34,850 bases of DNA, taken from the NCBI GenBank assembly GCA_021731695.1, contig JAKFWZ010000066.1, positions 1 through 34,850 on the forward strand, given 5' to 3'. The position numbers and the translations under genes were made by a program. This document shows, piece after piece, positions 1 to 34,850 of this stretch. Within the stretch, counting starts at the first letter, position 1; each line of letters starts with the position of its first letter. The notes beneath the pieces are model-generated. The model was not told where the DNA came from and did not search any database. It saw nothing but the letters and a program-made list of their open reading frames with translations. The stretch comes from Candidatus Daviesbacteria bacterium. Its GTDB lineage: Bacteria; Patescibacteriota; Microgenomatia; Daviesbacterales; UBA10151.

Positions 1-614
1 TGGAATGGACACTTCCTCATAAAGATCCGGATTCGAGGGGAACCAGAAGATATTTCACAATTGCTTCATCGCCAAAAGAAGAGGATATAAAACTCGGAGT
101 TAAAATTGTTGCAGATGATTCAAGCTCTTTCAAAAAAGCTCTGCTTAACTTAAATGCAGGAGACCGTTTAACAGCAGATCAACTAATGGGCGATTTTGTT
201 TTAGATAATAATAAAGATGAAAAGCTGGTTTTTATTTCGGGGGGAATAGGGGTAACACCTTTCCGAAGTATTATTAAAAACTTTATAGATTCAGGAATTA
301 GGCGCGATACAGTTTTATTTTACTGTGCTGCTGATCCGAAAGAATTTGTTTATAAAGATATTTTTAAGACTGCTGAGAATTTTGGAGTAAAAACTGTTTA
401 TGTTTTAGGAGGCAAAAATCCGACTCCTGCTGATTGGGATGGAGAAAAAGGATTTTTAACCGAAGATATAATTAAAAAATATGCCCCTGATTTTAAAGAG
501 CGAAAATATTATTTATCAGGTCCGGTCGCTATGGTTAATAATTACAAAAATCTTCTGCATGGTTTAGGAGTTAACTTTACAAAAATGGTTACTGATTACT
601 TCCCAGGATTTTAA
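1..614 (+). CDS. FAD/NAD(P)-binding oxidoreductase, ferredoxin-NADP reductase type (5' partial)
   Basis: The open frame runs in from the window edge (first full codon at base 3), so the N-terminus is missing. The visible part starts in the flavin-binding barrel: RRYFTIASSP matches the RxY[ST]-x-[AS]S FAD-binding motif of the ferredoxin reductase superfamily. The nucleotide-binding domain follows, with GGIGVTPFRSI (the GGxGxTP pyridine-dinucleotide motif), FYCAADP, and a late YYLSGPVAMV strand typical of the family. The ATG at 186 lies inside the flavin domain and is not the real start. The gene ends 1 bp before nnrD, so the two are probably cotranscribed, and a riboflavin kinase lies just beyond. 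It should move electrons between NAD(P)H and a one-electron partner; the partner and any N-terminal membrane or iron-sulfur domain cannot be seen. Confidence 0.85.
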   Translation, partial: EWTLPHKDPDSRGTRRYFTIASSPKEEDIKLGVKIVADDSSSFKKALLNLNAGDRLTADQLMGDFVLDNNKDEKLVFISGGIGVTPFRSIIKNFIDSGIRRDTVLFYCAADPKEFVYKDIFKTAENFGVKTVYVLGGKNPTPADWDGEKGFLTEDIIKKYAPDFKERKYYLSGPVAMVNNYKNLLHGLGVNFTKMVTDYFPGF

Positions 615-615
615 A

Positions 616-1458
616 ATGCAATTTATTACACCTGATCTTGTCAGAGATAAATTACCTGCAAGGCCGATTGATGCAAATAAAGGAACATTCGGGTCAGTGC
701 TGATTGTTGCGGGATCCAGGCGCTTTCCCGGCTCTGCTATCTTATCTGCATTATCCGCTGCAAGAGCTGGTGCGGGACTTGTAACGCTTGCAACAACTCC
801 GGATGTTTATAAAATTGCAGCTCCTCTTATTCCCTTCGCCACTTTTTTAAAATTTTCAGAGATTGAAGAAAATCTTGAAAAATATAGTACAGTTTTAATT
901 GGACCTGGATTAGGTCAGGCCGTAGATATAGTAGAAATGATTAATGACTTAATTAAGCTGCCTGCGATTTGCGATAAAAAATTAGTTTTGGATGCGGATT
1001 GTCAAAATATTTTAAGCGAAACTGCCGACTGGTATAAAAAAATTGAAAACGGGGTGCTTACCCCTCATCCTAAGGAAATGAGTCGATTGACCGGACTTGC
1101 GGTTGATGATATTCAAAGCCATAGGGAAGAAGTAGCAGAAAAATTTGCAAAACTTTTCGGCAAAACAATTGTCTTAAAAGGCGCGCAAACTTTAATTGTT
1201 ACGCCTGAAGGCGAAATTTTCCAAAGTCCTTTTTCCAATCCGCTTTTGGCAACGGCAGGAACTGGTGATATTTTATCCGGAATCATTGCAGGACTTTTGA
1301 GTCAGGGATTAAATTATCTTGATGCTGCGATTTGTGGAGTTTATATCCAGGGAGAAATTGCAGAAAACCTTAAGGAAAAGTTTGGAGACAGCGGACTAAT
1401 TGCAAATGACCTGACGGATAAAATTCCGGAAATTATGAAACTCCTAAAATCTTCTTAG
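616..1458 (+). CDS. nnrD: ADP/ATP-dependent NAD(P)H-hydrate dehydratase
   Basis: Repair enzyme that dehydrates damaged, hydrated NAD(P)H (NAD(P)HX) using a nucleotide phosphate. The 280-aa protein is the ribokinase-fold YjeF C-terminal domain alone; the epimerase (NnrE) half found fused in many bacteria is absent. Landmarks are KGTFGSVLIVAGS near residues 22-34, RAGAGLVTLAT, LIGPGLG, TPHPKEMSRLTG and the anion-hole/catalytic stretch ATAGTGDILSGIIAG near 211-225, with the expected Asp. The start is 1 bp after the reductase stop, and AGGA in that gene's tail is a weak ribosome-site candidate. The 3' end overlaps the convergent riboflavin kinase gene by 26 bp. Its position beside a flavoprotein reductase fits upkeep of the reduced NAD(P)H pool. 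Confidence 0.93.
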   Translation: MQFITPDLVRDKLPARPIDANKGTFGSVLIVAGSRRFPGSAILSALSAARAGAGLVTLATTPDVYKIAAPLIPFATFLKFSEIEENLEKYSTVLIGPGLGQAVDIVEMINDLIKLPAICDKKLVLDADCQNILSETADWYKKIENGVLTPHPKEMSRLTGLAVDDIQSHREEVAEKFAKLFGKTIVLKGAQTLIVTPEGEIFQSPFSNPLLATAGTGDILSGIIAGLLSQGLNYLDAAICGVYIQGEIAENLKEKFGDSGLIANDLTDKIPEIMKLLKSS

Positions 1459-1804
1459 TTTCTTCTACGTCTTTTTGAATTTGAGCGGTTAATTCTTTTT
1501 TCGTATAAAAACTCATCACCGGTCTTAAAAATTTTATAATTTCAATTTCAAAACTTTCGGATTTTGGGATATCCTCATCTTTAGTATCAATTAAAAAAAC
1601 CTCCAACGTTTTATCGATTTCATTAAACGTCGGAATTGGTCCGTAATGCATCGCACCGTTAAAATTTTTATCTTCAATTTTAACTTTAACAGCATAAATT
1701 CCGTCACCCATTATTAAATCATTGGGAAGCTCTAAGTTAACTGTGGGGAAGCCCATTAATTTTCCGCGGCCTTTTCCTTTAACCTGAATTGAAGAAAATT
1801 TCAT
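1433..1804 (-). CDS. ribF: Stand-alone riboflavin kinase (flavokinase domain)
   Basis: Phosphorylates riboflavin to FMN with ATP. The 123-aa product is only the kinase half of bacterial RibF: KGKGRGKLMGFPTVNLELP (residues 9-27) is the flavokinase glycine-rich/GFPTxN signature, followed by DGIYAVKVKI, a PTF strand, LEVFLIDTKDEDI, FLRPVMSF and the C-terminal helix with QIQKDVEETKKIL. The FMN adenylyltransferase half is missing, so FAD would have to be made by another protein. The start codon directly abuts the stop codon of the upstream EamA transporter, so both should be on one mRNA and under the FMN riboswitch. That setting supports salvage: import riboflavin, then trap it as FMN. Confidence 0.9.
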   Translation of the reverse strand: MKFSSIQVKGKGRGKLMGFPTVNLELPNDLIMGDGIYAVKVKIEDKNFNGAMHYGPIPTFNEIDKTLEVFLIDTKDEDIPKSESFEIEIIKFLRPVMSFYTKKELTAQIQKDVEETKKILGVS

Positions 1805-2725
1805 CTAAACTTTATGTTTAATTTGTAAAACTGAAAGTCTATAAATAGAAAACATCAAAACAGCTGCTGCGAGAAGTTGTGTCGGTGCGAGGAATGAATT
1901 ATACAAAACTGCATCGATCATAATTGCGAGAATCGGAAAAACTAATTCTAAAATTGTTGCAACTCGGACCGGAGTTTCCTGCAAACCCTTGTAATAAATT
2001 AAGAGGGCAACCATTCCGGTTGAAACTGCGATAAAAATAAATCGCCCAAATTCTGATAAAGTCGGTGCAAAGATGGAAGCGCTTGCGCCTAATAAAAATA
2101 TAAAAACAAAAGCAAAAATCGTTGTAAAAATAAATCTTAAACCCGTCACAACATTTGAATCGTATTTAAGTAATGCCATTTTGGAAAAAGTTGTTGAAGA
2201 TCCCCAAGCTGCAGCGGCTCCTAATGCATAAAGTGCTGCTGTAACGGTTCCTGTGCCCGTAGACATATCAACAATTCCATCTTTGAAAGTTACGAAATAT
2301 GCGGCAATCATTGCGAGGATCGCCCACATTGCATAGCGTCTGGTGATCTTTTCCTTAAGAAAAATAATAGCGGTGGTAATCGCGAAAATTGGCTGCAGCT
2401 TTTGCAATAAAAAGACAACAGAAAAAGAAATGAAATTAACTTTAATCAACGCTGTTGTAAACCATAATGTTCCAAGAACTCCTGACAAAAGAGCAATAAA
2501 CATAATTAAAAATAACTCTTTTCGGGTTAATCTGACTTTTAATAACTTCTTTAAAATGAAAGGCAAAAGTATCGCGGTTCCGATTAAATGTTCATAAAAA
2601 ACAATAATTATTGGAGGTAAAGAATAAAGGCTTCGTCTGACAACTCCGTCTAAAGCCCAAAGAACAGCAGCCGTAATAATCAATGCCGGTCCGATTTTTA
2701 AGATGTGTTTAAAGATGTGGTTCAT
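1805..2725 (-). CDS. EamA/DMT-family transporter, candidate riboflavin importer
   Basis: A 306-aa integral membrane protein with about ten hydrophobic helices in two EamA-type repeats. The first repeat contains LWALDGVVRR and EHLIGTAILLPF, and the second AAAAWGSSTTFSKMAL and ELVFPILAIM; this is the drug/metabolite transporter layout. It is the first gene behind an FMN riboswitch and is followed without a gap by riboflavin kinase. Known RibN-type riboflavin transporters also belong to the DMT superfamily, so a flavin substrate is a reasonable inference from context; the protein sequence alone does not show it. There is a leader of about 250 nt between promoter and ATG and no clear Shine-Dalgarno sequence. 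Confidence 0.85.
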   Translation of the reverse strand: MNHIFKHILKIGPALIITAAVLWALDGVVRRSLYSLPPIIIVFYEHLIGTAILLPFILKKLLKVRLTRKELFLIMFIALLSGVLGTLWFTTALIKVNFISFSVVFLLQKLQPIFAITTAIIFLKEKITRRYAMWAILAMIAAYFVTFKDGIVDMSTGTGTVTAALYALGAAAAWGSSTTFSKMALLKYDSNVVTGLRFIFTTIFAFVFIFLLGASASIFAPTLSEFGRFIFIAVSTGMVALLIYYKGLQETPVRVATILELVFPILAIMIDAVLYNSFLAPTQLLAAAVLMFSIYRLSVLQIKHKV

Positions 2726-2727
2726 GT

Positions 2728-2777
2728 GTAACTGGCATTCGCCAGGGATCCTTCGGGCTATGCCCCTCAGGATGACA
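2728..2777. repeat. Palindromic interspersed repeat (GTCATCC family)
   Basis: Read on the minus strand it opens with TGTCATCCTGAGG and contains GGGCATAGCCC and TGGCGAATGCCA hairpins. It shares the GTCAT terminus with other repeats in the window (4725, 5525, 6736, 12620, 17595, 18779, 22062). It lies in the leader between the riboswitch terminator and the EamA start. A separate inverted repeat, TTTTGAGT/ACTCAAAA, is at 2778-2803. Confidence 0.6.
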
Positions 2778-2807
2778 TTTTGAGTTTAAGATTTTACTCA
2801 AAACGTC

Positions 2808-2832
2808 AAAAAAAGCCCCCGATCGCTCGGGG
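2808..2832 (-). terminator. Intrinsic terminator (attenuator) of the FMN riboswitch
   Basis: On the minus strand the stem CCCCGA/TCGGGG closes a GCGA tetraloop and is followed by GC and a run of seven T. It sits about 25 nt after the aptamer, the usual spot for an expression platform. A second small hairpin (GATACA/TGTATC, 2840-2856) lies between them and could take part in the switch. Confidence 0.85.
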
Positions 2833-2857
2833 TTAAATTGATACACGAAATGTATCG

Positions 2858-2980
2858 CCTTCTTTCATCCGGACTTTACCGTCGACTTTGGAATTACACC
2901 AAATCATGGGACAATCAGTTCACATGATTGTCCCTCGCGGGTTATAACCGCCGATAGGGAATTGCACCCAACCCTGAAGG
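2858..2980 (-). ncRNA. FMN riboswitch (RFN element)
   Basis: Read on the minus strand this matches the RFN aptamer consensus closely: P1 CCTTC at the 5' end and GAAGG at the 3' end, then AGGGTTGGGTGCAATTCCC, CGGCGGT, CCCGCGAG, a variable hairpin (GGACAATCA/TGATTGTCC), GGTGTAATTCC, GTCGACGGT and AGTCCGGATGAAAGAAGG. It begins about 2 nt after the predicted transcription start and is followed by a terminator, so FMN binding should stop transcription before the EamA transporter and ribF. Confidence 0.96.
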
Positions 2981-2988
2981 ATGAGTTT

Positions 2989-3017
2989 ATAATAATGAGA
3001 AATTAAAGAAGTGTCAA
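2989..3017 (-). promoter_or_regulatory. Sigma70-type promoter of the riboswitch operon
   Basis: The minus strand carries TTGACA (3012-3017), a 17-nt spacer and TATTAT (2989-2994). The start site expected near 2982 falls just before the first base of the FMN aptamer. This is the best classical -35/-10 promoter in the window. Confidence 0.8.
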
Positions 3018-3062
3018 GGTTTTATGGATAAGGCTTGAAAGTGTTTGTATAATACGGCAGTT

Positions 3063-3648
3063 ATGGAAGAGCACATAAATGAAGAGCGCAGAGGACTGAA
3101 TACGGATTATTTTGAATTACTTAAAAATATAGTACTTTTATAGCGACAAATCTTAAAACCACGAGCATTAGCTCGCGGATGAAGATTTTCCGAACACGTA
3201 GTGTGAGGACAAGCGACCTTAGCCGCTTGAAGCTAGAAGAAACCACGGGCGTAAGCCCGTGGTTTCTTCATCTGGAACTGTTTTTGCTTCTACTATTGTA
3301 TTATCGACTGGAAAATCAGTTAGTGACATTATTATAATCGCTGAAATCTTATTAATGATTTCTGTAATTTTAGGCATAATTATCATGGCAAATGAATTAA
3401 GAAGCAGGCGATGGATTTATAACTTTAATAACAAAAATAAACTGAAAGGCGATCTTCTTAAGAAGGATATGCCTGATTTTTTATTTAAAGCAACGCAGGA
3501 TTTGATTGATATATTTGACAACATGTTGAACGAAAAAACATATTTACACTATGTGTTTCAAGTTATCCATCCGCGTTATTTGGAGGTAATGTTTTATATG
3601 GCCTTAGTCTTAGGTTTATTATTTTTAACTATTTCGTCGGCTATTTGA
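3063..3648 (+). pseudogene. Small membrane protein gene split by a 130-bp IS605-like insertion
   Basis: Two in-frame pieces are visible. The first starts at ATG 3063 (TATAAT at 3048-3053, 9 nt ahead) and reads MEEHINEERRGLNTDYFELL then KNIVLL before a TAG at 3141. The second is open from about 3259 to TGA 3648. Removing 130 bp (about 3141-3270) joins ...KNIVLL to SGTVFASTIVL in frame, giving a 151-aa protein with a predicted first membrane helix exactly across the junction, a second at DIIIIAEILLMISVILGIIIMA, and a third at the C-terminus (YMALVLGLLFLTISSAI). No family is recognised. As it stands the first helix is interrupted, so the gene is probably inactive. A short product from the inner GTG (3259) is possible but would begin with insertion-derived residues. 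Confidence 0.75.
3141..3270 (+). mobile_element. IS200/IS605-like mini-element with omega-RNA-like right end
   Basis: About 130 bp with no transposase or nuclease gene. Near the left end is an imperfect hairpin CCACGAGC-ATTA-GCTCGCGG (3159-3178). At the right end is a perfect 12-bp hairpin GAAACCACGGGC-GTAA-GCCCGTGGTTTC (3239-3266), preceded by TAGCCGCTTGAAGCTAGAAG, which resembles the right-end/omega-RNA scaffold of tnpB-type elements. Subterminal hairpins, no target duplication and clean in-frame excision from the host gene all fit IS200/IS605 single-strand transposition. The left flank TTTTAT is the likely target motif. The exact ends are uncertain by about 1-2 bp. Confidence 0.7.
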
Positions 3649-3680
3649 TAAATTTTCTTAAACTTAGTACGCTTAAGTCT

Positions 3681-4721
3681 ATGTCCCTTCCATCTGATGA
3701 GCTGCTCGATAAAATAGAAGATGCGCATTTAAAGTATATTCCTGAAACTGCAAAGGGCTACACACGCAAACTGCAGGGTAAGCATTATGCCTATTTCAAT
3801 ACAGACGGCGACAGGATTAAAGACAGAAAAGCGATTGACCGAATTAATAAATTAAGGATTCCACCGGCATGGAAAGAAGTCTGGATTTCTCCTCATACGA
3901 ACTCCCATCTTCAGGCAACAGGTTTAGACGATAAAAAAAGGAAGCAATATATTTATCATCAAAAATGGATTGAGATTTCACAGGCGAATAAATTTGATAA
4001 ATTAGTTGATTTTGGTTTAAGACTCCCGCGACTTCGAAACAGAGTTCGTCATGATTTAGAAGGTAAGAAACCGGATTTAAAAAGAGTTATGGCGACTGTT
4101 GTCTGGCTTTTAGAAAACACTTTTATCAGAATTGGAAATGAGGAATACGCCAAAGAAAATGCATCATTTGGGCTCACAACTCTTCGGGATAAACATGTGA
4201 AGATTCGCGGAAATGAAATGAGATTTGAGTTTAAAGGTAAGTCCGGGGTGATGCATTCGGTTGAAGTTGAGAATCCGAAAATCGCAAAGACTCTGAAAAT
4301 GTGCATCGAGCTTCCTGGGTATGAGTTATTTAAATATGTTGATGAAAAAGGGGAGAGGCATGTAATTGATTCGGGGCTCGTTAACCAGTATTTAGCTGAT
4401 ACTACCAAACTTGATATTTCAGCGAAAGATTTTAGAACTTGGGGAGGAACAGTTTTATCTGCTGACAATCTGCATAAATTAGGAGACTTTCAGGATGACA
4501 AAGATTTAAAAGTGAAATTAACTGAAACCTGTAAAGTTGTGGCTAATCACTTAAGAAATACAGTTGCAGTTTGCAGGAGTTATTATATTCATCCGACGGT
4601 TTTTAAAACTTATGAGGATAAAAGATTAATTCCGCATTTTAACTATGGAGTAACGGACGGGACAAGTGGATTGCATAAAAATGAATATCAGGTACTGACG
4701 CTTCTTCAGAAATATAGCTAG
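3681..4721 (+). CDS. DNA topoisomerase IB (poxvirus/bacterial type)
   Basis: Relaxes supercoils through a 3'-phosphotyrosine intermediate, without ATP. The 346-aa protein has the family order: N-terminal strand domain with KLRIPPAWKEVWISP and HLQATGLDDKKRKQYIYHQKW, then the catalytic domain with the Arg of FIRIGNEEY, the Lys of FKGKSG, the Arg of KDFRTWGGT, and CRSYYIHP carrying the nucleophilic Tyr (about Y302). The usual viral His position reads LRNT, with Asn as in several bacterial enzymes. I chose ATG 3681 rather than the upstream TTG at 3645, which would overlap the preceding gene; conserved sequence starts just after MSLPSDELL. The gene stands alone between repeats and is probably transcribed from a weak promoter just upstream. 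Confidence 0.92.
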   Translation: MSLPSDELLDKIEDAHLKYIPETAKGYTRKLQGKHYAYFNTDGDRIKDRKAIDRINKLRIPPAWKEVWISPHTNSHLQATGLDDKKRKQYIYHQKWIEISQANKFDKLVDFGLRLPRLRNRVRHDLEGKKPDLKRVMATVVWLLENTFIRIGNEEYAKENASFGLTTLRDKHVKIRGNEMRFEFKGKSGVMHSVEVENPKIAKTLKMCIELPGYELFKYVDEKGERHVIDSGLVNQYLADTTKLDISAKDFRTWGGTVLSADNLHKLGDFQDDKDLKVKLTETCKVVANHLRNTVAVCRSYYIHPTVFKTYEDKRLIPHFNYGVTDGTSGLHKNEYQVLTLLQKYS

Positions 4722-4724
4722 ACC

Positions 4725-5116
4725 GTCATCCCTGCGTAGGCAGGGTCCAATTAGAAATGATAGCTTGGATTAAAGTATTGTTTGGTATAAATCTTTCCAT
4801 TCAGGATTATTTTTGTTTATCAGTTTAATTTTCCAATATCTTTTCCAGGTCTTCATTTGTTTTTCTCTTAGAATAGCCTGTTCAATATCTTCATATTGTT
4901 CATAATAAACCAGATCATGAACTCCATATTCCTGGGAAAAACCCCTTACCAGATCATGTTTATGTTCCCAGATTCTTCTTCCTAAATCATTGGTCACACC
5001 AATATAGAGGGTTCCATTTTTTAGATTCGAAGAATCGCAAGCTATGCGTATATGAGGATAAGATGTAAACATAGGAGTACATCTGTTAATTGGATTCCAG
5101 CCTTCGCTGGAATGAC
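4725..5116. mobile_element. GIY-YIG element bounded by hairpin-forming terminal inverted repeats
   Basis: A 392-bp unit. The left end 4725-4754 (GTCATCCCTGCGTAGGCAGG, then GTCCAATTAG) and the reverse complement of the right end 5087-5116 (GTCATTCCAGCGAAGGCTGG, then AATCCAATTA) match along almost their whole length, and each arm can fold on itself (CCCTGC/GCAGGG; CCAGC/GCTGG). The only gene inside is the GIY-YIG endonuclease. A 114-bp relative with the same ends but no gene lies at 22062-22175 and shares the 12 nt TCCAATTAGAAA next to the left arm. This looks like a mobile unit and its deletion derivative; no target duplication is obvious. Confidence 0.65.
4770..5072 (-). CDS. GIY-YIG family endonuclease, probably frameshifted at the N-terminus
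   Basis: Small single-domain GIY-YIG nuclease of the type often annotated UvrC-like. Visible motifs are NGTLYIGVTNDLGRRIWEHK (the YIG strand and the helix with the catalytic Arg), YYEQYEDIEQAILREKQMK (helix with the conserved Glu), WKRYWKIKLI and NPEWKDLY at the C-terminus. The usual first strand YVYIL is missing from this frame, but ATG 5082 in another frame encodes MYSYVYILSS. About 30 nt of extra sequence then separate it from NGTLYIG and shift the frame. This copy has therefore probably lost the GIY half of its active site unless rescued by frameshifting. It is the only gene of the inverted-repeat element at 4725-5116. Confidence 0.8.
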   Translation of the reverse strand: MFTSYPHIRIACDSSNLKNGTLYIGVTNDLGRRIWEHKHDLVRGFSQEYGVHDLVYYEQYEDIEQAILREKQMKTWKRYWKIKLINKNNPEWKDLYQTIL

Positions 5117-5117
5117 G

Positions 5118-5480
5118 TTAGGTTAACATTCTAATAATATAAGGAAGGAAGATCATAAGGCCGACAACAACTGCTGTGACAGCTGCTACTAAAACAGCGC
5201 CTGCTGCAACATCTTTTGCTTTTTTTGCTGCTGGATGAACCTGATCTGTAAATGAATTAACAATTTCTTCGATTGCTGTATTCGTTAATTCAAAAGCAAG
5301 AACAAAACCAATCGTCAGAATAACTATCAACCAATCTGATTTAGTGAGATCAAAGTAAAATCCGATGGCTATAACCAGAAGTGCTGCGCAAAATTGAAAA
5401 ACAAAATTAGGCTGATCCTTCAAGGCTGTTTTTAAGCCATCGATTGCATGTTTAAAAGACTTCATTCTTTTTGCAGTCAT
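5118..5480 (-). CDS. dgkA: Diacylglycerol/undecaprenol kinase (DgkA family)
   Basis: A 120-aa membrane enzyme that phosphorylates lipid alcohols; in Gram-positive-like cells the substrate is usually undecaprenol, which feeds the wall and glycan lipid carrier pool. It has three hydrophobic helices and the family signature FELTNTAIEEIVN (near residues 62-74) with KKAKDVAAGAVLVAAV (near 84-99), giving the conserved Glu, Asn and Asp residues. An amphipathic N-terminus (KRMKSFKHAIDGLKTAL) precedes helix 1 as usual. An extended -10 lies 6 nt before the ATG. A lipid-carrier kinase fits the large glycosyltransferase locus later in the window. Confidence 0.88.
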   Translation of the reverse strand: MTAKRMKSFKHAIDGLKTALKDQPNFVFQFCAALLVIAIGFYFDLTKSDWLIVILTIGFVLAFELTNTAIEEIVNSFTDQVHPAAKKAKDVAAGAVLVAAVTAVVVGLMIFLPYIIRMLT

Positions 5481-5486
5481 GAAATT

Positions 5487-5495
5487 ATGATACCA
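5487..5495 (-). promoter_or_regulatory. Extended -10 of dgkA (leaderless)
   Basis: TGGTATCAT on the minus strand, 6 nt before the dgkA ATG. Transcription would start at or within a base or two of the start codon. Confidence 0.55.
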
Positions 5496-5524
5496 GATTT
5501 AAAATAGGATTTTTGAACGAGAAT

Positions 5525-5601
5525 GTCATTCAGGCCCCGCCTCAGAAGGGCGTGGAATTTGGATTCAAATCAAGATCGCGACGGCTTTGCCTCGCGATGA
5601 C
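5525..5601. repeat. Palindromic interspersed repeat (GTCATTGCGA-like family)
   Basis: Starts GTCATTC and ends TCGCGATGAC. Its right half, AATCAAGATCGCGACGGCTT, matches the right half of the repeat at 6736-6863. It fills most of the dgkA to surface-protein gap. The open frame across it (5513-5701) is a by-product. Confidence 0.65.
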
Positions 5602-5687
5602 ATTTCCAATTATGGGTCTTGCAAAAGCAAAGCATTGTTTATATACTGGCTTCAAATTACTTCTAAAACTGTCCAGAGGTTTTAACT

Positions 5688-6320
5688 ATGATCGTAACTA
5701 ACCTGACAGATAAATTATCCCTTAGAAAATCATTAAGTCTTATTGTTCTTGCTTCGATTGCGCTTTTAGCTTTTGGTACTTTCGCTTTAGTTCGCGCAGA
5801 AGATCATCCGAATCCAGGATTAACCTGCCCTCCTAATTGGTCTAAAAAGATGGTTAATTCTGTAGAGGTTTGTGTAGCGCAGGAACAATCCCAGAATCAG
5901 GGACAGGAGCAAAATAATAATCAAAATCAAAACGTTAATACCAATGCTAATGCAACCGGAGGATCAAGTTCGAGTTCATCATCAAGCTCTTCTTCAAGTT
6001 CAGTAAACATGGAAATAAATAATCCAACTCCAACTCCAACTCCAACAGCAACTCCAACTGAAACAGTCAGATATGTTTATAGAGATTACGGTCAAAGAGT
6101 TGCAGGGACTTCAAAAGTTATTTATGAAACTCAGTCGCCTCAGATAATTGCACAAGCCCCAAGCACTACAAAAGAATTGCCCAGAACCGGACTGCCACTT
6201 GCAGGAATTGCTTTTGCATCACTTTTGCCAGCAGGAGCAATTTTGAGAAAATTAGGAATGAAAAAAGAATCAATTGACGATAATAATCCAAATACAATTT
6301 GGATGAAAAAGAACTACTAA
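5688..6320 (+). CDS. Secreted low-complexity surface protein with LPxTG-type sorting signal
   Basis: A 210-aa exported protein. It has a signal peptide or anchor at residues about 13-37 (KSLSLIVLASIALLAFGTFAL), a short region with two Cys (LTCPPNW ... EVCVAQ), a Q/N-rich tract (about 65-90), a 13-residue Ser run, and a PTPTPT linker. At the C-terminus LPRTGLP is followed by a hydrophobic helix and the basic tail LRKLGMKK, which is a sortase-type sorting signal although the tail continues some 20 residues. No sortase is encoded in the window. The low-complexity middle suggests a wall-spanning or adhesive stalk. The stop codon overlaps the convergent tsaE stop by 4 bp. Confidence 0.8.
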   Translation: MIVTNLTDKLSLRKSLSLIVLASIALLAFGTFALVRAEDHPNPGLTCPPNWSKKMVNSVEVCVAQEQSQNQGQEQNNNQNQNVNTNANATGGSSSSSSSSSSSSSVNMEINNPTPTPTPTATPTETVRYVYRDYGQRVAGTSKVIYETQSPQIIAQAPSTTKELPRTGLPLAGIAFASLLPAGAILRKLGMKKESIDDNNPNTIWMKKNY

Positions 6321-6730
6321 TATTCGATTTCGTGAGTGTCTCCGTTAACTTTTCTTAAATTAATTTTCTTAGTATTTTCAGGTAAATCCTTTTCAATTTT
6401 TTCTGCCCATTCGATTAATACAATATTTTCACTGTCCTCTAAAATTTCAGCAATACCCGAACCGACTAAATCAATATTTTCTAATCGATAGAGATCGAGA
6501 TGATAAAAATATTTTTTGCTAGTGAGAGGATATTGTCTGATAATTAAAAAAGTAGGGGAGACAATATTATTTGTAATGCCGAGTCCTTCAGCAAATCCCT
6601 GAGTGAAAGTTGTTTTTCCTGCACCTAAATCTCCGGATAGGGCAATAATTCCTCCGTTTTTAAAATCTTTTGCAAAATCTTTTGCAAATTGTTTTGTTTC
6701 CTGTGCTGATTTTGTTTGTATTGTTTTCAT
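6317..6730 (-). CDS. tsaE: tRNA t6A biosynthesis ATPase TsaE
   Basis: The P-loop ATPase of the TsaBDE complex that makes N6-threonylcarbamoyladenosine at position 37 of ANN-decoding tRNAs. At 137 aa it is of normal length. Walker A is GDLGAGKTTF (residues about 33-42), followed by VSPTFLIIRQY, the HLDLYRLE strand with its Walker-B-like Asp, and VLIEWAEKIE, all hallmarks of the family. It ends in a 4-bp tail-to-tail overlap with the surface protein gene and starts a few bases from a palindromic repeat. Its partner tsaB is about 12 kb away (19109) on the other strand. Confidence 0.93.
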   Translation of the reverse strand: MKTIQTKSAQETKQFAKDFAKDFKNGGIIALSGDLGAGKTTFTQGFAEGLGITNNIVSPTFLIIRQYPLTSKKYFYHLDLYRLENIDLVGSGIAEILEDSENIVLIEWAEKIEKDLPENTKKINLRKVNGDTHEIEY

Positions 6731-6735
6731 AATAT

Positions 6736-6863
6736 GTCATTGCGAGCGACCTGCCTGCCGGCAGGCAGGAGGTCGCAATCTTGATTTAGACAAAGTCGCA
6801 AGCTCTGTTTATTTTAATCAAGATCACTACGTCGCCCTTAAACTAATGGCTCCTCGTGATGAC
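6736..6863. repeat. Palindromic interspersed repeat that supplies the end of the next gene
   Basis: Left arm GTCATTGCGAGCGACC with an inner CCTGCCTGCCGGCAGGCAGG palindrome and GGTCGCAATCTTGATT; right arm AATCAAGATC to TCGTGATGAC. The arms are inverted copies around a short AT-rich centre. The right arm provides the last codons (VITRSH) and stop of the secreted protein gene at 6843-7997. Confidence 0.75.
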
Positions 6864-7997
6864 CTGTCTTTGTGCTTTTATCCTGTAAAATACAAAAACT
6901 CCTGTGCCTATTAATATTCCGATCCCTGCAATAATTAAACTCCAGTTAACTTGTTTTTCCTCAAGAGCGACAGTTTCTGTAGGTTCTAAACTAGTATTAT
7001 CGCGGATTTCCGCTATGCCTGCAACTGAGGCAATTTTAATTGAATCCGGATCAATCTTATTTACTTCATAATCTAAGTCAATTTCATCTTCTGTTTCGTC
7101 AACTTCTGCTTCCTCGGTGGCTTCTTTTTCTAGTGAGTGGTCATTTTCAGGAACCTCAACTTCATTTATTTTGATTCTTAATTCATTACTCCAGGTTGGA
7201 CCGGAGCCTGATTCCGTATATTTACCCGCTTTTAATACATATTCACCTGAACCCGCAAATCCGGCATCTTCAGGATCAGGCTTTACTTTTAATTTGCCAG
7301 TCCATTCACCCGAAGCATTTGTAAAAGTTTTAAATTGATTTAAATATTTTGCGCTATTTACTATCCAGGTGTCATCGAAATTTGTAAAGCCAAAATAATT
7401 GGAGGAGTCCGCTTTTTTAAATGCGCCTTTTATATAAAATATCTTATTTGCATCTTCGGTTATTAATTTAACACTTATTTCCATTTCTTCATCTGAATTA
7501 ATTTCTGCCACATTAGTGTTTATTTCAAATATATTTTCTGATTTTTTCGCGGGAGGTTTTTCTGCCGGTACTAGTTGAGGGGATTGTGAAGCTGATGGTG
7601 ATGGAGTGAGTGAAGGAGAAGGTGTGTTTTCTGAAATACTAAATTTATGTGTATTACTCCAGTCGCTCCATGTCTCGCTTTTATTCTTCGCTTTGACTCG
7701 CCAATACCAATCACCATCTGCCAGACCCTGAGGGGAATATGAATTTTTATCAGTATAAGAAGACTTTTCTTTGGAGTTAAAATCAGAATTATTATCAATT
7801 TCAATAACGAAACAAGATCCTGAATCGACACATTCGCCAATAAAATCCCATGTTAATTTCGGGGATTTGCTCAAAATTTCATTATCGGATGGTGAAGTTA
7901 AAATCGGGGAATTTACGGCTTTTATTATTGTGGGAGAGGAAAAATTAAAAAGAATAAAAAATAAGAAAACATAATGCTTAATAGTCAGTTTAAGCAT
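6843..7997 (-). CDS. Secreted, C-terminally membrane-anchored protein with fibronectin-like domain
   Basis: A 384-aa exported protein of unknown function. It has a signal peptide (residues about 5-27, VFLFFILFNFSSPTIIKA) and a beta domain (about 29-125) whose NSPILTSPSDNEILSKSPKL ... DWYWRVKAKN ... WSDWSNTHKF pattern looks like a fibronectin-type-III fold. A Pro/Ser linker follows (TPSPSLTPSPSASQSP), then a second beta-rich domain (about 160-285), a very acidic stretch (KEATEEAEVDETEDEIDLD) and a C-terminal helix (WSLIIAGIGILIGTGVFVFY) with a basic tail. It is probably anchored outside the cell. An extended -10 (TGCTATCCT) lies 9 nt before the ATG. The last six residues come from a repeat. 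Confidence 0.7.
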   Translation of the reverse strand: MLKLTIKHYVFLFFILFNFSSPTIIKAVNSPILTSPSDNEILSKSPKLTWDFIGECVDSGSCFVIEIDNNSDFNSKEKSSYTDKNSYSPQGLADGDWYWRVKAKNKSETWSDWSNTHKFSISENTPSPSLTPSPSASQSPQLVPAEKPPAKKSENIFEINTNVAEINSDEEMEISVKLITEDANKIFYIKGAFKKADSSNYFGFTNFDDTWIVNSAKYLNQFKTFTNASGEWTGKLKVKPDPEDAGFAGSGEYVLKAGKYTESGSGPTWSNELRIKINEVEVPENDHSLEKEATEEAEVDETEDEIDLDYEVNKIDPDSIKIASVAGIAEIRDNTSLEPTETVALEEKQVNWSLIIAGIGILIGTGVFVFYRIKAQRQVITRSH

Positions 7998-8006
7998 CTC
8001 TAACTC

Positions 8007-8015
8007 AGGATAGCA
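8007..8015 (-). promoter_or_regulatory. Extended -10 of the secreted protein gene
   Basis: TGCTATCCT on the minus strand, 9 nt before the ATG at 7997; spacing suggests a leaderless or near-leaderless transcript. Confidence 0.45.
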
Positions 8016-8046
8016 CCTTTGGTTATTTTACGCCAGTTTTAGTAGA

Positions 8047-8994
8047 TTAGGCAGCTTTACCAAAATACTCAGGGAATAATTTTTTTGCACCTATCTTTAA
8101 TAGATAAGGTTTAACGGATGTTTCTATCTCGTGTCTTGGGCCAAATCTTTTATCAACGATATAACCCTCTTTGAGATGAAGCTGCTCGCTTTCCGGTAGA
8201 TAAGCTACCACCGGCATTCGGGGTTTTCCTTTGCCGCCAAAAACATTTCTTAGAGTATCAGACATTCTTTCGGGAAAAGCCTCCAGATTAATTATAGTTA
8301 GTTGAGTAAAGATATCTTCATGGCCTCCCTCATCCCGTTTTACTGGTTCCAGAGCAAGATCAGCACCGAATTTTTGTTCAGGGTGTGCCTTAGGAACTAA
8401 TAGCCCATCTTTTGTTGTTCTGTATGCTACATCGTATTCGTCCTGAACTGTTTCATAATTCCCTTTCGTCCTTTTTTCCTGCCAACCTGCGTAAGCCGTC
8501 GTTGCTTCTTTGGAATCTAATCCATGATTTTCAGGGTTCCATGGGTATTGGTCTCTCAACCTATCTATCTCATCAATTCTTGCCTGCGGTACACCCTGAT
8601 ATAAAAGCAGATTTCTAGTTCTGACTACGTGTCTGGCTTCGGTAAAAACCCACCCATGACGTTTAAAATATAAATCCTCATAAGGCTGTACACCACCGAT
8701 TTCTGCCTTAGCGGCACCGCGAAATAAGCGTAGATGATCTTCGACTTCGTAAAGTCCTTCTGTTTGAATAATTAGCTCGCGGGGGACTTTCGGGCTTAGC
8801 ATGCGAACTGACTCAAAAAGCTTTTCATCATATGCGGGGTATTGTGTTTGAGCCGACCAAACCAAATAATTGCCTACGGCTTCTTTTCTGCGTTCATCAA
8901 GTTTTGCAGCCCTTCCATCGTAAGTAAGTGGAGCTTGGATTATATCCGGCATTCCTATTTTTGGTTGTGGTGCGTTTCCTTCAGGTCCTTGCAT
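8047..8994 (-). CDS. Acyl-ACP desaturase-like diiron protein (fatty acid desaturase type 2)
   Basis: A 315-aa soluble protein that fits the ferritin-like desaturase family. It shows the two ExxH iron-binding pairs EARH (119-122) and EGGH (222-225), a Glu in WQEKRT (173) matching the family's FQE-x-A-T helix, and a Glu candidate in IIQTEGLYEVEDHL (79). After the second pair, the helix HEDIFTQLTIINLEAFPERM and the following RNVF ... MP resemble the desaturase C-terminal part. Family enzymes put a double bond into acyl-ACP using O2 and ferredoxin. The match is from motif order only, so a related diiron oxygenase is possible. A -10 (GGTAAAAT) lies 10 nt before the ATG, and the gene follows the M23 gene by 23 bp. 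Confidence 0.65.
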   Translation of the reverse strand: MQGPEGNAPQPKIGMPDIIQAPLTYDGRAAKLDERRKEAVGNYLVWSAQTQYPAYDEKLFESVRMLSPKVPRELIIQTEGLYEVEDHLRLFRGAAKAEIGGVQPYEDLYFKRHGWVFTEARHVVRTRNLLLYQGVPQARIDEIDRLRDQYPWNPENHGLDSKEATTAYAGWQEKRTKGNYETVQDEYDVAYRTTKDGLLVPKAHPEQKFGADLALEPVKRDEGGHEDIFTQLTIINLEAFPERMSDTLRNVFGGKGKPRMPVVAYLPESEQLHLKEGYIVDKRFGPRHEIETSVKPYLLKIGAKKLFPEYFGKAA

Positions 8995-9017
8995 GTTATA
9001 AGTTATTTTACCTTATT

Positions 9018-10196
9018 TTATGGAATGTGCCAGTAGAGAGTAACTATCCCATTTTTATGATCAACGAAAACTCCTTTTCCAACAGTTCCAGTTAAGTAAC
9101 AGGCTTTTGTATCCTGAGTTGTATATGCCTCGCCGTCTTCTGCTACATAAATTGATGCACCGAAAAAGTCTGCAATATCTAAACCTGCATGCGTTCCTAA
9201 AAAGTAAACCTGACCGAATCTTGTAGTGATATCACCATTACTACACGATCCTCCCTGTGAACAATCACTGCCTGTGTAGCTTAAATTTGGTTTCGCAAAT
9301 CTTCCTGAATCAATATATGGTTTTGGATCTACCTTATTCTCGCGGCCGATAATTACGCCATTTTCAACATGAGCTGGTGTCATCACTTCAAGATGCAAAT
9401 GCGGACCTGTAGTACACCCTGACATTCCAATGCCGGCAATCCGTTCGCCTTTTTTAACTGAACCAATCTTTGTACCGGCTCCTGCTAAAGCACGGGAGAT
9501 AGAATCCGTATCAGCCCTTAGTTTTGCAAGTAAGTCCTGAAACTTTTTCTCATCATTTTGAGTTGCCCGTAAAAGTTCATCTTTAGCCTTTTTTTGTTCA
9601 ACTAACTGTTCTGTATATTTTTCCAGATCCTTTTTTAATTTTTCCTGTTCTTCCTGACGGGTTTGTCGATCAGTTTTTTGGTCGTTATAAGTAGTTTTAG
9701 TGGCCTGAAGTTGATATAAAACTTTTTTATCGTTTGCCTGTGCAACCTGTAAATATTTAAGGCGTTCGAGCAAATCCGTAACACCACGGGAAGAAAAAAT
9801 CATATCTAAAGTTGTGGTGCCGGAGTGTTTATAGGTATTAACAATCCGCTCGAGTAAAACCTGTGAGATTGAATCGACCGAAGTTGATAATCTTTCGATT
9901 CGACCTGATAAGTCATTTATTTCTTTATCCAGTTTTTTAAGCTGAAATTCTGTTTCTTCAATTTTTAATTCAGTTAATTTATTTTGAGCGTCAATATATG
10001 CAAGCTGTGTCTTTAGAGTTTTTTCCTGAGCCTGTGACTGGGATAGTTGTTGCTGAACCTGTTTTATTTCTTCCTGCTTTTTCTTTAACTGGTCAGCCAA
10101 TTCATCGTAATTCTGAGCATTTACTGAAAAAGTCAGGAGTGAGGAGAAGAGAGTAAGGAGTAGAAATAGTGAAACTAATTTATTAATGATTTTCAT
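9018..10196 (-). CDS. Coiled-coil M23 peptidase with circularly permuted catalytic domain (FtsEX partner)
   Basis: A 392-aa exported murein hydrolase or hydrolase activator. Residues about 1-27 are a signal peptide (ending VNAQ), and about 30-235 form a long coiled coil rich in K/E/Q, as in EnvC and PcsB. The M23 domain then appears in reversed order: the VKKGERIAGIG ... GCTTGPHLHLEV block (HxH at 266-268) comes first, and the HAGLD block (336-340) plus VTLYWHIP (His 390) come last. Normal M23 proteins have HxxxD before HxH. All expected zinc and catalytic residues are present. It follows ftsE-ftsX on the same strand, so it is most likely the wall hydrolase or activator controlled by FtsEX during division. 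The hydrophobic core of its signal peptide lies in an inverted-repeat arm. Confidence 0.88.
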   Translation of the reverse strand: MKIINKLVSLFLLLTLFSSLLTFSVNAQNYDELADQLKKKQEEIKQVQQQLSQSQAQEKTLKTQLAYIDAQNKLTELKIEETEFQLKKLDKEINDLSGRIERLSTSVDSISQVLLERIVNTYKHSGTTTLDMIFSSRGVTDLLERLKYLQVAQANDKKVLYQLQATKTTYNDQKTDRQTRQEEQEKLKKDLEKYTEQLVEQKKAKDELLRATQNDEKKFQDLLAKLRADTDSISRALAGAGTKIGSVKKGERIAGIGMSGCTTGPHLHLEVMTPAHVENGVIIGRENKVDPKPYIDSGRFAKPNLSYTGSDCSQGGSCSNGDITTRFGQVYFLGTHAGLDIADFFGASIYVAEDGEAYTTQDTKACYLTGTVGKGVFVDHKNGIVTLYWHIP

Positions 10197-10278
10197 AAAC
10201 TTTGAGGGAAATGAGAAAGTTAGCGAGGGAATATTTGCTTTTAACTCATCACTACTTACTCATTACTCCTCACTTACT
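10132..10278. repeat. Inverted repeat spanning the ftsX-M23 junction
   Basis: Left arm around 10132-10169 (CAGGAGTGAGGAGAAG, GTAAGGAGTAG) and right arm around 10244-10278 (ACTACTTACTCATTACTCC, TCACTTACT) are loosely complementary. The left arm encodes part of the M23 signal peptide (LLTLFSSLLT) and the right arm contains the ftsX stop codon. Confidence 0.45.
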
Positions 10279-11140
10279 TAAGGTGTCTTCTGACTGCAGC
10301 GAACGATCCAATAAAACCGATAATAACAGCGGCTAAAAGTGCCACTCCGAGAAGCTGAAGCATAATCAGCGAAGAAACAGGAAACAAATCAATTTCAGCT
10401 AAACTAGGCTGCAAAAAGGGAGTAAAGTACCACGTTATTACATAAGTTGTTACCCAAGCCGTAACAGCACCGATAATGGCGTAAGTTATACCTTCCAAAA
10501 TAAATGGTGCGCGAACAAACCATGTTGATGCGCCTAAGAGCCTCATGATTTCAATTTCATTTCGTTTGATTCTGATTTTAAATCCAATAATCATTAAAAT
10601 AACCAGAACTGAGAAAGCGACTAAGAAACCGACAGAAACGCTTCCGACTGTTCTGATAACGCCTGTTGCTCGGGTTAGTGTTTGAATAACATCTTCCGGT
10701 ACAACAACTTCTTCAACTACCGGTTCCTGTTGGAGGATTTCCGCCACAACTGTGAGATCTGCGGGCGTATTTGTAGAGATCTCAAGAGATGCAGGAAGAA
10801 TGTTGGCTGTGACGAGTTCTAAAAGTGTGGGATTATTTTTATTGCGGTCCCTGTAAATCTGTAGTGCCTCATCTTTAGAAATAAATTGTAAATCTTTAAC
10901 TTTGCCAGTTTGTTTTAAAGCCTCCTCGATTTTGCTGACATCGTCGCGGGTAGCATTATCTTTGAAAAAGGCAATTGCCTGAGGTTTGCTCTCATAATAT
11001 CGCAAAATCTGTTGAGAACCGATTGCGATAAGCATAAAGAGCAGCAGTGTGAGAAATGTGAGGAACATGATCATTGTCGCAGCCAAAGCCTGATAGGGTG
11101 TCCTTCTTATATTTTTACGTACGTATGAAAAAACTCTCAT
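10274..11140 (-). CDS. ftsX: Cell division protein FtsX
   Basis: Membrane partner of FtsE; it passes ATP-driven conformational change to a wall hydrolase outside the cell. The 288-aa protein has the FtsX layout: a short cytoplasmic N-terminus with NIRRTPYQALAA, helix 1 (about 20-42), a large extracellular domain (about 45-165, with KPQAIAFFKDNATRDDV and ISKDEAL), then three helices with the RIKRNEIEIMRLLGAS loop typical of FtsX and ending GSFAAVRRHLK. The downstream gene is the coiled-coil M23 protein, its probable target. A repeat-filled gap of 124 bp separates it from ftsE. Confidence 0.93.
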   Translation of the reverse strand: MRVFSYVRKNIRRTPYQALAATMIMFLTFLTLLLFMLIAIGSQQILRYYESKPQAIAFFKDNATRDDVSKIEEALKQTGKVKDLQFISKDEALQIYRDRNKNNPTLLELVTANILPASLEISTNTPADLTVVAEILQQEPVVEEVVVPEDVIQTLTRATGVIRTVGSVSVGFLVAFSVLVILMIIGFKIRIKRNEIEIMRLLGASTWFVRAPFILEGITYAIIGAVTAWVTTYVITWYFTPFLQPSLAEIDLFPVSSLIMLQLLGVALLAAVIIGFIGSFAAVRRHLK

Positions 11141-11151
11141 AAAATAAATTT

Positions 11152-11258
11152 AAGTAACAAGTTACAAGTAATAAACAAAGTTCAAATTTCAAATAACAAA
11201 ATTCTTATTTTGATTTTAATATTTGGTTATTGTTTGCATCTTGTGTCTTGTTTCTTGG
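11152..11258. repeat. Palindromic repeat, ACCAAGAAACAAG family, copy 1
   Basis: Its reverse complement begins AACCAAGAAACAAG, continues with CAAGATGCAAACAATAAC and ends near CTTGTAACTTGTTACTT. The copy at 23226-23350 shows the same order of blocks. Both lie between cotranscribed genes and can fold into a long imperfect hairpin. Confidence 0.65.
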
Positions 11259-11264
11259 TTATTA

Positions 11265-11954
11265 CTAATGTATCTCATATCTTCCTTCTTTTTTATCTTT
11301 AATAATTTTGCCGTCGCGGATCGAGACAACTCTTCTTTTTAGTGTATTAACGATCTCAGCGTTGTGAGTTGCCATTAAAACAGTTGTGCCCCATGAATTT
11401 ATTTCATTTAAAAGCTGGATCACGCCCCATGAAGTTTGCGGATCTAAATCTCCGGTTGGTTCATCAGCTAAAAGTAAATCAGGTTTACCGATGATAGCTC
11501 TGGCAATTGCAGTTCTTTGAGCTTCTCCGCCTGAAAGTTGATTTGGAAAGAGATTTCTCTTATTCCAAATCTCGAAAAGCTTAAGGATTTTCTCAACTTC
11601 TTTTTCGATTTCCTCATCAGTTTTATTGCGGACTTCTAAAGCAATTGCTACATTTTCAAAAACAGTTCGATCATCTAATAATTTAAAATCCTGAAAAACG
11701 AAACCTAATTCTCTTCTGTAAAAAGGTAAGTTTGAACTTTTAATTTTGGAGATATCTTTATCAAAAACTAAAATTTTTCCTGAAGATGGGGCATATTCTT
11801 TCGCTAATAATCTTAAAAGAGTGGATTTTCCTGCACCTGAGGGGCCGACGAGAAACACAAATTCACCCGGCTCAACTTCGAGATTAATATCTTCAACCGC
11901 TAAGGTATTACCGTATTTTTTCGCTACATTTTCGAACTTAACAATATGTGCCAT
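11265..11954 (-). CDS. ftsE: Cell division ATP-binding protein FtsE
   Basis: ABC ATPase that pairs with FtsX at the division septum. At 229 aa it has Walker A GPSGAGKSTLLRLL (residues about 38-51), Q-loop VFQDFKLL, signature LSGGEAQRTAIARAI, Walker B LLLADEPTGDLD and the H-loop MATHNAEIV. The opening IVKFENVAKKYGNTLAVEDI is typical of FtsE. It is the first gene of the ftsE-ftsX-M23 set. Upstream (11957-12072) is a repeat, and no clear promoter or ribosome site is seen just before the ATG. Confidence 0.95.
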   Translation of the reverse strand: MAHIVKFENVAKKYGNTLAVEDINLEVEPGEFVFLVGPSGAGKSTLLRLLAKEYAPSSGKILVFDKDISKIKSSNLPFYRRELGFVFQDFKLLDDRTVFENVAIALEVRNKTDEEIEKEVEKILKLFEIWNKRNLFPNQLSGGEAQRTAIARAIIGKPDLLLADEPTGDLDPQTSWGVIQLLNEINSWGTTVLMATHNAEIVNTLKRRVVSIRDGKIIKDKKEGRYEIH

Positions 11955-11956
11955 AT

Positions 11957-12072
11957 TAAGGGTTAGGGGTTAAAGGGTTACGAAGCTGGTATCGTCAGAA
12001 GGTATGGAAGATAGTGTAAAAAACACTAAAACCCCTTTACCCTAACCTATACGAGCTTCCTTACCGTATAAC
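11957..12072. repeat. Palindromic repeat, AGCTTC/TTACCC family, copy 1
   Basis: The left part GGGTTAGGGGTTAAAGGG with ACGAAGCTGGTAT is an inverted copy of the right part ACCCCTTTACCCTAACC with TATACGAGCTTCCTTACC. A related unit lies at 21103-21192 (CCATACTAGCTTCCTTACCC). Bases 11955-12153 hold this repeat, an AT-rich stretch, and a 27-codon frame at 12105-12188 that I do not support as a gene. Confidence 0.65.
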
Positions 12073-12153
12073 TCTAAACTTTTGTGATTTATATATAGTA
12101 ACTAATGTCTGGAGTTCAGAAAAGAAAATCTAAACGCAAAACATTATTTGCTA

Positions 12154-12576
12154 TTATTGTATTACTTCAACCCTTCCGACATCCATAAACCAGCCTGCAC
12201 CGGGGAGGCTGTTGGTTTCGCCGAAAACTTTAACTTTTTTATTTTCAAATTCTCCAAGGTCCATAACTGATGAGGTAAGTAATACTGGAGTTGCACCGTC
12301 TCTGATTAAAAGATGGGTTCCCTGCGAATTTTTATCTGTATCAGGTTTCTTTGTAATTTTTCCTTCAGCAAAATCTCTGAATGTTTGAGCATCTTCAGCA
12401 GCATGTTCTGGTGCTTTGCTTACAAGAGGAATTCTGGTGTTGCCGCCTGAGCTTGCCATTAAATATCCTGTGCCTAAACCAGCGATGATTGAGATAACTA
12501 AAACAGCGATGACCATTTTAAGATTTGAGGCTGAACCGAATTTATGTAAAGTAGGCAAGTCTTGATCCTGTTCCAT
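12154..12576 (-). CDS. Membrane-anchored hypothetical protein
   Basis: A 140-aa protein with a short cytoplasmic N-terminus (MEQDQDLPTLHKFG), one membrane helix (about residues 20-42, MVIAVLVISIIAGLGTGYLMA) and an extracytoplasmic domain. The last 60 residues (THLLIRDGATPVLLTSSVMD, then KKVKVFGETN ... GWFMDVGRVEV) alternate like a small beta barrel of OB type, but no family is recognised. I chose ATG 12576 because an extended -10 (TGCTACAAT) lies 7 nt upstream and because the longer frame to 12696 runs into a repeat. It follows prfB, with the 81-bp repeat 12620-12700 between them. Confidence 0.65.
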   Translation of the reverse strand: MEQDQDLPTLHKFGSASNLKMVIAVLVISIIAGLGTGYLMASSGGNTRIPLVSKAPEHAAEDAQTFRDFAEGKITKKPDTDKNSQGTHLLIRDGATPVLLTSSVMDLGEFENKKVKVFGETNSLPGAGWFMDVGRVEVIQ

Positions 12577-12583
12577 GAAATTA

Positions 12584-12592
12584 ATTGTAGCA
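12584..12592 (-). promoter_or_regulatory. Extended -10 giving a leaderless start
   Basis: TGCTACAAT on the minus strand, 7 nt before the ATG at 12576. It decides the start codon of the anchored hypothetical protein. Confidence 0.55.
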
Positions 12593-12619
12593 TATTTTTG
12601 GAATTTGCAAACCCATGAC

Positions 12620-12700
12620 GTCATTGTGATATCACGCAGTGAAGAAGCAATCTCAGGATGCTCTGGGATTGCCGCGTCGCAAATGGCTCCTCGCAATGAC
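12620..12700. repeat. Palindromic interspersed repeat (GTCATTGCGA-like family)
   Basis: Begins GTCATTGTGATATCAC and ends CTCCTCGCAATGAC, with AGCAATCTCAGG ... GGGATTGC inside. It sits 3 bp after the prfB stop. Confidence 0.7.
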
Positions 12701-12703
12701 GAA

Positions 12704-13774
12704 TTAGTTAAGCTTAAGAATATTACCCTCTATAAATTCATCTAAATTACCGTCTAAAACCCCCTCAGCCTGCGAAGTTTCAATATCTGAGCGTAAATCT
12801 TTAACCATTTTATAAGGATGTAAAACATAGCTCCTGATCTGTGTGCCCCATGAAGCCTGAGTATTTCCTTTAAGGCTTGCAGTTTTTTGTAATTGTTCCT
12901 GTTTCTGTTTCTCCCAAAGCTTCCCGAGGAGTAGTTTCATGGCATTTTCTCTATTTTGAAGCTGGCTTCTTTCAGTTTGAGCGGTAACAGTGATTCCGGT
13001 CGGAATATGTTTAAGTCTTACCGCTGTTGAAACTTTATTAACATTTTGCCCGCCTGCGCCTTGCGACCTAAAAGCTTCGAACTCAATATCAGATTCAGGC
13101 ACGGCAAGTTCTCCAGTGTCTTCAATAACAGGTAAAACTTCTACCAAAGCAAAGGATGTTTGTCTTAAGCTATCGGCGTTGAAAGGGGATTGTCTTACTA
13201 ACCTATGAGTTCCGGCCTCGCGTCTTAACATTCCATAAGCAAAAGGCGCGTGCACAATCATCGACATAGTTTTAATCCCGGCTTCCTCTCCCGCAGATTC
13301 ATCAGTTACTTCAGCTTTCCAACCTTTTTTTTCAAAATATCTTTGATACATTCTCGCAAGCATCGATGCCCAATCCATTGCCTCGACTCCGCCGGTTCCA
13401 GAATGGATTGAAATAATGGCATCAGACTCATCATGTTCTCCTGACATAAATAATTTAAGTTCTAAATCTGATAACTCTTCTTCAATAGAGGAAATTTCTT
13501 TTTCTAAATCTTCTGCCATTTCTGCTTCACCCGAGATCTCAAGAGAATTTGAAATTCTGGAGTCTAGATCCTCTAGAGTTGAAAGCGTTTTTTGTTTTTC
13601 TGACAGTTGCCTGCTGATTAGTTGAGCCTGTTTTTGATCATTCCAAAAACCCTCCTTCATAGTCTGGGCTTCTAACTCCCTGATTTCACCGCGCAACTGG
13701 TCCAGATTAATCTGCGCTTTGATATTGTCAAAACGAACTTTAGCGCTTTTGATACTTTGCTGAATTTCTTCCAT
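12704..13774 (-). CDS. prfB: Peptide chain release factor 2
   Basis: Ends translation at UGA and UAA. At 356 aa it is of normal length with no programmed frameshift: the frame is open from ATG 13774. It has the N-terminal helical domain, the SPF tripeptide of RF2 in [12 protein letters not shown] (stop-codon reading), and [19 protein letters not shown] with the GGQ that triggers hydrolysis, followed by the basic KQEQLQ ... LRSDIETSQ region. Its presence argues that TGA is a real stop in this organism, which matters for the NYN gene opposite. A TATAAT box lies 6 nt before the ATG, so the mRNA is probably leaderless. It diverges from the NYN gene across 44 bp. Confidence 0.95.
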
Positions 13775-13780
13775 GAGGGA

Positions 13781-13786
13781 ATTATA
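13781..13786 (-). promoter_or_regulatory. -10 box of prfB (leaderless)
   Basis: TATAAT on the minus strand, 6 nt before the ATG; a TTGTAG candidate -35 lies 18 nt further up. It is back to back with the NYN promoter in a 44-bp gap. Confidence 0.6.
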
Positions 13787-13802
13787 GCCGAAGAGTATTC
13801 TT

Positions 13803-13811
13803 TGCTACAAT
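13803..13811 (+). promoter_or_regulatory. Extended -10 of the NYN gene (leaderless)
   Basis: TGCTACAAT, 7 nt before ATG 13819. It has the same sequence and spacing as the box before the gene at 12576. Confidence 0.55.
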
Positions 13812-13818
13812 TAAAGAA

Positions 13819-14331
13819 ATGAAAAAAACACATTATGCCTTTATAGACAGTCAAAACCTAAACTTAGGTGTCCGGTCTCAGGGGTGAATACTTGACTGGC
13901 GTAAATTCAGACAGTATTTAAGAAATAAATATTCTATTTCCAAGGCATATCTTTTTATCGGCTATAAACCAGGAAATGAAAAGCTTTACTCCGATCTTCA
14001 GGGGATGGGTTACCATATAATTTTTAAACCAACAATGGAATTGCCGGATGGTTTAGTAAAAGGAAATGTAGATGCTGAACTTGTTTTGCATACTATGATT
14101 CAGTACAAAAATTTTAATCAGGCAATTATTGTTTCAGGTGATGGTGATTTTTTCTGCCTGATTGAATATTTAGCTAACGAAAAGAAACTACTGCATCTAT
14201 TTACTCCGAATAAAAACTACTCACGGCTTTTTAAAAAATACTCATCTTTTATTGTGAAACTGGATCAACTCAGAGGGAGTTTGGAATTTAAACAAAAAAA
14301 GACTGGCATTCGCGGTCGGTCGAAACCTTAG
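13819..14331 (+). pseudogene. NYN-domain (LabA/DUF88-like) nuclease gene with an in-frame TGA
   Basis: The whole frame encodes a 170-codon NYN (PIN-like) RNase domain: HYAFIDSQNLNLGVRSQG with the first catalytic Asp, then after a TGA at 13885-13887 comes ILDWRKFRQYL, YLFIGYKPGN, GNVDAELVLH and the acidic motif IVSGDGDFFCLIEYL. Homologues as I know them carry Trp where the TGA sits. The frame resumes at once without a shift, so the defect is one nonsense codon. The leaderless-type promoter in front is intact. With RF2 encoded next door and TGA used as a stop elsewhere, this is most likely a recent nonsense mutation or sequencing error; readthrough is possible. An inner ATG at 14005 would lack the first Asp. 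Confidence 0.8.
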
Positions 14332-14493
14332 GCTAATCCAGTCATCGTGATTAGCATATTGTACTATAGAAAAAAGCAAAAATCAAACTGATTTAGGTCT
14401 GAAAGTTGAAATGGAAGAGGTATAGAGCGCCTGATTTTATTGCTCGTCTTTGAAGATTGAGGAAAATAACCCACTTTTATGTAATCCTATAGT

Positions 14494-14522
14494 TTGATAT
14501 TTAGCTTCGAAAATGATATAAT
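14494..14522 (+). promoter_or_regulatory. Promoter of the asparaginase-like gene
   Basis: TTGATA (14494-14499), a 17-nt spacer ending TGA, and TATAAT (14517-14522), i.e. a full -35 with an extended -10. The ATG at 14533 is 10 nt past the -10, so the leader is at most a few bases. This argues against the in-frame ATG at 14494, which overlaps the -35. Confidence 0.7.
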
Positions 14523-14532
14523 TAGCTATCAA

Positions 14533-15588
14533 ATGACTGAACAACATAAACCCCGAATATGCATAGTTAACACTCCCGGAGAAATTAATGCTTCAAGGAG
14601 TGGTTTCGTAAGTCCTTTAGAAGTTGCGCCAAAACTGCAAACTATTGCGGATGTTGATGTGCTAGAGCTTCATGATTCCAATAGAGATTTATCATTAATT
14701 TCCAGCGACATCGCTGAAATAATTCACGCTCGTCGAAAATCTTATAGAGGTTTTGTAGTCACAGGTGCAAAGTATGATTTGCATTTAATAGCTTCAAGAT
14801 TGGCTTTTGCTTTTGGACCGGGTCTTGATAAGACAGTGGCATTAACTGGTACTGACATTCCCGCATACGAAATAATTAGTAATGCAAGCCAGGATTTAGC
14901 GAGAGCTACGATGGTTGCTGCTAGTAATTTCAATGAAGTTGTCATTTCGTATGATGATTCTATCCTCAGGGGAGTTACTGCAAGAATGACTACGCATGGT
15001 TTTTCTTCCCGCATGACTTATGAGCCACCCTGGGGTAAGTATGAATTAATGGGAGCTATAACCGCAAGCGGCCTCGAACTTTATCAGAGAAAAGAGACTA
15101 AGGCTGAGGATACTTTTCATAACGATTTTCAGCGTGGCATTCCAACGGTTAGTCTTCACCCAGGGTCTGATCCCGAATTCACTAGTGAATCAGTTGCAAG
15201 CGCGAGTGAGAATTTAAAGGGTCTCGTATTTATAGTGCCTTCGTTTAGTCAATTGACCGCTGCACGTATGCCTTACTCCCATTTAGGTTTACTGGTAGAT
15301 CTAAAAAGAGACGGAATACCTGTTTTAATTACTAAAGATACTTTGGATACTCCGGAGGATTTGTCAAATAGCTTCCACGAAGAGGCTCTTATGCGATTCG
15401 ATGCAATTCCAGGTAAATATATGTCACCTCAGGTGGCTATTGCAAAATTTTCATGGGCAGTGGGTAGGGTTACAAAACAAATAGAGCTCGGTGAAGTTGC
15501 GGCTAAAGATAAAATCGCAAGGGTCTCAGAAATTATGCGAAAACCCTATGTTGGAGAATTTGGTATTTATCAGCCCTTTACAGAGTAA
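14533..15588 (+). CDS. Asparaginase-fold protein lacking the catalytic residues
   Basis: The 351-aa protein follows the type I L-asparaginase fold: an N-terminal strand ICIVNTPGEI (residues 9-18), YRGFVVTGAKYD (71-82), TVALTGTDIPAYE, ATMVAASNFNEVVISYDDSI, LRGVTAR, and a C-terminal domain with GLVFIVPSFSQ and AIPGKYMSPQVAIAKFSWAVGR. The active-site positions are changed. The TGGTI nucleophile motif is TPGEI (Thr to Glu), the THGTD motif is TGAKY, and the ATK lysine position reads ARM. Hydrolysis of asparagine is therefore unlikely, and it may bind a ligand or act as a structural relative. It ends 1 bp before the convergent permease gene, and 14332-14493 upstream holds only a short hairpin and AT-rich sequence. 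Confidence 0.7.
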   Translation: MTEQHKPRICIVNTPGEINASRSGFVSPLEVAPKLQTIADVDVLELHDSNRDLSLISSDIAEIIHARRKSYRGFVVTGAKYDLHLIASRLAFAFGPGLDKTVALTGTDIPAYEIISNASQDLARATMVAASNFNEVVISYDDSILRGVTARMTTHGFSSRMTYEPPWGKYELMGAITASGLELYQRKETKAEDTFHNDFQRGIPTVSLHPGSDPEFTSESVASASENLKGLVFIVPSFSQLTAARMPYSHLGLLVDLKRDGIPVLITKDTLDTPEDLSNSFHEEALMRFDAIPGKYMSPQVAIAKFSWAVGRVTKQIELGEVAAKDKIARVSEIMRKPYVGEFGIYQPFTE

Positions 15589-15589
15589 A

Positions 15590-16786
15590 TTACTCGTATC
15601 TTAAAGCAGTGATTGGGTCTAGGCGGGAGGCGCGGATGGCGGGGGCTACGCCGAAGATAACTCCAACTAACATTGAAAATCCAAAGGATAGTGCAACTGA
15701 CCACCAAGTTATAGTCGTTGTAAAGAAAATATTAACGATTAAAGAAACTCCGATTCCGAGTAATATTCCTAAAACTCCGCCTAAACCTGAGAGAGTTAAA
15801 GCTTCGATTAAAAATTGATTTCGAATATCTTTTGCCCTTGCGCCTAGTGCCTTGCGGAGTCCAATCTCTCTGGTCCTTTCAGTAACTGACACAAGCATGA
15901 TATTCATAACACCAATTCCTCCGACTAAAAGTGAAATTGCTGCGACTCCGCCTAAGGCTAAAGTTAAAACGCCTGTAATCTGCGAAATAGTTGATAATGC
16001 TTGTTCCTGTGTTTGAACTGTAAAATCATCTCCAGAGATTCTTTTTTCTAAAAGCTTTTTAATATCGGTCTGAATCTGATCTATGTCTTCAGTTTTATAA
16101 ACTGAAATATAAATGGCATTTGGTTGATCAATTCCGAATTGTTTTCTGCCGGCTTCCAGCGGAATAAATGCAGAATTATCCTGATCGACTCCGAAGGCGG
16201 CGCCACGGGATTTCGTAACACCAACAACCTGATATTTTAAATTGCCGATTTGGATAGTCTTGCTTACTGGACTCGAATCGCCGAAAAGATTTTTCGAAGC
16301 AGTTGGTCCTAAAACTGCGACTCTTTTTCCAGAATCAGATTCTGCTTTATTAATAAATCTGCCTTTATCGACTTCGACGGAAGTTACGATCTTTGTATAA
16401 ATATCCTCGACACCAGAAATAGTCATATTTCTACTGGTTTTATTTCCATATTTTGCAGTTGAAGCTTGTTGGGTAACTGTTGAAACGTCAGCGTCTCCTT
16501 TTAATTCTCTTTTTAAATTAGTGACGTCCTGAAACTGTAATCTATTTACTGTTGATCCTCCCGGACCGCGACCTGCGCCGCCGGTTTGCCCGGGGATAAC
16601 GAAAATTAAATTAGAACCAAATGAGGAGATTTGTTCCGTAATAAAACTCTGAAGACCTGAAACTAAAGCGACTAAAATAATGACGGAAAAAACGCCGATG
16701 ACGATCCCAAGGGTTGTGAGGAAAGAGCGCATACGATTGCGGAGGATTGCGGTGAAGGATAGTTTTAGTGTTTCTAAGATGTTCAT
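15590..16786 (-). CDS. MacB-type ABC transporter permease
   Basis: Membrane subunit of a three-part efflux or export system. The 398-aa protein has helix 1 after NILETLKLSFTAILRNRMRS with TTLGIVIGVFSVI, a large extracytoplasmic MacB_PCD-like domain (about residues 45-270), then three C-terminal helices around GGVAAISLLVGGIGVMNIML and the conserved RTREIGLRKALGAR coupling loop. I chose ATG 16786, because the frame upstream to 16834 runs through a palindromic repeat. The ATPase (16894) and adaptor protein (17682) precede it on the same strand. In a cell without an outer membrane it would act at the single membrane, perhaps on peptides, antibiotics or lipoproteins. Confidence 0.9.
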   Translation of the reverse strand: MNILETLKLSFTAILRNRMRSFLTTLGIVIGVFSVIILVALVSGLQSFITEQISSFGSNLIFVIPGQTGGAGRGPGGSTVNRLQFQDVTNLKRELKGDADVSTVTQQASTAKYGNKTSRNMTISGVEDIYTKIVTSVEVDKGRFINKAESDSGKRVAVLGPTASKNLFGDSSPVSKTIQIGNLKYQVVGVTKSRGAAFGVDQDNSAFIPLEAGRKQFGIDQPNAIYISVYKTEDIDQIQTDIKKLLEKRISGDDFTVQTQEQALSTISQITGVLTLALGGVAAISLLVGGIGVMNIMLVSVTERTREIGLRKALGARAKDIRNQFLIEALTLSGLGGVLGILLGIGVSLIVNIFFTTTITWWSVALSFGFSMLVGVIFGVAPAIRASRLDPITALRYE

Positions 16787-16789
16787 ACT

Positions 16790-16888
16790 GTTAATAAACC
16801 AATAAAGCCAATAACCCAATAAACAAATGCCCAATAAGAATTAAAAACAAAATTGGGAATTGGTTTTATTTGTTATATTTATCATTGG
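16790..16888. repeat. Palindromic AT-rich repeat between the MacB-type genes
   Basis: The left arm AATAAACCAATAAAGCCAAT with CCCAATAAACAAATGCCC pairs with the right arm GGTTTTATTTGTTATATTT and ATCATTGGTTTATT. It makes a long weak hairpin inside the ABC operon. Confidence 0.55.
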
Positions 16889-16893
16889 TTTAT

Positions 16894-17586
16894 TCATTTC
16901 GTGTCTTCTCCTTTCTCGCTAGTTATTTCGCCGTCTTTTACCCTAATAATTTTATGTGCATGTTTTGCAACGACAGTATCATGAGTTATTAAAACAACTG
17001 TTTTGCCTTCTTTGTGTAATTTTTTCAAAAGCTCCATGGCTTCTTCTCCGGACTTACTATCCAAATTTCCTGTGGGTTCATCGGCAAAAATAATATCCGG
17101 ATTTGAAACCAAAGCTCTTGCTATAGCCACCCTTTGCTGCTGTCCTCCGGAAAGTTGAGAAGGACGCGATTTATACTTGTCGGAAAGCCCGACTGCGTCC
17201 AGGGCTTTATGCGCGCGTTTTAATCTTTCTGCACCTGAGACTCCAGAATAAACTAAAGGAAGCGCGACATTATCTTCTGCAGAAGTCCTCGCTAAAAGAT
17301 TAAAACTTTGAAAAACAAAACCGAGTTTTTGGTTTCTTAACTTTGCTAGATGGTCATCTTTTAAATGAGCAACGTCCTGATTATCTAAATGATATGAGCC
17401 AGTTGTTGGGCGATCTAAAAGTCCCAGAATATTCATAAGTGTGGATTTGCCTGAACCGGAAGGACCGACGATTGCAACGAATTCGCCTTTATCAATTTCT
17501 AAATTAATATCTTTTAAAGCTTGAAATGATAGATCCTCATCAAGCTGAAAAACTTTATTAACATCGGTTAATTTAATTAGGGACAT
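16894..17586 (-). CDS. MacB/LolD-type ABC transporter ATP-binding protein
   Basis: ATPase driving the permease next to it. At 230 aa it has Walker A GPSGSGKSTLMNILG (residues about 40-54), Q-loop VFQSFNLL, signature LSGGQQQRVAIARAL, Walker B IIFADEPTGNLD, and the switch His in LITHDTVVAKHA. The opening LIKLTDVNKVFQLDED is typical of the macrolide-export/LolD group. It lies between the adaptor gene upstream and the permease gene downstream, each separated by a palindromic repeat. Confidence 0.93.
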   Translation of the reverse strand: MSLIKLTDVNKVFQLDEDLSFQALKDINLEIDKGEFVAIVGPSGSGKSTLMNILGLLDRPTTGSYHLDNQDVAHLKDDHLAKLRNQKLGFVFQSFNLLARTSAEDNVALPLVYSGVSGAERLKRAHKALDAVGLSDKYKSRPSQLSGGQQQRVAIARALVSNPDIIFADEPTGNLDSKSGEEAMELLKKLHKEGKTVVLITHDTVVAKHAHKIIRVKDGEITSEKGEDTK

Positions 17587-17594
17587 ATTATTTT

Positions 17595-17667
17595 GTCATT
17601 CCAGACTTGATCTGGAATCCAGGCTTTATGCTAAGTCTTCTGGATCCCGCATCAAGTGCGGGATGAC
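17595..17667. repeat. Palindromic interspersed repeat (GTCATTCC family)
   Basis: Begins GTCATTCCAGACTTGATCTGG and ends CCCGCATCAAGTGCGGGATGAC; both arms fold into their own hairpins and the ends are inverted copies. It fills the gap between adaptor and ATPase genes. Confidence 0.75.
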
Positions 17668-17681
17668 AAGGCAATTATTAT

Positions 17682-18752
17682 TTAAGATTGCCCTGGAAAT
17701 TTGAAACTATTTGATTCAGGGAGTTTTACATCTTCAGGATTTGTAACAACCTCATCTTCCGGAGACAATCCTGATTTAACTTCAACAACAGTATCAGATT
17801 GAAGCCCGGTTTCTATTTTGACCTTTTCGTATGTATCGCCTTTTTTAATATATACTTCATCCGCATCCATTAAAGCTTCGACAGGGATTGTGTTAACGCC
17901 GCTGACTTCATTTGTAATAATATCTGCCTGACCGTTAAGTCCTGAAACAAAATTAATCTCAGGTTTACCTAAAACAAGTTTTACAATGACGACTGTTGCG
18001 CCTGAATCAGTAGTTTCGATTGCCGGATTAATATCAGAAACTGTTGCTTCAAAAGTTTGATCAGGATATGAATTTAGAGTGACACTGGCTTTTTGCCCCG
18101 ATTTAACTAAACCTATATCTGATTCATCAATTTCAGCTTCAAAAACATACTGTGAATTATCAACGATCTGAGCGATTATATCAGTAGGTCCAACGACCTG
18201 ACCCGCGTTAGGATCAGCTTTGGTAACAATTCCGGAAAGCGGTGCATAGATATTTGCATCCTGAAATGCCCTTTGAGCCGCTTTTATATCGTCATATGCA
18301 CTATCCCGCGCTTTTTGGGCGTTAACTCTTTCTTCTCTTTCTGTATAATCTTCATCACTAACCTGATCGTGAAGATCATCCTCGACTCTTTTGGCTGTTG
18401 AATCTTTCGCTTCAAAACTATTTCTTGCTTGTTGTAAGTTAATCTGTAGATCCTGGGTATCTAAACTCGCGATTAGTTTTCCTTTATTAACGAAGTCTCC
18501 GGATTTTACTCCTATATAATTTAACTTCCCGCTGATTTTAAATCTTAAATCTGCAGAGTCGGTGCCTTCTAAAGTTCCTGATGATGAAATCAGTTCCTTA
18601 ACATCACCTTTTTGCATTTTAATTGTTAAGACTGGTTCAGATGCTTGTTTGGGTGCAAATACAAAATACAAAGCGCCAATTATTATAAGGAGAAGAGGGA
18701 TCCAGATTTTTTTAGGCCAGTGCCAAAATTTAAAGAATTTAAGCAGTTTCAT
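17682..18752 (-). CDS. HlyD/MacA-type efflux adaptor (periplasmic adaptor family)
   Basis: A 356-aa protein with an N-terminal membrane anchor (about residues 16-33, IWIPLLLIIIGALYFVFA) and the adaptor layout. There is a lipoyl half (GKLNYIGVKSGDFVNKGKLI), a helical hairpin rich in charged residues (about 105-160), the second lipoyl half (NIYAPLSGIVTKADPNAGQVV), a beta-barrel domain (FEAEIDESDIGLVKSGQKAS) and a C-terminal domain (VETGL-like KIETGLQSDTVVEVKSGL). It heads the operon with the ATPase and permease. An extended -10 (TGCTATGAT) lies 9 nt before the ATG, so the operon mRNA probably begins at or next to the start codon. Confidence 0.9.
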   Translation of the reverse strand: MKLLKFFKFWHWPKKIWIPLLLIIIGALYFVFAPKQASEPVLTIKMQKGDVKELISSSGTLEGTDSADLRFKISGKLNYIGVKSGDFVNKGKLIASLDTQDLQINLQQARNSFEAKDSTAKRVEDDLHDQVSDEDYTEREERVNAQKARDSAYDDIKAAQRAFQDANIYAPLSGIVTKADPNAGQVVGPTDIIAQIVDNSQYVFEAEIDESDIGLVKSGQKASVTLNSYPDQTFEATVSDINPAIETTDSGATVVIVKLVLGKPEINFVSGLNGQADIITNEVSGVNTIPVEALMDADEVYIKKGDTYEKVKIETGLQSDTVVEVKSGLSPEDEVVTNPEDVKLPESNSFKFPGQS

Positions 18753-18761
18753 TCGGAATTT

Positions 18762-18770
18762 ATCATAGCA
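18762..18770 (-). promoter_or_regulatory. Extended -10 of the MacA-type operon
   Basis: TGCTATGAT on the minus strand, 9 nt before the adaptor ATG. Confidence 0.5.
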
Positions 18771-18778
18771 AATATTTA

Positions 18779-18822
18779 GTCATTGCGAGCGAGTGAATCG
18801 AGCGTAGCAATCTTGATTTAGC
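18779..18822. repeat. Left part of a GTCATTGCGA-family repeat
   Basis: GTCATTGCGAGCGAGTGAAT, then CGAGCGTAGCAATCTTGATT, matches the left arm of the repeat at 6736. The right arm is absent; other palindromes follow instead. Confidence 0.65.
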
Positions 18823-18833
18823 TTTCTTTCTTT

Positions 18834-18856
18834 GTACTTTTGAATCGCAAAAGTAC
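18834..18856. repeat. Perfect 9-bp hairpin
   Basis: GTACTTTTG-AATCG-CAAAAGTAC, between two other repeats in the 355-bp divergent gap 18753-19108. That gap contains no gene apart from the two promoters at its ends. Confidence 0.6.
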
Positions 18857-18879
18857 CAAAATTTTTCTCGCTGCATCCA

Positions 18880-19026
18880 CCTCACCCTAACCCTCGAAGG
18901 GTCGAACCCGTTGAAGCAGGATTTACTGCTTCAACCCTCAAAGGAGAGGGAATCAAAACTAATCCCTTCTCCCGGAGGATGTCCAGTGGACATCCGAGTC
19001 GCTTTAGGGAGAAGGTTAGGATGAGG
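18880..19026. repeat. Nested compound palindrome
   Basis: The outer arms CCTCACCCTAACC (18880) and GGTTAGGATGAGG (19014-19026) are inverted, as are the inner CCCTTCTCCC/GGGAGAAGG. Inside are two perfect hairpins: TTGAAGCAG-GATTTA-CTGCTTCAA (18911-18934) and GGATGTCC-AGT-GGACATCC (18977-18995). Confidence 0.75.
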
Positions 19027-19093
19027 GGTATGAAGCACCTGCTTTCGTAGCTCGCAAGTAAATTCAGACGCCATGCTTATAGTGACAGGAATG

Positions 19094-19102
19094 TGTTAAA
19101 CT
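19094..19102 (+). promoter_or_regulatory. Extended -10 of tsaB (leaderless)
   Basis: TGTTAAACT, 6 nt before ATG 19109. Confidence 0.5.
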
Positions 19103-19108
19103 TTCCCT

Positions 19109-19414
19109 ATGATTCTGAGAATAAATACTTCTGACAGGAAAAAGATTGAGGTGGGCTTAGGTAGGAATGGTGAAGTAAGCACACTCAAATCAGCTGAAAA
19201 TGAATTTGGCTCTCAGGTTCTTTTAGAGTTAATTACAGAAATTTTAAGAGAGAATAAGTTGGAATTTTCTGATCTTTCAGGTATTGAAGTAGCAAAAGGT
19301 CCGGGATCTTATACGGGTCTTAAGGTTGGGGCTTCCGTTGCTAACGCTTTAGGCTTTGGTTTAGGTATAAAAGTTAACGGAAAAGATTCAGAAACCGAGC
19401 TTAAGTACTCCTAA
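19109..19414 (+). CDS. tsaB: TsaB-like protein, N-terminal lobe only
   Basis: Partner of TsaD and TsaE in tRNA t6A synthesis. At 101 aa it covers only the first actin-like lobe of TsaB (usual length about 220): MILRINTSDRKKIEVGL, then LLELITEILRENKLEFSDLSGIEV and the signature KGPGSYTGLKVGASVANALG (about residues 65-84). The second lobe is not found in any frame before the next gene. The kept lobe holds the motif that contacts TsaD, so a minimal TsaB could still work. An extended -10 6 nt before the ATG supports this start and expression. tsaE is at 6317-6730. Confidence 0.8.
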   Translation: MILRINTSDRKKIEVGLGRNGEVSTLKSAENEFGSQVLLELITEILRENKLEFSDLSGIEVAKGPGSYTGLKVGASVANALGFGLGIKVNGKDSETELKYS

Positions 19415-19469
19415 ACTTTATTTTTTGGTTTCTCTGATCAACAGCAAATTTTATATTATAGGTTATTTT

Positions 19470-19478
19470 TGGTATAAT
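19470..19478 (+). promoter_or_regulatory. Extended -10 of the 117-aa hypothetical gene
   Basis: TGGTATAAT. It is 7 nt before the second ATG (19486) but only 1 nt before the first (19480), so 19486 is the likely start of a leaderless mRNA. Confidence 0.6.
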
Positions 19479-19485
19479 TATGTCG

Positions 19486-19839
19486 ATGGATTTAGAACGT
19501 AAAGTACAAAAATATCAGAGAAGTAGAAAAGGGATTTTCCGAGTTGAACCTACAATAATTGGAAAAAATCCACATATGGATACTCCTGCAGAAGCTATGG
19601 GTTTTGCCGGTTCATTGAATGATGATTATAGACAGAGACCAATTTGTGAAAGACTTATAATATCTGAATCGGATTTTATTCCCATTGCGCAGTGTGCAGA
19701 TCAGACCCCGCTTCAGTTTGAACGGAGAAGAGTAATTTGTCCTAAGAGTTGCGAGAAGAGAGGTAAGAAAGAGGGAGAAGTAAATAAAAATGGATTTTTG
19801 GTTATGCCGGCAACAAGCTCAGACTCATCAAGAAAATAA
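19486..19839 (+). CDS. Hypothetical protein, four cysteines
   Basis: A 117-aa soluble, highly charged protein without recognisable family. It has a basic N-terminus (MDLERKVQKYQRSRKG), a middle part with four Cys in RPICERL, AQCADQT and VICPKSCEKR, and a polar tail ending SSDSSRK. The Cys could bind a metal, but the spacing fits no zinc motif I know. A near-consensus extended -10 just upstream argues that it is a real, expressed gene. It lies between tsaB and the CAP-domain gene on the same strand, each with its own promoter-like box. Confidence 0.55.
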   Translation: MDLERKVQKYQRSRKGIFRVEPTIIGKNPHMDTPAEAMGFAGSLNDDYRQRPICERLIISESDFIPIAQCADQTPLQFERRRVICPKSCEKRGKKEGEVNKNGFLVMPATSSDSSRK

Positions 19840-19878
19840 CCATTCAAATTTCCCCTCGCATTTAGTAGACTGATAGTT

Positions 19879-20817
19879 GTGAAACTATCGCATTTTTTTC
19901 TTCCTCATCCCGAAACTCATAAAAAAGCCCACTTAATTTCTTCATGGGCGCTGGCCATGTATTTAATTTTATTTCTCGTGCTTTACGCGGGAATAAAAAC
20001 AATTTATGTTGTTCAGCCTGGAGTTCTTGGAGTGAATTCAGCTATTGATCAGCAGGAAATAATCCGTTTAACAAATCTACAAAGAGAAAAAAACGGCTTA
20101 GGTCCTGTAAGTGAAGATTCGAGACTTAATACTGCAGCACAGGCAAAAGCTGAGAATATGTTTGCAGAAAATTATTGGGCACATTATTCGCCTTCAGGCA
20201 AAGACCCCTGGGTTTTTATTAACGGTGCTGGTTACAGTTTTTCTTATGCCGGGGAAAACCTTGCAAAAAGCTTTTATACCTCTGATGAAGTTGTTAATGC
20301 CTGGATGAATTCAAAAACTCATAAGGAAAATATTTTGAATAAAAACTATAAAAATATTGGAATTGCTGTTGTTGAAGGCACTTTAAACGGAGAAAAAACC
20401 ACTTTGGTTGTTCAGGAGTTTGGAACGCCGGTTGATGTTGCTGTTGCTCAAGCGCCTGTAAGAGGAGGGACTGTTCAGAGTATTCAGACGCCCTCAGAAT
20501 CAGGACCATCAGCGCAGGGAATTTCTGAAGTTTTGGACGAAAGCCCTTCCCCTCAAGCGAATGTAAAACAATTAGCTCAGGCAAAAACTTTAATTGCTTC
20601 AGAAAAAATTACAGATCCTTTAACAGACCCGTATCTTGCTCTTAAAGTTTCGGGTTTATCTTTGCTTTTTGGACTGTTTGTCTTAATTTTAATTGACCTT
20701 TATATAATCAGACGTAGAGCTATTTATAGAATAAGTTCCCGTCATCTGCCTCACTTAGCGCTGATTTCAGTTGCTTCAACAGTTCTATATAATTTAAGTC
20801 CGGGGGTAATAATCTAA
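19879..20817 (+). CDS. Membrane-anchored CAP (SCP/PR1) domain protein
   Basis: A 312-aa exported protein. A first hydrophobic helix (about residues 22-43) acts as anchor, and the CAP domain spans about 55-185: QQEIIRLTNLQREKNGL, AAQAKAENMFAENYWAHYSP (with the CAP His), AGENLA, VNAWMNSKTHKENIL (HxxNIL with His) and a final NIGIAVVEG ... VVQEFG strand. This keeps the two His and Glu of the CAP cavity. A Pro/Ser linker and one or two C-terminal helices (SGLSLLFGLFVLILIDLYII, ALISVASTVLYNLS) follow. Bacterial CAP proteins of this kind are secreted and of uncertain role. The start is GTG, with a TAGACT box 7 nt ahead. Confidence 0.85.
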   Translation: MKLSHFFLPHPETHKKAHLISSWALAMYLILFLVLYAGIKTIYVVQPGVLGVNSAIDQQEIIRLTNLQREKNGLGPVSEDSRLNTAAQAKAENMFAENYWAHYSPSGKDPWVFINGAGYSFSYAGENLAKSFYTSDEVVNAWMNSKTHKENILNKNYKNIGIAVVEGTLNGEKTTLVVQEFGTPVDVAVAQAPVRGGTVQSIQTPSESGPSAQGISEVLDESPSPQANVKQLAQAKTLIASEKITDPLTDPYLALKVSGLSLLFGLFVLILIDLYIIRRRAIYRISSRHLPHLALISVASTVLYNLSPGVII

Positions 20818-20819
20818 CT

Positions 20820-21077
20820 ATGCGAAAAAAAATCGTTCAGTATAATTTACTAAGTTATATATTTTTGGCAACCAGCGTTTGCTTAATTATTGCCAGCTTT
20901 TTGTTTAAGCAGTGGAGTGTTTATCAGTATCAAATTATTTTCCTGGCAGTGGTGCTTTATTTAGCTTCATCTTTAATTCATCATTATCTAGATAAAAGTT
21001 TGACTTTTGAGATCGGGCTTGAGTATATTTTAATCGGAGCACTGGCATTTTTGCTTGTGTTTGGCTTTGCATTCTGA
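20820..21077 (+). CDS. Small three-helix membrane protein
   Basis: An 85-aa protein with hydrophobic helices at about residues 10-27, 37-54 and 65-85 and a basic N-terminus (MRKKIVQYN). No family is recognised. It starts 2 bp after the CAP-domain gene and is probably translated from the same mRNA, which suggests a shared role with that anchored protein. Confidence 0.6.
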   Translation: MRKKIVQYNLLSYIFLATSVCLIIASFLFKQWSVYQYQIIFLAVVLYLASSLIHHYLDKSLTFEIGLEYILIGALAFLLVFGFAF

Positions 21078-21102
21078 TTGGTTGGGAGGTTTTGGATTAT
21101 GA

Positions 21103-21192
21103 TGCCGGTATGGAAGTTGGGTTAAGGTTAGGGTTAGGGTCCTTAAACTTTTACCCCTAAACCATACTAGCTTCCTTACCCTTAAACCTTAA
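21103..21192. repeat. Palindromic repeat, AGCTTC/TTACCC family, copy 2
   Basis: GTATGGAAG and GGTTAAGGTTAGGGTTAGGG face TTACCCCTAAACCATACTAG and CTTCCTTACCC. It is related to 11957-12072 and precedes the rhamnose genes. Confidence 0.65.
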
Positions 21193-21199
21193 ACAAAAT

Positions 21200-22057
21200 A
21201 TGAAAGGCATAATTTTAGCCGGAGGTTCCGGTACCAGACTATACCCAATAACCCTTGCGACCTCAAAGCAACTCATGCCGGTTTATGATAAACCGATGAT
21301 TTACTATCCGCTTTCAACCTTGCTTCAGGCAGGTATAAAAGAAATATTAATTATATCGACCGAGAGAGACTTACCAAGATTTAAAGATTTGTTGGGTGAT
21401 GGAAGTGATTTAGGCTGTATATTCAAATATAAAATTCAGGAAAAGCCAAAGGGTTTGGCCGATGCATTTATTGTCGGTGCGGAGTTTATCGGCAGTGATA
21501 GTGTTGCAATGATATTAGGCGACAATATTTTCTACGGATCTGATATGGATGAAGAACTTAAGACTTTAACTTATTCAGAAGGAGCGATCGGATTTGCAGC
21601 TCCTGTTAAAGATCCTGAGAGATATGGAGTTTATGAATTTGATAGTGAAATGAATGTGATATCGATAATTGAAAAACCCGAAAAACCAAAATCAAATTAT
21701 GCAAATGCGGGACTCTATTTTTTTGATAATGATGTCGTAGAAATTGCTAAAAATGTTGAACCATCTCCCCGTGGTGAGATAGAAATCACCTCTGTTTTAG
21801 AAGAATACAGAAAAAGAAATAAGCTTAAAGTTTATTTACTTGACCGCGGGACTGCATGGCTTGATACCGGAACATTTACTTCAATGATGCAAGCTTGTCA
21901 GTTTGTGCAGGTTATTGAAGAACGTCAGGGTCTGAAGATCGGTTGTATTGAAGAAGCAGCATACAGAAGTGGTTTTATAAATAAAGAACAACTGCACAAA
22001 TTAGCTGAACCTCTTTTAAAAAGTGGCTACGGACAGTATTTAATGAGTTTGGAGTAA
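21200..22057 (+). CDS. rmlA: Glucose-1-phosphate thymidylyltransferase
   Basis: First step of dTDP-L-rhamnose synthesis: glucose-1-phosphate plus dTTP gives dTDP-glucose. The 285-aa protein starts [18 protein letters not shown] (nucleotide-binding GGxGTRLxP loop), then [29 protein letters not shown] with the metal Asp, [43 protein letters not shown] and [10 protein letters not shown], all matching RmlA. It is the first of four genes in the order rmlA-B-C-D, separated only by repeats. No ribosome site is seen; the context ACAAAATATG is shared with rmlD. Confidence 0.96.
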
Positions 22058-22061
22058 AGTA

Positions 22062-22175
22062 GTCATCCCAGCGAATGCTGGGATCCAATTAGAAACGGGA
22101 GTTTGGAGTTTTGCTGTGTATAATGTAATTCCAATCGGCAGCAGTTTATTGGATTCCCGCCTACGCGGGAATGAC
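22062..22175. mobile_element. MITE-like derivative of the GIY-YIG element
   Basis: A 114-bp unit with terminal inverted repeats: left GTCATCCCAGCGAATGCTGG, then GATCCAATTAG; right (as reverse complement) GTCATTCCCGCGTAGGCGGG, then AATCCAATAAA. Each arm forms a hairpin. The ends and the inner 12 nt TCCAATTAGAAA are the same as in the GIY-YIG unit at 4725-5116, but there is no gene inside. A further palindromic piece (AAAGCGATCTCGCTTT, ending GCGATGAC) follows at 22176-22202. Confidence 0.65.
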
Positions 22176-22212
22176 ACTAAAGCGATCTCGCTTTGCGATG
22201 ACAAAACAAATT

Positions 22213-23217
22213 ATGAAAATTTTAGTAACAGGCGGTGCTGGTTTTATTGGTTCTAATTTTATCCGATATTATTTGGAAGCACATCCTGACGACCAGATTG
22301 TTAATTTAGATAAATTAACTTACGCGGGTCATTTAACTTCGACAAAAGATTTTGAAGAAAATCCTAATTACAAGTTTATAAAAGGGGATATTTGTTCTGT
22401 AAACGACGTTGAAGAATCAATGGATGGAATTGATATTGTTGTTCACTTTGCAGCTGAATCCCACGTTGACCGTTCGGTTTTAGATCCACTCGAATTTGTA
22501 AAAACGAATGTTTTAGGAACTTCCCAGCTTTTACAAATTGCTTTAAAAAAGAAAGTTAAAAGATTCCATCATATTTCTACGGATGAAGTTTTTGGAAGCT
22601 TAAAATTAGAAGATCCACCATTTAGCGAAAAAACAAAATATGATCCAAGAACCCCATATTCTGCTTCGAAAGCCGGATCAGATCATATGGTTAGAGCATA
22701 TTTTGAAACTTATGGATTGCCAATAACGATCAGTAATTGTGCAAATAATTTTGGTCCGTTTCATGAACCGGAAAAATTATTTCCGCGTTTTATTACGAAT
22801 TTGTTAATGGATAAAAAAGTGCCTTTAATGGGAGAAGGGAAAAATATCAGGGAGTGGCTTTATGCAAAAGATCATGCCGCCGCAGTTGATTTAATTTTGC
22901 AAAAGGGAGCTGTGGGGGAGACATATTGTGTTGGTGGGGAATCAAAAACAAATCTTGAGGCAACACTCTTGATTTTAAAATATTTAGGAAAAGATGATTC
23001 CTATATTGAATATGTTCCTGATCGTTTAGGACATGACTTCCGTTATGCGATCGATGATAGTAAACTGCGCGAGTTAGGATGGAAACCGGAACACTCGTTT
23101 GAAGAATGGTTAGAAAAAACGGTTGAATGGTATAAAGAAAATGAATGGTGGTGGCGCCCCCTGCTCAATAACCGAAAGATTGTAGACAGAGAAGAACAAG
23201 AAAAGTTAAAGTACTAG
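22213..23217 (+). CDS. rmlB: dTDP-glucose 4,6-dehydratase
   Basis: Second rhamnose step: dTDP-glucose to the 4-keto-6-deoxy sugar, with bound NAD. At 334 aa it is an extended SDR with KILVTGGAGFIGSNFIRYYL (NAD loop), NLDKLTYAGHL, HFAAESHVDRSV, HISTDEVFGSL (catalytic Thr-Asp-Glu), YSASKAGSDHMVRAY (Tyr-x-x-x-Lys), NCANNFGPF and the late YCVGGESKTNLE and HDFRYAID motifs. ATG 22213 is chosen, since conserved sequence begins there and the upstream in-frame codons from 22171 are repeat DNA. Confidence 0.96.
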   Translation: MKILVTGGAGFIGSNFIRYYLEAHPDDQIVNLDKLTYAGHLTSTKDFEENPNYKFIKGDICSVNDVEESMDGIDIVVHFAAESHVDRSVLDPLEFVKTNVLGTSQLLQIALKKKVKRFHHISTDEVFGSLKLEDPPFSEKTKYDPRTPYSASKAGSDHMVRAYFETYGLPITISNCANNFGPFHEPEKLFPRFITNLLMDKKVPLMGEGKNIREWLYAKDHAAAVDLILQKGAVGETYCVGGESKTNLEATLLILKYLGKDDSYIEYVPDRLGHDFRYAIDDSKLRELGWKPEHSFEEWLEKTVEWYKENEWWWRPLLNNRKIVDREEQEKLKY

Positions 23218-23225
23218 GGGGAATG

Positions 23226-23350
23226 ACCAAGAAACAAGTGTCCAAGATACAAACAATATCAAATTCTAAATTTCAATAACCAAAATTTTGAGATTTTAAA
23301 AATTGATTATTGGAATTTGTTTGGAATACTTGTATCTTGTTGCTTGGTAA
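23226..23350. repeat. Palindromic repeat, ACCAAGAAACAAG family, copy 2
   Basis: Starts GACCAAGAAACAAG, then AAGATACAAACAATATC; ends ACTTGTATCTTGTTGCTTGG. The ends are inverted copies. It is homologous to 11152-11258. Its right end also contains the -10 used by rmlC. Confidence 0.7.
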
Positions 23351-23353
23351 ATT
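23345..23353 (+). promoter_or_regulatory. Extended -10 of rmlC at a repeat edge
   Basis: TGGTAAATT, 6 nt before ATG 23360; it overlaps the repeat end, so the repeat may bring a promoter with it. Confidence 0.4.
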
Positions 23354-23359
23354 TAACCA

Positions 23360-23908
23360 ATGATAAAAACAACAAACATTGAAGGATTATTAATTGTAGA
23401 AGGGGGGCAAACTTTTGAAGATGACAGAGGGTTTTTCCGTGAACCTTTTAGACGAAACGAATTTGAAGAAGCATTGGGAAAATTATGGGTACATGTTCAG
23501 GAAAATCAGGCCTATTCAAAGAAAAATGTTTTAAGAGGAATCCATGTTGCACCATGGGATAAATTTATTTATGTCCCATTTGGTGAAGTTTTAGTTGTAA
23601 TAGTTGATTTACGAAAAGATTCGCCAACATTTAAAGAAATTTTTAAAATGAAAATTGGGACTTCCAATAAAGTTAAATTATTTATCCCTGCCGGTTTAGG
23701 AAATTCTTATTTAATTTTATCTGAGGAAGCGGTTTATGAATATCAGGTTAATCAATATTACTCCGCCGGAATGGAACATGGAGTTGCATACAATGATCCG
23801 GATCTTGCAATTGACTGGGAGGCAGAAAATCCGATTTTGTCTGAAAAAGATCAGCAAAATATGAGTTTAAAAGAATATCTGAGGAGTGATTCGCTAGTTG
23901 GTTCATAG
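23360..23908 (+). CDS. rmlC: dTDP-4-dehydrorhamnose 3,5-epimerase
   Basis: Third rhamnose step, a double epimerisation in a cupin-fold enzyme. At 182 aa it has FEDDRGFFREPFRRNEFEEA at the start, the catalytic His in NVLRGIHVAPWDKF, FGEVLVVIVDLRKDSPTFKE, FIPAGLGNSYLILSEEA, the Tyr in VYEYQVNQYYS and YNDPDLAIDW near the end. All these are family positions. The last residues (LVGS) and stop lie in the left arm of a palindrome (23894-23970), so the C-terminus has probably been trimmed or changed by the repeat. Confidence 0.94.
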   Translation: MIKTTNIEGLLIVEGGQTFEDDRGFFREPFRRNEFEEALGKLWVHVQENQAYSKKNVLRGIHVAPWDKFIYVPFGEVLVVIVDLRKDSPTFKEIFKMKIGTSNKVKLFIPAGLGNSYLILSEEAVYEYQVNQYYSAGMEHGVAYNDPDLAIDWEAENPILSEKDQQNMSLKEYLRSDSLVGS

Positions 23909-23970
23909 TTCATCGCCATGCTATGAATTTCTCGCTGCAAACTAACCATGAACAAATAACTAACTAACAA
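23894..23970. repeat. Inverted repeat between rmlC and rmlD
   Basis: TAGTTGGTTCATAGTTCATCG faces CTAACCATGAACAAATAACTA; it overlaps the rmlC stop codon. Confidence 0.5.
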
Positions 23971-23973
23971 AAT

Positions 23974-24852
23974 ATGAAATTATTAATTTTGGGTGGATCG
24001 GGTTTAGTTGGATCGAGGTTTTTGGAATTGGCAGCTGATTATGAAATTTCCGCACCAACTCATGAAGAATTAGATTTACTCGATTTAGGGAACCTCCAAG
24101 CTTTTTTAGAAGAATCAGGAGCAGATGTTGTAATTAATTTTGCAGCTTATACAAATGTTGATGAAGCAGAAAAAGAAAAAGATGACAAAGAAGGAATGGT
24201 TTATAAATTAAATGTTTCGCTCCCGGAAGACTTAGCAAAGTCTTGTTTATCGTTAGGAAAGTATTTTGTCCATATTTCAACCGACTATGTTTTTGACGGA
24301 ACAAAACTTTCTCCTTATAAGGAAGAAAACGTTCCAGATCCGGTCAATTGGTATGGGACTACAAAATTTTTAGGTGAAGATGCAGTTATAAATGTTTCAT
24401 CTGAGTTTTTAATTGCTCGTCCTGAGATGCCATATAGTGCAAAGTTTGAGAAAAAATTAGATTTAGCAAGAGTTTTTTTAAAAATGTTAAAAGAGGGGAG
24501 TACGATAAACGGAGTTTCAGATCAAAAAATCACACCGACATTTGTTGATACTTTAGTCTACGGGTTATTGCGGTTGGTCGAAGCTAAATCTTCCGGAATT
24601 TATCATTTAGCGTCAACCAACTCAACAACACCTTATGATTTTGCGATGATGGTTGCAGAAAAATTTGGATTAAAGAAAGACCTGATTAAATCAGTTCCGT
24701 TTGCGGAATATAATCAAACCAGAACTGCAAAACGTCCTCAAAATTCATATCTGGATGTCACGAAATTCACGGCAGAATTTGGTGAGGACATACTTATGAC
24801 AAATGAGAAAAGTATTGATGAGTTCTTTACACAAACAAACTCACAAAAGTGA
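23974..24852 (+). CDS. rmlD: dTDP-4-dehydrorhamnose reductase
   Basis: Last step to dTDP-L-rhamnose, using NAD(P)H. The 292-aa SDR starts KLLILGGSGLVGSRFLELA (nucleotide loop), then DVVINFAAYTNVDEAE, HISTDYVFDGTKLSPYKEEN, the catalytic pair in WYGTTKFLGE (Tyr-x-x-x-Lys), GVSDQKITPTFVDTLVYGL and SGIYHLAST. It completes the set with rmlA, B and C, so this cell should make dTDP-L-rhamnose without outside help. Its stop overlaps the GTG start of the next membrane protein by 4 bp, so the two are translationally coupled. Confidence 0.95.
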   Translation: MKLLILGGSGLVGSRFLELAADYEISAPTHEELDLLDLGNLQAFLEESGADVVINFAAYTNVDEAEKEKDDKEGMVYKLNVSLPEDLAKSCLSLGKYFVHISTDYVFDGTKLSPYKEENVPDPVNWYGTTKFLGEDAVINVSSEFLIARPEMPYSAKFEKKLDLARVFLKMLKEGSTINGVSDQKITPTFVDTLVYGLLRLVEAKSSGIYHLASTNSTTPYDFAMMVAEKFGLKKDLIKSVPFAEYNQTRTAKRPQNSYLDVTKFTAEFGEDILMTNEKSIDEFFTQTNSQK

Positions 24853-26945
24853 TACCTCTTTTAATTTTCCCTGTAATTTCTTTCTCAGTAATTCTCTATC
24901 TTTTTTTAATACTTTTTGGAAATAATTTTCTTATCTGGATTTTGGCTTTTGTTTTTACTGTTCCCTTTAATATTTTTTTACTAAAAGAAAATTTTAAAGA
25001 TTTAAGAAAAATTAAATTTCAAACATCTCTCTTAATTTTTTTACTAATTATTGCTTTCTATATTTTTGCAAAAGCAGTTGTTTTATTACCTCTAGTATTA
25101 ACAATAAAACAGGATAATTTTGAGCATGTTCAAATAACTGATGTAGGTGATTATTACAAACATATATTTGTAACTTTTGCTATTTCAGGAGATGGCATTC
25201 CCAGTCAAAATCCTTATTATCCCGCAGTAAAACTTTCTTATTATTACGGCTATTATTTAGTTCCGGCATTTTTTGTAAAAATATTTCAAATTCAGCCAAA
25301 CTTCGCGACCTATTTTTTTGGATTATTTATAACCGGACTTTCACTCTTAATTATCCTGACCATCATTTATAGGGAACTAACAAGTTTTTCATACAGACTG
25401 CTCGCTTTTTTGCTGATTATTTTTGGAAGCGGAATCGACGTCTTTGCTTATTTACTAATCAAAATAAATATTTTTAAACAGCAATTAATTCAGGTTATCA
25501 CGCAGGGAAATGAAACCGGAATTCAACTTATTAATTTTTACAAATCAGTTTTATTTGTGCCGCAGCATTTTTTTGCAGCAGTGATAACAGTTGCAGCAAT
25601 TTATTACCTGGTAAAAATTAAAAATAATCCGGTATTTTTAGGGTTTTGTTTTGCATTTGTTTTTTCTTCGAGTACTGTAGTTTTTCCGACTCTCGCAATT
25701 TGGATAATATTAGTTTTTCTGTTTTTTAAAGATTTAAGAATTTTAATCTTCAAATCATGCGCTTTAGGGTTTGTATTAGTCGTGCCTTATATTCTGACAC
25801 TTCATGATCGAACTAAAACAATTTATCTATATAATTTTACTCCTTACGATTTTTCTGGGATTTTTTTAGTCGATACTCTAATTAGTTTTGTAATTTGTTA
25901 CGGACCAATTCTTTTGCTTATCCTCCCTTTGTTTTTGATGAGTGGAATTAGATTTAATGCATTTTATTTTCTTATAATTTTTGTCCCAGTTTTTTTAACA
26001 TGGTTTATCCGATCTCCATTATTTAATGATTTTAGTTTAAGAACAATGATTCCTGTTGCGATTGCCCTGCCCCTCTTTTTCATAAAAATTTTAGATAGTA
26101 CAAAGATAAAATATGTAAAAATTTTGATTGTTTTTATTTCTTTGATAACTATTGCTGTGGGTATTGGTGGTTTTAGTTTTGAATATTTATCTCATTTTAA
26201 AAACAGGCAAATTCTAAATCCGCGGGATAGTGAAGTTTTACTTAAAATACGTAAATTACCAAATGAAAAATTAGCAGCAATAGATCGTGAAAGATGGGTT
26301 GAATTCATTCCCTCAATTGGATTTAAAAAAGTCTTAACACCGCACTTATTTGATTCTTATAATTATATCGCCGGAAATGATGGGTATAAGCATAGCGAAT
26401 ACGAAAATTTAGCATTAAAAATATTTATCGATGAAAATTCAGCTCCAGATTTGCTAACTTTAATTAATACTCAAAATGAAAATTTAAATACTTTAGGAAA
26501 ATTTTTTAATCTTCAAGACTTCGATAAATTAATTTTGAATAATCAGGTTTGGTTAAAGAATGATAAAAATCCGTGGATTGAAATGTTTAAAACTATGAAT
26601 GTTTCAAATAAACGATTAACCGGAGATTTTACTTTATTTGACGGGAAAGATTTAAAACAAAAACTGTCTGAAAATAAAATCTATGTTAATGAAAAACCCG
26701 AAATTGTAGAAATTAGAGATAGAAAAGTGCCCATGAAAAAAGGAATATGGTTTATTGCTAGTTGTAAAGAAAGTGGAGAATTAAAATTGGGGTTTGAGGA
26801 TTATTATGATTTATTTAATACTAATTCAAATAGATGCACGGGACGAATTTTTTATCTTGATCAGGATGAAGATGTAGTTGTTACAGAGTCTTCAACTATA
26901 AGTGAGATTTATATTTTTCCGGTAATTATAGAAAAGATTATTTAA
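24849..26945 (+). CDS. Large multi-membrane protein, probable GT-C glycosyltransferase
   Basis: A 698-aa protein with about twelve hydrophobic helices in the first 430 residues and a soluble C-terminal part (about 440-698). The loop after the early helices (DVGDYYKHIFVTFAISGDG, IPSQNPYYPAVKLSYYYGYY) has the acidic motif and the YYP ... L-YYY pattern seen in GT-C enzymes that take sugars from polyprenyl-phosphate donors. The donor and acceptor cannot be told. Start GTG (24849) overlaps the rmlD stop (GTGA), so it is coupled to rhamnose synthesis and may transfer rhamnose or a neighbouring sugar. Its 3' end overlaps the convergent gmd gene by 8 bp. Confidence 0.65.
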   Translation: MIPLLIFPVISFSVILYLFLILFGNNFLIWILAFVFTVPFNIFLLKENFKDLRKIKFQTSLLIFLLIIAFYIFAKAVVLLPLVLTIKQDNFEHVQITDVGDYYKHIFVTFAISGDGIPSQNPYYPAVKLSYYYGYYLVPAFFVKIFQIQPNFATYFFGLFITGLSLLIILTIIYRELTSFSYRLLAFLLIIFGSGIDVFAYLLIKINIFKQQLIQVITQGNETGIQLINFYKSVLFVPQHFFAAVITVAAIYYLVKIKNNPVFLGFCFAFVFSSSTVVFPTLAIWIILVFLFFKDLRILIFKSCALGFVLVVPYILTLHDRTKTIYLYNFTPYDFSGIFLVDTLISFVICYGPILLLILPLFLMSGIRFNAFYFLIIFVPVFLTWFIRSPLFNDFSLRTMIPVAIALPLFFIKILDSTKIKYVKILIVFISLITIAVGIGGFSFEYLSHFKNRQILNPRDSEVLLKIRKLPNEKLAAIDRERWVEFIPSIGFKKVLTPHLFDSYNYIAGNDGYKHSEYENLALKIFIDENSAPDLLTLINTQNENLNTLGKFFNLQDFDKLILNNQVWLKNDKNPWIEMFKTMNVSNKRLTGDFTLFDGKDLKQKLSENKIYVNEKPEIVEIRDRKVPMKKGIWFIASCKESGELKLGFEDYYDLFNTNSNRCTGRIFYLDQDEDVVVTESSTISEIYIFPVIIEKII

Positions 26946-27942
26946 AGCGCTCTAAATCTGCTTCGACCATAATCTTAATTAAATCCTCAAATGAAATCTT
27001 TGGTTCCCATCCTAAATCCCGTTTAGCTGCAGAATAATCACCTTTTAATTCTTTAATTTCTGTAGGACGCATTAATTTGTCGTTTGTTACAACATGGTCT
27101 TCCCAATTTAACCCAACTGCTTCAAATGCAATTTTACAAACTTCTTTTACGTCATGAGTAGTGTTAGTTCCTATAACATAATCTTTTGCATTGTCCTGCT
27201 GAAGCATTAACCACATCGCTTCAACATATTCTTTTGCGAAACCCCAGTCTCTTTTTGCATCAAGTAATCCCATATGTAATTTACCCTCTTTATTAACTAA
27301 TGGTTCACCGACCTCGTTTAGTGGAGGATTTTTAACGCCGTTTTTAATAATCGCGGCTCCTGCTGTGATTTTTCTGGTTACGAAATGTAAACCGCGTCTG
27401 GGAGATTCATGATTAAACAAAATTCCACCACAAGCAAACATGCCATATGATTCTCGGTAACATCTTGTCATCATGTGAGCATAGGCCTTGGCAATGCCGT
27501 AAGGATTGTTGGCATCAAACGGAGTTTCTTCATTCGCAGATTCAGCCTCGATATTTCCAAAAATTTCCCTTGATGTAGCTTGATAAACTTTTGCCTCGGG
27601 TGCAAAACTTCTAACTGCCTCCATAACCCTAACCGGACCTAATGCTGTAATTTCGCCTGTATAAAAAGGGTGAGTCCATGCGTCGTGAGGGACAGATTGA
27701 GCAGCAATATTATAAACCTCATCTGGTTTGTGTTTTTTGATAACTGTTTCGATTGAGGTTTGGTCCAAAAGGTCGGCGAATTCAATTGTTATCTTCCCTA
27801 AAAGATGTTCAATATTTTCTTTGGTAAAATTTGTCGATCTTCTAATAGTTCCGACAACCTTATAGCCTTTTTCCAGTAAAAGATCTGCAAGATATGAACC
27901 GTCCTGTGATGATGCGCCAATAATTACTGCTGTTTTAGACAT
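26938..27942 (-). CDS. gmd: GDP-mannose 4,6-dehydratase
   Basis: Makes GDP-4-keto-6-deoxy-mannose from GDP-mannose. At 334 aa it has VIIGASSQDGSYLADLLLEK (nucleotide loop), GTIRRSTNF (the RRSS-type stretch of Gmd), EVYNIAAQSVP, QATSREIFGN (catalytic Ser/Thr-x-Glu), NNPYGIAKAYAHMMTR (Tyr-x-x-x-Lys), LFNHESPRRGLHFVTRKIT and RDWGFAKEYVEAMWLMLQ, the last three being strong Gmd signatures. It overlaps the upstream reductase by 8 bp and clearly forms an operon with it. Confidence 0.94.
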   Translation of the reverse strand: MSKTAVIIGASSQDGSYLADLLLEKGYKVVGTIRRSTNFTKENIEHLLGKITIEFADLLDQTSIETVIKKHKPDEVYNIAAQSVPHDAWTHPFYTGEITALGPVRVMEAVRSFAPEAKVYQATSREIFGNIEAESANEETPFDANNPYGIAKAYAHMMTRCYRESYGMFACGGILFNHESPRRGLHFVTRKITAGAAIIKNGVKNPPLNEVGEPLVNKEGKLHMGLLDAKRDWGFAKEYVEAMWLMLQQDNAKDYVIGTNTTHDVKEVCKIAFEAVGLNWEDHVVTNDKLMRPTEIKELKGDYSAAKRDLGWEPKISFEDLIKIMVEADLERFK

Positions 27943-28879
27943 GCTGACCTCTCCAATACTCTAAGGTATCCTCGAGTGTTTGGTCAATAGGTATTTTTGG
28001 TTCCCAACCCGTTCTTTCTTTAAATAGAGAATTGTCACCAACTGTTATCGGCACTTCAGAAGCTCTCATTCTCGAAGGATCTTCAACAATTTTGATTTCC
28101 TTTTTTGCCATTTTTAATAATTTACCTAAAATATCCTTCATGCTTATTCCTGAACCTGAGCAAAGATTAAATGCTTCTCCCGGCTCTGTATCTTTCTCCA
28201 GAATTAATTTATAGCCTTCTACAATATCTCTGACATCAGAAATGTCTCTTATTGATTGCAAATTACCAACTTGTAGTTCTGATTTTTCCTGATCATTTTC
28301 AATTTCTACAATCTGAGAAGCCATGTCGGGAACAAAAAATCCTTTCATTTGTCCCGGACCAGTGTGATTAAAAGGTCTGACAATTGTTATGTTTAATTTA
28401 GATGATTGAGACATTTGATAACTTAATCTGTCGGAAGCGACTTTACTGGTGCCGTAATAATTGGCCGGAAAGAAAGGATTTTCCTCAGTAATTTTTTCCG
28501 GATTTGGAGTTTTACCATAAACTTCTGCAGACGAGATAAAAACAATTTTAGGAATATACATACTTTGTCTATTTACGTTGTCTACTGCCTGATATAAATT
28601 CAAAGTACCAATCAGATTAATTTTAAAAATATTTTCAGGATCTGGTGACCAGGTTGGCGCGATTGCAGCCAGATGAATTATTTTATCAGGCTGAAATTTC
28701 GAAATTAAATCTGTTAAAAATCCCTGATCTAAAATATTTCCGCTAATGTATTGCACATTATTTGAATTTTGCAGATTAGACTTATTTATAAGTCCAATAA
28801 TTTTGTAGTCCGGTGCTAAAAGTTTAATTAAGTGTTGTCCTGCAAAGCCATTTGCGCCGGTTACTAAAATCTTCGCCAT
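27935..28879 (-). CDS. rmd: GDP-6-deoxy-D-mannose reductase-like SDR
   Basis: A 314-aa extended SDR with KILVTGANGFAGQHLIKLL, KIIHLAAIAP, FISSAEVYGKT, NYYGTSKVASDRLS (Tyr-x-x-x-Lys), VRPFNHTGPGQ and RDISDVRDIVEGY. The FNHTGPGQ and DVRDIV stretches are typical of Rmd, which reduces the Gmd product to GDP-D-rhamnose. Pairing with gmd by an 8-bp overlap supports this. Other 4-keto reductases, such as one making GDP-6-deoxy-talose, cannot be excluded by eye. A near-consensus extended -10 (TGCTAAACT) lies 10 nt before the ATG. Confidence 0.85.
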   Translation of the reverse strand: MAKILVTGANGFAGQHLIKLLAPDYKIIGLINKSNLQNSNNVQYISGNILDQGFLTDLISKFQPDKIIHLAAIAPTWSPDPENIFKINLIGTLNLYQAVDNVNRQSMYIPKIVFISSAEVYGKTPNPEKITEENPFFPANYYGTSKVASDRLSYQMSQSSKLNITIVRPFNHTGPGQMKGFFVPDMASQIVEIENDQEKSELQVGNLQSIRDISDVRDIVEGYKLILEKDTEPGEAFNLCSGSGISMKDILGKLLKMAKKEIKIVEDPSRMRASEVPITVGDNSLFKERTGWEPKIPIDQTLEDTLEYWRGQHV

Positions 28880-28889
28880 AATTACTTTC

Positions 28890-28898
28890 AGTTTAGCA
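28890..28898 (-). promoter_or_regulatory. Extended -10 of the rmd-gmd operon
   Basis: TGCTAAACT on the minus strand, 10 nt before the rmd ATG; the leader would be only a few nt. Confidence 0.45.
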
Positions 28899-28979
28899 TT
28901 TATCTTTAGTTGAGGTGAATACCGTTTAATATATTAATGTATGATTGTAAATTAGATTAGCTGCCGTTAGAATTTAAAC

Positions 28980-30176
28980 ATGCGCAAGGTAGTTGTAGTT
29001 TTACCCACATTTAATGAGAAAGATAATATTGAGAAATTTACTAATGAAGTATTAGCTCAGGAAAAAAATCTCTCGGGCTACAGAGTTGAAGTTTTAATCG
29101 TTGATTCGCACTCACCTGACGGAACTGGTGATATTGCCAAAAAAATGGCGGCAAGAAATCCGAGAATTCATTTCTTAAGCGTTGGCAAAGGACTTGGTGT
29201 AGCCTTAATAGAAGGACACAAATATTCTATAAAACACTTAAAACCAGATGTAATGGCGCAGCTTGATGCTGATGGACAAGTAGAAGTGGCAATAATTCCA
29301 AAATTAGTTAAGACAATTGATGAAGGATACGATTTAGCGATTGGTTCAAGATTTGTAGAAGGCGGTAAAAATAATTTATCGCTTTCAAGACAAATCTTTT
29401 CAGCGGGATCATCGTTTGTTTCGAGGGTAATTATGGGGCCTTGGAGTGTTAAAGAATTTGGAAATTCTGCGAGAGCTTTCACCCCCGAATTATTCAGGAA
29501 AATTAATTTAGAAAGGCTCCCTTGGAAAGAAAAGACTTTTATCATTCAGCCGGCTTTTCTTAACGAAGCAATAATTGCCGGTGCAAAATATAAAGAAATT
29601 CCCTTAGTGTTTAAAAACCGCGCTGAAGGTTATTCAAAAAATAAAATTATTAACTACTCTTATGATGTTTTTACTTATGCAATTGATGCCCGTTTAAATA
29701 AATGGGGGATTAATTTTCCTTTTTTTAAAGCAACGAGACGCGCAAAAACCTTAATTAAATTTGCGATAGTTGGGTTTACCGGCACCCTTATTGATTTTGC
29801 ATTTTATAAATTCTTTATCTGGAATTTTGGACTACCACCCGCAACATCAAAAGGTTTCTCTACTGAAATTGCAATTTTGAGTAATTTTACCTTTAACAAT
29901 ATTTGGACTTTTCGCCATAGAAAAACTTCCAAAAACCTCTGGCAAAGATTTGTTTCTTTTCAGCTGGTTAGTTTAGTTGGTTTAGGAATTGCGGTTATTA
30001 TTGTTAAGGTTTTGGATTCAACATTCGGAAATGGATTTATTGATTTAGGATTTAGAAAAATTGCATACAACAACTTTTATTTCTTCGCCACAATCCCACC
30101 GGTATTAATTTGGAACTTTGTTGTTAACCACTTCTTTACATGGAGACATGAAGATGATCCGATTGAAGTTACCTAA
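28980..30176 (+). CDS. GT2 polyprenyl-phosphate glycosyltransferase fused to a GtrA domain
   Basis: A 398-aa protein with two parts. Residues about 1-235 are a dolichol-phosphate-mannose-synthase-like GT2 domain: VVVLPTFNEKDNIEKF, VLIVDSHSPDGTGDIA, AQLDADGQ (Dx D metal site), IGSRFVEGG and IPLVFKNRAEGYSKNK. Residues about 255-390 are a GtrA-like domain with four helices starting LIKFAIVGFTGTLIDFAFYK and including NFTFNNIWTFRHR. Such fusions load a sugar on a polyprenyl phosphate and help flip it across the membrane, giving a donor for GT-C enzymes like those around it. A TAGAAT box lies 6 nt before the ATG. Confidence 0.88.
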   Translation: MRKVVVVLPTFNEKDNIEKFTNEVLAQEKNLSGYRVEVLIVDSHSPDGTGDIAKKMAARNPRIHFLSVGKGLGVALIEGHKYSIKHLKPDVMAQLDADGQVEVAIIPKLVKTIDEGYDLAIGSRFVEGGKNNLSLSRQIFSAGSSFVSRVIMGPWSVKEFGNSARAFTPELFRKINLERLPWKEKTFIIQPAFLNEAIIAGAKYKEIPLVFKNRAEGYSKNKIINYSYDVFTYAIDARLNKWGINFPFFKATRRAKTLIKFAIVGFTGTLIDFAFYKFFIWNFGLPPATSKGFSTEIAILSNFTFNNIWTFRHRKTSKNLWQRFVSFQLVSLVGLGIAVIIVKVLDSTFGNGFIDLGFRKIAYNNFYFFATIPPVLIWNFVVNHFFTWRHEDDPIEVT

Positions 30177-30186
30177 TTCTTCGGAA

Positions 30187-30455
30187 ATGGAATTCTTAAA
30201 TAGAAGAGCAGCTATTCTGCTTACAATATCGATAATTCTTTACATCATTTGGTGGTCAGCCATTTTTCTTGCTTCAGTTAAAAGCATGGCATTTTTCTCA
30301 CTGTATGCGATGGTATTTTTTGGCCCTTATGGAGCTGGATGTGGTTTTTAGATTTTATAAAACTGCCTGTCTGGTTTTCTTTTATTGTTACAACTGCACT
30401 AAATATTTGGCTGATGTTTTTATTAGTTAAAAAACTGACTCAAAAACTAAATTAA
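30187..30455 (+). pseudogene. Small membrane protein gene with a 1-nt frameshift
   Basis: From ATG 30187 the frame encodes MEFLNRRAAILLTISIILYI ... SLYAMVFFGP and stops at 30351. One extra T in the T6 run near 30313-30318 would join it to the frame below, giving MVFFWPLWSWMWFLDFIKLP ... LLVKKLTQKLN and a stop at 30455, so a protein of about 90 aa with two or three helices. The two parts are both hydrophobic and fit together well. The break lies in a homopolymer, so either a real inactivating slip or a sequencing error is possible. No family is recognised. An earlier start at 30148, overlapping the GT2 gene, is possible. The restored stop overlaps the convergent gene by 4 bp. Confidence 0.6.
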
Positions 30456-31612
30456 TCGTAGTATTCCAGGTTTGGAAATGGGGCGGTGTTTTGTAGTAAA
30501 AAATTCTGCGAATATAAGTAAATTCCTAAGAGCATTATTGCCAATACTATTTTAAATTCTTTTGTTACTAAAATTTTCTGAAAAGCGATTAAGGCAAAAG
30601 GAACGATTGGTAAAACATATCTTGAGATATCTCTGTGGGCTACGAAAATTGATGCTGCAACATAAGTTAAAACATAAATTCCCAGTGGTCTTAAGATTTC
30701 AATTTTAAGTAACATTAGTCCGGCTAAGAGACCGAAGATGTAGATGTAAACAATATCCTCAAGCCAGATTGACCCAACCCAATATTGATTTATATTAAAA
30801 ACCTGAAATGGCGGAAAGGATAAATGAATATTATCGCCTGTGTGAAAATAAGCAAAGAAATCATTTAAAACGAACCCATATAAAGCAAAAATTGTCAGAA
30901 GGCCGATTGGAATAAGTGCAAGAGGGTAATATGAAAAAAATGATTTTATAATCTGCGAAATATTTTCACGGTAATGTTTCCAAAGAATAAAAATTCCGAG
31001 CGAAATAAAAAGCAAGATTCCCGGAGGTCTTGTTAGCTGCGCTAGTAATCCGAAAATCCCGGCATATGTTATGAAGCTAAGTTTATTATGCGCCTCGAAT
31101 TTTAGGAAAAAGTAAAAAGCAGCAATGGTAAAGAACATAAATAATGGTTCAGAAGAGCCAACTGAATGAGCAACTAACCATCTTGCCGGTAAAACTAAAA
31201 ACACTAAACTTAAAAATAAAGGCTCGTGAGTTAATTTAAAATCCCGAACTAAAAAGTAAAATGCAATTACAGCAGCGATTGTTGAAGCTAAAGAAATTAA
31301 AAGCATTGATTTCAAAAAGCCAATGACAGAAGCAAATGGCAGCATCATCCATGAATAAAGAGGGAAGTGCGCAGCGTAATATGTATGAGGCAATTCCTGG
31401 GGCATCGCCGCAATTATTCTTTCAGCGTAGTTTGACTTCGCTATAATAATGTATTCAATACCATCGAAATTCCTGTAAATCGTGTTAAAACCTTCTGCGA
31501 AATTGAGTCCGTAAAAATTGAGTCTAAGTAAATGAGGCAGCCAGACGGCAAAAGTTATAGACAGAGTGCTTAAAATCAGTATAGATAAATCCCTGAGGGT
31601 TTTTTTGTCCAT
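30452..31612 (-). CDS. GT-C family mannosyltransferase-like membrane protein (PIG-V-like)
   Basis: A 386-aa protein with about ten helices. The first outer loop NFDGIEYIIIAKSNYAE resembles the WDG-x-x-Y-x-x-IA motif of PIG-V-type mannosyltransferases, followed by AHFPLYSWMM and, later, QLTRPPGILLF (the RPPG turn of this group) and a C-terminal AHRDISRYVLPIVPF. These enzymes use dolichol- or polyprenyl-phosphate-linked mannose. The real donor and acceptor are unknown. It stands alone on the minus strand within the glycan locus; an inverted repeat (31618-31712) lies just before its start. Confidence 0.7.
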   Translation of the reverse strand: MDKKTLRDLSILILSTLSITFAVWLPHLLRLNFYGLNFAEGFNTIYRNFDGIEYIIIAKSNYAERIIAAMPQELPHTYYAAHFPLYSWMMLPFASVIGFLKSMLLISLASTIAAVIAFYFLVRDFKLTHEPLFLSLVFLVLPARWLVAHSVGSSEPLFMFFTIAAFYFFLKFEAHNKLSFITYAGIFGLLAQLTRPPGILLFISLGIFILWKHYRENISQIIKSFFSYYPLALIPIGLLTIFALYGFVLNDFFAYFHTGDNIHLSFPPFQVFNINQYWVGSIWLEDIVYIYIFGLLAGLMLLKIEILRPLGIYVLTYVAASIFVAHRDISRYVLPIVPFALIAFQKILVTKEFKIVLAIMLLGIYLYSQNFLLQNTAPFPNLEYYD

Positions 31613-31617
31613 TAGTA

Positions 31618-31712
31618 TTGTGTGTCACGGGTATCAAAAGTACCGCGAGTATCACGGGAATTTAGCTTCAAAAACCCGTGGTACCTGTGATACCCATCCC
31701 TCTCGTGGTACT
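31618..31712. repeat. Inverted repeat, GTATCACGGG family
   Basis: The left arm GTCACGGGTATCAAAAGTACC with CGCGAGTATCACGGG pairs with CCCGTGGTACCTGTGATACCC and CTCGTGGTACTCC. It occupies the divergent gap between two glycosyltransferase genes. Confidence 0.65.
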
Positions 31713-31722
31713 CCATAATTTA

Positions 31723-31731
31723 TGTTAGCAT
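31723..31731 (+). promoter_or_regulatory. Extended -10 of the GT2 gene (leaderless)
   Basis: TGTTAGCAT, 6 nt before ATG 31738. Confidence 0.45.
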
Positions 31732-31737
31732 ATTGTC

Positions 31738-32430
31738 ATGAGTTTGAAGAGCTTATCTGTTTTTATGCCTGCATATAACGAGGAAGACAGTATCTCCTTA
31801 ACTGTCGAAGGTGTAGTCAAAGTTTTAAAAGAACTTAAAATTGATTGGGAACTTTTGGTAGTAAATGATGGTTCAAAAGATGATACTGCGGCTGTAGTAA
31901 AAGGTCTTGAAAAGAAATATCCGGGAGTGAGACTCGTCAATCATGAAAGAAATCTGGGCTATGGGGCTGCTTTAAAAACCGGATTTAAAGAAGCGAAGTA
32001 TCCGTGGGTAGCATTTGTTGATTCAGACGGACAATTTAATTTTGAGGAAATTAAAAAACTTATTGCAAAAACTGATGAAGCAGATGTTATTTTAGGCTAT
32101 CGTTTAAATCGGGCGGACCCGATTCAGCGAAGAGTTTTTACATGGGGTTGGAAAATGCTGGCGATGGTAATGCTAGGTTTGAATGTTCGTGATTATTCCT
32201 GCGGATTTAAATTGATTAAGAAAAAAGTAATTGAGGATATTTCACCAATTGAATCTGAAGAAAAAGTTACTCAAATTGAAATGTTAATAAAGGCAAAAAA
32301 GAAAGGTTATAAATTTGCAGAAATCGGAGTTCATCATTATGCCAGAAAAGCAGGAGTTCCGACAGGGGCAAATATTACAGTTGTTAAAAAGAGTTTTATA
32401 GATATGATTAAACTTCGCTCAAATTTATGA
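31738..32430 (+). CDS. GT2 polyprenyl-phosphate sugar synthase (DPMS-like)
   Basis: A 230-aa glycosyltransferase with SVFMPAYNEEDSISLTVEGV, LLVVNDGSKDDTAAVV, NLGYGAALKTGF, FVDSDGQFN (DSD metal site), ILGYRLNR and YSCGFKLIKKKV, which is the dolichol-phosphate mannosyl/glucosyl transferase pattern. It has no clear membrane helix. It should charge a lipid carrier with a sugar from GDP or UDP. The next gene, a GT-C enzyme, starts within its last codons (ATG 32427, overlapping TGA), so donor synthesis and donor use are translationally coupled. Confidence 0.88.
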   Translation: MSLKSLSVFMPAYNEEDSISLTVEGVVKVLKELKIDWELLVVNDGSKDDTAAVVKGLEKKYPGVRLVNHERNLGYGAALKTGFKEAKYPWVAFVDSDGQFNFEEIKKLIAKTDEADVILGYRLNRADPIQRRVFTWGWKMLAMVMLGLNVRDYSCGFKLIKKKVIEDISPIESEEKVTQIEMLIKAKKKGYKFAEIGVHHYARKAGVPTGANITVVKKSFIDMIKLRSNL

Positions 32431-33992
32431 TGAACTGGCTTAAGAAAAATCGTTTTGAAGTAATTTTTATTGTTTGTTTAATTTTGATTGCCGGATTTTT
32501 GCGGCTTTACCGGATTGATGAATACATGACTTTTTTGGGAGATGAAGGCAGAGATGCTTTAGTAGTTAAAAGGATTTTAGTTGATTATGATTTTCCGCTT
32601 TTAGGTGCGCCTACCTCTGTTGGAAATATGTATAACGGTCCGCTTTATTACTACATGATGGCTAGCGCGATGGCTATCTGGTGGATGAATCCTGTGGCGG
32701 CCGCTGTAATGGTGGCATTTGTTGGTATTGTAACAGTGGCTTTGGTTTACTATTTTGCCAGAGTCTGGTTTGGAAAACAGGCAGCAATTATTGCATCAAT
32801 TCTTTATGCATTTTCACCGGTCAACATTATTTATTCGCATTCTTCTTGGAATCCAAATCCCGCGCCGTTTTTTGCACTTCTCGGAATTCTGGGATTATAT
32901 AAAGCGCGTTATACCAAAAATTACTTATGGCTTATTTTAACCGGAATTGCATCTGCATTCGCAGTTCAAATGCATCTACTGGCTTTAATTTTAATCCCTA
33001 TTTATTTTGTAATTTGGTTAAATGAAATCCGTGAATGGAAATGGGAAGGAAAAAAGCTTCCGAACTTTTGGAAGGGTTCGCTATTCGCAATTATTGCCTT
33101 TTTATTTTTAATGTCGCCTCTGGCGATTTATGATTTTAAATATAATTTCCAAAACTACCGAGCGTTAACAACTTTTTTCCTGGGAGATCGGGCAACAACA
33201 GTTAATTTAAATCCATTTAATACATTAGAAAGAGTAGGGCCGATTTATTGGGATAATTTAGTTAACAGATATATTGCCGGTGAAAATTTCTGGTTAATGG
33301 TTTTAATTTCTATTTTAGTTTTAATTCCGGTTGTTTCATTTTTCGTAAATTTGATAAGAAACAAAAAATTTATCTGGAGTTATTTTGTTTTAACTGTCTG
33401 GCTTATCGGCGGAGTCATGGGTCTTGCGCTATATAAACAAACTATTTATGATCACTATTCTTCATTTTTAAATCCGGCACTATTTTTACTTTTTGCATCG
33501 AATATGAATTTACTAAATTCAATTAATTCGAAAAAAATAAATCAATATGTCCGCGGCGCATTTTTCCTTTTATTTTTAATAATCTTAATTGCCAATTTAA
33601 ATATCAATCCGTTAAAAGAAGAACCTCATCGTCAATTACAAAATACAAAAATTGTTTCAGATTTTGTCATTGAAGAATCAGGCAATAAACCATTCAACTT
33701 TGCTTTACTGGCTGAGAGAAATTATGATGCGGCATATCAATTCTTTCTAGATCAGGCCGGTCATAAACCTGCTCAATTACCATTTGAAAAAACTGATCAA
33801 CTCTTTGTTGTCTGTGAAGATGAGCGCAGCTCTCCGTCGGAGACGGATAAAATTTGTAATCCGGTTGGTCATCCAAAATATGAAATTGCAGCTTTCGGCT
33901 GGACAAAAATAGAATCGGAAAAAGAATTTAACGGAGTTAAAGTTTATAAATTAATACCAAATCCTGAGGAACCACCAAAAAGTGCAGAATAG
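32427..33992 (+). CDS. ArnT/PMT-like GT-C glycosyltransferase
   Basis: A 521-aa membrane protein with about eleven to twelve helices. The first outer loop has LRLYRIDEYMTFLGDEGRDA, with the Asp-Glu pair that marks the GT-C active site, and then GAPTSVGNMYNGPLYYYMMA, typical of the PMT_2/ArnT group. A helical core with FSPVNIIYSHSSWNPNPAPF follows, and a soluble C-terminal domain (about 400-521). It probably moves a sugar from a polyprenyl-phosphate carrier, made by the coupled GT2, onto an outside acceptor. It is followed by another protein of the same type, which starts inside its last codons. Confidence 0.82.
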   Translation: MMNWLKKNRFEVIFIVCLILIAGFLRLYRIDEYMTFLGDEGRDALVVKRILVDYDFPLLGAPTSVGNMYNGPLYYYMMASAMAIWWMNPVAAAVMVAFVGIVTVALVYYFARVWFGKQAAIIASILYAFSPVNIIYSHSSWNPNPAPFFALLGILGLYKARYTKNYLWLILTGIASAFAVQMHLLALILIPIYFVIWLNEIREWKWEGKKLPNFWKGSLFAIIAFLFLMSPLAIYDFKYNFQNYRALTTFFLGDRATTVNLNPFNTLERVGPIYWDNLVNRYIAGENFWLMVLISILVLIPVVSFFVNLIRNKKFIWSYFVLTVWLIGGVMGLALYKQTIYDHYSSFLNPALFLLFASNMNLLNSINSKKINQYVRGAFFLLFLIILIANLNINPLKEEPHRQLQNTKIVSDFVIEESGNKPFNFALLAERNYDAAYQFFLDQAGHKPAQLPFEKTDQLFVVCEDERSSPSETDKICNPVGHPKYEIAAFGWTKIESEKEFNGVKVYKLIPNPEEPPKSAE

Positions 33993-34850
33993 AGTTTTGC
34001 GCAATCCAAAATTTGTACTGATTCTAATCATACTACTCGCAATATTTTTTCGAAGCTATGATTTTGTAGCCTTATTGCCTTTTAACCACGATGGAGATCT
34101 GTACTCTTTTATCGTTAAAGATATTGTAATAGATAAACATATAAGACTTGTGGGGCAAATTACAAGCACGGAGGGGGTATTTATCGGACCGCTTTTCTAT
34201 TACCTCTTAGTCCCCTTTTTCGTAGTTGCCTATATGGATCCGATCGGTGTGATGCTTTTTTCAATCCTTATTGGGATAATCGGGGTCGTCGGTAATTATT
34301 TTATTTTCAAAGACTTAATTGGAGTAAAAGCAGGATTAATTTCTGGGTTTCTACTCGCAGTTTTGCCTTTTTGGGTGGGAATTGACAGATGGATAGTACC
34401 GACAGTAACTGTCAACATCTGGTGCATCTGGTACTTTTACAGCCTGATAAAAATCAGCAAAGGCTACTCTAAGTATTTAATACTCAACCTTTTTTTACTT
34501 GGTTTAATTTGGCATATCCATATAGCCTTGTTTCCGCTCACTTTGCTTTTGCCTCTTGCTGTATATATGTCCGGAAAATGGCCGAGCCCAAAAATTTTAA
34601 TGAGTGGAATTTTAGCTTTCTTATTACCTATGATTCCATTTATTATTTTTGAAGCCAGACATGGATTTATCCAAATCCAAAGTATAGTAAATTCGTTTGA
34701 GCAAAGTCCCACACTAACTATAGATAAAAAATTTTTTAAAGTTCTGGATGTCAGCTTAAGTCGAAATGATCTGGAGAAAGTATTTTGGCTGCTATTCCCT
34801 TTGTTTATATATAAAATTAGAGCTATTCAGCTTAAGGTAATGGTTATCGC
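33982..34850 (+). CDS. GT-C-like membrane glycosyltransferase (3' partial)
   Basis: The frame starts at GTG 33982, 11 bp inside the end of the preceding gene, and is open to the window edge, giving at least 289 residues. It begins VQNRVLRNPKFVLILIILLA, with helix 1 followed by FRSYDFVALLPFNHDGDLYS. The HDGD pair sits where GT-C enzymes have their acidic motif. Next comes the VGQITSTEGVFIGPLFYYLL stretch, close in layout to GAPTS ... GPLYYYMM in the gene before, so the two are probably distant paralogues. At least seven helices are visible. A GTG start and tight overlap suggest coupled translation. Confidence 0.7.
   Translation, partial: MQNRVLRNPKFVLILIILLAIFFRSYDFVALLPFNHDGDLYSFIVKDIVIDKHIRLVGQITSTEGVFIGPLFYYLLVPFFVVAYMDPIGVMLFSILIGIIGVVGNYFIFKDLIGVKAGLISGFLLAVLPFWVGIDRWIVPTVTVNIWCIWYFYSLIKISKGYSKYLILNLFLLGLIWHIHIALFPLTLLLPLAVYMSGKWPSPKILMSGILAFLLPMIPFIIFEARHGFIQIQSIVNSFEQSPTLTIDKKFFKVLDVSLSRNDLEKVFWLLFPLFIYKIRAIQLKVMVI

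Follow-up and report, generated by a model that had tools for sequence, protein, structure and literature searches.

EnvC of E. coli and V. cholerae (8tzl, 6tpi) is controlled by FtsEX and consists of a coiled coil followed by a domain of M23 fold. It has no zinc ligands and acts by activating amidases. The Gram-positive FtsEX effectors PcsB, CwlO and RipC also have an FtsEX-controlled coiled coil, but their effector domains are CHAP or NlpC/P60 cysteine peptidases rather than M23. In other bacteria, such as Caloramator, the slot behind ftsX is held by a coiled-coil protein with a canonical M23 domain, in which HxxxD precedes HxH and the end is an NP-x-x-YL tail. M23, or LytM, is among the most studied of the peptidoglycan hydrolase folds. 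Its zinc is bound by two histidines and one aspartate, and the first histidine of HxH and the histidine of YxH act on water (PMC9662197). The linear order of motifs in the family is HxxxD, YxH, HxH.

The window, a stretch of 34,850 nucleotides from Candidatus Daviesbacteria bacterium (GCA_021731695.1, contig JAKFWZ010000066.1), encodes a protein that resembles each of these systems in part. It has a coiled coil followed by an M23 domain, it occupies the slot behind ftsX, and it has HxxxD, HxH, YxH and the sequence of both halves in common with LytM/lysostaphin-type M23B. In contrast to the latter, the order of the halves is swapped and the new termini lie after the catalytic YxH. We read the protein as an FtsEX-controlled divisome peptidoglycan hydrolase composed of an EnvC/PcsB-type coiled coil and a circularly permuted M23 zinc endopeptidase, with a probability of about 0.83. 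Comparison of sequences establishes the permuted order, the conservation of the ligands, the linkage to ftsEX and the spread across the phylum. The M23 family and the FtsEX system were already known; what is new is a structural variant, the permuted domain. Among open-access papers we found none on a permuted M23 or LytM domain (subscription papers and preprints were outside the scope of the search), a review of M23 (PMC9662197) does not mention permutation, and the permuted form is likewise absent from solved structures.

The permuted M23 gene and its neighbours

The gene (ORF 9018-10196, minus strand; coding 9021..10196, stop TAA at 9018-9020) encodes a protein of 392 aa, P0001, and has ftsX and ftsE directly upstream. 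The gene order in the window is prfB (12704..13774, minus strand, named from its sequence), ftsE (11265..11954, minus strand), ftsX (10274..11140, minus strand) and permuted M23. A position behind ftsE-ftsX had been claimed in the earlier note, and profile searches bore this out: FtsE scored 270.8 bits with TIGR02673 (cut-off 264.85), and FtsX scored 63.8 bits with FtsX_ECD PF18075 (cut-off 23.5) and also matched FtsX PF02687. The TIGR00439 score of FtsX was 172.7 bits, under the equivalog cut-off of 255. The order prfB-ftsE-ftsX-effector is conserved, with relatives of prfB upstream of ftsE in L038, L039, L057, L061, L067, L102, L103, L117 and L124. Downstream, the permuted M23 gene adjoins a gene for a 315-aa protein (8047-8994, minus strand) that matches no Pfam family. 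Genes for a MacA/MacB-like adaptor, ATPase and permease lie at 15590-18752 (minus strand), as judged from ORF translations alone.

The protein begins with a predicted signal peptide or N-terminal hydrophobic segment (aa 1-27; 10116..10196, minus strand; MKIINKLVSLFLLLTLFSSLLTFSVNAQ), for which AF2 gave a helix at 2-18 and then low confidence at 17-27. A long EnvC/PcsB-type coiled coil follows (aa 30-237; 9486..10109, minus strand; AF2 helices 30-125, 129-135 and 139-237). EnvC NF008644 matched aa 35-239 with an E of 2.4e-9, and the match of the coiled coil to CC_PcsB (E 2.7e-5) was just under the cut-off of that profile. The remainder is the M23 domain with its halves swapped. Part 1 (aa 240-298; 9303..9479, minus strand) corresponds to the canonical C-terminal half and has as landmarks a V-x-x-G-x-x-I-A strand, TGPHLHLEV and a VDP-x-x-YI tail. 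A seam at aa 297-302 (9291..9308, minus strand) links VDPKPYID, the former C-terminus, to KP, the former N-terminus, and part 2 (aa 303-392; 9021..9290, minus strand) corresponds to the canonical N-terminal half.

The order HLH, HAGLD and C-terminal YWH that had been reported for this protein was found again at aa 266-268, 336-340 and 388-390. HLH (9393..9401, minus strand) is the HxH motif, with the catalytic histidine and a zinc-ligand histidine; HAGLD (9177..9191, minus strand) provides the HxxxD zinc ligands; and YWH (9027..9035, minus strand) carries the catalytic-type histidine. The chain ends in YWHIP, so the stop lies two residues past this histidine. All zinc ligands (aa 336/340 and 266/268) and the catalytic histidine of YxH (aa 390) are thus present.

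Swapped halves of one M23 domain

The Pfam M23 profile (PF01551) gave the whole 392-aa protein 46.7 bits against a cut-off of 28.7, with the match split into two stretches. The pieces do not overlap on the profile: the N-terminal-side stretch (aa 246-273) covers profile positions 62-89, and the C-terminal stretch covers positions 2-58. When the halves were swapped back in silico, the un-permuted chimera gave a single match to positions 2-89 of 96, with 57.9 bits versus 50.3 for the two pieces. The two pieces are therefore complementary, and the joined pieces lack just three profile positions, at the cut. PF01551 also matched all 36 of the permuted homologues that were aligned. EnvC matches M23 in pieces only, in canonical order, whereas the window protein is permuted and has kept its ligands. 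Because the window protein and 104 homologues have the motif order HxH, HxxxD, YxH, we class the domain as a permuted variant of M23 and not as an ordinary member.

AF2 folded residues 218-392 into one confident domain (pLDDT 87.7, pTM 0.81), from an input alignment that contained canonical M23 halves as fragments and may guide the predicted fold; the strands of the model are consistent with a rearranged M23. For the full protein, AF2 gave long helices and the M23 domain at lower confidence (78.8, pTM 0.44). The best Foldseek match of this full-length model was V. cholerae EnvC (8tzl, E 1.4e-4), and PcsB 4cgk and EnvC 6tpi were matched as well. Searched against the PDB, the domain model returned just weak unrelated matches and no M23 structure, plausibly because Foldseek aligns in sequence order. 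No PDB chain matched the permuted-domain profile in permuted order. The earlier note had proposed structure prediction as a check on its claim of a single permuted M23 domain with all ligands kept. That claim is supported by the AF2 domain, the complementary pieces, the chimera match and the residue conservation given below, and we infer that the two halves come together as a single M23 fold in the same chain.

Distribution and conservation

Homologues were present in 51 of 57 relatives searched, the genome of origin included. When a permuted-domain profile was run on 380 Patescibacteria genomes, strong matches (E <= 1e-20) were obtained in about 82 genomes, most of them spanning the whole domain as one piece. 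The motif order of fetched loci was decided with half-domain profiles, since coverage at low score is not diagnostic by itself (matches over 6-168 in G183, G269 and G402 proved to be canonical proteins). By this means 104 distinct proteins were assigned the permuted order; they come from 52 families of Patescibacteria, of which 24 belong to the class of the window and 28 do not. A further 31 of the fetched proteins were canonical. The linkage to FtsEX that the earlier note suggested for "this lineage" extends across the phylum, and the permuted protein is shared by at least 52 families. Among 199 Bacillota genomes no clear permuted match was found; ten weak matches (E ~1e-16 to 1e-15) mostly covered one half, and those fetched were canonical. 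The host genome has four more M23 proteins (C4, C38, C23 and C32 of G000), each canonical in order.

Across 36 aligned permuted domains, with identities as low as about 26%, both histidines of HxH, the histidine and aspartate of HxxxD, and the tyrosine and histidine of YxH were invariant. Among all 104 homologues, H266 was kept in 103, H268 in 102, H336 in 96, D340 in 102 and H390 in 101, the remaining three cases at H390 being alignment gaps. In 71 of the 104 proteins the chain ends exactly two residues after this last histidine. Proline replaces the HxxxD histidine in six of the 104, so activity is not obvious for all members. One lineage with this proline (L109, L110, L114, L116 and L123) has the sequence SHRGxGWPGGxD, in which a histidine a few residues upstream of the proline might serve as a replacement ligand. 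The protein of another genome (G002, L028:1249-2361) lacks the whole HxH segment with the rest conserved, through natural loss or an assembly fault. In G025 (L011, L068) two different permuted effectors lie on separate contigs, possibly as two genes or from mixed strains.

Proposed function and mechanism

The most likely role of the permuted protein is that of a catalytically active peptidoglycan endopeptidase gated by FtsEX. The biochemistry of M23 (PMC9662197) points to an active zinc endopeptidase, and the known FtsEX systems to control by FtsE and FtsX through the coiled coil. The old N- and C-termini of M23 would have been fused by the short seam, and the chain would have acquired its new ends at a break between the strand with the catalytic YxH and the V-x-x-G-x-x-I strand. 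The secreted enzyme would cut peptide cross-links at the septum. ATP turnover by FtsE would drive FtsX, which would move the coiled coil. We speculate that this movement could be passed straight to the active site with no separate restraining arm, because the coiled coil joins next to the YxH segment and the end of the chain is there also. A permuted FtsEX effector across much of Patescibacteria would serve as a natural experiment on the gating of hydrolases by FtsEX coiled coils: the site at which the coiled coil is attached to the catalytic domain has changed, and everything else in the system has stayed as it was.

A more far-reaching proposal, which we consider rather unlikely, is that the permutation is itself a regulatory device, fixed early in Patescibacteria and with a separate origin in cyanophages. 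The FtsX-bound coiled coil would then pull on the active site, and ATP turnover by FtsEX would open or complete the zinc site, a mode of gating that differs from the restraining arm in EnvC.

The EnvC-like coiled coil and the ftsEX neighbourhood would also suit a permuted LytM protein with no hydrolytic activity of its own that serves as the activator of an amidase, as would the loss of the HxxxD histidine in the one lineage with proline described above. EnvC, however, is marked by a degenerate LytM site and an amidase partner. The window protein and most of its homologues retain all the zinc ligands and catalytic histidines, and a search of the host genome for Amidase_3 found none, so there is no classical EnvC partner. 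We therefore regard such an activator as quite unlikely.

Probable closure of the domain within one chain

The order of motifs alone does not distinguish closure within a chain from closure between chains. The M23 pieces could then be remnants of two degenerate domains, or could complete each other only in a domain-swapped dimer. Linkers between the old M23 ends of 10-30 residues occur in a number of homologues, and those of 20-30 residues, found in some families, would leave room for such arrangements. However, the seam (NP-x-x-YL tail to WP head) has only some 4-6 residues in the window protein and many homologues, which indicates that the old ends are joined almost directly. The non-overlapping, complementary pieces, the single-chain AF2 domain and the joint conservation of both halves across 52 families also argue against these arrangements, and we consider them very unlikely. 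Two separate degenerate domains had been named beforehand as the outcome that would contradict a single permuted M23. This candidate was rejected, as the missing halves were found in none of the 104 proteins.

Linkage to FtsEX and refilling of the effector slot

A survey of CPR FtsEX loci for the same order, also proposed beforehand, showed that the link to FtsEX is phylum-wide. FtsX is encoded directly upstream in 91 of the 98 permuted proteins with enough upstream sequence for the test; six more could not be judged. This linkage bears on whether the protein is instead an exported lysin directed against host or neighbouring cells and has no role in division. Patescibacteria are often epibionts, and a permuted M23 is also found in a phage virion protein. 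Given the 91 FtsX neighbours and a coiled coil that resembles those of FtsEX effectors, we find a lysin hardly credible and retain the divisome hydrolase. The chance that a frameshift, a misassembly or fortuitous motif matches account for the permuted order is negligible: the host genome is a draft assembly of 102 contigs, but the reading frame is open, and the identical order recurs in 52 families and in an independently assembled congener (Daviesbacteria, L009/L038) with 79% identity and no internal stops. Its presence in more than 50 families in the same gene slot confirms that the permuted enzyme is real and widespread and not a reading error.

We also analysed the slot downstream of ftsX at 60 loci drawn from genomes with no strong permuted match. 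Here the slot was taken by canonical M23 proteins with a coiled coil, by C39-like peptidases, by CHAP domains or by genes of other kinds that are unrelated. A canonical coiled-coil M23 adjoins FtsX in Caloramator (L046) and in Patescibacteria (L147, L156, L157, L167, L174, L184). C39-like (papain-type) domains on an FtsX-linked coiled coil were seen at L034, L040, L059, L060, L063, L064, L066 and L067 and at the further loci L144, L146, L149, L150 and L182. In three families of the class of the window (f7, f16 and f17), one genome has a permuted M23 and another a C39 domain on the same coiled coil. Since C39-like and permuted M23 domains alternate on one coiled coil, sometimes within a family, the effector domain has been swapped repeatedly, and the slot has been refilled with permuted M23, canonical M23, C39-like and CHAP domains. 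CHAP-type domains in the gene after ftsX were noted in other Patescibacteria families (L145, L148 and L160; for the first two this was confirmed with Pfam CHAP). In family f74 (L104:1243-3663, L115:1433-4119), ftsE, ftsX and a permuted M23 are followed directly by a canonical coiled-coil M23.

Origin of the permutation

A tree was built over 135 columns from M23 domains, 57 of them permuted and 31 canonical. On the best tree the two orders require 3 changes, compared with a mean of 25.8 when shuffled, and a tree constrained to place all permuted domains in a single clade was not rejected (p-AU 0.31). One ancient permutation is thus possible from the domain alignment; a single origin is not proven, because the best tree requires three changes. 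Few permutation events are favoured because the cut point after YxH, the coiled coil and the gene slot are all shared. The seam suggests a likely origin of the permuted M23: an M23 domain behind the same coiled coil was duplicated in tandem and in frame, and the outer halves were then lost. The permutation also provides a rare genomic change that can be tracked for CPR phylogeny.

A permuted M23 domain in cyanophages

A Foldseek search of the AF2 domain model against viral models matched an Aurunvirus virion protein (cyanophage S-TIM5, AEZ65701.1, H6WFX6) over 167 columns with 17% identity, which taken by itself is a weak match (E 0.06, TM 0.43). The motifs of H6WFX6 run HLH, HTGVD, LAHL and are thus in permuted order. 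Profile-profile comparison of the CPR permuted M23 with the cyanophage protein gave a co-linear alignment (97.2%, E 3.3e-11). As in the window protein, HxH comes before HxxxD; unlike it, the phage protein is structural and has neither the coiled coil nor an FtsEX context. Other viral candidates were rejected: tblastn matches in a Plectonema phage and a Streptomyces phage spanned the query but were canonical in order, and P60 gp33, the third viral Foldseek match, lacks the M23 motifs. The HxH, HxGxD and AHL of the S-TIM5 protein, whose gene lies at L143:7229-10222 (JQ245707.2 106128-109121), are also present in S-TIM66 and S-TIM54 (relatives at L208 and L209). A virion structural protein conserved in three cyanophages is thus a second context for the permuted M23.
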